Positions 1-37,614 of a stretch of DNA of 37,614 nucleotides are shown one piece after another; the first letter of the stretch is position 1; the number at the start of each line of letters is the position of its first letter. The DNA is from Fibrobacteria bacterium (GTDB lineage: Bacteria; Fibrobacterota; Fibrobacteria; UBA11236). A program made the translations under genes and the position numbers. The stretch is from NCBI GenBank assembly GCA_025360005.1, contig JANYDA010000038.1:1-37614 (forward strand). The letters are read 5' to 3'. The notes beneath the pieces are model-generated. The model worked only from the letters and a program-made list of their open reading frames with translations, did not search any database and was not told the DNA's origin.

Positions 1-73
1 GTGTTCTATAACTAGCGGGCGCGGGGAAAAGGTCTTACATTTTGACTTTTGACTTCTCTCCCTGAGGACCCCC

Positions 74-565
74 ATGTTACTTCCTCCCGACGACGAATAC
101 TTCATGCGCCAAGCCTTGCGGGAGGCTCATGGCGCCTATGAAGAGGGCGAAGTGCCCATCGGCTGCGTGATCGTCAAGGAAGGGAAGATCCTGGGCCGGG
201 GCCGGAACCATATGGAAACGCTGCGGGATCCCACCGCCCATGCGGAGATCCTGGCCATGGGCGCCGCCAGCGGCGCGTTGGACAATTGGCGTTTGGACGG
301 ATGTACCTTGTATGCTACCCTGGAGCCCTGCCCCATGTGCGCGGGCGCGATCCTGAACGGACGCATTGCCAAAGTGGTCTACGGTTCCAAGGACAAACGC
401 TTGGGCGCTTTGGGTTCCGCCTACGATATCCTGGCAGGTAACCCGCTCAACCGGAACATCGAGGTGGTAGGCGGGATTCTGGCCGAGGAGTGCCTGGACT
501 TGTTGCGGTCCTTCTTCCAGGAAATGCGCAAACGCCCAGCCAAATCGGATGCGATAGAGGAGTAG
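74..565 (+). CDS. tadA: tRNA-specific adenosine deaminase TadA
   Basis: TadA converts adenosine 34 of tRNA-Arg(ACG) to inosine in the cytoplasm. The 163-residue protein has the cytidine-deaminase-fold zinc site in order: H56-A-E58 (zinc ligand and proton shuttle) and P85-C86-P-M-C89 (two zinc ligands). The N-terminal MRQALREAHGAYEEGEVPIG stretch and the length match bacterial TadA. The ATG is preceded by GAGGA at 64-68 with a 5-base spacer, which fixes the start. It converges with the acetyltransferase gene 40 bases downstream. A guanine or cytosine deaminase is less likely given the TadA-type context around both motifs. Confidence 0.95.
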   Translation: MLLPPDDEYFMRQALREAHGAYEEGEVPIGCVIVKEGKILGRGRNHMETLRDPTAHAEILAMGAASGALDNWRLDGCTLYATLEPCPMCAGAILNGRIAKVVYGSKDKRLGALGSAYDILAGNPLNRNIEVVGGILAEECLDLLRSFFQEMRKRPAKSDAIEE

Positions 566-584
566 CCGTTTCGCAATCGGCTTT
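564..584 (+). terminator. Possible weak terminator after tadA
   Basis: AGCCG (564-568) can pair with CGGCT (578-582) across a 9-base loop and is followed by a short T-rich, pyrimidine-rich stretch. It overlaps the tadA stop codon and sits between convergent genes. The stem is short and the T tract is poor, so this is only a candidate. Confidence 0.3.
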
Positions 585-604
585 CCCGTTTCTTCCGGTC
601 CTTT

Positions 605-1216
605 TCAAGACCGCGCCCGCTCCATCGCATCCAGCTGGAAAGCCTTTACCCTGGGCCAATCCTGGTCTGTCACGGAATAATAGACCGTATCACGGATGTG
701 GCCGTCCGGCATGATCATGTGCCTGCGGAATACGCCTTCCCTCACGGCGCCGAATCGTTCCATGGCGCGTTGCGAACGGAGATTCCGCATATCGGTCCGC
801 AAAGCCACTCGCAGGCATCCCAGGGATTCGAAGGCTTCCCGCAACATCAGGAATTTCGCCTCGGTATTGACCGCTGTGCGCCAAACTGCGGGATCCAGCC
901 AGGTATAACCTATCTCCAGATTGCGATGGATGGGCGTCAGGGAGTAGTAGCGGGTGGAACCCAGCACTTTCCCCGCTTCCGCATCCAGGATGGTGAACGC
1001 GAAAGAGTCGCCCCGTTCCCTGTCCGCGAGCGCCGTCCGCACATAGGCCAGCATGTCCGCTTCGGTCTTTACCTGATAGGGGACATAGCGCCATACTTCC
1101 TGATCGCGTCCGGCCAGAAAGAGTTCCGGCACGTGGGAGATTTCCATAGGAACCAACCGGATATGGCGGCCGGGCAGGGTCAGGTCGGGGGCTATCCAGG
1201 GTTTTGGCATGGACAA
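605..1216 (-). CDS. GNAT-family N-acetyltransferase, RimJ/RimL-like
   Basis: The 203-residue protein resembles the RimJ/RimL branch of GNAT acetyltransferases, which transfer acetyl from acetyl-CoA to protein N-termini or small amines. Visible features are an N-terminal GRHIRLVPMEISHVPEL strand-helix start, the central GSTRYYSLTPIHRNLEIGY strand region, and the C-terminal RNLRSQRAMERFGAVREGVF motif followed by a strand ending DTVYYSV, typical of this branch. The substrate cannot be told from the sequence. It converges with tadA and lies downstream of the SRP RNA region on the other strand. Confidence 0.85.
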   Translation of the reverse strand: MSMPKPWIAPDLTLPGRHIRLVPMEISHVPELFLAGRDQEVWRYVPYQVKTEADMLAYVRTALADRERGDSFAFTILDAEAGKVLGSTRYYSLTPIHRNLEIGYTWLDPAVWRTAVNTEAKFLMLREAFESLGCLRVALRTDMRNLRSQRAMERFGAVREGVFRRHMIMPDGHIRDTVYYSVTDQDWPRVKAFQLDAMERARS

Positions 1217-1248
1217 AATATGGATTCGGGGGAACGGCGCCGCAAGGC

Positions 1249-1277
1249 TTGGGTACGGAGGCGCCTTTAGGTATATT
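1249..1277 (+). promoter_or_regulatory. Probable sigma70 promoter of the SRP RNA
   Basis: TTGGGT (1249-1254) and TATATT (1272-1277) are separated by 17 bases. Transcription would begin near 1284, a few bases before the predicted folded end of the SRP RNA at 1289. The -35 matches the consensus only in its first three bases. Confidence 0.5.
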
Positions 1278-1288
1278 CGTTCCGCTCA

Positions 1289-1402
1289 TCCCGGGAGGCT
1301 CGGACCTCACGCAATTGACGCGAGCTGAACCCCGCCAGGACGAAAGTAGCAACGGTAGGCATCAACTCAATGTGCCGTGTCAAAGTCCGCCGCTGACCGG
1401 GA
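1289..1402 (+). ncRNA. ffs: Signal recognition particle RNA, small bacterial type (4.5S)
   Basis: The segment contains the conserved SRP RNA domain IV core: GCTGAACCCCGCCAGG from 1324, a GAAA tetraloop at 1342-1345, then GTAGCAACGGTAGG. This is the binding site for Ffh. The flanks close the long hairpin: TCCCGG (1289-1294) pairs with CCGGGA (1397-1402), GGC (1297-1299) with GCT (1392-1394, one G-T pair), and CGGAC (1301-1305) with GTCCG (1385-1389), separated by small mismatched bulges. Length is about 114 bases, as for the short SRP RNA lacking the Alu domain. The RNA pairs with Ffh to bring nascent membrane and exported proteins to FtsY. Exact ends are inferred from pairing. Confidence 0.88.
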
Positions 1403-1455
1403 TGAGCACTAACCCCTATCCGCTTTTCAAAACTCGGATTGAGCAGGGCGCCCCA

Positions 1456-2013
1456 TTACCGCGGGACGACGATCCCCGTTTGCGCCGTGAATTCGTCCAG
1501 GGTGATCAAAGTTTCGCCCTGTTCCAGACGCTCCGGATAAAGAATGCCTTCCAGATGATCGAACTCATGCTGGAACAAGCGCGCCATGAATCCGCTGAAG
1601 CGTTCCCTGCGATCGACGCCGTGCCGATCGGTGAAGGCCACGTCGATTTCCAGATGCCTGGGGACCTTGGCCCGGAATCCGGGAACGCTCAGGCAGCCTT
1701 CCCAGCCGGTTTCCTTGGTTTCCGACACGCGCAGGATTTCCGGATTAATGACGGCAGTGGGCTCCATCGCGGGGGCATCCGGATAACGGGGGCTTGGTTG
1801 AGAAGCCATGATGAACAATCTCAAGGATTTGCCGACCTGGGGGGCGGCGATGCCTACGCCCAGGTTTTCGCGCCCGCAACGGATCAAGGCATCGATGAAA
1901 GCCTGGAATGGCGGATCCGCGATGTCGAGGATGCGGCCCGCTTTCATCGTCAAGCGCTCGTCTCCGCGATCCAGCAGGGATAGGGAAAGGGGATCCATCG
2001 CTTCCATCCCCAT
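1456..2013 (-). CDS. def: Peptide deformylase
   Basis: Peptide deformylase removes the formyl group from N-terminal formyl-methionine of new proteins. All three family motifs are present in the 185-residue protein: G52-V-G-I-A-A-P-Q59, E105-G-C107-L-S, and H149-E150-F-D-H153. C107, H149 and H153 bind the metal and E150 is catalytic. A PSPRYPDAPAMEP insertion of about a dozen residues before the second motif resembles type II or organism-specific loops. It is a single gene that converges with the SRP RNA and follows the epimerase gene on the same strand after about 60 bases. An ATG four codons further in is an alternative start. Confidence 0.95.
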   Translation of the reverse strand: MGMEAMDPLSLSLLDRGDERLTMKAGRILDIADPPFQAFIDALIRCGRENLGVGIAAPQVGKSLRLFIMASQPSPRYPDAPAMEPTAVINPEILRVSETKETGWEGCLSVPGFRAKVPRHLEIDVAFTDRHGVDRRERFSGFMARLFQHEFDHLEGILYPERLEQGETLITLDEFTAQTGIVVPR

Positions 2014-2075
2014 AATATAGCCACTTGCCGAATGGCATCCGACCCCTTATCCGGCCTTGGTGAGAGCCCGGCGCA

Positions 2076-3122
2076 TCAAACGCCGGGGAATTTCGGGAAG
2101 ACGCCCAAGCCGGGCGAGGAACCCGGCGCGATCATGCCGTTGACCATGGCCAGACCCTGGAAAGGATCGTCCCGGAGCAACCAGCTCCCGTCCAAATCCG
2201 CATAGTCCGCCTCCTGGGCCACCACGGCTCCGGCCGCGATGAGCAGGCTGCTCTCCAACATGCAGCCGACCATGACCTTCAGTCCCAAACGCTTGCCTTC
2301 GCGCAGCATGGCCAGCGCCGGGGTGATGCCGCCGCATTTCACCAGCTTGATGTTGAATCCGCTGAAGCGGCCGCGCAGCCCGGCGATGTCGTCCGGCCCG
2401 GCGCAGCTCTCGTCCGCGAAAATCGGCAGGCGCGAGGCGCGCAGGATGGCCGGCATGCGATCATCCATAGCGGGAAGCAACGGCTGTTCGATGAATTCCA
2501 CCCCCAATGCTTGCAGGTGTTGGCTGATGGTCGCCAGAGCGCCATCGTCCAGCCCTCCCCAAGCCCCGTTGGCATCCACCCGCACGGCCGCCGGGGTTCG
2601 CGCGCGGATGGCCGCGATGAGTCCGGTATCCACGCCCGCGTCCAGCTTAACCTTCACCGCGGGGAAACCGCTCAGTTCCCGGATACGCTCGGGCCATTCC
2701 TCCCGCGGGCAAATCCCCAAGGTGGCCGAAGTGGGAATGGCTTTTGCCGCCCGGCCCCATGCGGCTTGCGCGGCGCTTTTCCCCGTGAGCTTACCATGCA
2801 GGTCCCACAGGGCCACGTCCACGGCGCATTGGGCGGCGCGCGAGGGACGCACGCGATCCCAGATCTCGTTCCAGATGCGTCCGATATCCTCCGCGCCCGT
2901 AAGCGTTTGCCGGCGGAAATAATCGTTCAGTCCCGCCAAGAGCATATCGACGTCGCGGAAGTCTTCCTTGAAGAAAGCGTTGGGTGAGGCTTCTCCGTAT
3001 CCTAACACCCCATTCTGTTCCACGACCAGGAACACATTATCCACCTGCCGCCGGCTGGCGCGTGAAATACGGAACACATGTTTGGGGTGCAGGGCCTTGC
3101 CGACGGAGTAGATGCGTATCAT
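2076..3122 (-). CDS. Dipeptide epimerase (L-Ala-D/L-Glu epimerase type), enolase superfamily
   Basis: The 348-residue protein belongs to the muconate-lactonizing-enzyme group of the enolase superfamily. The catalytic set is visible: K157-V-K159 (acid/base), D183 in VDANGAW, E212 in IEQP, D237-E238 in ADES (metal ligands), and K262 in KLVKCGG (opposite-face base). D309-L-D311 near the C-terminus is the DxD pair that in known dipeptide epimerases binds the substrate amino group, and PTSATLGI at 130-137 is also typical. The enzyme would epimerise L-Ala-D-Glu from cell-wall peptides to L-Ala-L-Glu in the cytoplasm. It is divergent from an MpaA-like amidase gene, as in the E. coli ycjG-mpaA neighbourhood, which supports this substrate. 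Other dipeptides remain possible. Confidence 0.88.
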   Translation of the reverse strand: MIRIYSVGKALHPKHVFRISRASRRQVDNVFLVVEQNGVLGYGEASPNAFFKEDFRDVDMLLAGLNDYFRRQTLTGAEDIGRIWNEIWDRVRPSRAAQCAVDVALWDLHGKLTGKSAAQAAWGRAAKAIPTSATLGICPREEWPERIRELSGFPAVKVKLDAGVDTGLIAAIRARTPAAVRVDANGAWGGLDDGALATISQHLQALGVEFIEQPLLPAMDDRMPAILRASRLPIFADESCAGPDDIAGLRGRFSGFNIKLVKCGGITPALAMLREGKRLGLKVMVGCMLESSLLIAAGAVVAQEADYADLDGSWLLRDDPFQGLAMVNGMIAPGSSPGLGVFPKFPGV

Positions 3123-3145
3123 GGTTGCAATCGATCGACGGGTTG

Positions 3146-3196
3146 AATATACATCGGAAATCCATCTCCGTGCTCGGCGCTTTTTTATGATATTAT
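3146..3196. promoter_or_regulatory. Divergent promoter region between epimerase and amidase genes
   Basis: The 98-base gap between the divergent genes contains a -10-like TATATT on the minus strand (3151-3146) and a -10-like TATTAT on the plus strand (3191-3196). No good -35 lies at the right spacing for either, so both are tentative. No operator palindrome was seen. Confidence 0.3.
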
Positions 3197-3220
3197 GATT
3201 CGGGAAGCCTGAAACAAGCC

Positions 3221-4054
3221 ATGCGAAACATCATAGGCAAATCCGTCCAAGGCCGGGATCTGGTCGTGCACGCCAACTTCCCGCTGGATGTTTCCCCTGC
3301 CGCCGTATCCCGGAACTCAACCCTTCTTATCGGAGGCACGCATGGGGACGAGCGGGCCACCGTGGCCATCCTGGATAATTTCCACGCGGATTGGATCGAT
3401 TCCGGAAAGCTCGCGGAGCCGGTGGCGATCCTGAGTCTGCACAATCCCGACGGTTATGCCGCGGATACCCGTTACAACGGCCGGGGCGTGGATCTGAACA
3501 GGAACTTCGGGCATCAATGGAGCCCGGACGCGGATGAACCCCCGGGACCGATGGCGCTTTCAGAACCGGAGAACCGGGCCTTGCATGCATTCATCCTGGC
3601 GCACCGCCCCGCCAAGATCATCAGCCTGCATTGGGCCCTCTCCGAGCTCGACGCGGACGGTCCGCAAAGCGCCGGCTTGGCGGCGCGCATGTGGCAATCC
3701 CTGACCGGGGAGGAACGCAGGCCTTACCGCCTGAGCGCGCCTAAGCCCGCGGCGTCGATCTGCGCGAATCCATCCTATTGCGCCGGATCGCTCGGCCAAT
3801 GGTGCGGCAACGGGCTCCTCTATCCGGACGGTAACCGCCCGGCCATGGTAACTTTGGAGCTACCGTATCATGCGCATGTCCATGATCGCCCGGAAACGCT
3901 GCCGGCGGACCATCTGGACAGCGTGCGGGAATTGTGGCGCGCCAGTCCGGAGACCTACCTGGAAGGCGTGCAAGGCCCCGTACATCGCATGCTGGCAGCC
4001 GCCATCGCGTGGCAACATCCCTGGCCCGTTCCCGGTTCAGGCTCCCAGGCATGA
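3221..4054 (+). CDS. M14-family zinc carboxypeptidase, MpaA-like murein peptide amidase
   Basis: The 277-residue protein has the M14 zinc peptidase signature: H41 and E44 in GGTHGDE, the NPDGY...GVDLNRNF substrate-binding segment (D91-L-N-R94-N-F), H137 in ISLHW as third zinc ligand, and catalytic E213 in VTLELPYH. It has no signal peptide, so it should act in the cytoplasm. Length and the DLNRNF segment resemble MpaA, which cleaves the D-Glu-diaminopimelate bond of recycled murein tripeptide. The neighbouring dipeptide epimerase would use the L-Ala-D-Glu product. A broader succinylglutamate-desuccinylase-like role cannot be excluded. The ATG lies in a weak ribosome-binding context; the end overlaps the next gene by 4 bases. 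Confidence 0.82.
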   Translation: MRNIIGKSVQGRDLVVHANFPLDVSPAAVSRNSTLLIGGTHGDERATVAILDNFHADWIDSGKLAEPVAILSLHNPDGYAADTRYNGRGVDLNRNFGHQWSPDADEPPGPMALSEPENRALHAFILAHRPAKIISLHWALSELDADGPQSAGLAARMWQSLTGEERRPYRLSAPKPAASICANPSYCAGSLGQWCGNGLLYPDGNRPAMVTLELPYHAHVHDRPETLPADHLDSVRELWRASPETYLEGVQGPVHRMLAAAIAWQHPWPVPGSGSQA

Positions 4055-5274
4055 GGGTCCTGGTCTGCCCTTTGGATTGGGGGCTGGGCCATGCCGCCCG
4101 TTGCGTTCCGCTCATCCGCGCGCTCCTGGCCAATGGCCATCGGGTCCGCATCGGGGCGGCGGGCGGCGGCCTGCGCCTGTTGCGGCAGGAGTTCCCGGAC
4201 CTGGAAGCATTCGTTTTCCCCGGCCATGCCGTACGCTATTCCCGCTCCCCCGCCTTCTTTCTGCCCGTGCTGCTATGGCAATTGCCGCGCCTGCTGGCCG
4301 GCATGCTGGCGGAGTCCCGCAGGGTAGGCGAGATACTGCGCGAGCATCCCTACGACCTCATCATTTCCGACGGCCGGTACGGCGTTTCCAGCCGTACCGT
4401 TCCCAGCATATTCATCACCCACCAAATCTTCATCCGCGTTCCGGGGCGCTTTCCCGGCATCGCCTGGGCCAACCGCCTGGTGTTGGCGGTTAACCTGCGC
4501 CTGTTGCGTCGGTTCTCCCGCGTGTGGGTACCTGATTTTCCGGGCGCGGACAATCTCTCGGGAGAGCTCAGCCACCAGGCTTGCCGGTTGGAGAATCTGG
4601 AATTCATCTATCCGCTGGCTAGGTTCGGCGCGGCTGCGACGATAACAAAAGCGCTGAGCGAAGCGGATTCCATGGCGGGGAAAAATGTGGATGTGCTCGC
4701 CGTGATCAGCGGCCCGGAGCCGCAACGCGGACTTTTCGAGATCGCCCTGCGGAGGGAATTGCGCGGCCTGCCGGGAACCCGTATCCTTGTGCGCGGCCAA
4801 CCTCCGGACCCGCATGCTCCGGTAAAGACGGCGGGAGCGGCGGAACCGGCCGCCATAGAAAAAGGAGCTTTGACCGAGTTCGCGCATTTGCCCGGCGGGG
4901 ATTTGGCCCGGCTCTTCTCGGCCTCCGGTTTGATCGTCATCCGTTCCGGCTATACTACTCTCATGGAACTGGCGGGACTGGGAACAGGCGCCGCCGTGCT
5001 GGTTCCTACTCCGGGCCAATCGGAGCAGGAATATCTGGCTGATCACATGGAACGATTGGGAGCGGGGATAAGAATGGATCAAGAGGCCCTGGATCTGGGC
5101 CGTGCGCGGGATCGGCTGACGAACTTGGCAGGTTTCTCCCGCTGGCGGAACGGCTGGCGCGATGCGGCGGGAAAGCCTTTTTCCCTGGAAGCGTTCCTGG
5201 CGGTCCATCCGCTTTTCAACCGATCCCGATCTCCGTCCGCGATATTGGACGTGCGGAAGACGCGCCAACAATAG
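4051..5274 (+). CDS. Glycosyltransferase of the GT-B (MurG/GT28-like) fold
   Basis: The open frame extends upstream, but the ATG at 4051 overlaps the amidase stop as ATGA and begins a clean GT-B N-terminus, giving 407 residues. MRVLVCPLDWGLGHAARCVPL at the start is the glycine-rich loop of 'predicted glycosyltransferase' families. A C-terminal half with VIRSGYTTLMELAGLG (from about residue 297) is the nucleotide-sugar-binding region shared with MurG and other GT28 proteins. No membrane segment is evident. Donor and acceptor are unknown. Overlap with the amidase suggests co-translation and a possible envelope role, but this is inference. No polysaccharide cluster surrounds it. Confidence 0.72.
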   Translation: MRVLVCPLDWGLGHAARCVPLIRALLANGHRVRIGAAGGGLRLLRQEFPDLEAFVFPGHAVRYSRSPAFFLPVLLWQLPRLLAGMLAESRRVGEILREHPYDLIISDGRYGVSSRTVPSIFITHQIFIRVPGRFPGIAWANRLVLAVNLRLLRRFSRVWVPDFPGADNLSGELSHQACRLENLEFIYPLARFGAAATITKALSEADSMAGKNVDVLAVISGPEPQRGLFEIALRRELRGLPGTRILVRGQPPDPHAPVKTAGAAEPAAIEKGALTEFAHLPGGDLARLFSASGLIVIRSGYTTLMELAGLGTGAAVLVPTPGQSEQEYLADHMERLGAGIRMDQEALDLGRARDRLTNLAGFSRWRNGWRDAAGKPFSLEAFLAVHPLFNRSRSPSAILDVRKTRQQ

Positions 5275-5294
5275 TAGATTGTCCTTAGGGTTGC

Positions 5295-7151
5295 ATGAAT
5301 TTCCTCCGAATCCATACTCCATCTTTACTATCCCCCGCGACCTTGCCTTCCATCCGTTCCCGGCGTTTTTTCCCGGCGCGGTTGGCGTTCCCGCTGGCGG
5401 CCTCATTCGCCTTGGCGTTGGGCCTGGCGCAAGCGAAGCCGGATGCGAAACCATCCAAGTCCGGTTCCAAAACGGGTCCCGCGGCCGCCAAGGTTTCCCT
5501 GGAAACGGATATGGGTGGCAAGACCGAAGAACGCTTGCGCTTCTATCAGGAGCGGCTGAAGAAATACCTGCGCGTCCTGCAAAAGTCCGATTCCATCCCC
5601 CCGTATTTCCTGGCCTATCGCATCAACGACACTTTATACCACAGCTTCATCGCCAATAGCGGCGGAGTCGTCGAGGACAAGAGCGGCGTCTCCCGCTACT
5701 TGGGCGTGGAAGCCAGGGTGGGTTCTCCCAAGTTCGACAATACCCATCCCATGCGCGAAAACCTGGACTTCACCTCCTGGGATGGCTACCAGAATATCCG
5801 CCTGCCGTATGAGCCGGAAGGGAAGCCGGCGGAGCAAGCTTTGAAGGTGGCTACGGATTTCGCCTTCCGTTCGGCCAAGGACCAATTCATCAAGATCAAA
5901 GCGAACGTGGACGTGCGCCCGGCCGAGAACGACACCGGGTTGGATTTCGCCGCCGCGCCGCCGGTGCGTTTCCGCGATCCGCCTTTCGCCCCGCAGCCTG
6001 GCCGCAAGGCTCTGGACAGTCTCTACGCCGTTATCCGCAAGGCTTCCCTGCTCTTCGCCAACCGTCCGCATCTCTTTTCCAGCCAAATCGATTTCAATTA
6101 CCGCAAGGTCAAGAAGCTATTCCTGAATTCGGACGGCACCGTACTTTCCCATACGGAAACGCTCGGCAACATCGGCATCTACGTGGAGACCAAGGCCGAA
6201 GACGGCATGATCCTCTGGCTGACCAAGGATTTCTTCTTCAAGGATGCGCCGCTGGAATTCCCCTACGACTCGCTCTCCCAGGCCACGGAACTCCTGTTGC
6301 GCCGATTGGATACCCTGCGGACCGCCCCGGTGATGGAAACCTATGTGGGGCCGGTCATCCTGCAGAACATCGCCGCGGCCGTCTTCACGCACGAGGTGTT
6401 CGGCCATCGCGTGGAAGGCCATCGGCAAAAGGCCGTGGACGAAGGCCAGACCTTCGTCACCAAGATCAACCAGAGCCTGGCGGCGCCGTTCATTTCCATT
6501 TCCGACGATCCAACCCGGGAGTACGCCGTGGGCGTGCCCTTGAACGGGTACTACCGTTACGATGATGAGGGCGTGCCCGCGCGCAATACCCCGCTGATGG
6601 TCGACGGCATATTCCGGGATTTCCTTTTCAGCCGGTCCGTCATTTCACCCCAAGGCGCCTCCAACGGGCATGGCCGCGGCGTCCTGGGCCTGGCGCCCAC
6701 CGCGCGCATGGGCAACACCATCCTGCAAGCCTCGCGCACCGTGCCTGCGGCGTCCCTGCGCGACAGCCTGCGCGCGATCCTGAAAAAGACCGGCAAACCG
6801 TACGGCCTCCTCTTGCACGACATCTCCGGAGGCTTCACCTACACCGGCCGCGATCTGCCGCAATCCTTTCGCGTGGAACCGTTGTATGTCTCCCTGATCT
6901 TCGCGGACGGCAGGCCGGACAAGGTGGTGCGCGGCGTGGACGCGGTTGGAACGCCGCTGGTAAGCCTGCGCCAGGTGGCTTTGGCCGGGGATGATCCGGC
7001 CGTATTCAACGGATATTGCGGCGCGGAATCCGGTTGGATCCCCGTTTCCGCGGTCGCGCCGTCCCTGCTGCTGGAGTCGATGGAGTTCGAAAGCCGGGCC
7101 AAGGATCAGAATATGCCGCCCATCCTGCCGCCCCCGGAAGTGAAGCGATGA
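5295..7151 (+). CDS. Exported TldD-like metallopeptidase
   Basis: The 618-residue protein belongs to the TldD/PmbA superfamily. It carries the metal motif H366-E367-V-F-G-H371 and, near the C-terminus, C575 in the YCGAESG segment that aligns with the zinc-ligand cysteine of E. coli TldD. Unlike cytoplasmic TldD, it starts with a signal sequence: R21-S-R-R-F-F (twin-arginine-like), a hydrophobic stretch to about residue 44, and an A-Q-A47 cleavage site before a lysine-rich linker. Mature length (about 570) exceeds E. coli TldD (481), mainly in the N-terminal half. The stop overlaps the partner gene start (ATGA). Known TldD/TldE process microcin B17 and CcdA; an exported pair would act on envelope or secreted peptides. 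The substrate is unknown. Confidence 0.85.
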   Translation: MNFLRIHTPSLLSPATLPSIRSRRFFPARLAFPLAASFALALGLAQAKPDAKPSKSGSKTGPAAAKVSLETDMGGKTEERLRFYQERLKKYLRVLQKSDSIPPYFLAYRINDTLYHSFIANSGGVVEDKSGVSRYLGVEARVGSPKFDNTHPMRENLDFTSWDGYQNIRLPYEPEGKPAEQALKVATDFAFRSAKDQFIKIKANVDVRPAENDTGLDFAAAPPVRFRDPPFAPQPGRKALDSLYAVIRKASLLFANRPHLFSSQIDFNYRKVKKLFLNSDGTVLSHTETLGNIGIYVETKAEDGMILWLTKDFFFKDAPLEFPYDSLSQATELLLRRLDTLRTAPVMETYVGPVILQNIAAAVFTHEVFGHRVEGHRQKAVDEGQTFVTKINQSLAAPFISISDDPTREYAVGVPLNGYYRYDDEGVPARNTPLMVDGIFRDFLFSRSVISPQGASNGHGRGVLGLAPTARMGNTILQASRTVPAASLRDSLRAILKKTGKPYGLLLHDISGGFTYTGRDLPQSFRVEPLYVSLIFADGRPDKVVRGVDAVGTPLVSLRQVALAGDDPAVFNGYCGAESGWIPVSAVAPSLLLESMEFESRAKDQNMPPILPPPEVKR

Positions 7152-8932
7152 TCCGCCCGTCCTCCGTATCGCTGCTGGCATTGGGCCTGGCCTGGGCGGG
7201 CCTAGCGGGATCCGTTTTCGCCAAAGGAAAAACCCAAGCGGCCCCGCCCGGCACCCATGCCACCGGCGCGGCCTCGCTGGATAAATCCGATTCCAGCTTG
7301 GCCAGATTGGATGCCTCCGCCACTTTGAAGGCCATGGGCCATGAGCTCAAGCGATCCATGGACGGCTTGCGCATCAAGGGCCGGCCGCGTCCTTATTTCC
7401 TTTCCTACCTGCTGTGGGACGTGGAATCCCATCATATGCAAGCCTCGCTTGGATCCTGCGAGATGTCCGAAGGGGACCGCCAGCATATGGCGGAAGTGGA
7501 TTTGCGAGTAGGGAATTACGACGAAGACAATACCAACTTCCAGGGGGGCATCGTTTTCGGGCCGCGCCTGCGCCTGCCTTTGCCGCAGGAAAACGATACC
7601 AATCTGCTGCGCCTGTCGCTGTGGGCCGCCACGGACGCCAAGTACAAGGTGGCCGTGGAGATGCTGGCGCAAAAGCACGCGTTCCTGGCCAACCATAGCG
7701 GTCGCGACAGCCTGCCGGATTTCTCCAGGCAAAAAGTCCTGACTCGTTACCGCGTGGAACCGCGGACGCCGCCGGATACGGCCAAGACGGCCAGGCTGGG
7801 GAGGGAACTCAGCGGTTACCTGGGGGGATTCCCTTGGCTGTTGGAATCCCGCGTCGGCTACCAATACTATTACACTACTTTCCATTACGTGGATTCGGAA
7901 GGCGCCCGCTTCATCGAAACCGTCAAGGAGCATACCCTTACGGTGGCCTTGTTCACCCAGGCAAAGGATGGCTCGCCGCTTTGGGATTACCTGCGCATCG
8001 CCACCCGGGATCCGTTGGCGGTGGGCGAGGGCTCCGTCAGCTTCGCCGCCCTCAAGGATTCCCTGGCGCCCATCCTCAAGCGCATGGATTACCTCCGTTC
8101 CGCCCCGCCCTTGGCCAATTACCGGGGACCCGTGCTGTTCACCGGGACCTCCGCGGGCGAGTTGCTCAATAAGGCGCTGTTGACTCCGCAGGCGCGCCTG
8201 CGTGAGCCGGCCGGGACAGGCGCCGAACCCAATTTCATGGCCAGCCTGGCCGGCCGCAAGCTGTTCCCAAACGAAGTCAGCGTCCTCGATACGCCCTCCA
8301 TGGAAGCCTGGGAGGGGAGAGCGTTGTTCGGACACTACATCCTGGACCAACAGGGCCAACCTGCCCGGGACATTGTGCTGGTCAAAGATGGCCGGGTCGA
8401 GGAATTTTACCAAGGCAAGGTTCCCACCCTTAGGGCCAAGGGACATTTGAGCAATGGCCATTGGCGCTATGGCGGCGGCTTCCCGGGAGTGGCGGTATTG
8501 CGTTCGTCCAAACCGCTTTCGGATGCGGAGCTGCGCTCCAAGCTGGGCGCGATGGGCGCCGATGAAGGCACCGGCTACGGCCTGATCGTTTCCAAGGTGG
8601 TGGATGAGGATGCCTTCAAGCTGTTGCGCCATCCCCTGGCGGCCCACTTGGCCGTGACAGACGCCCTGGACGGCCATGGATCCTTCTCCCTCACGCCCCC
8701 TTGCGAAGTGGACATGTACGATTCCCGTACCGGCAAGGTTACCCCGGTGCGCGGTCTTTCCTTCCCGGCCCTGGACACGAAATCCCTGCGCGATATCGCC
8801 GCCATCGGCGATCGCCCTTACCTGCATGAGCCGCAGGCCGCCTATTCGGTGCTATGCCCCTCACTGCTGTTCAGCCTGTTGGATCTGAAGGGCGGCCGCA
8901 ATACCCAGCCGCGCCTGCCTTATCTGCCCTGA
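7148..8932 (+). CDS. Exported TldE/PmbA-like partner subunit without the metal motif
   Basis: The ATG at 7148 overlaps the upstream stop (ATGA), giving 594 residues; a longer in-frame start at 7016 would lie deep inside the previous gene. The N-terminus is a signal peptide (hydrophobic residues 8-23, SVFA then K). The fold regions parallel the preceding gene: YFLSYLLWDVE matches YFLAYRIND, and ANYRGPVLFTGTSAGELLNKAL matches the partner's GPVIL...THEVFGH segment, but HExxxH is absent and the late cysteine motif is not conserved. This mirrors the TldD (catalytic) and TldE (metal-free) heterodimer. The tandem, overlapping arrangement supports a two-subunit exported complex. Gene symbol withheld because it differs strongly from PmbA. 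Confidence 0.75.
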   Translation: MIRPSSVSLLALGLAWAGLAGSVFAKGKTQAAPPGTHATGAASLDKSDSSLARLDASATLKAMGHELKRSMDGLRIKGRPRPYFLSYLLWDVESHHMQASLGSCEMSEGDRQHMAEVDLRVGNYDEDNTNFQGGIVFGPRLRLPLPQENDTNLLRLSLWAATDAKYKVAVEMLAQKHAFLANHSGRDSLPDFSRQKVLTRYRVEPRTPPDTAKTARLGRELSGYLGGFPWLLESRVGYQYYYTTFHYVDSEGARFIETVKEHTLTVALFTQAKDGSPLWDYLRIATRDPLAVGEGSVSFAALKDSLAPILKRMDYLRSAPPLANYRGPVLFTGTSAGELLNKALLTPQARLREPAGTGAEPNFMASLAGRKLFPNEVSVLDTPSMEAWEGRALFGHYILDQQGQPARDIVLVKDGRVEEFYQGKVPTLRAKGHLSNGHWRYGGGFPGVAVLRSSKPLSDAELRSKLGAMGADEGTGYGLIVSKVVDEDAFKLLRHPLAAHLAVTDALDGHGSFSLTPPCEVDMYDSRTGKVTPVRGLSFPALDTKSLRDIAAIGDRPYLHEPQAAYSVLCPSLLFSLLDLKGGRNTQPRLPYLP

Positions 8933-8967
8933 GCCTTCTCTAATCCATTCCGGTCCGCTCAAATCAT

Positions 8968-8985
8968 CGGAAGCGGCCGCTTCCG
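8968..8985. repeat. Perfect 18-base palindrome between convergent genes
   Basis: CGGAAGCGGCCGCTTCCG is its own reverse complement and lies in the 59-base gap between the TldE-like gene and sppA, which converge here. It could form a 7-base stem with a GGCC loop on either transcript. No T tract follows on either side, so it is not a standard intrinsic terminator. It may be a bidirectional RNA 3' end stabiliser or a protein site. Confidence 0.6.
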
Positions 8986-8991
8986 CAAGCG

Positions 8992-11451
8992 CTACTCCTG
9001 GGCGGCACCAGGAAAGCGGGTCCATCCGGCCAGTTCCGGACTGATGGCCCAAAGACCCGGTTCCGTCAAGGTGGCCAAGTGGTCCGCTTCCGTTTTCATC
9101 CAGGCCAAAACCTCCGGGCTCTCCGCGTGGGCCCAGTTCCTGCCCGCCAGGGAAAGCAAGGCCGGGTCTCCCACGGAAGGATATTCTTCCACCTCCGCGT
9201 TGCGGAGGGGCCCCAACCGCGCCAGCTTGGCGGCCTCGGCCAAGGCGTCCTGCAATCCGCCGAGCCCGTCCACCAGCCCGTTCCCCAGCGCTTGGGTGCC
9301 CGTGAAGATGCGACCCTGGCCCAGGCTGTCGATGGCGGCCTTGCTCCGCTTGCGGCCCGCGGCCACCTTGCCGATGAAGTCGTCATAGAATTGATCCATA
9401 TGGTTTTGCAGCACTTCCACTTCGGATGAATCCCAGGTCCGGGCCATGGTGTTGCCGTCCGCGTGGGGAGACGTCCTTACCGTTTCCGTACTCAATCCCA
9501 GTTTTTCATAGAGGCCTTTCAAAACGAACTTGCCCCACAGCACGCCGATGCTGCCGACCACGGAATTGGGCGCGGCGATGATCCTGTCGGCGCCGCAAAT
9601 CAGGTAATAGCCTCCGGAGGCGGCATCATGCCCCACCGAGGCCACCACCGGTTTGCCGGCTTTTTTCAGCAGTTCCACTTCCCGCCACATGATATCGGCG
9701 GCCTGGGCAGAACCGCCCGGCGAATCCACCCGCAGCACCACGGCCTTCACGGACGGGTCCAGCCGGGCCCGGCGCAATTGCCCGGCCACGGTTTCCGAAC
9801 CCGCCAAATCCGGCCCTGCCAGCCAGGCGCGGGCGCTGTTGCCCAGCACCATGTCCCCGGACACCGTCACCAGCGCGATCCTCGGTTGAACGGCCCACGT
9901 CACCCGTGCGTTACGGGTGGGTCCCCAAGGGATCAACGCGGCATGCTTGCCGCCCGCCAATTGCAAGGCTTGGTCCTGATAGATGAGGGTGTCGATGAGA
10001 TTCGCCTTAAGGGCATGGGAAAGATTGATTTCCCCGGATTCCAGCGAGGCCCGCATCATCTCCTTGGGCATGCGGCGCCCCTGCGATACCGCATCCAGAT
10101 AATGGTCCCAGAGCGCGTCCAGATACGCTTCCAGATCGGCGCGCATGGGTGGTGACATTTCCTTGCGCGTATACGGCTCTTCAAAGGACTTGAATTTGCC
10201 GTGCCGCAGGAATTGCGGCTCGATCCCCAGCTTGTCGAAGAAACCGCGGTAGAACATCACCTCGGCGGCGAAACCGTTCACGGCGAAATAACCTTGGGGC
10301 TGCATGGCCACCACGTCCGCGGCGGAGGCCAGGAAATAATTCAACGGCGTCACCTGCTCCAGGTAAGCCGTCACGCGGATGCCCCGTTCGCGCAACCGCA
10401 GCAGCCGATCGCGGATTTCCTCGCCCATGGCCCAACCGCAACGGGCGCCTCCCAGCTTGATCAGCACGGCCTTGATATGGGGGTCCGCCTCGATAACGTC
10501 GATGCGCCTCAGCAGATCCGGGAAGCCCAACTCTCCGGCGGAACCTGTCCAACCATCGGGCGCTTGCCCTTCCACGATGCTATGGTTCAAATCCAGCTCC
10601 GCCACGTTTCCTTCCGGGAAAAGGAAGGGGGTCTTCTGCGCGCTCCGGAACTGCAGGGCAGCCTGGCTTTGCCTTCCGCCCGGAAGTCCCGCGGCCAATC
10701 GCGGTCCCATTCCGTTCACGCCCTGCGCCGCGCCCCTGCCGGATCCCAACGCTCCCGCCCAGCGTCCCGTGCCTTGCAATACCAGGCCCAGTGAACCTTC
10801 CCGATGCTTCAGATCCAGTTGGCCCTCGACTCGGAACCCCAATCCCAGGGGCACTTGGCCGAAGAGGTAACTGCGGCGTTTCCCTTGCTCCTCCTTGACC
10901 GCGGCGAGCCCGAAGTTGAAGTCCGAGAGTATGCCGGAAGCGGCGCCCCAGGGCCGCACCGCGGCCGAAACATGATGGATTTTCCGCTCGGTATCGCCGG
11001 TCCAAAGGTTCTCGCCCCAATACCCGGCCATGATTTGGGGGAGCGGGCGGAAGTCCATTCCCGCGTCCAAGACGGGGTGATCGGCATCGGCACCGTCCCA
11101 GACATATGCAGGCCGGATACCCGCCGAGAAGCACCTTAGGAAGTTCCCGCCGATAGCCAAATCGAAGCGCGCCCGGTAAGGCCCGTTTCCCTCGTAATAG
11201 CGGAAACTTTCGGCCTGGCCCGAACCCTGGGTTTCCAAAGACCACAGGCGTAGCGAGCCCGGACCGGAAGCGCTCCACTCCGCCCAACCCAGATCGACCC
11301 GCTCCTCGGAACCGAAGGCGGCCGCGGCAGGGTTCCCAAAGGCGGCCTGGCCGGTGGCTGTAGCTAAGCCATTTGAGAAAGGTAAAGTCGGTTCCCAAGC
11401 CGGGACCAAAGCGGGCAACAGTAGGAAAAGGGGATTAAAACTGGATTTCAT
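8992..11451 (-). CDS. sppA: SppA-type S49 protease fused to an N-terminal beta-barrel-like domain
   Basis: The 819-residue protein has a tandem S49 protease like 67-kDa SppA, which degrades leftover signal peptides. The catalytic lysine is K421 in HGKFKSFEEPYTRKEMS and the nucleophile is S612 in DAASGGYYL, 191 residues apart (200 in E. coli SppA). Residues 1-18 form a signal peptide (basic, hydrophobic, PAW). Residues about 25-285 are not SppA: they have NPAAAAFGSEE, then many alternating aromatic/polar strands (FRYYEGNGPYRARFDLAIGG and similar) as in outer-membrane barrels of the PorV/FadL sort. The usual N-terminal transmembrane anchor is missing. The fusion suggests outer-membrane or periplasmic placement. 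The protease call is firm; the barrel call is a pattern judgement. Confidence 0.87.
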   Translation of the reverse strand: MKSSFNPLFLLLPALVPAWEPTLPFSNGLATATGQAAFGNPAAAAFGSEERVDLGWAEWSASGPGSLRLWSLETQGSGQAESFRYYEGNGPYRARFDLAIGGNFLRCFSAGIRPAYVWDGADADHPVLDAGMDFRPLPQIMAGYWGENLWTGDTERKIHHVSAAVRPWGAASGILSDFNFGLAAVKEEQGKRRSYLFGQVPLGLGFRVEGQLDLKHREGSLGLVLQGTGRWAGALGSGRGAAQGVNGMGPRLAAGLPGGRQSQAALQFRSAQKTPFLFPEGNVAELDLNHSIVEGQAPDGWTGSAGELGFPDLLRRIDVIEADPHIKAVLIKLGGARCGWAMGEEIRDRLLRLRERGIRVTAYLEQVTPLNYFLASAADVVAMQPQGYFAVNGFAAEVMFYRGFFDKLGIEPQFLRHGKFKSFEEPYTRKEMSPPMRADLEAYLDALWDHYLDAVSQGRRMPKEMMRASLESGEINLSHALKANLIDTLIYQDQALQLAGGKHAALIPWGPTRNARVTWAVQPRIALVTVSGDMVLGNSARAWLAGPDLAGSETVAGQLRRARLDPSVKAVVLRVDSPGGSAQAADIMWREVELLKKAGKPVVASVGHDAASGGYYLICGADRIIAAPNSVVGSIGVLWGKFVLKGLYEKLGLSTETVRTSPHADGNTMARTWDSSEVEVLQNHMDQFYDDFIGKVAAGRKRSKAAIDSLGQGRIFTGTQALGNGLVDGLGGLQDALAEAAKLARLGPLRNAEVEEYPSVGDPALLSLAGRNWAHAESPEVLAWMKTEADHLATLTEPGLWAISPELAGWTRFPGAAQE

Positions 11452-11607
11452 CGCTATTACTCATTTTCCCGAAAAAAAGATCGTGAGCGACCCTTCGTGT
11501 TCGTAAATTAGGGGTAAGGTGTTTAAACATGTCCGAGCTCGGGAATATCGGCCTAAGCTCTTGGATTTTGCCACTATTTTTCTTTCTTTGAAAAAAGAGG
11601 AACCAAA

Positions 11608-11859
11608 TTGGATAACGAAAAAACCAAACTAATCAAAGGAATTATCGCCGAAGTGGTGGGATTCGATCTCGAAGACATCAGCGAGGACGATAAGTTCATC
11701 GTCGACTACAAGATCACCTACGGCGAACGCAAAGCCCTGCTGGAAAAATTGAATCAGACTTTTCAAAAAGAGTTCGGTTTTGATGAGTTTTGCAAAATGG
11801 ACAAGGTTGCCGATGTCGTCGATGCCTATAACGTCAGTTCGGTAGGCCAGTCAGGCTGA
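11608..11859 (+). CDS. Acyl-carrier-protein-like small protein lacking the phosphopantetheine serine
   Basis: The 83-residue acidic protein starts at TTG, with AAGAGG at 11595-11600 seven bases upstream. It follows the ACP pattern: helix 1 (KLIKGIIAEVVGFD), an EDISEDDKFIVD loop as in ACP 'FxxDLGADSL', a helix 2 (ERKALLEKLNQTFQKEFG), and VADVVDAY at the end. At the position of the DSL serine that carries 4'-phosphopantetheine there is YKITYGE, so no modification site is visible. It is therefore either a degenerate carrier or an ACP-fold protein used as a protein partner. It stands alone, divergent from sppA, and is lower in GC than its neighbours. Function unknown. Confidence 0.65.
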   Translation: MDNEKTKLIKGIIAEVVGFDLEDISEDDKFIVDYKITYGERKALLEKLNQTFQKEFGFDEFCKMDKVADVVDAYNVSSVGQSG

Positions 11860-11877
11860 TTTTCCCGCTTCCGGCTT

Positions 11878-12606
11878 TCATGGGCCGGAGCCCTTTCCCG
11901 CTCCCGGTTTTCCGACTTCTTGCAAGGGCGGCTCTCCTGAGCCGGAAATGGGCTGCTTGTCGTCGGATTTACGGTTCTCGCCGGCTGCGGATACGGCTTT
12001 AAGCCTCAGGAAATCGCTGCATTCAAGAGGCTCCAACCGTCCGGCATAACCGGCGTTGCGTTGCACCGTGGTCGGGCCGGACTCAACCGTATAGCAAACG
12101 GATCTTTCCCCGCCTATGTCCAAGGGAATATCCAGCTTCAGGATACGAAGGCGCTCGCTGGAGTTGTCCGGGAAGAATTCGCAATAGTCCATTTTCGTTT
12201 TGATGAAGGTGCGTCGTAGCTTCTCATCGAACAGCAGCTTGCCTTCCAAATCCGGGGGCAGGTCTACGGGGAGCGTATTCTGCAAACGCAACTCCATTTC
12301 CTTTCCCTTGCGGACTATTTTGGCGCCTTTCGGCAAAAGCAGATTGCGGTGCTCGGGGATATTTTTATAAGCGCGGTAATTGCGGGTTTGCACGCCGCAT
12401 TCCTTCTTAAGTTCCGCGCCGGCCTGGTTGAAATCGATGTCCTGGCAAATCTCGGGCATATCTTCGGGAGCGTAAACCTTGCCCTGTCCGGATTCGGATT
12501 GGGATGCGCTCCCGGCGCAGCCCGAAAGCAAGGCGGAGGCTAAAAGGAAAGGGCAAAGGAAAAGTCCCCTGGTACCGGCAAAAAAATTCGCGTATCGACC
12601 GATCAG
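11878..12606 (-). CDS. Lipoprotein of unknown function, probable CTG start
   Basis: The reading frame encodes a basic n-region, a hydrophobic stretch (LFLCPFLLASALL) and a lipobox LLSGC, followed by a serine-rich linker, so the product is a predicted lipoprotein. No ATG, GTG or TTG lies in frame near the signal; the only ATG (12729) would add about 40 unrelated residues and overlap the divergent neighbour. A CTG at 12606-12604 has GGGGG (12617-12613) six bases upstream and would give 242 residues with the lipobox cysteine at residue 30. Mature residues include several cysteines (EICQDID, KKECGV, MDYCEFF, SVCYTV, LECSDF) and a Gly/Ser/Pro-rich tail. No family was recognised. Start uncertain, gene likely real. 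Confidence 0.6.
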   Translation of the reverse strand: MIGRYANFFAGTRGLFLCPFLLASALLSGCAGSASQSESGQGKVYAPEDMPEICQDIDFNQAGAELKKECGVQTRNYRAYKNIPEHRNLLLPKGAKIVRKGKEMELRLQNTLPVDLPPDLEGKLLFDEKLRRTFIKTKMDYCEFFPDNSSERLRILKLDIPLDIGGERSVCYTVESGPTTVQRNAGYAGRLEPLECSDFLRLKAVSAAGENRKSDDKQPISGSGEPPLQEVGKPGAGKGSGP

Positions 12607-12678
12607 ATCGCGCCCCCGGTTGAAGTGTAGGCTCCGGAAATGAGCTAAATTGGAAATATAACAAGCGGAGCGGCAGCC

Positions 12679-13209
12679 ATGTCCGACGATAACCACCGGG
12701 CGCTGAAACGCTGGGAGCGAGCCAGGCAAATGGCCGGCGTGCGGTCCGATCCGGACCTGGCGGGTCCCCTGGCATATTGCCAGGTGCTTTCTCCCGTGGC
12801 AAACGGACCCATGGCGGCAGAAGGGCGGATCCCGGTTTTCATTGTGGCCATGTTCGCCAAGGATTTGACCTGCGTTAAAGCCTGCCGGGAACCCATTCCC
12901 GCCGGCCTGCCCGGCGCCTGGTGGTTGGTTCGCGGAGGCATACGTTGGGAAGAATACCTACGTTGTATCGTTAAGCATTATAGCGTGGGCTTACCGGTAC
13001 CGGCGCAATTCCATCCGGTGCGGAAAATCCCAGCGGAGATCATTAATCAATTGATTAGCCTCCCGGATACGGCGTTACCGCCGGTGTTCACCAAGCTGCG
13101 GGAGTCGGGTTTGCTGCCTGTCCTGCCTATGCTGAGCCGGGAAACCTGTCCCCTTGTTTTGCCGTGGGAAAATATCCGCGCCAGCTTCCAGGATTTCCTG
13201 GGGGAGTAG
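12679..13209 (+). CDS. Hypothetical protein
   Basis: A 176-residue protein with no recognised family. The ATG has GGAG at 12667-12670 eight bases upstream. There is no signal peptide or membrane helix. The sequence has a basic, helical N-terminus (HRALKRWERARQMAG), a hydrophobic strand (RIPVFIVAMFAK), a tryptophan-rich patch (GAWWLVRGGIRWEEYL) and a C-terminal PWENIRASFQDFLGE. The body reads like a small globular cytoplasmic domain. It is divergent from the lipoprotein gene and convergent with greB. Its codon use matches neighbours, which favours a real gene. Confidence 0.6.
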   Translation: MSDDNHRALKRWERARQMAGVRSDPDLAGPLAYCQVLSPVANGPMAAEGRIPVFIVAMFAKDLTCVKACREPIPAGLPGAWWLVRGGIRWEEYLRCIVKHYSVGLPVPAQFHPVRKIPAEIINQLISLPDTALPPVFTKLRESGLLPVLPMLSRETCPLVLPWENIRASFQDFLGE

Positions 13210-13259
13210 TGAAGCCTACAGCCGGCGTCCGCCCTGGTCCGGCAAAGCGGGTGGCTCTT

Positions 13260-13730
13260 TCAAGGATAGTCCACGGCCACTATTTCGTAGCAAACCGGCC
13301 CCTTGGGCGTTTGCACTTCCACGCTTCCCTGCGGCGGCATCCCCATCAGGGATTTGCCGATGGGCGAGTCCATGGAAATCCTTCCTTCTGCCGGATCGAT
13401 TTCATCGGCGCCCACGATCTGCACCTGCATTTCCTTCCCATCCGCCCTGCGCAGTTGGACGCGCGCGCCAAAAACGATTTTACCCGTTTCCCGGCCCCCG
13501 GTCACTACGCTGCTGCTGGAAACCATGTTGTCCAATTGCCGTAAGCGCTTGTCGATTTCCCGCAACTTCCGCTTTCCGTAAATGTATTCGGCATTTTCCG
13601 ACCGATCCCCTTGCGCGGCCGCGGCGGCGATTTCTTCCAGGAGTTTGGGCCGGACTTCGCGCCACAGCTGTTCCCATTCCCGCTTAAGATTATCCATGCC
13701 TTCCTGGCTTATGGGTCGGGATTGGCTCAT
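13260..13730 (-). CDS. greB: Transcription elongation factor GreB (GreA/GreB family)
   Basis: Gre factors enter the RNA polymerase secondary channel and stimulate transcript cleavage in backtracked complexes. The open frame reaches 13829, overlapping the tRNA-Phe gene, so the internal ATG at 13730 is chosen; it gives 156 residues, the usual size. The N-terminal coiled coil ends in the acidic tip sequence QGDRSENAEYIYGKRKLREID; D and E at the tip are the catalytic acids, and 'YIYGKRKLREIDKR' is the GreB-type form rather than GreA. The C-terminal FKBP-like domain contains MDSPIGKSLMGMPPQGSVEV. It lies 66 bases downstream of tRNA-Phe on the same strand and may be read from the same promoter. Confidence 0.9.
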   Translation of the reverse strand: MSQSRPISQEGMDNLKREWEQLWREVRPKLLEEIAAAAAQGDRSENAEYIYGKRKLREIDKRLRQLDNMVSSSSVVTGGRETGKIVFGARVQLRRADGKEMQVQIVGADEIDPAEGRISMDSPIGKSLMGMPPQGSVEVQTPKGPVCYEIVAVDYP

Positions 13731-13796
13731 TGGGTTTCCGTTCAAGGGAGGGGAAGAGGGCTCGCTTGAGCGCAAATGCGGGGGAATTTTTTTAGC

Positions 13797-13872
<76 letters not shown>

Positions 13873-13885
13873 ATCAGCGGGACAA

Positions 13886-13914
13886 AATTTAAGCCAAGCG
13901 GTGCCCTATGTCAA
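13886..13914 (-). promoter_or_regulatory. Sigma70-type promoter of tRNA-Phe
   Basis: On the minus strand a consensus -35 TTGACA (13914-13909) is followed after exactly 17 bases by -10 TAAATT (13891-13886). The start would fall near 13879, seven bases before the mature tRNA end at 13872. This is the best-matching promoter in the window. Confidence 0.75.
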
Positions 13915-13969
13915 TGATTCCATGGAAAAGAAGAGGAATGGCGCATCCTTTCTCTTCTTTCAACCCGGC

Positions 13970-14575
13970 TTATTTTTTCCGGGGGGACGCTTTCGCCAAA
14001 CGGAAATGGATCAAGGTGCGATCGAGGGTGTCGCGGAATTTGAGGTCCGTTTTTTCGTGCATGAACAGGGTGAGGCGGACCATCCGTTTGACGCGGCTGG
14101 AATGGGTCTTTCCGGGTTCGCCGGCTTCGCGATAATAATATTCCTCCAAAGCGCTTGCCTCCACCGCTCCGCCGCGGATCTTGGAAAGACGCATCGAGGG
14201 CTTACTGGTATCGAAGAACTCTATTTCAATCCGATCGCCCAGCACGCGGACGTTCCTTTCCGAGGGCTTGCCCCGGAAGAGCACCTGGATCATGTAAGAG
14301 TCGAAATCGCCTTTGTCCTGGCGGTCCAACAAAACCTGCACCACTTGGCTGGTCGGCTCATCGATGCTTTCACCGGGTTTGGGAAGGAAGGTACGGAAAT
14401 CGCGCTGATGTACCGGGCGGCCGGTCCCCTTTTCGGAATCGCTTCTTTCCCCGGGAGCGCGGGAGGATTCGCCGGCGTACCATCCGGCATCCTTACACCA
14501 GGCGCTTGCCTGGAAGAATAACGGAATGGCCGCCAAGATCCAATGGGCCCGCCTGAGCTTGGGGTTTGGGGCCAT
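13970..14575 (-). CDS. Secreted protein, possible AMIN-like domain
   Basis: Starting at the ATG at 14575 (GGAG nine bases upstream; the upstream TTG at 14599 is less likely), the 201-residue protein has a signal peptide: KLRR, then WILAAIPLFFQASA. A charged linker leads to a beta-rich C-terminal domain from about residue 75 (DSYMIQVLFRGKPSERNVRVLGDRIEIEFFDTS... RMVRLTLFMHEKTDLKFRDTLDRTLIHFRLA). The alternating strand pattern, ending in DTLDRTLIHFRL, resembles AMIN domains that bind peptidoglycan in AmiC and PilQ. The similarity is weak, so the family is tentative. The protein would be periplasmic or envelope-attached. It has a basic C-terminal tail (ASPRKK). Confidence 0.6.
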   Translation of the reverse strand: MAPNPKLRRAHWILAAIPLFFQASAWCKDAGWYAGESSRAPGERSDSEKGTGRPVHQRDFRTFLPKPGESIDEPTSQVVQVLLDRQDKGDFDSYMIQVLFRGKPSERNVRVLGDRIEIEFFDTSKPSMRLSKIRGGAVEASALEEYYYREAGEPGKTHSSRVKRMVRLTLFMHEKTDLKFRDTLDRTLIHFRLAKASPRKK

Positions 14576-14628
14576 GGTGCGATGCTCCGGGAAGGTCAAA
14601 TCAGTCCGTAAAATCCCAAGGGAATCCG

Positions 14629-14634
14629 ATTATA
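14629..14634 (-). promoter_or_regulatory. Possible -10 element upstream of the AMIN-like gene
   Basis: The minus strand reads a perfect TATAAT (14634-14629), placing a start near 14622 and a leader of about 46 bases before the ATG at 14575. The expected -35 position holds GCCTCC, which is poor, so an activator or an extended element would be needed. Confidence 0.35.
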
Positions 14635-14761
14635 TACATTTTTAGGTGCGAGGAGGCTAGCAAGCCGCTGGGGCGGCCTCCCGGGTTATCCTGCCCATCG
14701 GTCCCGCAGGTAGCGGGGCGATTGGCGTCGCGGACGTAACAGGCAAAAAGCATCGGGGATC

Positions 14762-15505
14762 ATGGGCATAGCCATTCAAAACATGTTCGACGGGATCGCG
14801 CGTCGCTACGACTTCCTCAACCACTTCTTGAGTGCGGGCCGCGATCGCGCCTGGCGGCGGAAAGCCGCCGGACTTTTGCGGAGCGGACGCTCCCCGCGGA
14901 TTCTGGACTTGTGCGGCGGAACCGGCGATTTCTGGAAAACATGGGACGACTTGCGGGTTGAGCGGGCCGCAGGGGAAGGATACGGCGGACAGGGCATGAG
15001 CGGAAAGAGCTCCGTCGGCATTATCGCGGATTTTTCCTTGGGAATGTTGCAACAGGCCCGTAAGAAATTTCCGGGCAGGCCCGAAGCCGAAACGGGTCCG
15101 GCCCTGGTACGTATGGACGCCTTGAGGCCCTGCTTCAAGGCCGGCAGCTTCGATGCCGTCCTCTGCGCCTACGGCATGCGCAATCTGGATTCCGTTTCAT
15201 CCGGTATCGATGAGATAGGGCGCTTGTTGCGGCCGGGCGGAATGTTCATCACCTTGGAATTTTTCCGGCCCACCACGGCGTTCACGCGTTTCTTCTACAA
15301 CGGCTTGGCTCCTTTATCCATCCCCTTCCTGGGTTGGTTCTTCTCTTCGCGCAAGCAGGCGTACGCCTACCTGGTAGAATCGATCCGCGGATTCAAATCG
15401 GTGGGGGAATACCGCGATTGCTTCAAAGACCGCGGCTTTCGGGACGTGGCGGTGGTGCCTTGCGACTTCGGCATTTCCCATATCGTTACCGCCGTAAAAG
15501 GCTGA
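14762..15505 (+). CDS. menG: Demethylmenaquinone methyltransferase, MenG/UbiE family
   Basis: This SAM-dependent C-methyltransferase catalyses the last step of menaquinone synthesis, methylating demethylmenaquinone at the membrane. UbiE-family marks in the 247-residue protein are the N-terminal MFDGIARRYDFLNHFLSAGRDRAWRR, SAM motif I I47-L-D-L-C-G-G-T-G-D56, the post-motif YGMRNLDS (family 'GLRN'), GGMFITLEFFRP and a C-terminal YLVESIRGF. A roughly 18-residue insertion (GEGYGGQGMSGKSS region) after motif I is unusual. It begins a cluster with ubiX and an MqnP-type prenyltransferase, both needed for menaquinone in the futalosine pathway. The ATG has a GGGG stretch only four bases upstream. Confidence 0.87.
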   Translation: MGIAIQNMFDGIARRYDFLNHFLSAGRDRAWRRKAAGLLRSGRSPRILDLCGGTGDFWKTWDDLRVERAAGEGYGGQGMSGKSSVGIIADFSLGMLQQARKKFPGRPEAETGPALVRMDALRPCFKAGSFDAVLCAYGMRNLDSVSSGIDEIGRLLRPGGMFITLEFFRPTTAFTRFFYNGLAPLSIPFLGWFFSSRKQAYAYLVESIRGFKSVGEYRDCFKDRGFRDVAVVPCDFGISHIVTAVKG

Positions 15506-15513
15506 GGAGAATC

Positions 15514-16068
15514 ATGGGACGATATGTCATTGGCGTGACCGGCGCATCCGGCGCCATCTACGCGGACAGGCTGATGGCCCATCTGAAGGACTTGCGGCAG
15601 GAAGTGCACTTGGTGATGACGGACATGGGGAAGAAGGTCTGCGCCTACGAGGGCTTTCCGGATACGGCCAAGCGCGCGGATCGCGTGTATGACAACAAGG
15701 ACTTTTTCGCGCCCATCGCCAGCGGGTCCTATCTGCACCAAGGGATGGTCATCATCCCCTGCTCGATGGGAACGCTGGGAAAGATCGCGCATGGAATAGG
15801 GGATTCTTTGCTGACGCGCGCGGCGGACGTATGCATGAAGGAGAAGCGCAGGCTGATCATCGTTCCCAGGGAGGCGCCCATGAGCGCCTTGCACCTGGTG
15901 AACCAGAAAACCCTAGCGGACTATGGCGGCGTGATAATCCCTGCCAACCCCTCTTTCTACCACCGGCCCGCCACCATCGAAGATTTGGTGGACACGGTCC
16001 TGGCCAGGGTTCTGGATCATTTGGGTCTGGAACAGCACCAGGTGGGAAAACGCTGGAAGGATCCTTAG
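15514..16068 (+). CDS. ubiX: Flavin prenyltransferase UbiX (MqnM-type)
   Basis: UbiX joins dimethylallyl phosphate to FMN, making the prenyl-FMN cofactor of UbiD decarboxylases, which act in ubiquinone or futalosine-type menaquinone synthesis. The 184-residue protein has GVTGASGAIYA at 7-17 (FMN binding), PCSMGTLGKIA, VPREAPMSALHL (family 'RETPLS') and NPSFYHRPATIEDLVDTVLARVLDHLG. The longer open frame to 15334 is rejected because the ATG at 15514 has GGAGA at 15506-15510 and gives the usual length. It follows menG by 8 bases and precedes the prenyltransferase by 3, an operon arrangement. The partner UbiD/MqnL is not in the window. Confidence 0.93.
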   Translation: MGRYVIGVTGASGAIYADRLMAHLKDLRQEVHLVMTDMGKKVCAYEGFPDTAKRADRVYDNKDFFAPIASGSYLHQGMVIIPCSMGTLGKIAHGIGDSLLTRAADVCMKEKRRLIIVPREAPMSALHLVNQKTLADYGGVIIPANPSFYHRPATIEDLVDTVLARVLDHLGLEQHQVGKRWKDP

Positions 16069-16071
16069 CCC

Positions 16072-16944
16072 ATGGCCATTTCCAATTCCCTCAACCCCAG
16101 GAACTACCTGGGATTGGTCCGGTTTTCCCACACCTTGTTTGCGATGCCTTTCGCCATGGCCTCCATGGTTTGGGCCGCTAACGGCCTCCCCAGCTTGCGG
16201 GTGTTCTCGCTTATCGTGGTTTGCATGGTGACCTGCCGCAACGCCGCCATGGCGTTCAACCGCCTCGTCGACGCCGATATCGACAAGGACAATCCCCGCA
16301 CCGCGCGACGGCACCTGCCGGCCGGGCTCCTCAGCCGCGGCCAGGTCACCGCTTTCCTGGCATTGAACGCGTCGGCATTCATCGCCGCCACCTGGTTCGT
16401 TAACGGGCTCGCCTTCGCGCTTTCGCTCCCCGCCCTGATCGCCGTGCTGGGGTATTCCACCACCAAACGCTTCACTTCCCTTTCCCATTTCTTTCTCGGC
16501 CTCGCAATCGGGATCTCCCCCGTGGGCGCATGGATTGCCGTGCGCGGATCCTTCGCCTGGGAGCCCATCCTGCTATGCGTTGCTTTGCTGCTGTGGATCG
16601 GCGGCTTTGATATCATCTATGCCACCCAGGATTACGAGTTCGACCGGGAGCATGGCCTGCATTCCCTGGTGGTGCGGTTGGGGATCAAACGCTCGCTGGC
16701 CATCTCCAAGCTATCGCACCTGGCCATGTGGCTGGTGCTGGCGGCGCTGGGGTGGTACGGGAGACTGGGGATTTCCTACCAGGCATGCCTGGCCATGGTG
16801 GCTGCCATGCTGGTTTACCTGCACTTGTTCCGCCGCAGCGATTCGCTGGATTCGATGAACCAGGATTTCTTCCTCGCCAATATCGCCGTCAGCCTGTGCA
16901 TCATGCTCGGCATCGGCGCGAGCGTGTTCCAGGCCCGGTTTTAA
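16072..16944 (+). CDS. mqnP: UbiA-family prenyltransferase, MqnP-like (menaquinone biosynthesis)
   Basis: The 290-residue polytopic membrane protein has both aspartate-rich motifs of UbiA enzymes: N63-R-L-V-D67-A-D-I-D71 and Y183-A-T-Q-D187-Y-E-F-D191-R-E-H-G. These bind the prenyl diphosphate via Mg2+. The sequence FNRLVDADIDKDNPRTARRHLPAG is close to MqnP, which prenylates dihydroxynaphthoate-type precursors in the futalosine route, and differs from MenA. About eight to nine hydrophobic helices are visible. The neighbours menG and ubiX support a menaquinone role. A 4-hydroxybenzoate prenyltransferase (UbiA proper) is the main alternative. Confidence 0.82.
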   Translation: MAISNSLNPRNYLGLVRFSHTLFAMPFAMASMVWAANGLPSLRVFSLIVVCMVTCRNAAMAFNRLVDADIDKDNPRTARRHLPAGLLSRGQVTAFLALNASAFIAATWFVNGLAFALSLPALIAVLGYSTTKRFTSLSHFFLGLAIGISPVGAWIAVRGSFAWEPILLCVALLLWIGGFDIIYATQDYEFDREHGLHSLVVRLGIKRSLAISKLSHLAMWLVLAALGWYGRLGISYQACLAMVAAMLVYLHLFRRSDSLDSMNQDFFLANIAVSLCIMLGIGASVFQARF

Positions 16945-16966
16945 AGGGGGCGTCAGATGAAGGGCA

Positions 16967-17761
16967 TCAGGGTGCCGGGTGCCAGCCGCGCGTGCGTTTG
17001 TAATCGATCCACTTCATGTACCCCATGGCTATCACCTTCCAACCGATCTGGCACAGCTCCAAGGCGGCCAGGGATCGGCCTTTGACTTTGGCGTGACCCG
17101 CCTTGATGGCCTTGAGGATGCTGACGGTGTCCTTGGCGCAGGCCACCTCGCTCCAGGTCTTCCCGAACTGCTGCAAGGTATGCGTGTCCGAATTCCCCAC
17201 CAAAGGCAAGCCCAACCGGTCTGCCGCTTCCATGGCCTTGAGATTGGGATTCCAATAGCGATGGAAAAAGCCCGATACCTCCACGGCGTCGAACAGATCT
17301 TTGTGCGCCCAGAATTTATCCTTTAGCGCCACACCGCTTGGGAAGAAGGGGTGCGGGGCTATGACCAGGATTTCCCGGGCTGAGGATTGGGTCAATTGGG
17401 TTTTGACCCGGGACAGATCCGCGAAAGTCCTTATCCCTTCCGAGGCCTCTTTGGGGAAATTGATAAGGAGCACATGGCACCCTTCGATATCCTGCTCCAC
17501 TCCCGGAATCAATAGAATGCCCCGGTCGCGGGCGTACTTTTCGGCTTCCAGGCTGTAGAACTGCCGCGTATGCAGGGTTATGGCCAGGGCATCGTATTCC
17601 AATGCCGCGGCCTTATCCAAAAGTTCAAAAACGGTATGGTAAACATGATGATCGAAAGGATCATCCAGCGTATGCATGTGGAAGTCGAATTTGAGCGGCC
17701 TTGGGGAGGGCGCTTGCGCAGTGGCCGGGAGATCGGTTCCGGGAGGGTGAAATCCGCTCAT
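16967..17761 (-). CDS. PHP-domain phosphoesterase
   Basis: The 264-residue protein has the four PHP motifs with their metal ligands: H28-M-H30 in DFHMHT, H64 in ITLHT, E89 in PGVEQDIEG, H137 in APHPFF, and D192-T-H194 in GNSDTH. This fits a metal-dependent phosphoesterase of the TrpH/YciV or related group; the exact substrate (nucleoside bisphosphate, RNA end or histidinol phosphate) is not clear. It is convergent with mqnP and divergent from der. The first 20 residues are low-complexity and an internal start is possible, but no better ATG is in frame. Confidence 0.85.
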   Translation of the reverse strand: MSGFHPPGTDLPATAQAPSPRPLKFDFHMHTLDDPFDHHVYHTVFELLDKAAALEYDALAITLHTRQFYSLEAEKYARDRGILLIPGVEQDIEGCHVLLINFPKEASEGIRTFADLSRVKTQLTQSSAREILVIAPHPFFPSGVALKDKFWAHKDLFDAVEVSGFFHRYWNPNLKAMEAADRLGLPLVGNSDTHTLQQFGKTWSEVACAKDTVSILKAIKAGHAKVKGRSLAALELCQIGWKVIAMGYMKWIDYKRTRGWHPAP

Positions 17762-17794
17762 ATCGGCTTTGAAATCTATTTTATAACATGAGCA

Positions 17795-17823
17795 TTGCCA
17801 ATAACTTAATGAAGGTCTAAATT
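17795..17823 (+). promoter_or_regulatory. Candidate promoter placing the der transcript start at its ATG
   Basis: TTGCCA (17795-17800) and TAAATT (17818-17823) are 17 bases apart. A start near 17830 would make der leaderless, which agrees with the absence of a good Shine-Dalgarno sequence before the ATG at 17831. It is a pattern match only. Confidence 0.4.
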
Positions 17824-17830
17824 TTCGGCC

Positions 17831-19468
17831 ATGAACCTCGCAACCGTCGTTATCGTGGGCCGTCCCAACGTGGGCAAGTCCAGTTTTTTCAATCGCGTCC
17901 TAGGCAGAAGGGCGGCCGTGGTCGCCAACCGGGAAGGCGTGACCCGCGATAGGCACTACCAGATTGCAGAGTGGAACGGCGTGCATTTCCAAATCGTGGA
18001 CACGGGCGGATTCCTCTCCAAAGATTTGGACGCCTTGAACGCCTCCGTGCGCGATCAGATCCTGGTGGCCGTAGAAGAAGCCGATTTGGTTCTGTTCCTG
18101 GTGGATGGCCGGGTGGGCATTACGGAAATGGATTTGACCTTCGCGCGCTTGATCCAGAAAACCGGTCAACCAACCTTGCTGGTGGTCAATAAGGCCGAGT
18201 CCAGGTCCGTGTCCCTGGAAGCATCCCAGTATTGGTCCCTGGGTCTGGGGGAACCGCTCCCCATCTCCGCCTTGCAAGGCGACAATGTCGCGGACCTTTT
18301 GGACGCGGTGGTGGAAAAGCTGCCCAGCAAACCGCGTCACGTCCCCAAGGAAGACAAGACCCGCGTGGCCATTCTGGGCCGCCCCAACGCCGGCAAGAGC
18401 ACCATGGTGAATTCCCTGGTAGGCGAGGAGCGGGTCATCGTTTCCGAGATAGCGGGAACCACCCGCGATGCCATCGACACGGAGTTCGAGTACAATGGAA
18501 ACAAGATAGTCCTGACCGATACCGCCGGCCTTAGGCGCAAAGCGCGCGTGAAGGACGAAGTGGAGTATTTCTCTAACATGCGGGCCTTGGAAGCCATCCG
18601 GCGCAGCGACGTTTGCGTTCTGCTGGTGGACGCCAAGCGCGGCATGGAGATCCAGGACTTCCGCATCTGCACCATGATCCAGGAAATCGGCAAGGGCCTC
18701 ATCATCGTGCTCAACAAATGGGACATCATGGAGCCGGACAGCAAGACCTTCGATCACGTGGTCAAGGAACTGCGCTCCAAGAATCCCGATTTGGCTGAAT
18801 ATCCTTTCTTGTCCACCTCAGCCCTGACGGGCAAACGGCTTGTGCGCGTGCTGGATGAGATCGTAAAGGTGAAGGCCAACCTGAACCGTGTGCTGGGACG
18901 GGACAACGTCATCAAATTTTTCGAGGAAGCCATCGTAAAGCATCCCCATCCTGCCACGTCCCTCGGTCCCGTCATCCTGACGCGTTGCTGCCAGGTGCTG
19001 GTGAATCCGCCGGCCTTGGCCTTTGAAGTAAGCGCTCCCGAACGGGTCACCACCAGCTACACCCGTTACCTGCGTCGTCAGGCCTATGAGTTCTTCCAAT
19101 TGGAAGGGGTGCCGCTGCGCATCTGGTTCCGGAGCCGGTTCAAACTCCGCACCGATGAAGACCTGCTTTCCTGGATCCATTGGGGCGATGTGCCGGCGGA
19201 ACTCAAGGAAGAGTGGCTGGGCGAAGAGCTGGCGGAATCGGACGACGATCTGGATGCGGCCATGGAGCCGGAGGGATCCGATTCCGTCCCGGCCCCGTCC
19301 GCCTCAGAGGATCCCGTTTCGGCTGCGGCTCCCCTCGCCAAATCCGCCAAGAAGCCCGCTGTCGCGCCCGCGCCGAAAAAGGCGGAAGCGGCGGCGGATG
19401 GGAACGATGAGGAGCAGGATTTCTGGGAAGACGAAATCCCAAAGAACGAAATCGAGGATGCCGGATAA
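17831..19468 (+). CDS. der: GTPase Der (EngA), ribosome assembly
   Basis: Der has two consecutive GTPase domains and a KH-like C-terminal domain and helps mature the 50S subunit. P-loops are G10-R-P-N-V-G-K-S17 and G183-R-P-N-A-G-K-S190. Domain 2 has the normal NKWD at 295-298; domain 1 has N120-K-A-E123 in place of NKxD, a variant I also recall from some alphaproteobacterial Der proteins. The KH-like domain covers about 360-450. From about 455 to 545 is an extra acidic, alanine- and proline-rich tail (SDDDLDAAMEPEGSDS...), absent from most Der proteins, which end near 440-490. The stop overlaps plsY by one base. It may head the long operon that follows. Confidence 0.96.
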   Translation: MNLATVVIVGRPNVGKSSFFNRVLGRRAAVVANREGVTRDRHYQIAEWNGVHFQIVDTGGFLSKDLDALNASVRDQILVAVEEADLVLFLVDGRVGITEMDLTFARLIQKTGQPTLLVVNKAESRSVSLEASQYWSLGLGEPLPISALQGDNVADLLDAVVEKLPSKPRHVPKEDKTRVAILGRPNAGKSTMVNSLVGEERVIVSEIAGTTRDAIDTEFEYNGNKIVLTDTAGLRRKARVKDEVEYFSNMRALEAIRRSDVCVLLVDAKRGMEIQDFRICTMIQEIGKGLIIVLNKWDIMEPDSKTFDHVVKELRSKNPDLAEYPFLSTSALTGKRLVRVLDEIVKVKANLNRVLGRDNVIKFFEEAIVKHPHPATSLGPVILTRCCQVLVNPPALAFEVSAPERVTTSYTRYLRRQAYEFFQLEGVPLRIWFRSRFKLRTDEDLLSWIHWGDVPAELKEEWLGEELAESDDDLDAAMEPEGSDSVPAPSASEDPVSAAAPLAKSAKKPAVAPAPKKAEAAADGNDEEQDFWEDEIPKNEIEDAG

Positions 19469-20094
19469 TGTCGGAGCCGGAAGGGATGAGGATTTGCGCG
19501 GCCTTGGTGGCGGCCTATTTCCTGGGCTCTTTGCCTTTCGCGGCTTTAGTGGCCCGCCTGCATGGCGTGGATATCACCAAGGTGGGCAGCGGCAATCCGG
19601 GCATGACCAATGTATGGCGCACGCTCGGCTGGAAACCCGCCCTGCCCGTAGCCTTGCTGGATGCCGGCAAAGGGTACCTGTCGGCTTGGATGGCCCTGGC
19701 CTTGACCGGGTCCTTGCCTTGGGCGTTGACCGCTGGGTTGATAGCCGTGCTGGGACACTCCTTCACCTGCTTCGCGCGCTTCAAGGGCGGTAAAGGCGTG
19801 CTGACCGGGTTCGGCGTTTTCCTGTATTTCACACCCATGAGCGCGCTGGCCGGTCTGGCCGCCTGGACGGCCGTGGTCCTACGCACCCGCTACGTAAGCC
19901 TGGGCTCCCTTACGGCCGCCATCGTTATGCCGGCAGGGATATTCCTGGAAGCGCGTTTCCTAAAGGGCCCGGGTCTGTATCCCGTTCTGGCGGTGGCCAT
20001 TGTGGTGGGTGGCTTCGTACTTTACCGCCACCGCGCCAATGTTGCCCGTTTGTTGCAAGGTACCGAAAGCAAGATAGGGAGCAAAGCCGCATGA
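19468..20094 (+). CDS. plsY: Glycerol-3-phosphate acyltransferase PlsY
   Basis: PlsY moves the acyl group from acyl-phosphate to glycerol-3-phosphate in the inner membrane, the first step of phospholipid synthesis. The 208-residue protein has its three loop motifs: GSGNPGMTNVWRTLG (usually GSGNIGATN), DAGKG, and GHSFTCFARFKGGKGV, with a C-terminal YRHRANVARLLQGTESKIG. About five hydrophobic helices are seen. The ATG at 19468 overlaps the der stop by one base; an ATG six codons later is an alternative. The C-terminus overlaps the MerR-type gene by 4 bases. Confidence 0.95.
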   Translation: MSEPEGMRICAALVAAYFLGSLPFAALVARLHGVDITKVGSGNPGMTNVWRTLGWKPALPVALLDAGKGYLSAWMALALTGSLPWALTAGLIAVLGHSFTCFARFKGGKGVLTGFGVFLYFTPMSALAGLAAWTAVVLRTRYVSLGSLTAAIVMPAGIFLEARFLKGPGLYPVLAVAIVVGGFVLYRHRANVARLLQGTESKIGSKAA

Positions 20095-20546
20095 CCAAAG
20101 CGAACTTGAAAAGGCTCGAAGAAGGCAAGCTGTATTACTCCATTTCGGAAGTGTGCTCCATGACGGGTTTGGAGCAGCATGTGCTGCGTTATTGGGAATC
20201 CGAATTCCCGCAGCTGCGTCCCAAGAAAAACCGCTCCGGCAACCGCGCCTATCGTTCCAAGGAAATCAAGGTCATCCGCTATATCAAGTACCTCTTGTAC
20301 GAGGAGATGTATACCATCCCCGGCGCCAAGAAGAAGATGGCGGACGCAAACATGGCGGACCTGGAAGGCCAACTGACCTTGATCCGCATCCCCGCAACCC
20401 AGCCTCCCGCCCAGCGCGATCCCGATTCCCATGATCATGACGGCGGGCCCGCGGCCGCCCGCTTGCGGGAGGAGTTGAAACGGGTGAAATCGGAATTGCA
20501 ATCCCTCCTGGCCGCCTTGGCCGCAACCGGGAGAGTATCGCCCTGA
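20091..20546 (+). CDS. MerR-family transcriptional regulator
   Basis: The 151-residue protein has an N-terminal MerR winged helix-turn-helix: YSISEVCSMTGLEQHVLRYWESEFPQLRP, then RSGNRAYRSKEIKVIRYIKYLLYEE. A helical hinge (IPGAKKKMADANM) and a C-terminal coiled coil (REELKRVKSELQSLLAAL) follow. No metal-binding cysteine or ligand domain is visible, so it resembles the MlrA/HspR-like short MerR proteins more than MerR sensors. It overlaps plsY (ATGA) and its stop lies over the CTG of gspL. It could regulate the downstream secretion genes, but its target site was not identified. Confidence 0.85.
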   Translation: MTKANLKRLEEGKLYYSISEVCSMTGLEQHVLRYWESEFPQLRPKKNRSGNRAYRSKEIKVIRYIKYLLYEEMYTIPGAKKKMADANMADLEGQLTLIRIPATQPPAQRDPDSHDHDGGPAAARLREELKRVKSELQSLLAALAATGRVSP

Positions 20547-21892
20547 ACCTGCTCCCCGCCTCCCACCTGGTATCCACCCATATCCGCGGATACGGCCATG
20601 CTCTGTTCCATGTCCGCGACAACCGGCTGCAATTCCGCCGCCGTTCCGGCGAGGAACCGACGGTGGACGGCACCTGGATCAATAAGACCGGATTGGTAGC
20701 GGAGGGGCTGGCGGTCCAGCCTTATATCCATCTCGACATCCGCACGCCCTTCGGCGAAACGGTAGGGGATGAGCAAGTCCGGGAAGCCTTGGCGGAAAGC
20801 CTTGGCCCCCGTAAGGATCGCTATCGTCTCTGCGGCTGGCATATTCAATTCGTCGAGGATACCAATTTGGGATCCAACCACCGCGTCTTCGCGGATCTGT
20901 GCGGACCCGTTACCCAATCCGAGGGGCTGCCGGGGATGGACGCCGGATTGTCCTTGGAACTGGCCGTGGAAGCCTTAGGCGAATTGGTGGCGGCCGAAAA
21001 GGGCGAGCCGAATTTCCAGATCCTCTTCGGGGGGAAACATTTCTGTTACTCCCTCCTCTTTATCAACGGATCCCCTTTCCATGTCCTCCGCGTCAACGAT
21101 GGCGCGGGACCCGCATCGGCCGGGCGCCTGCGTCGGCACCGGGAATTCGCGCCCGGGAACGGCCGCAACGGCGGCCCGGGGCTCAAGACCTTTCTGCTCC
21201 AGGGCGATCCCTTGCAGGACTGCGCTTCCATCGCCGAGCTGCGCCCGGAATCTTTCGCTCTGGCCGGCTCCGCGGCCGCTCCCGATGCGGACAATTCCTG
21301 GTTGTTGCATCTGGGCCTGGCCCATGCCGCGCGCCAGCGGGATTATTCCGCGCATAACCGCGTGGCGCCGGAAGCCCGCCGCCGCAATGAAGTGGTCCGC
21401 GGCCGGTTCCGGTTTTTCCTGGCCATGGGCGCGGCCGCCGCGCTCTGCGCCTTGGCGGCCGCCGGCTACGGATACGCTATCCATGCCGCCCAGGGGGAAT
21501 TGCGGACGCTGAAGGCGCAGGCCTCCGTTTACCAGAAGCAAGTGGACTCCATTCGCGTCCTGCGCAAGGAGCGGATGCGGCTGGAGGCTTCCCTCGAGGA
21601 TCTGAAGCCCATCTGGCACGGGCCCATGGATTGGAGTTCCGTGCTGGCATCGCTCACCGCGGCCTTGCCCCAGGAAGCCGGCATAGACGGGCTTTCCGTA
21701 GCGCGCCAAGCCGACGGCAGCCTGGAGCTGTCCTTCCGCGCTTGGGTCCGGGATTGGAACCAGGTGCAATCGATCCAGAAAAAACTTTCTTCCGCGCTCC
21801 GGTTCAGGAACGTAACCCTTTCCGAGCAGCGCAAGGATATGCAAACCGGCGTGGTGGTCTTCCACGTCACCGCCAAGTTGGAAAGGGAGTGA
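20543..21892 (+). CDS. gspL: Type II secretion protein GspL-like, probable CTG start
   Basis: GspL is the inner-membrane subunit joining the ATPase GspE to the periplasm. The frame is open before a GTG at 20663, and the upstream 40 residues (NLLPASHLVSTHIRGYGHALFHV...) read as genuine N-terminal sequence. The only plausible start is CTG at 20543, overlapping the MerR stop as CTGA, with GGAGAG at 20529-20534 eight bases upstream; product 449 residues. The cytoplasmic part spans about 1-286, the transmembrane helix about 290-312 (RFFLAMGAAAALCALAAAGYGY), and a coiled coil plus ferredoxin-like periplasmic part (GIDGLSVARQADGSLELSFRAWVRDWNQVQSIQKKL) follows. Its position before M, C and D supports the call, although the sequence is diverged. 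Confidence 0.7.
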   Translation: MNLLPASHLVSTHIRGYGHALFHVRDNRLQFRRRSGEEPTVDGTWINKTGLVAEGLAVQPYIHLDIRTPFGETVGDEQVREALAESLGPRKDRYRLCGWHIQFVEDTNLGSNHRVFADLCGPVTQSEGLPGMDAGLSLELAVEALGELVAAEKGEPNFQILFGGKHFCYSLLFINGSPFHVLRVNDGAGPASAGRLRRHREFAPGNGRNGGPGLKTFLLQGDPLQDCASIAELRPESFALAGSAAAPDADNSWLLHLGLAHAARQRDYSAHNRVAPEARRRNEVVRGRFRFFLAMGAAAALCALAAAGYGYAIHAAQGELRTLKAQASVYQKQVDSIRVLRKERMRLEASLEDLKPIWHGPMDWSSVLASLTAALPQEAGIDGLSVARQADGSLELSFRAWVRDWNQVQSIQKKLSSALRFRNVTLSEQRKDMQTGVVVFHVTAKLERE

Positions 21893-22458
21893 TGGGAAAC
21901 GGGCTGCCTGCGGGCATCTGGGAGGACAGATGGCGCATCCTGGGCTGGGTGCTGCCGGCCGTGCTCCTGGTGGGTTTCGCGGACAGGGTGGCCCTGCCGT
22001 TGGCGACGCGCTTGCGCGATGCCGATACGCAACTGGAATTGCTGCGGGAGAACACCTACGTGCCCGCGTGGCTGGACTCGACCCGCGCTTCCCTGCGTGC
22101 GGAAGTGGAAGCTTTGAAAACCTTCCAGGCTTCGCGGGAAGGGGCGCTCAACCGCGATAGCAACGTGCAGACCACCGTGGACGGAATCCGGCGCTTGGCG
22201 CAGGGAGCGGGCATGGAAGTGGTGAAGACAACTCCCATCCTGGCGAAGGCCGACTCGCTGCGGCTGCTCAAGATCCGTATCGAAGGTTTCTCGCGCTATC
22301 CCGGGTTGATGGGACTGTTCGGGGCGCTCAAGAAAAACCATCCCGATCTTTTCCCCGAGGAAATGCTCATCCGGCAGGGAGGCGATCGCGCCGACGGCCG
22401 GTTGGAAGCCCAGCTCACCATCAATGTCTATGATCGCCGCAAGGATCCGGCCCCATGA
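21892..22458 (+). CDS. gspM: Type II secretion protein GspM/PilO-like
   Basis: The ATG at 21892 overlaps the gspL stop by one base, giving 188 residues; the longer open frame upstream is a shadow inside gspL. The layout is of a GspM or PilO protein: a short cytoplasmic start, one membrane helix (ILGWVLPAVLLVGFADRVALPL, about 16-37), a coiled coil (DADTQLELLRENTYVPAWLDSTRASLRAEVEALK) and a ferredoxin-like periplasmic domain (DSLRLLKIRIEGFSRYPGLMGLFGALKK... LEAQLTINVYD). It would dimerise with GspL. Family membership rests on layout and position rather than motif identity. Confidence 0.7.
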   Translation: MGNGLPAGIWEDRWRILGWVLPAVLLVGFADRVALPLATRLRDADTQLELLRENTYVPAWLDSTRASLRAEVEALKTFQASREGALNRDSNVQTTVDGIRRLAQGAGMEVVKTTPILAKADSLRLLKIRIEGFSRYPGLMGLFGALKKNHPDLFPEEMLIRQGGDRADGRLEAQLTINVYDRRKDPAP

Positions 22459-22922
22459 AGGAAAACTTCCGCCATTGGTGGCCGGCCGTTCCCGCCTGCC
22501 TCATCCTCTACCTGGGTGGATCCGCCGTGTTGGAAAAATATCCCCGCCCATCCGAGCGCAGATGGGATCGCTCCGCGGGCGTCGGCGCGCCGGATTCACT
22601 GCTGGCTTATGTGCGCCAAACCATGCGTCCCGCCGCCCCGCCGGACACCATCAATGCGTCGGAAAACCCCTTCCGTCCCATCCACGCTATCCATCCCCAA
22701 GGGCAGGCGGGACCCGCCGTGAAAATCGATCCGCCGCCGCGGCGTTACGTACTTAAGGGCACGGTGGGGACCAGCGTGGCTACCATCGCCAACAACGCCG
22801 GGTTGAAGCAAATCGTGAAGGTGGGGGACGCCGTCGATTCCGCGGAAGTGGTTTCCATCGAGACCAACAAGGTGGTGCTCCGGGATCGCGCCGGCAAGTT
22901 CGAACTCCTTTTCCAGAAATGA
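22455..22922 (+). CDS. gspC: Type II secretion GspC/PilP-like protein
   Basis: A 155-residue protein starting at an ATG that overlaps gspM as ATGA. It has a short cytoplasmic tail, one membrane helix (WWPAVPACLILYLGGSAVL), a proline-rich linker and a C-terminal beta domain at about 97-155 (RYVLKGTVGTSVATIANNAGLKQIVKVGDAV... VVSIETNKVVLRDRAGKFELLF). This is the pattern of the HR domain of GspC and of PilP, which contacts the secretin's N0 domain. There is no PDZ domain, so it is closer to a minimal GspC or PilP. The next gene overlaps by 4 bases. Confidence 0.7.
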   Translation: MKENFRHWWPAVPACLILYLGGSAVLEKYPRPSERRWDRSAGVGAPDSLLAYVRQTMRPAAPPDTINASENPFRPIHAIHPQGQAGPAVKIDPPPRRYVLKGTVGTSVATIANNAGLKQIVKVGDAVDSAEVVSIETNKVVLRDRAGKFELLFQK

Positions 22923-24319
22923 TGGAACGCGCCCCCGCCGCCCCCGCGGCTGAGAATGGCGCTGCTCTCCTGACCGTACTCTCGGTCCTGATGGTGCTCG
23001 GCATCGCCATATCCATCCTGGTGGAACGCACCCGCGGCGATATCAAACCGTGGGCGAGGGAAGTGGAAACCACCCAGGCCCTGTATACGGCCGAGTCCGG
23101 GATCGCTTATCAGCTTTACCTGGAGCGGTTCTCGGATTCCGCCGATCCCTCTTTCGGAAAAGCGGCGGAAGACAGCGCCGCCGATCCCTTTGTGAAACCC
23201 GCGGCCCCTACGGATACCTTCGCCTTCCGCCTGGACACCGGCCAGGCCGCCCCGGAGGTGCGGGTGGACCGGACGCGGGCCTTCCTGGACATCACATCCA
23301 CCGGCAGGTACCGTAACGCAGAAGTTACTGTGTCCGCCCGTTTCGGAAAGGCTTTGGACGACAGCATCTTCGGCCCGGCGCTGACGCTGGACAACTCCAT
23401 GCCTCTGGAGCCTTTTCCCCCGGAAAGCATTTTCGGAACGATCCGCATGAAAATCCCGGCCGCAGGCGTCCCCGCTTCGCCCTGGCCGCAGGGATTCTCC
23501 ATCTCCGCCTATACCGCGGAATTCACCGATAAGAAATACTATGCCTTGGAATCCTCCTTGCAGAAGAAGCTGGGGGAGACCGGCGGTGAAAGCGGCAACG
23601 GAAATTATTCGCCTTCCGATCCGCCCGACTTCAAGAAACCCGGCGGCATCTCCTTCCCGCTGGGCCGGGTGGAACTGATCAATACCGGCGAGGAAACCTG
23701 GGTGCTCAAGGGTCCCGGACGGATTTTCTGCGAGGGGGAAATCCGCGTCAAGGGATTGATCCGCATGGAAAACGTGCAACTGCTTTCCGGAAAGGACATC
23801 ACCTTCGAGGACAGCGTATCCGGGGAGGGGAACAGCGTCTTCGCGCGCGGGAGCGTGTATATCCATGATCATTGCCGGCTGGGGCTGGAAATCCTCTCCG
23901 GCAAGGATATAGTGCTGCGGGACAAGGCTCAGACCACCTTGGGTTCGGTCCTGATATCGGTGGGGAACAAGAATGCCGGCAAGTCCGGGGACACCCTCAA
24001 CGCCGTGCGGGTGGTGAACGGTGCCGTGGCGCGGGGCTTCCTCATCGCAGGCGGCCCCAACGGCAGGGTAGTGGTAGGCACGCCGCAGAATCTTGTGGAA
24101 GGCGTGGTGATGGCTTCCTCGGTATGGTTGTCCGGCCAGGTGCATGGGCCCGTCTTGACCGGCAAGCTGCTCTGCGAAGGCAGCAATGTCCGCAATTGCC
24201 TGGGCGGGGGCAAGATCGATCGCAGCCGGCTACCCGCCAATTTCGTGCAACCGCTGCAACTGGGCCCGCAGGATCGACGCCAATACGTTTTCAAGCTGAT
24301 GGATTGGAAACGATCATGA
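22919..24319 (+). CDS. GspK/PilX-like protein with a repetitive beta-rich C-terminal domain
   Basis: A 466-residue protein whose start is a class III prepilin-like leader: NG14 before AALLTVLSVLMVLGIAISILVER, without Glu at +5, which is characteristic of the minor pseudopilin GspK. It then has ETTQALYTAESGIAYQL, typical of PilX/GspK N-termini. From about residue 250 onward there is no GspK-like domain: instead it has short hydrophobic beta repeats, including LLSGKDITFED near 288 and ILSGKDIVLRD near 326, then GRVVVGTPQNLVEGVVMASSVWLSGQVHGPVL. These resemble right-handed beta-helix or bactofilin-like proteins. Both flanking genes overlap, and it is followed by GspI and GspJ, the usual partners of K at the pseudopilus tip. 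Two adjacent ATGs are equally possible starts. Confidence 0.65.
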   Translation: MMERAPAAPAAENGAALLTVLSVLMVLGIAISILVERTRGDIKPWAREVETTQALYTAESGIAYQLYLERFSDSADPSFGKAAEDSAADPFVKPAAPTDTFAFRLDTGQAAPEVRVDRTRAFLDITSTGRYRNAEVTVSARFGKALDDSIFGPALTLDNSMPLEPFPPESIFGTIRMKIPAAGVPASPWPQGFSISAYTAEFTDKKYYALESSLQKKLGETGGESGNGNYSPSDPPDFKKPGGISFPLGRVELINTGEETWVLKGPGRIFCEGEIRVKGLIRMENVQLLSGKDITFEDSVSGEGNSVFARGSVYIHDHCRLGLEILSGKDIVLRDKAQTTLGSVLISVGNKNAGKSGDTLNAVRVVNGAVARGFLIAGGPNGRVVVGTPQNLVEGVVMASSVWLSGQVHGPVLTGKLLCEGSNVRNCLGGGKIDRSRLPANFVQPLQLGPQDRRQYVFKLMDWKRS

Positions 24320-24894
24320 GCCTTCGTTTCCGAATCGCATCCTTGTGGGGGCGCAAAGCCGCGGCCGGCATGCGCGGCGGCGCAAGCGGTTTTACCATCC
24401 TCGAGATCGCCGTGGCGTTGACGGTGCTTTCCGCGGGTTCGGCCGTATTGTGGTACGGCCTGCGCTCCTCCGCCCAGATGGACAAGCTCAACAGTTTGCA
24501 CCATGCCGCCGCCATGCTGGCCCGCTCCGATCTGGAAAGCTTGCGTAGCCTCCCCAAACAGGATATCCACGATACCCTCTACCTGGCTTCCGGAAGCGGG
24601 GAATCCCTGCTGGTGGTGCGCCGGGTGATGGACAGCGCGCGGATAGTGAATACGCTCTCCGAGATTGTCCTGGACGAGAAGCTCTCGCCCAAAGAAGCGA
24701 AGAAGCCGCTGGAGGTGCGGGTGAAAGTGTGGCGGCTGCCGAAATCCGGAAACGGATCCGTCCCCGAGGCCTCCAGCCTCCGCGATCCTGAAGACCGGGC
24801 GGGTGCGGCATCGGGTGATGAAAGCGAAACGGAGGGGGAACCCCGTGGACTGGTCGCCTTGACGCTCAAGCTGCCGGAATACAAATGGTATTGA
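24316..24894 (+). CDS. gspI: Minor pseudopilin GspI-like
   Basis: The ATG at 24316 overlaps the GspK-like stop as ATGA, giving 192 residues; the frame extending to 23872 lies inside the previous gene. A type IV pilin signal is present: basic leader ending G25, cleavage before F26-T-I-L-E30 with glutamate at +5, then a 20-residue hydrophobic helix (IAVALTVLSAGSAVLWYGL). The globular part contains ELRSLPKQDIHDTLYLASGSGE-like beta segments and an acidic C-terminal insert (DPEDRAGAASGDESETEGE). I, J and K proteins form the pseudopilus tip complex. Letter assignment is by order and helix type and could be H. Confidence 0.7.
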   Translation: MSLRFRIASLWGRKAAAGMRGGASGFTILEIAVALTVLSAGSAVLWYGLRSSAQMDKLNSLHHAAAMLARSDLESLRSLPKQDIHDTLYLASGSGESLLVVRRVMDSARIVNTLSEIVLDEKLSPKEAKKPLEVRVKVWRLPKSGNGSVPEASSLRDPEDRAGAASGDESETEGEPRGLVALTLKLPEYKWY

Positions 24895-25565
24895 CGCGTT
24901 TGCGCCCAAATCCCGCGCCTCCGGCAACGCGAGGTAGCCGCGGAGTTACCTTGATCGAGATGTTGATCGCAGTCTCCCTTTCCGCGGTGGTCATCGGCAT
25001 GGCGCTGGCCCTGTTCAGAGACGCGGGATTCGCGGCCAGGCTGGGACAGAACCGGCGCGACGCGGTCTTCCAGGCCCAGGCCCTTTTCAACTCCCTGTCC
25101 GGAAACCTCATGACCGGCCGAGGGATCCTGCGCTTGGTTCCCGGTGGCCGCGTGGAAGTGCTCAACGCCCGTAACCTCCGCGTGGACTACCAATGGGGGG
25201 ATTCGCTGCTGACCGCCAACGGCAGGGCCATGAATTTCCGGCTGGCTTCCTTGCGGGTGGAACCGGAAGGCCCCACGCGTCCCGCTTGGAAGGGTTTTGC
25301 CGCAACTGCGGTTTGGGATCTGGACAGCTTGGACGGGAACAGGGACGGCAGCATCGACTTCGAGGAGTTGGACCGGGATCGCAACGGGGAGTTGGATGCG
25401 GAAGAAAGCCGTTTCATCGCCAGGATAATAATCACCATGACGACGATCAATCGCGGCATCCCCATTACGCAAACCTGTACGGTGCATCCCAGGAACCGCG
25501 TTCCCGCGACGGTGGGCGAGGATGCCCGGGATGTAATGGAATCCGCGGGCGTGCCGGAACCCTGA
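24885..25565 (+). CDS. gspJ: Minor pseudopilin GspJ-like with tandem EF-hand calcium loops
   Basis: The 226-residue protein has a pilin leader ending in G20, then V21-T-L-I-E25-M-L-I-A-V, so glutamate is at +5. It overlaps the GspI-like gene by 10 bases. Near the C-terminus are two canonical EF-hand loops: D150-G-N152-R-D154-G155-S-I157-D158-F-E-E161 and D163-R-D165-R-N167-G168-E-L170-D171-A-E-E174. They are back to back, with one residue between them, so the usual helix between loops is absent. Bound calcium would stabilise the fold or the tip complex. Pseudopilins such as GspG are known to bind calcium, but by a different site. GspJ is assigned by gene order and length. Confidence 0.7.
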   Translation: MVLTRLRPNPAPPATRGSRGVTLIEMLIAVSLSAVVIGMALALFRDAGFAARLGQNRRDAVFQAQALFNSLSGNLMTGRGILRLVPGGRVEVLNARNLRVDYQWGDSLLTANGRAMNFRLASLRVEPEGPTRPAWKGFAATAVWDLDSLDGNRDGSIDFEELDRDRNGELDAEESRFIARIIITMTTINRGIPITQTCTVHPRNRVPATVGEDARDVMESAGVPEP

Positions 25566-25653
25566 TATTTGCTATTTTCCGGTGGCTTGCAAAATCCGGC
25601 TTTGGCGGCCGTTCCCAATCCGGAGCGGACCAGGGCGGAAGGGATTCTCCGCA

Positions 25654-27138
25654 TTGGATGAAATGGATCTGAATCCGGCCTTGCTCGATGAAGTGGGCCG
25701 CGATATCTGCATACGCTGCCGCACCTATCCCATCTCGTCATCGGGGAATGCGCTGGTATTCGCCGCCCAGAACGTGAATGACGAACTGCTGCGGGAGGCG
25801 CTGCAATTGCGCTCCGGCAAGGAGGTGGAATTCCGCAAGGCGGACGGGCCCACTTTGGAATACCAGATCAAACGCATCAGCGGCAAGGCCGGGGCCCTGG
25901 AAGAAGGCGGCATCCTTTCCGATCTCATCCGCTCGGAGGTTTCCATCCAGGAAGGCTCTTCGCTGGAGGAAATCAAGAAGAAGAGCCAGAGCGAACCCGT
26001 CATCAAACTGGTGAACAATCTGGTCAACCAGGCCATCCTCGAGATCGCCACCGATATCCACATCGAACCGGGGGAGAACCTGGTCAAGGTGCGCTACCGC
26101 AAGGACGGCATGCTCAAGGACAGCATGGAGCTGCCCAAATGGGTGCAGGCGTCGCTCACCTCGCGCATCAAGATCCTGGCGGAGCTGGACATCGCGGAAA
26201 AACGCCTGCCCCAGGATGGCCGCATCAAATGGATGCATGAAGGCGAAGCCATCGACATGCGCGTCAGCACCTTGCCCACCCGCGTGGGTGAAAAGGTGGT
26301 GATCCGCATCCTGAAGCACATGGAAACCGTGGGCAATATGGAATCCCTGGGGATGTCTTCGGACGTGTACGCCATCATCAAGCAATTGATCCATCGTCCC
26401 CAAGGCATGCTTTTCGTCACCGGACCCACCGGCTCGGGGAAATCGTCGACCTTGTACGCCTCCCTGCGGGAAATCCTGGAGAAGGATATCAACGTTTCCA
26501 CCATCGAGGACCCGATAGAGTACCGGTTGGAAGGCGCCAACCAGGTGCAGATCAACGACAAGGCCGGTCTTACCTTTGCGGGGGCCTTGCGATCCCTGTT
26601 ACGCCAGGATCCGGATGTCATCATGGTCGGGGAAATCCGCGATGAAGAGACCGCCGCCATCGCCGTGCAGGCCGCCCAGACCGGCCACTTGGTTTTTTCC
26701 ACATTGCATACCAACGATGCGGCCTCGGTGGTCACGCGCCTTTTGGATCTGAAGATAAAACCGTTCCTGATCAGTTCCGCCGTATTGGGAGTGATGTCCC
26801 AACGCCTGGTGCGCAAGCTTTGTCCCGCGTGTTTCGCGATGAAGCCCCCCACGGCGGAAGAGAAAATGTTCCTGCCCATGCTGCCCGCGCTTTGCCCCAC
26901 CGCGGTCGGCTGTCCGGCCTGCAACGGAACGGGTTACCGCGGCCGCACCGGCATCTTCGAACTGCTTCAGTTCGATACGCATATCCGCGAGGCCATCCTG
27001 GGCGGGAAGAGCGAGGCGCAGATCAAGAAAACCTCGAACTACAAACAGCTGGTCATGGACGGAATGGATAAATTGAAGCAAAATATCACCAGCGCCGGCG
27101 AACTCATCCGCGTGGCGGTAATGGAAGCCCAGACATGA
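25654..27138 (+). CDS. gspE: Type II secretion ATPase GspE
   Basis: GspE drives pseudopilus assembly. The ATPase motifs are complete: Walker A G257-P-T-G-S-G-K-S-S265, Asp box STIEDPIEYRLEGANQ, Walker B DVIMVGEIRDEETA, His box HLVFSTLHTNDA, and the tetracysteine zinc motif CPAC...GCPACNGTG. The N-terminal GspEN domain contains SDIHIEP-like TDIHIEPGENLVKVRYRKDG. Start choice: the frame is open from GTG 25582, but GGAAGGGA at 25637-25644 sits nine bases before TTG 25654, giving 494 residues; ATG 25663 is the alternative. The gap of about 88 bases after gspJ is the only clear one in the secretion run. It overlaps gspD by 4 bases. Confidence 0.9.
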   Translation: MDEMDLNPALLDEVGRDICIRCRTYPISSSGNALVFAAQNVNDELLREALQLRSGKEVEFRKADGPTLEYQIKRISGKAGALEEGGILSDLIRSEVSIQEGSSLEEIKKKSQSEPVIKLVNNLVNQAILEIATDIHIEPGENLVKVRYRKDGMLKDSMELPKWVQASLTSRIKILAELDIAEKRLPQDGRIKWMHEGEAIDMRVSTLPTRVGEKVVIRILKHMETVGNMESLGMSSDVYAIIKQLIHRPQGMLFVTGPTGSGKSSTLYASLREILEKDINVSTIEDPIEYRLEGANQVQINDKAGLTFAGALRSLLRQDPDVIMVGEIRDEETAAIAVQAAQTGHLVFSTLHTNDAASVVTRLLDLKIKPFLISSAVLGVMSQRLVRKLCPACFAMKPPTAEEKMFLPMLPALCPTAVGCPACNGTGYRGRTGIFELLQFDTHIREAILGGKSEAQIKKTSNYKQLVMDGMDKLKQNITSAGELIRVAVMEAQT

Positions 27139-29546
27139 TGAAAAACCTCATTCTTCTCGCCGCCTTCTGCTTGCCCATGGCGCTGCGGGCCCAGGATCAA
27201 CCGGGTGACACCGGCACTCCTCCGCCCGCCGAAGATCAAAACCAGGTCGCGCCTCCGCCTCCCGCGATGGATCAACCCCCTCCGCCCGCCGACAACGGTT
27301 ATTACCGCCCGGAAGAGCATCCGGGCCCGGCCATGCCGCCACGAAGGATGCCGGGACAATCCAACTTGGGCGAACAGGAGCGCGAGCTGCTGGACAAGCA
27401 TCGGGAGAACGCCGCCCGCGGCAAGTCCGGCCGCGGACTCAGGAAGGTTCCGGAGCCGAAGGGCGCGGCCAAAAGCGCCGCCTCCAAATCGGATCCGAGC
27501 ATGCTCAATGTGGATTACGTGGACGAACCCATCCTGGACGTATTGCGGGCCATCGCCACCGCATTCAAGCTGAGCATCATCCCGGACAAGGATCTGGGCG
27601 ACGTGAAGGTGACCATCCATCTGGAGAACATCCCGGTGCTGGAAGGCCTCGACAAGCTGTGCAAGTCCCATGGCTTGGAACTGCTGGCCGACGGCAACGT
27701 TTACCGCGTCCGCAAGACGCGCGAGAACGCCTTCAGCATCATCGATGTGCATAACAAGCGCTTGAACCTGGACGTTCAGAACCGGCCGGTGAAAGACTTC
27801 CTGCGCGAGTTCGTCGAGAAGACCCGCATCAATATCGTGCCCGGCCAAGGCTTGAAAGGCACCGTGACCGGCCATCTGAAGGACCTGGAGCCCATCGACG
27901 GATTCAAAGCGTTGATGGCCGCCAACGACTACGATGTCCGCCTCAAGAACGGCGTCTATCTGGTGGAGAATGGGGATTCCGGAAGCCAGGGTTCGCAGGG
28001 GTTCGGGCGCAACCGCCGCAACATGGGTTTCCAAGGGGGCGGCACGGGTAACACCGATGTGGACGTGCACGACGGCAAGGTGACCCTCTCGCTGAACAAC
28101 GCCTCCCTGGGCGATGCCATCCGGGAAATCGCCGAACAGGCGGGCCGGAACTACACCATCATCGGGGATGTCTCCGGCAACGTGAACGCGCAGTTGAAAG
28201 GCGTGAGCGTGGACGAGGCGCTTTCCTCATTGCTGCAGGGCACCCGTTACGCCTTCATCACCAAGGATGGGACGCTGCTGGTAGGCGATCGTAATCCCAA
28301 CACGCCTTCCGGCCAGGCCCTTTCCGGCGCCGAACTGGTCTATCTCAAGTACATCAAGGCCGAGAACATCGATAAGGTAATGCCGAAATCGATCCCGCTC
28401 GACAATATCAAGATCATCAAGGAGCAGAACGCCGTCCTCATCTCCGGTACCGTGGACGATATCGAATTGGTGAAGGCATTTTTGGAGAAAGTCGATATTC
28501 CCACGCCACAGGTGCTTATGGAAGTCATCGTGGTCGAGTATAATCGCGATAAGAAATCCGAACTCGGGATTGGTCCCGGAAAAACGACCTACAGCGGAGT
28601 GAACGCATTAGTCCAGGGGAACATGAGCGGAGTCACGGAAACGATCAAGAATGGTTCCTTTCAGGCTTCCATCGGGGTCAAAGCCCCGAATTTTGATTTG
28701 AGCTTGAGAGCCTTGGAAGCCAAGAATCGGGCCAAGATCCTTTCCATGCCTAAAATCACCACCCTCAACGGTAACAAAGCGGAGCTCAAGGTCAACCGTA
28801 CCCTCTATTACGGCGTCAGTTCCGTTACCAAGGATGGATTCCAGAATAACGATTTCCGGAGTATCGAAGACGGTATCACCATCGAGCTGACTCCCTGGGT
28901 GACCAAGCATGGGGAAGTGAACGTCACCATCAGCCCCAGCATCAAAACCGCGGGTCAAAGCCAGGGAGCGTCGCCTCCGCCCATCACCAACCGTTCCATT
29001 GTCACCAATGTTATGCTCAGGGACGGCGAGACCATCGCTTTGGGCGGTCTGATCAGTTCCCAAGAGGACAACAGGCGGGAATTCGTCCCGATTCTGGGAA
29101 GCATCCCCTTGCTGGGGTATCTCTTCTCATGGCGGAGCACTTTGACCTTCACCAATGAGCTTGTGATCTATGTAACGCCGCATATCCTCAATCCGGAAAC
29201 CCAATCGGTCAACCTGGAAGAGGAATTCGAGGCCCTGGATCGGCGCGCCGGCTTCCTCAAGAATTCGGATTTTTTCAAATCCGGCAAGAGCGTTCCCGCC
29301 AAGAAGGATGCCGACCACGGGGATGCAAAACCCGTTTCCGGGACCGCGCCGGTAAGGGATCCCTCCCCGGCCAAGAAGCCCGGAATCCCGGCCGCGTCCA
29401 ATCCGGCCGCTGCGGCGGGCGAACCGGTTTCCAAAGGCAATCCCGGCCGCGCCGATTCTGCCGCCAGACCCGCCATGCCTGCCCGTTCCGGATCGGCTCC
29501 GCCCGCTCCCGTCTCCATCCCTCCGGACACTTCGCGGCATCGATGA
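27135..29546 (+). CDS. gspD: Type II secretion outer-membrane secretin GspD (PilQ-like)
   Basis: The 803-residue protein has a signal peptide (LILLAAFCLPMALRA), a Pro/Gln-rich linker, then three short repeated beta-alpha modules at about 122-195, 200-280 and 312-385 (the first beginning MLNVDYVDEPILDVLRAIA and the third VTLSLNNASLGDAIREIA), a fourth domain at about 398-456 (VYLKYIKAENIDKVMPK), and the secretin core at about 460-685. Core marks are GVKAPNFDLSLRALEAKNRAKILSMPKITTLNGNKA and FVPILGSIPLLGYLF. A Pro/Ala/Ser-rich tail of about 110 residues follows. Such short modules are seen in PilQ-type and GspD-type secretins. The last codons overlap the metalloprotease gene by 4 bases. Confidence 0.9.
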   Translation: MMKNLILLAAFCLPMALRAQDQPGDTGTPPPAEDQNQVAPPPPAMDQPPPPADNGYYRPEEHPGPAMPPRRMPGQSNLGEQERELLDKHRENAARGKSGRGLRKVPEPKGAAKSAASKSDPSMLNVDYVDEPILDVLRAIATAFKLSIIPDKDLGDVKVTIHLENIPVLEGLDKLCKSHGLELLADGNVYRVRKTRENAFSIIDVHNKRLNLDVQNRPVKDFLREFVEKTRINIVPGQGLKGTVTGHLKDLEPIDGFKALMAANDYDVRLKNGVYLVENGDSGSQGSQGFGRNRRNMGFQGGGTGNTDVDVHDGKVTLSLNNASLGDAIREIAEQAGRNYTIIGDVSGNVNAQLKGVSVDEALSSLLQGTRYAFITKDGTLLVGDRNPNTPSGQALSGAELVYLKYIKAENIDKVMPKSIPLDNIKIIKEQNAVLISGTVDDIELVKAFLEKVDIPTPQVLMEVIVVEYNRDKKSELGIGPGKTTYSGVNALVQGNMSGVTETIKNGSFQASIGVKAPNFDLSLRALEAKNRAKILSMPKITTLNGNKAELKVNRTLYYGVSSVTKDGFQNNDFRSIEDGITIELTPWVTKHGEVNVTISPSIKTAGQSQGASPPPITNRSIVTNVMLRDGETIALGGLISSQEDNRREFVPILGSIPLLGYLFSWRSTLTFTNELVIYVTPHILNPETQSVNLEEEFEALDRRAGFLKNSDFFKSGKSVPAKKDADHGDAKPVSGTAPVRDPSPAKKPGIPAASNPAAAAGEPVSKGNPGRADSAARPAMPARSGSAPPAPVSIPPDTSRHR

Positions 29547-30472
29547 CGAAACCGGCGGGCAGCCGTAAGGGGGGACGTTCCGCATTGGCGGGACTCGCTT
29601 CCTTCTTCCGGCAGCTATCCCTTTTCGATCCGGCTCCGCCGGAAACGACCACGCCCGTATCCAAACCGGCAGTCGCCCATCGCAGTGCCAACCCGACCCC
29701 TGCATCGGCGCAATCCGAATCCTTCGCTTCCCTTTGCAACGGGTCCTATTCCCATATCCAGGTGATCCTTAAGCCGAGGCTTTGGGACAGTTGGCGGGTA
29801 GCGTGGGCGCGCCGGAACGAATCGTTGCGGCTGGAAATCCCCGCCATCCTGGAACAGGCCCCGCATTCGCTCAAGGAGTCGCTGTTGGAATGGGCCGTGC
29901 TGGTCACCCGCCGCAACATAAAGCGGCAGCCGGAGCTGCGCATGCGCCGCGCCGAACTGGAAGCACGCATACGCGAACATCTGCGCGCCCCGTCCGGGGA
30001 CGGGGACGGCGCTTCAGCCGCATCGGGAAAGCGTTTGGCCCGCAACCGCCGCCGCGTAGGCAGGCTGCAGCCGGTCGGCGTCCACCATGATTTGCGGAAG
30101 ACCTTCCAGGTTATCAACGCGCGGTACTTTCAGGGCGGATTGCAAGCCAAACTGACCTGGTCGGCCAGATTGGGCGGCCTCTCCACCCATTCCATAGCGC
30201 AGGACGGGGAAGGCAATGCCTACCACCTGATCTCCATCAGCCGGGGTTATGATAACCCGGATGTTACCCCGGAAATCCTCGGCGGGGTGGTCTACCATGA
30301 GTGCCTGCACATAGCCATCCCGCCCCGGCGCGAATCGGGTCGGCGCGTGATGCATGGACCGGATTTCCGCGAACGCGAACGCGCGTATGAACATTTCGAG
30401 GTCTGGCGGCATTGGCACAGGCATGGATTGCCGAAGGCGGTTAGACGATTGGGCAAGAGTAAGGGGCATTGA
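29543..30472 (+). CDS. SprT-like zinc metalloprotease-domain protein
   Basis: The 309-residue protein starts at an ATG overlapping the gspD stop (ATGA). A low-complexity Pro/Ala/Ser stretch covers residues 1-60. The zinc site is H252-E-C-L-H256 in GGVVYHECLHIAIPPR, with H271 in VMHGPDF about 15 residues on, matching SprT/YgjP-type domains; a basic segment ARNRRRVGRLQP precedes it. No signal peptide or membrane helix is visible, so it should be cytoplasmic. It sits last in the secretion operon, an unusual place for this family, and could be a housekeeping passenger. Substrate unknown. Confidence 0.72.
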   Translation: MTKPAGSRKGGRSALAGLASFFRQLSLFDPAPPETTTPVSKPAVAHRSANPTPASAQSESFASLCNGSYSHIQVILKPRLWDSWRVAWARRNESLRLEIPAILEQAPHSLKESLLEWAVLVTRRNIKRQPELRMRRAELEARIREHLRAPSGDGDGASAASGKRLARNRRRVGRLQPVGVHHDLRKTFQVINARYFQGGLQAKLTWSARLGGLSTHSIAQDGEGNAYHLISISRGYDNPDVTPEILGGVVYHECLHIAIPPRRESGRRVMHGPDFRERERAYEHFEVWRHWHRHGLPKAVRRLGKSKGH

Positions 30473-30519
30473 GAGAAGGGCCGAGGACACGGGATCGGAC
30501 CGTCCGTGCGCCCAATCCT

Positions 30520-31230
30520 TCAGACCGCCTTCTTAATCCTCATTTCACACCTATAAATCGGCTTTCCCTGCTTCCGGTATTTCTTTTCAAAGTTCGTCAT
30601 AATGCCTTCGGTGGGCTCCGCATTGGGTTCCACCATTTCCAGCCAGGGCAGGGAGGTGAAAAGAGCCTGCGCTTCCGCATTGTATTCTTCATGGTCGGTG
30701 CCCCAATAGAAGGGTGCGTCGGGCAGGGCCACGCGCAGCACCTGTTCCATGAAGGGCTGGGCCATCAAGCGGTTCTTATGATGCTTTTTCTTGGGCCAGG
30801 GATCGGGGAAATACATGTGGAAAGCCTTGACGCTGGCGTCCGGGAGGAAATCGCGGAAGAAATAGAAGGCATCCCCGAGCAATACCCGGGCGTGGGGGAG
30901 ATGCGGGCGTTTCGCCACTCGCCCCGCGGTTAGGTAGGCGATTTCCGGTTCCCATTCCAATCCCACGAAAGGCTGCTCCGGATGCTTTTCGCAATACTCC
31001 ACCAGGAATCCGCCCTTGCCGCAGCCGATCTCGATTTCGATCGGACCCGGCTTGCCGAAAAAGGCTTCCATGGAAATGGGGGTGAAAGCGGGCGTCCCGT
31101 CCGGAGCCAACAGGGGCAAGCGCCCATCCGCCTGCTTGCGGATGCGCAAGTGGAAGTAACCCGGCATATCCGTGGAGGGCTGGAGGCTGCGAAGGAATTC
31201 ATAGGAAGGCAATCCGGCGGGAAGGGGCAT
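30520..31230 (-). CDS. trmB: tRNA (guanine-N7)-methyltransferase TrmB
   Basis: TrmB methylates guanine 46 in tRNA variable loops using SAM. Motifs in order are EIGCGKGGFL (GCGKG at 69-73), FPDPWPKKKHHKNRL at 141-155 (family 'DPWxKxxHxKRR'), WGTDHEEY, and TNFEKKYRKQGKPIY near the C-terminus. The open frame reaches 31365 but the ATG at 31230 gives 236 residues, close to normal; the upstream extension is repeat-derived and unlikely to be translated. No clear Shine-Dalgarno precedes either start. It converges with the SprT-like gene. Confidence 0.92.
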   Translation of the reverse strand: MPLPAGLPSYEFLRSLQPSTDMPGYFHLRIRKQADGRLPLLAPDGTPAFTPISMEAFFGKPGPIEIEIGCGKGGFLVEYCEKHPEQPFVGLEWEPEIAYLTAGRVAKRPHLPHARVLLGDAFYFFRDFLPDASVKAFHMYFPDPWPKKKHHKNRLMAQPFMEQVLRVALPDAPFYWGTDHEEYNAEAQALFTSLPWLEMVEPNAEPTEGIMTNFEKKYRKQGKPIYRCEMRIKKAV

Positions 31231-31349
31231 AAGGCTGCGCAGTCTCTGAGAGTTGGGGGAAAGGGAAAGTGCAGAAGGCAAAATCGGAAGAAAAGCCCCG
31301 GCCGTCAACAGGTCTGAGCCGTCCCGGCTTGAACGCTTCCCTCTCTTAA

Positions 31350-31386
31350 ATTTTGCCTTTTGCATTTTGACATTTGATTCTCCCCT
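31350..31386. repeat. Imperfect TTTTGAC/TTTTGCC heptad repeat upstream of gatB
   Basis: The plus strand reads four near-copies of a seven-base unit: TTTTGCC, TTTTGCA, TTTTGAC and ATTTGAT. A shorter run (TTTTGAC, TTTTGAC at 40-53) precedes tadA at the left edge. The units are not identical, so the array is degenerate. In both places it sits 20-50 bases before a gene. Confidence 0.5.
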
Positions 31387-31395
31387 CCGCCTTTC

Positions 31396-31424
31396 CTGAC
31401 AGCCATCCCACCATTTTTTACCTT
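31396..31424 (+). promoter_or_regulatory. Candidate gatB promoter
   Basis: CTGACA (31396-31401), five of six bases of the -35 consensus, is followed after 17 bases by TACCTT (31419-31424), a weak -10. Transcription from about 31431 would make gatB leaderless, which fits the lack of a Shine-Dalgarno sequence before its ATG at 31432. Confidence 0.35.
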
Positions 31425-31431
31425 ATCCCGC

Positions 31432-32883
31432 ATGGCTTATAGCGTTGTTATCGGATTGGAAGTGCACGCGCAGCTTTCCACCAACACCAAAATGTTCTGT
31501 GGTTGCAAGGTCGAGTTCGGCGCCGAGCCCAACACCTTGGTCTGTCCGGTTTGCTTAGGGATGCCGGGCACCCTCCCCATGCCCAACGCCAAAGCGGTCG
31601 AGTATGCCATCATGATGGGGCTCGCCTGCGATTCCCGTATCGACACCAAGGCCATGTGGACGCGCAAGAATTACTTCTACCCGGATCTTCCCAAAGGCTA
31701 TCAAATCACCCAGCAGGGCGAAAATGCCTTGTATGATCGGCCTATCTGCACCAAAGGACATCTGGACATCGATCTGGACGATGGCACGCGCAAACGCATC
31801 GGTCTCACCCGCATCCACATGGAAGAAGACGCCGGCAAGCTGATCCATGACCTTACGGTTTCCGATTCCCTGTTCGACGCCAACCGCTGCGGCACGCCGC
31901 TGATCGAAATCGTTTCCGATCCGGATTTGCGCACCCCGCGGGAAGCCTATCTATACCTGGAAAAGCTGAAGCAGATCCTGGAATACCTGGAGATCTGCGA
32001 CGCCAACATGGAGCGCGGAAACCTGCGTTGCGATGCCAACGTGTCCTTGCGCAAGGATGAGTTCGCCCCGTTCGGCAACCGCGTGGAATTGAAGAACATG
32101 AACTCCTTCCACAACATCGAGAAGGCGCTGGAATCGGAAATCGAATTGCAGGCCATGCTGCTGGATAGGGGCGAGACCATCCCCAAGCAGACCAAGCGCT
32201 GGGACGTGGCCCGCGGCGTCACCGTCGCCACACGCACTAAGGAGGAGGCCCACGACTATCGTTATTTCCCGGAGCCGGATCTGGTCCGCATCAACGTGGA
32301 CTGGAAGCACATCGAGGAAGTCAAGGCCGCCCTGCCGGAATTGCCGGAAGCCCGCCGCAAGCGCTACGTTGAAGAATACGGGATTCCCCCGTACGATGCC
32401 GCCGTCCTCACCTCGGACAAACCGGTCTCGCAATTCTACGAGCGCGTTTGCGCCGTCACCAAGGACAAGAAAGCCGCGTCCAACTGGGTGATGGGCGAAG
32501 TATTGCGCGTGGTCAAGGAGCGGACGATTTCCGTTTGGGACCTGAAGTTTACGCCCGAGCAATTGGGAGATCTCGTCAACTTGATCGGGGACGGAACCAT
32601 CTCGGGCAAAATAGCCAAGGCGGTGTTCGAGGACATGCTCGCGGACGGCAAGGCACCGGGGCAAATCGTCAAGGACAAGAACCTGGTTGTCATCAACGAT
32701 AGCGGCGCCATCGAGGCTTACATCAGGGACGTTTTGGAAAAGAACCAGGACTCCGTGGTCGCGTATAAAGCCGGTAAAGTGAAGCTGCTCGGCTTCTTCG
32801 TAGGCCAGGTCATGAAGGCCAGCGGTGGCAAAGCCGGTCCCGATCAGGTCAACCAGATCCTGAAAAAGCATCTGGAAGGGTAG
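31432..32883 (+). CDS. gatB: Asp-tRNA(Asn)/Glu-tRNA(Gln) amidotransferase subunit B
   Basis: GatB is the tRNA-binding and kinase subunit of GatCAB, which converts Glu-tRNA(Gln) and/or Asp-tRNA(Asn) to the amide forms. The 483-residue protein begins YSVVIGLEVHAQLSTNTKMFCGC and has zinc-binding C23-G-C25 and C38-P-V-C41. GNLRCDANVSLRK, HDYRYFPEPDLVRI and the C-terminal YqeY-like tail (LGFFVGQVMKASGGKAGPDQVNQILKKHLEG) are typical. No gatA or gatC is adjacent. A four-base gap precedes a small membrane protein gene. Confidence 0.97.
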   Translation: MAYSVVIGLEVHAQLSTNTKMFCGCKVEFGAEPNTLVCPVCLGMPGTLPMPNAKAVEYAIMMGLACDSRIDTKAMWTRKNYFYPDLPKGYQITQQGENALYDRPICTKGHLDIDLDDGTRKRIGLTRIHMEEDAGKLIHDLTVSDSLFDANRCGTPLIEIVSDPDLRTPREAYLYLEKLKQILEYLEICDANMERGNLRCDANVSLRKDEFAPFGNRVELKNMNSFHNIEKALESEIELQAMLLDRGETIPKQTKRWDVARGVTVATRTKEEAHDYRYFPEPDLVRINVDWKHIEEVKAALPELPEARRKRYVEEYGIPPYDAAVLTSDKPVSQFYERVCAVTKDKKAASNWVMGEVLRVVKERTISVWDLKFTPEQLGDLVNLIGDGTISGKIAKAVFEDMLADGKAPGQIVKDKNLVVINDSGAIEAYIRDVLEKNQDSVVAYKAGKVKLLGFFVGQVMKASGGKAGPDQVNQILKKHLEG

Positions 32884-32887
32884 GCTT

Positions 32888-33211
32888 TTGCGTGGCCTTT
32901 TCCTCCTGGTAGTACCGGCCTTGTTACTGGCCAAGATCGCTCCGGTAAAACCTATCGCAGGCGACACCGCGCAAGCGGCTTCGATAAAGATCCCGGCAAC
33001 TACCACCCCCGCTCTCCCTGTCAGTTCCCAACTTCCCCAAGATTCCAAGGCCAAAGACTCTCTGGCCGTAGTCCCGCCCAAATCCAGAAGCGATACCGTG
33101 ATAGTGGCCAAGCACGCATTCGATCATCGTGAGCAAATCATTACCGGAAGCGTGATCATGAGCTGCCTGGTGCTGATGCTGGTGGCCATGAATAACTACA
33201 ATCCCAGGTAA
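32888..33211 (+). CDS. Small membrane or secreted protein of unknown function
   Basis: A 107-residue frame with TTG start four bases after the gatB stop. It has a hydrophobic N-terminus (GLFLLVVPALLLAKI) that could be a signal peptide, a Pro/Ser/Thr/Ala-rich middle, and a C-terminal hydrophobic stretch (ITGSVIMSCLVLMLVAMNNYNPR) that could be a membrane helix. No family recognised. Position suggests it is transcribed with gatB. Length and composition are typical of small envelope proteins, but the gene is not certain. Confidence 0.5.
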   Translation: MRGLFLLVVPALLLAKIAPVKPIAGDTAQAASIKIPATTTPALPVSSQLPQDSKAKDSLAVVPPKSRSDTVIVAKHAFDHREQIITGSVIMSCLVLMLVAMNNYNPR

Positions 33212-33220
33212 AAAACTCGC

Positions 33221-33262
33221 TAATCCCGAGAGGAATGGATTGATCTTTCCCTGGGATTATTT
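33221..33262 (+). terminator. Candidate terminator hairpin after the gatB transcript
   Basis: TAATCCC (33221-33227) and GGGATTA (33253-33259) form a perfect seven-base stem; an inner partial stem may involve AGG (33231-33233) with CCT (33250-33252). TTTATATT follows, giving a weak U-rich tail. The right arm overlaps the spacer of the candidate rho promoter. Confidence 0.5.
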
Positions 33263-33267
33263 ATATT
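33240..33267 (+). promoter_or_regulatory. Sigma70-type promoter upstream of rho
   Basis: TTGATC (33240-33245) and TATATT (33262-33267) are 16 bases apart. Transcription would begin near 33273, giving a leader of about 400 bases before the rho ATG at 33674. The elements overlap the right half of the gatB terminator hairpin. Confidence 0.55.
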
Positions 33268-33271
33268 AAGC

Positions 33272-33421
33272 ATGTCCACTAAGCTTCAATTCCGCCGTAT
33301 AGTCCGGAAAAGCGTCAAAGTTCAGGCATTGACCAGCAACAGAAACGACCATCTAAATCGGCCCAGTCAAAAACGCTTTTCGTTGCTTCGTATCCGGACA
33401 AATGGCTATACTTGCCATTGA
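33272..33421 (+). CDS. Possible 49-residue basic peptide in the rho leader
   Basis: The frame MSTKLQFRRIVRKSVK... ends NGYTCH and is rich in Arg and Lys (12 of 49). Its ATG coincides with the predicted rho transcript start, so it would be translated as a leaderless message or not at all; no Shine-Dalgarno is present. Similarity to any known protein was not recognised. It may be chance, but rho genes are known to be autoregulated through their leaders, so a translated leader peptide is plausible. Confidence 0.25.
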   Translation: MSTKLQFRRIVRKSVKVQALTSNRNDHLNRPSQKRFSLLRIRTNGYTCH

Positions 33422-33673
33422 AGCTTACCGATAAAAAGCAATTCCCCCTTCGACAACCTGGACCTTTCCAGACCATGTCTGCAGGTGGGGAAAGTGGAAA
33501 TCCAATACGGGTTTTCTGGAAACAAAATTACGGGCCCTTGGGTAAAAATCCCTTCGGCCTCGCGGGGAACCGGATACCGGGCGGATAATCCGCCTAAGTG
33601 TGATTCCTGAACCGATCGCGCCCAACCGAATCCATATGGATAAAGAAAATGCAAACCAAACGAGGGATCTTGA
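33422..33673 (+). promoter_or_regulatory. Structured rho mRNA leader
   Basis: This stretch of about 250 bases before rho has no gene, but two clear hairpins. The first combines CAGAC-CAT-GTCTG (33469-33481) with outer arms CTTTC (33464-33468) and GAAAG (33490-33494). The second is GGCGGA-TAA-TCCGCC (33580-33594), and its left arm overlaps an alternative stem CCGG-ATA-CCGG (33570-33580). Mutually exclusive stems suggest a switch, such as Rho-dependent attenuation or protein binding. A GAGGG Shine-Dalgarno (from 33662) precedes the rho ATG. Confidence 0.45.
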
Positions 33674-35239
33674 ATGCAAGATAGGAATCCCACTGAAATG
33701 ATTACCAACGAGAATCGCGACGATGAAATCCTGGAACCGGAGATGGATGAGCGCCTGGAAGAGCGCCAAGAGGAACCGGACATCGATGACGACGACGATG
33801 ATGACCTGGACGAGCATGATGGCTCCGAGCCCGAAGGCAACATCGACGGCAATGTCGAGGGTCAGCCGGACAAGGCATTCGACCCCAACCGCCAACTCAA
33901 GAACCTGACCCAGATCTCGCATGAGTCGAACGACAGCCTTAGGCGCCGCCGCAAGCGCGCCAAGGTCAGCAAGCTCCAGAACCGGGGCGGCCAGAACGGC
34001 AACGGAAACCAGAACAACGGCCGGGACAATCGCGACAACAGGGATAATAGGGACAACCGCGGCAAGCGCAAGGGCGGCCGCGATCGCGAAGACTCCGGCC
34101 ATGATTTCACCATCGACTTCGACCCGCGCTCGGAAACCGAGGAATATACCGGATTCATCCAGTTGACCGACGGCGGCCATGCCTTCATGCGTTCGGAGAA
34201 GGTCAGCTTTACCCCCCAGGATGCGGACATCCTGGTCCCGCGGGAAATCGTATCCCGCTTCGGACTCAGGTCCGGGCACAAGATCCACGGCATCGTGCGC
34301 GGCAAGAAGAACCGCCGCCAGAAGGTGGTGACCAACCTGCTGGAAGTGCAGGATCAGCCCCTGGACATCTACCGTCCCTCGCCCATGTTCCACACCTTGA
34401 CGAGCGTGAACCCCTTCGAGTTCTACCGCCTCTCTTCGCCGGTGGACACGGACAAATCCATGATCCTGCTGGAGCTTTTGACGCCCATCGGCAAAGGCCA
34501 GCGCGGCCTCATCGTGGCCCCGCCGCGCACGGGCAAGACCATGCTCATGGAGAAGATCGCCAACGGCATCGCCTACAACCATCCGGAAGCGGACGTGATG
34601 CTGCTGCTCATCGACGAACGGCCGGAAGAAGTGACGCATCTGACCCGCAAGATCAAGGGCAAGGTATACGCCTCCTGCCTGGATAAGCCCATCGAAGAGC
34701 ATATCGCCCTGACCCAGATGGTCATCGATATCGCCCAGCGCAAGGTGGAGTCCGGCAAGGACGTGGTGATCCTGTTGGATTCCATCACCCGCATGAGCCG
34801 CGCCTACAACAACCAGTTGAAATCCTCCGGACGCACCTTGTCCGGCGGCGTGGACGCCAAAGCCTTGCAAGAGCCCAAGAAATTCTTCGGCGCGGCGCGC
34901 AAGCTGGAAGAAGGCGGCAGCCTTACTATCATCGCCACCACTTTGGTGCAGACCGGCTCGCAGATGGACGAAGTGATCTTCCAGGAATTCAAAGGCACGG
35001 GTAATATGGAGTTGGTGCTCAACCGCCGCCTGGCGGAAAAGCGCATCTATCCCGCCATCGATATCGCCATGTCGGGAACGCGGCGCGAGGAGCTTATCCT
35101 CCCGCCGGAGTTCTTCAAGGCGGCCACCAAATTCCGCCGCTACCTGTCCAACATGACGGAAGCCAACCAGATGCCCGCGGCCATCCAGGCGCTGGAGAAA
35201 TTCAAGAGCACGACCGACTTCGTGGTGGCGTTCCAATAA
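33674..35239 (+). CDS. rho: Transcription termination factor Rho
   Basis: Rho is a hexameric RNA helicase that ends transcription. The conserved part runs from about residue 150: RNA-binding cold-shock-like domain ([39 protein letters not shown]), P-loop A-P-P283-R-T-G-K-T289, [23 protein letters not shown] and the R-loop region [24 protein letters not shown]. The P-loop has PPRTGKT where E. coli has PPKAGKT. Residues 1-140 are unusual: an acidic run ([14 protein letters not shown]), a basic run (RRRRKRAK), then N-R-D repeats near 115-130. The canonical N-terminal helix bundle is absent. Disordered insertions of this kind in Bacteroides Rho promote condensates. Confidence 0.97.
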
Positions 35240-35652
35240 TGCATATCGAAGTTTCCGGCACCCCGGATTTCAAGTTCCGGGCCAAAGCCGGCAACGGATA
35301 TGCCTTCGATATCGGCGCCTCCAAATCCATCGGCGGCGATGAAAGCGGTTTCCGCCCCATGGAGTTGGTCTTGGCGGCCCTGGCCACCTGTTCCGGTATC
35401 GATGCGGTCAACATCCTCAAGAAGTCCCGCGTGCCTTTCACGTCCATCGATATCGACGTGGACGGCGACCGGAAAGATGCCATCCCGGCGCCCTTCACAA
35501 AGATCACCGTGACCTTCCGGATCCACGGGCAGGGGATAGACCGGGCCAAGGCCGAAAAAGCCGTTTCCCTGAGCCTGGAAAAATATTGCTCCGTATCCGC
35601 CTCGCTGGATCCGGGCATCTCAATCACCGCGGTAACCGTTCTCGATTCCTGA
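35239..35652 (+). CDS. OsmC-family thiol peroxidase-like protein
   Basis: The 137-residue protein has the OsmC/Ohr fold and its two redox cysteines: C51 in LAALATCSGIDAVNILKK and C117 in EKYCSVSASL. The 'GFRPMELVLAALATC' stretch is the usual first-cysteine context. Such proteins reduce organic hydroperoxides or act in related redox chemistry; whether this is OsmC or a YhfA-like paralogue is unclear. The ATG overlaps the rho stop by one base, so it is probably co-transcribed with rho, which is unusual. Confidence 0.88.
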   Translation: MHIEVSGTPDFKFRAKAGNGYAFDIGASKSIGGDESGFRPMELVLAALATCSGIDAVNILKKSRVPFTSIDIDVDGDRKDAIPAPFTKITVTFRIHGQGIDRAKAEKAVSLSLEKYCSVSASLDPGISITAVTVLDS

Positions 35653-35663
35653 ACCAGGCGGAT

Positions 35664-36377
35664 CTAGGCGAGGTATTCCGCGACCAGCCACTCGCGGCTG
35701 CCGTCCGCATGCCGCACCTGCAGATGCCCCTGACCGTTGACGGCTAGGGGAAGCACCAAAGGCTTTCCCGGCCGATCGCGGATGATGTGGGCGCGATCCC
35801 AATCCACCTTGCCTTGCCATCGCAACAGGATACTTTCGGCGGCATAGGCTTCAGCATCCTTGGGCGCGGCCTGCACGCGCCGGTACAAATCATCGATCAG
35901 GGCATCCTTCCCATCCAACGGCATTCCCGCCTGGCCCAGGCAGGCGCTGGGCGTGCCGCCGTCCGTAACCTCCGGGGCCGCCGCTACGTTGATGCCGATT
36001 CCGATCAAGAGGAATTCCCCGTAAGATTCCATCAGGATACCGGCGGCTTTTCCGCCCTTGATGAGGAGATCATTGGGCCATTTCAGAGTCAGGCATTTTC
36101 TGGAGTCGGTCGGGAGCAGAGCGGCGGCGGCTTCCCACAAATGCAATCCCATTTCCAACGGCAACAGCGCCAGGCGCGCGGGCGGCAGGTGGCGGCGGTT
36201 GACGCCCAAGGTCACATAGATGTTACCTGGGCGGCTTTGCCAGGGGCGGCCCCGGGTGCCTTTGCCCCGGGTCTGGGCCTCCGCCGAGACCAGTAGGAAG
36301 TCCTGGGAAGCGGCCAGGCCTTTCGCCGCCTCCATGGTGGAGTCGACGCTTGCCAATTTGAGTTCGGACGTTTGCAT
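35664..36377 (-). CDS. birA: Biotin-protein ligase (class I, no DNA-binding domain)
   Basis: The enzyme activates biotin with ATP and attaches it to carrier lysines such as the acetyl-CoA carboxylase carrier protein. With the ATG at 36377 it has 237 residues. Motifs: G38-K-G-T-R-G-R-P-W46 (family GRGRxGRxW), K99-W-P-N-D103, G109-K-A-A-G-I-L115 and GIGINV near 126-131. The C-terminal SH3-like domain ends VRHADGSREWLVAEYLA. The N-terminal helix-turn-helix of regulator-type BirA is missing, so it should not be a repressor. It is divergent from the outer-membrane protein gene. Confidence 0.92.
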   Translation of the reverse strand: MQTSELKLASVDSTMEAAKGLAASQDFLLVSAEAQTRGKGTRGRPWQSRPGNIYVTLGVNRRHLPPARLALLPLEMGLHLWEAAAALLPTDSRKCLTLKWPNDLLIKGGKAAGILMESYGEFLLIGIGINVAAAPEVTDGGTPSACLGQAGMPLDGKDALIDDLYRRVQAAPKDAEAYAAESILLRWQGKVDWDRAHIIRDRPGKPLVLPLAVNGQGHLQVRHADGSREWLVAEYLA

Positions 36378-36427
36378 GCGGCCCCTTCGGCGCCCCGCGC
36401 CGGATCGACGCAAGCAAATGTAGATCC

Positions 36428-37614
36428 ATGGCTTGCCGCACGTACGCCGGGAGGCCTATAATCCTGGTAATGGCGGCGTTATCCATGCTCCTGGCAATAT
36501 GCCTATCCGCTTCGGCGGAAGGCGAATCCGCTTCGGCTGCGGGCCCGCCCGATGAAACCGGCCTTCCCGGCGTATTTGAAACACATTCCTCCCGGGCCAT
36601 GAGGACGGGCGCCTGGTTGTTGGGAGTTTCCGATCTTACCCTGAGCGGTCTTTCCATGATCGAAGATGCCAAGGTGACCGTTGTCCCCGCGGGGGAGCCG
36701 GGCGGCGATAAGACCCTCGACGGGGCCGTTTCTTCCTTGCGGGGATTCCTGGCCGGCGGACTGGGGCTGGGGTTTGATCTGGCGTTGCAGGTTCCCTGGT
36801 ATTATGAGAGGCTGCCCGGTGCGCGGGATAAAGCGGGCCTGTGGAGCCTGGGGGATGTTTCCGCCATCCTGCTAGCGGAGCTGCCCTGGGAAATCCCGTA
36901 TACGTCCTTCTCCGTTTTCGCCCTGGCATCCGTCCCCACTTCATCGGACAACGGCGCCGTGCTGCCGAAACGCCTGGGTTACCATCCCGCCCGGGACCGT
37001 TACCCCGATCCGGTGGCGAACGCTTCCGGATTCAAAAATGCCGACGCCGGTTTGGGGGCGGGCGTATCCTTCCATCTTGGCCAGGAAGCCCTGGGTGGCC
37101 CGCAGGTGGCCGTGCATGCGAACCTTTCCGCTGATCGGGCCTTGGCGTCCAAGGGCAATCCCAGGGGTAACCTGGCTGCTTCCCTGGCTGCGGAAGCCTA
37201 CCTGTCGCCCTGGCTCCGGATGGAGGGCGAGCTGCGTCACCAACTGCAAGTGACCGACCCGGACGGCCTCGCCAATCCCGCCGGCCGCGCGACCACATTG
37301 GGGGCGGGTTTGGGATGCATGGCCCCCTACGGGCTCAGCCTGCGCCTGGGCGGCGTGATCGCGCCCCTGGACTGGAATCCTTATCGCAATCTGGTCTATC
37401 GCGACGGGGACGGCGGAGAGATGGCCATGAAATACCGGGGGCAACCCACCTTATCGGGTTTTCTGCAAGTGGCCTGGCAGGGATTTCCCATCGGCCGTGA
37501 CACCGATCATGACGGCATTCCCGACAGCCGGGATAAATGCCCCCTGGTGCCGGAGGACCGCGATGGGTTCCAGGACGAAGACGGATGCCCCGATCCGGAC
37601 AACGATGCGGACGG
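36428..37614 (+). CDS. Outer-membrane beta-barrel protein with thrombospondin type 3 repeats, truncated by the window end
   Basis: The frame is open from ATG 36428 to the window edge (395 complete codons). The start is a signal peptide (basic, hydrophobic 11-27, S-A-S-A30 before EGES). Residues about 50-355 have alternating strands rich in glycine and aromatic residues, e.g. GLGLGFDLALQVPWYYE and GLGAGVSFHLG, as in outer-membrane barrels. From about 358 are calcium-binding type 3 repeats: DTDHDGIPDSRDKCPLVPED and DGFQDEDGCPDPDNDAD, which usually link a barrel to a C-terminal OmpA peptidoglycan-binding domain. That domain is beyond the window. Other ATGs at 36470 and 36485 are possible starts. 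Divergent from birA. Confidence 0.82.
   Translation, partial: MACRTYAGRPIILVMAALSMLLAICLSASAEGESASAAGPPDETGLPGVFETHSSRAMRTGAWLLGVSDLTLSGLSMIEDAKVTVVPAGEPGGDKTLDGAVSSLRGFLAGGLGLGFDLALQVPWYYERLPGARDKAGLWSLGDVSAILLAELPWEIPYTSFSVFALASVPTSSDNGAVLPKRLGYHPARDRYPDPVANASGFKNADAGLGAGVSFHLGQEALGGPQVAVHANLSADRALASKGNPRGNLAASLAAEAYLSPWLRMEGELRHQLQVTDPDGLANPAGRATTLGAGLGCMAPYGLSLRLGGVIAPLDWNPYRNLVYRDGDGGEMAMKYRGQPTLSGFLQVAWQGFPIGRDTDHDGIPDSRDKCPLVPEDRDGFQDEDGCPDPDNDAD

Follow-up and report, generated by a model that had tools for sequence, protein, structure and literature searches.

A TldD/TldE-type protease pair with conserved predicted export signals in a Fibrobacterota genome: a candidate envelope peptidase of separate ancestry

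Is a TldD/TldE-type pair in which both subunits start with signal-like sequences truly exported and, if so, what would it do in the cell envelope, and where did it come from? The question is raised by two adjoining genes in a stretch of 37,614 nucleotides (the window) from a Fibrobacterota metagenome-assembled genome (MAG) from soil. TldD/TldE proteases are widespread, and their general function has been described as elusive (PMC5810440). Here, we refer to the catalytic TldD-like subunit as A and to its metal-free partner as B, both of the exported lineage described below (Table 1). The reading that we favor, at a probability of roughly 0.7, is that A and B form an envelope peptidase of the TldD/TldE fold that would hold zinc or iron and act as a Sec-exported heterodimer trimming unfolded peptides.

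Table 1. Positions in the window of the A/B pair, its sequence features and its neighbors
Feature	Position	Strand	Remarks
L-Ala-D/L-Glu epimerase (DgcA/YcjG-like), divergent from M14 gene	2076..3122	-	
M14 carboxypeptidase, weakly MpaA-like, no visible signal peptide	3221..4054	+	
MurG/MJ1255-like glycosyltransferase, upstream; ATGA-type overlap with M14 gene	4052..5274	+	adjoins pair in 8/8 carrier genomes of family
Conserved upstream element CAACAATAGTAGATT, tentative promoter -10 region of pair	5266..5280	+	overlaps upstream gene's stop codon
Catalytic TldD-like subunit A, exported lineage	5295..7151	+	618 aa; PF19289 3e-27
Predicted signal peptide of A, ~residues 1-47, SRRFF at 22-26	5295..5435	+	heuristic score, orthologue comparison
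HEVFGH metal motif (366-371) of A	6390..6407	+	H366, E367, H371 invariant in 57 sequences
Cys575 of A, predicted third metal ligand	7017..7019	+	invariant in 57 sequences; aligned to E. coli C454
ATGA stop/start overlap of A and B	7148..7151	+	4-nt overlap found again in most pairs
TldE-like partner B without metal motif, exported lineage	7148..8932	+	594 aa; PF19289 1.7e-7
Predicted Sec signal peptide of B, ~residues 1-25	7148..7222	+	heuristic score
SppA-type S49 protease, convergent neighbor	8992..11451	-	extra N-terminal ~300 aa

The pair belongs, as a variant, to the known TldD/TldE family. Both open reading frames and their ATGA overlap lie where the first-pass annotation had placed them, and the translations confirm its statement that A carries HEVFGH and the distal Cys; B, which it called metal-free, has no HExxxH in its sequence. 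In Pfam, both proteins match the C-terminal domain PF19289 (PmbA_TldD_3rd) above the curated cut-off of 22 bits, with 95.7 bits for A and 31.1 bits for B; the central domain PF19290 scores 14.8 bits, under its cut-off of 20.9, and the N-terminal domain PF01523 has no match by sequence in the pair. A is also under the cut-offs of the canonical TldD equivalogs of NCBIfam (38 of 513 bits for NF008006 and 64 of 635 bits for NF040952). AlphaFold models of the single chains, for which 57 A and 24 B sequences were aligned as input, have high confidence (pLDDT 87.5 for A and 84.5 for B) except for the N-terminal tails, which in A comprise a low-confidence segment of residues 1-58. In Foldseek searches, the only significant matches of these models are TldD, TldE and PmbA structures (1.6e-30 for A and 2e-22 for B). 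As modeled, A and B share the TldD/TldE fold over the whole chain; because the fold is present, the unrecognized PF01523 and PF19290 domains reflect divergence and not absence. Since the N-terminal halves of A and B fall outside the cut-offs of these two families, substrate handling may differ from that in Escherichia coli.

E. coli TldD/TldE (PmbA; PDB 5NJ5 and 5NJF; PMC5810440) has the same fold over ∼450 residues, the model of A superimposing on TldD chain 5njf_C with a Z-score of 31.8 and an rmsd of 3.7 over 449 residues, and it likewise has HExxxH and a distal Cys in one subunit and a metal-free second subunit. H366, E367 and H371 of A align with H262, E263 and H267 of E. coli TldD, which together with C454 make up the metal site of that enzyme (PMC5810440), and C575 is the sole Cys of A. 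All four residues, H366, E367, H371 and C575, are invariant in 57 relatives. Unlike E. coli TldD/TldE, the pair in the window has export signals, is ∼100 residues longer, is only 17% identical in the structural alignment, and represents a separate lineage with an inactive partner that seems to have been derived independently.

Comparison of N-termini lends good support to the export of both subunits. First, both start with signal-like sequences: up to the estimated cleavage sites, which were placed by eye, the N-terminus of A is MNFLRIHTPSLLSPATLPSIRSRRFFPARLAFPLAASFALALGLAQA, followed by KP, and that of B is MIRPSSVSLLALGLAWAGLAGSVFA, followed by KG; orthologues of A keep the start codon at 5295 (ATG). 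Second, such sequences are a feature of the family. Using a home-made scorer, which requires a start without net negative charge, a hydrophobic stretch and then small residues or a lipobox, and which takes the best start codon per sequence, we obtained passes for 76/79 relatives of A and 29/30 relatives of B vs. 0/17 canonical TldD controls. Shuffled-composition N-termini pass at rates of 30% with the loose and 14% with the strict threshold; together with the choice of the best start, these rates make single calls of the scorer weak but not the family-wide pattern. Third, the N-termini compared come from Fibrobacterota, Bacteroidota, Myxococcota, Planctomycetes, Melainabacteria and the phylum of an “uncultured proteobacterium” record (L047), and the signals are kept in both subunits over several phyla, in support of the export of both subunits that the first-pass annotation had suggested. 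Lipoboxes occur in ∼9 relatives of A, e.g., VAMVGCAAAPT, and most of these share a GCAATPT-like sequence. It is very unlikely, in our view, that the N-termini are instead membrane anchors or mis-annotated starts of a cytoplasmic enzyme. Some of the h-regions are modest and the starts were chosen computationally, as this explanation would have it; however, almost all relatives have signals on A as well as on B, ending in cleavage-like sequences or lipoboxes, and canonical TldD has no such signals.

Judging from these N-termini, Sec would be the likelier and simpler export route. The first-pass annotation had proposed that A carries a twin-arginine signal, which would imply that A is exported folded via Tat and B via Sec. 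The SRRFF string is indeed present, S22-R23-R24-F25-F26 fitting most of the S-R-R-x-F-L-K consensus; moreover, TatC is encoded in the genome, and orthologues keep the start codon that yields the long n-region. However, RR is missing from the closest orthologue (87% identity) and from most of the nearest ones (72-87% identity), the five nearest having SRSFRS, GPRLPA, FRRHFT, PKRLAI and TRKFFI in the corresponding stretch. RRx[FLIVM] is found in 5/76 relatives of A vs. an expectation of 3.5 after shuffling of the n-regions, the signals of several relatives are of the lipoprotein type or short and plain, and it would be unusual for the two subunits of a complex to leave by separate routes. Orthologue comparison and shuffling lead us to reject Tat as a conserved feature of the family; what remains of the twin-arginine claim is the string itself, with a motif that is not conserved and Tat export that is unsupported, and we consider a Tat route for A of the window improbable.

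Returning to a Sec-exported envelope peptidase, we infer the heterodimer, the metal, the peptidase activity and the Sec route, and the mechanism is transferred from E. coli TldD/E, a hollow dimer inside which unfolded peptides are bound irrespective of their sequence (PMC5810440). With an N-terminal signal of its own, each subunit would leave the cytoplasm, Sec being the most likely route, and become periplasmic or, in some relatives, lipid-anchored. Outside the cytoplasm, A and B would assemble into a hollow dimer in which the metal is held in A only, by H366, H371 and C575, with E367 as the general base, while B closes the shell. The cavity would admit unfolded peptides or protein tails, which would be trimmed with no marked preference for sequence, as by E. 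coli TldD/E. Sequence-independent trimming in a cavity suggests that the likely job of the pair is to clear or trim envelope peptides; which substrates these would be is a guess. Several TldD/E family members work in the maturation of peptide natural products (PMC5810440, PMC10885120), which could argue for a dedicated exported peptide that the pair would mature or degrade, much as cytoplasmic TldD/E does with microcin B17. Against this, no gene for a RiPP precursor or its modification was recognized among the scanned neighbors, and the wide, neighbor-independent distribution of the lineage suits a housekeeping role, making a dedicated peptide a highly improbable substrate.

The neighboring genes raise a further possibility. 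The epimerase and the MpaA-like M14 carboxypeptidase (2076-4054) are likely a cytoplasmic muropeptide-recycling module, and the pair might feed it, with trimmed muropeptides passing to the MpaA-like amidase and the L-Ala-D/L-Glu epimerase. In each of the two genera of the family, the epimerase and glycosyltransferase genes have stayed beside the pair; the M14 gene has done so nearly always, and it overlaps that for the glycosyltransferase. However, this neighborhood is kept neither in other phyla, no obvious shared neighbor being found in Bacteroidota, Planctomycetes, Myxococcota and others, nor in G054 (L059); TldD/E is known to act on ordinary unfolded peptides and not on those with D-amino acids; and a promoter of its own may serve the pair. 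That promoter would lie at CAACAATAGTAGATT, which is nearly identical across the genus of the window and is matched in position by TTATAATTT in the sister genus; a scan with sigma-70 patterns found no consensus site at 5266..5280. We therefore regard a part for the pair in cell-wall peptide recycling as unlikely. The SppA-type protease, which the first-pass annotation had pointed out as a neighbor, is indeed adjacent, but it is encoded on the opposite strand and its adjacency is conserved only in the genus of the window, being missing from the neighborhood of the pair in the sister genus; on these grounds, we rejected it as a functional partner. As a separate observation, the extra N-terminal ∼300 residues of this protease begin with a signal-peptide-like sequence of their own, match no Pfam family and, by eye, resemble an outer-membrane beta-barrel; the protein is conserved over its length in L037 and L038.

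A canonical TldD/TldE pair is encoded in the same genome as A and B, on a different contig (G000 C14). The two pairs belong to the same superfamily, and in each a catalytic and an inactive subunit adjoin; however, the canonical TldD has no signal, its pair matches PF01523 and PF19289 strongly, and it is distant in the tree. In an IQ-TREE phylogeny of 67 sequences, A and B fall together, opposite canonical TldD and TldE, with a branch support of 100/100, and B does not group with cytoplasmic TldE. A joint duplication of the cytoplasmic pair, with A next to TldD and B next to TldE, is 135 log units worse (p-AU 6.6e-6) and was rejected. Because A and B group apart from TldD and TldE, the metal-free partner seems, on this phylogeny, to have arisen twice independently, which is to us the most interesting point of the locus. 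Long branches between the two halves of the tree, about which the program gave a warning, make this result strong but not final. Two sequences from the Myxococcota survey (L163 and L164) form a divergent TldD-like branch with HEVCGH, which is long and separate from both other canonical TldD and the exported lineage.

The A and B genes are consistently paired where both are present: in 26/26 loci checked, A precedes B on the same strand, mostly with a 4-nt overlap, which makes a heterodimer of the two proteins plausible. B is not universal, since 14 of 17 genomes examined, including the sampled myxobacteria, contain A without any exported-lineage B; these 17 genomes were selected for an A without a neighboring partner, and the fraction is no frequency. 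The many genomes with a solo A indicate that A does not always require B; on its own, it may form a homodimer. The archaeal TldD of Sulfolobus provides a precedent of a kind: as relayed in PMC5810440, Hu et al. 2012 reported a homodimer that is active without TldE, i.e., the TldE-independent activity that a solo exported A would need; PMC5810440 disputes the report, and Sulfolobus TldD is not known to belong to the exported lineage. From the tree and the solo-A genomes, we arrive at a scenario to which we give even odds, in which exported TldD is a separate, widespread lineage of envelope proteases whose first form was a self-sufficient homodimer and in which a duplication of its own later gave rise to an inactive partner, independently repeating what happened in cytoplasmic TldD/TldE. 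On the role of the inactive subunit, the reports on E. coli and Sulfolobus are at odds, and genomes with solo A vs. those with A and B offer a natural comparison for addressing it.

In searches with a profile of A, exported A mostly scores >450 bits and canonical TldD up to ∼110 bits. At the set threshold, matches were found in 6/99 genomes of Bacteroidota, 39/77 of the phylum of a Myxococcaceae record, 39/78 of the phylum of L047 and 11/151 of Fibrobacterota, where only a few families have them and the sampled genus g4 has none; because genomes were sampled evenly, these figures are rough frequencies. Myxococcus xanthus MXAN_2519, annotated as “Peptidase U62”, has been listed as enriched in outer-membrane vesicles and as common to the membrane fraction (PMC4158809). 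It is a TldD-family (U62) protein from a phylum in which about half of the sampled genomes have an exported A, and a candidate member of the exported lineage. In the open-access literature, with most subscription journals and bioRxiv outside this scope, we did not find exported TldD described as a class. If the exported branch is real, the peptide-trimming chamber of this family would also serve the envelope, beside a cytoplasmic pair in the same genome. One Melainabacteria MAG (L043, genome G065) encodes three exported TldD/TldE-type pairs, on C587, C139 and C321.
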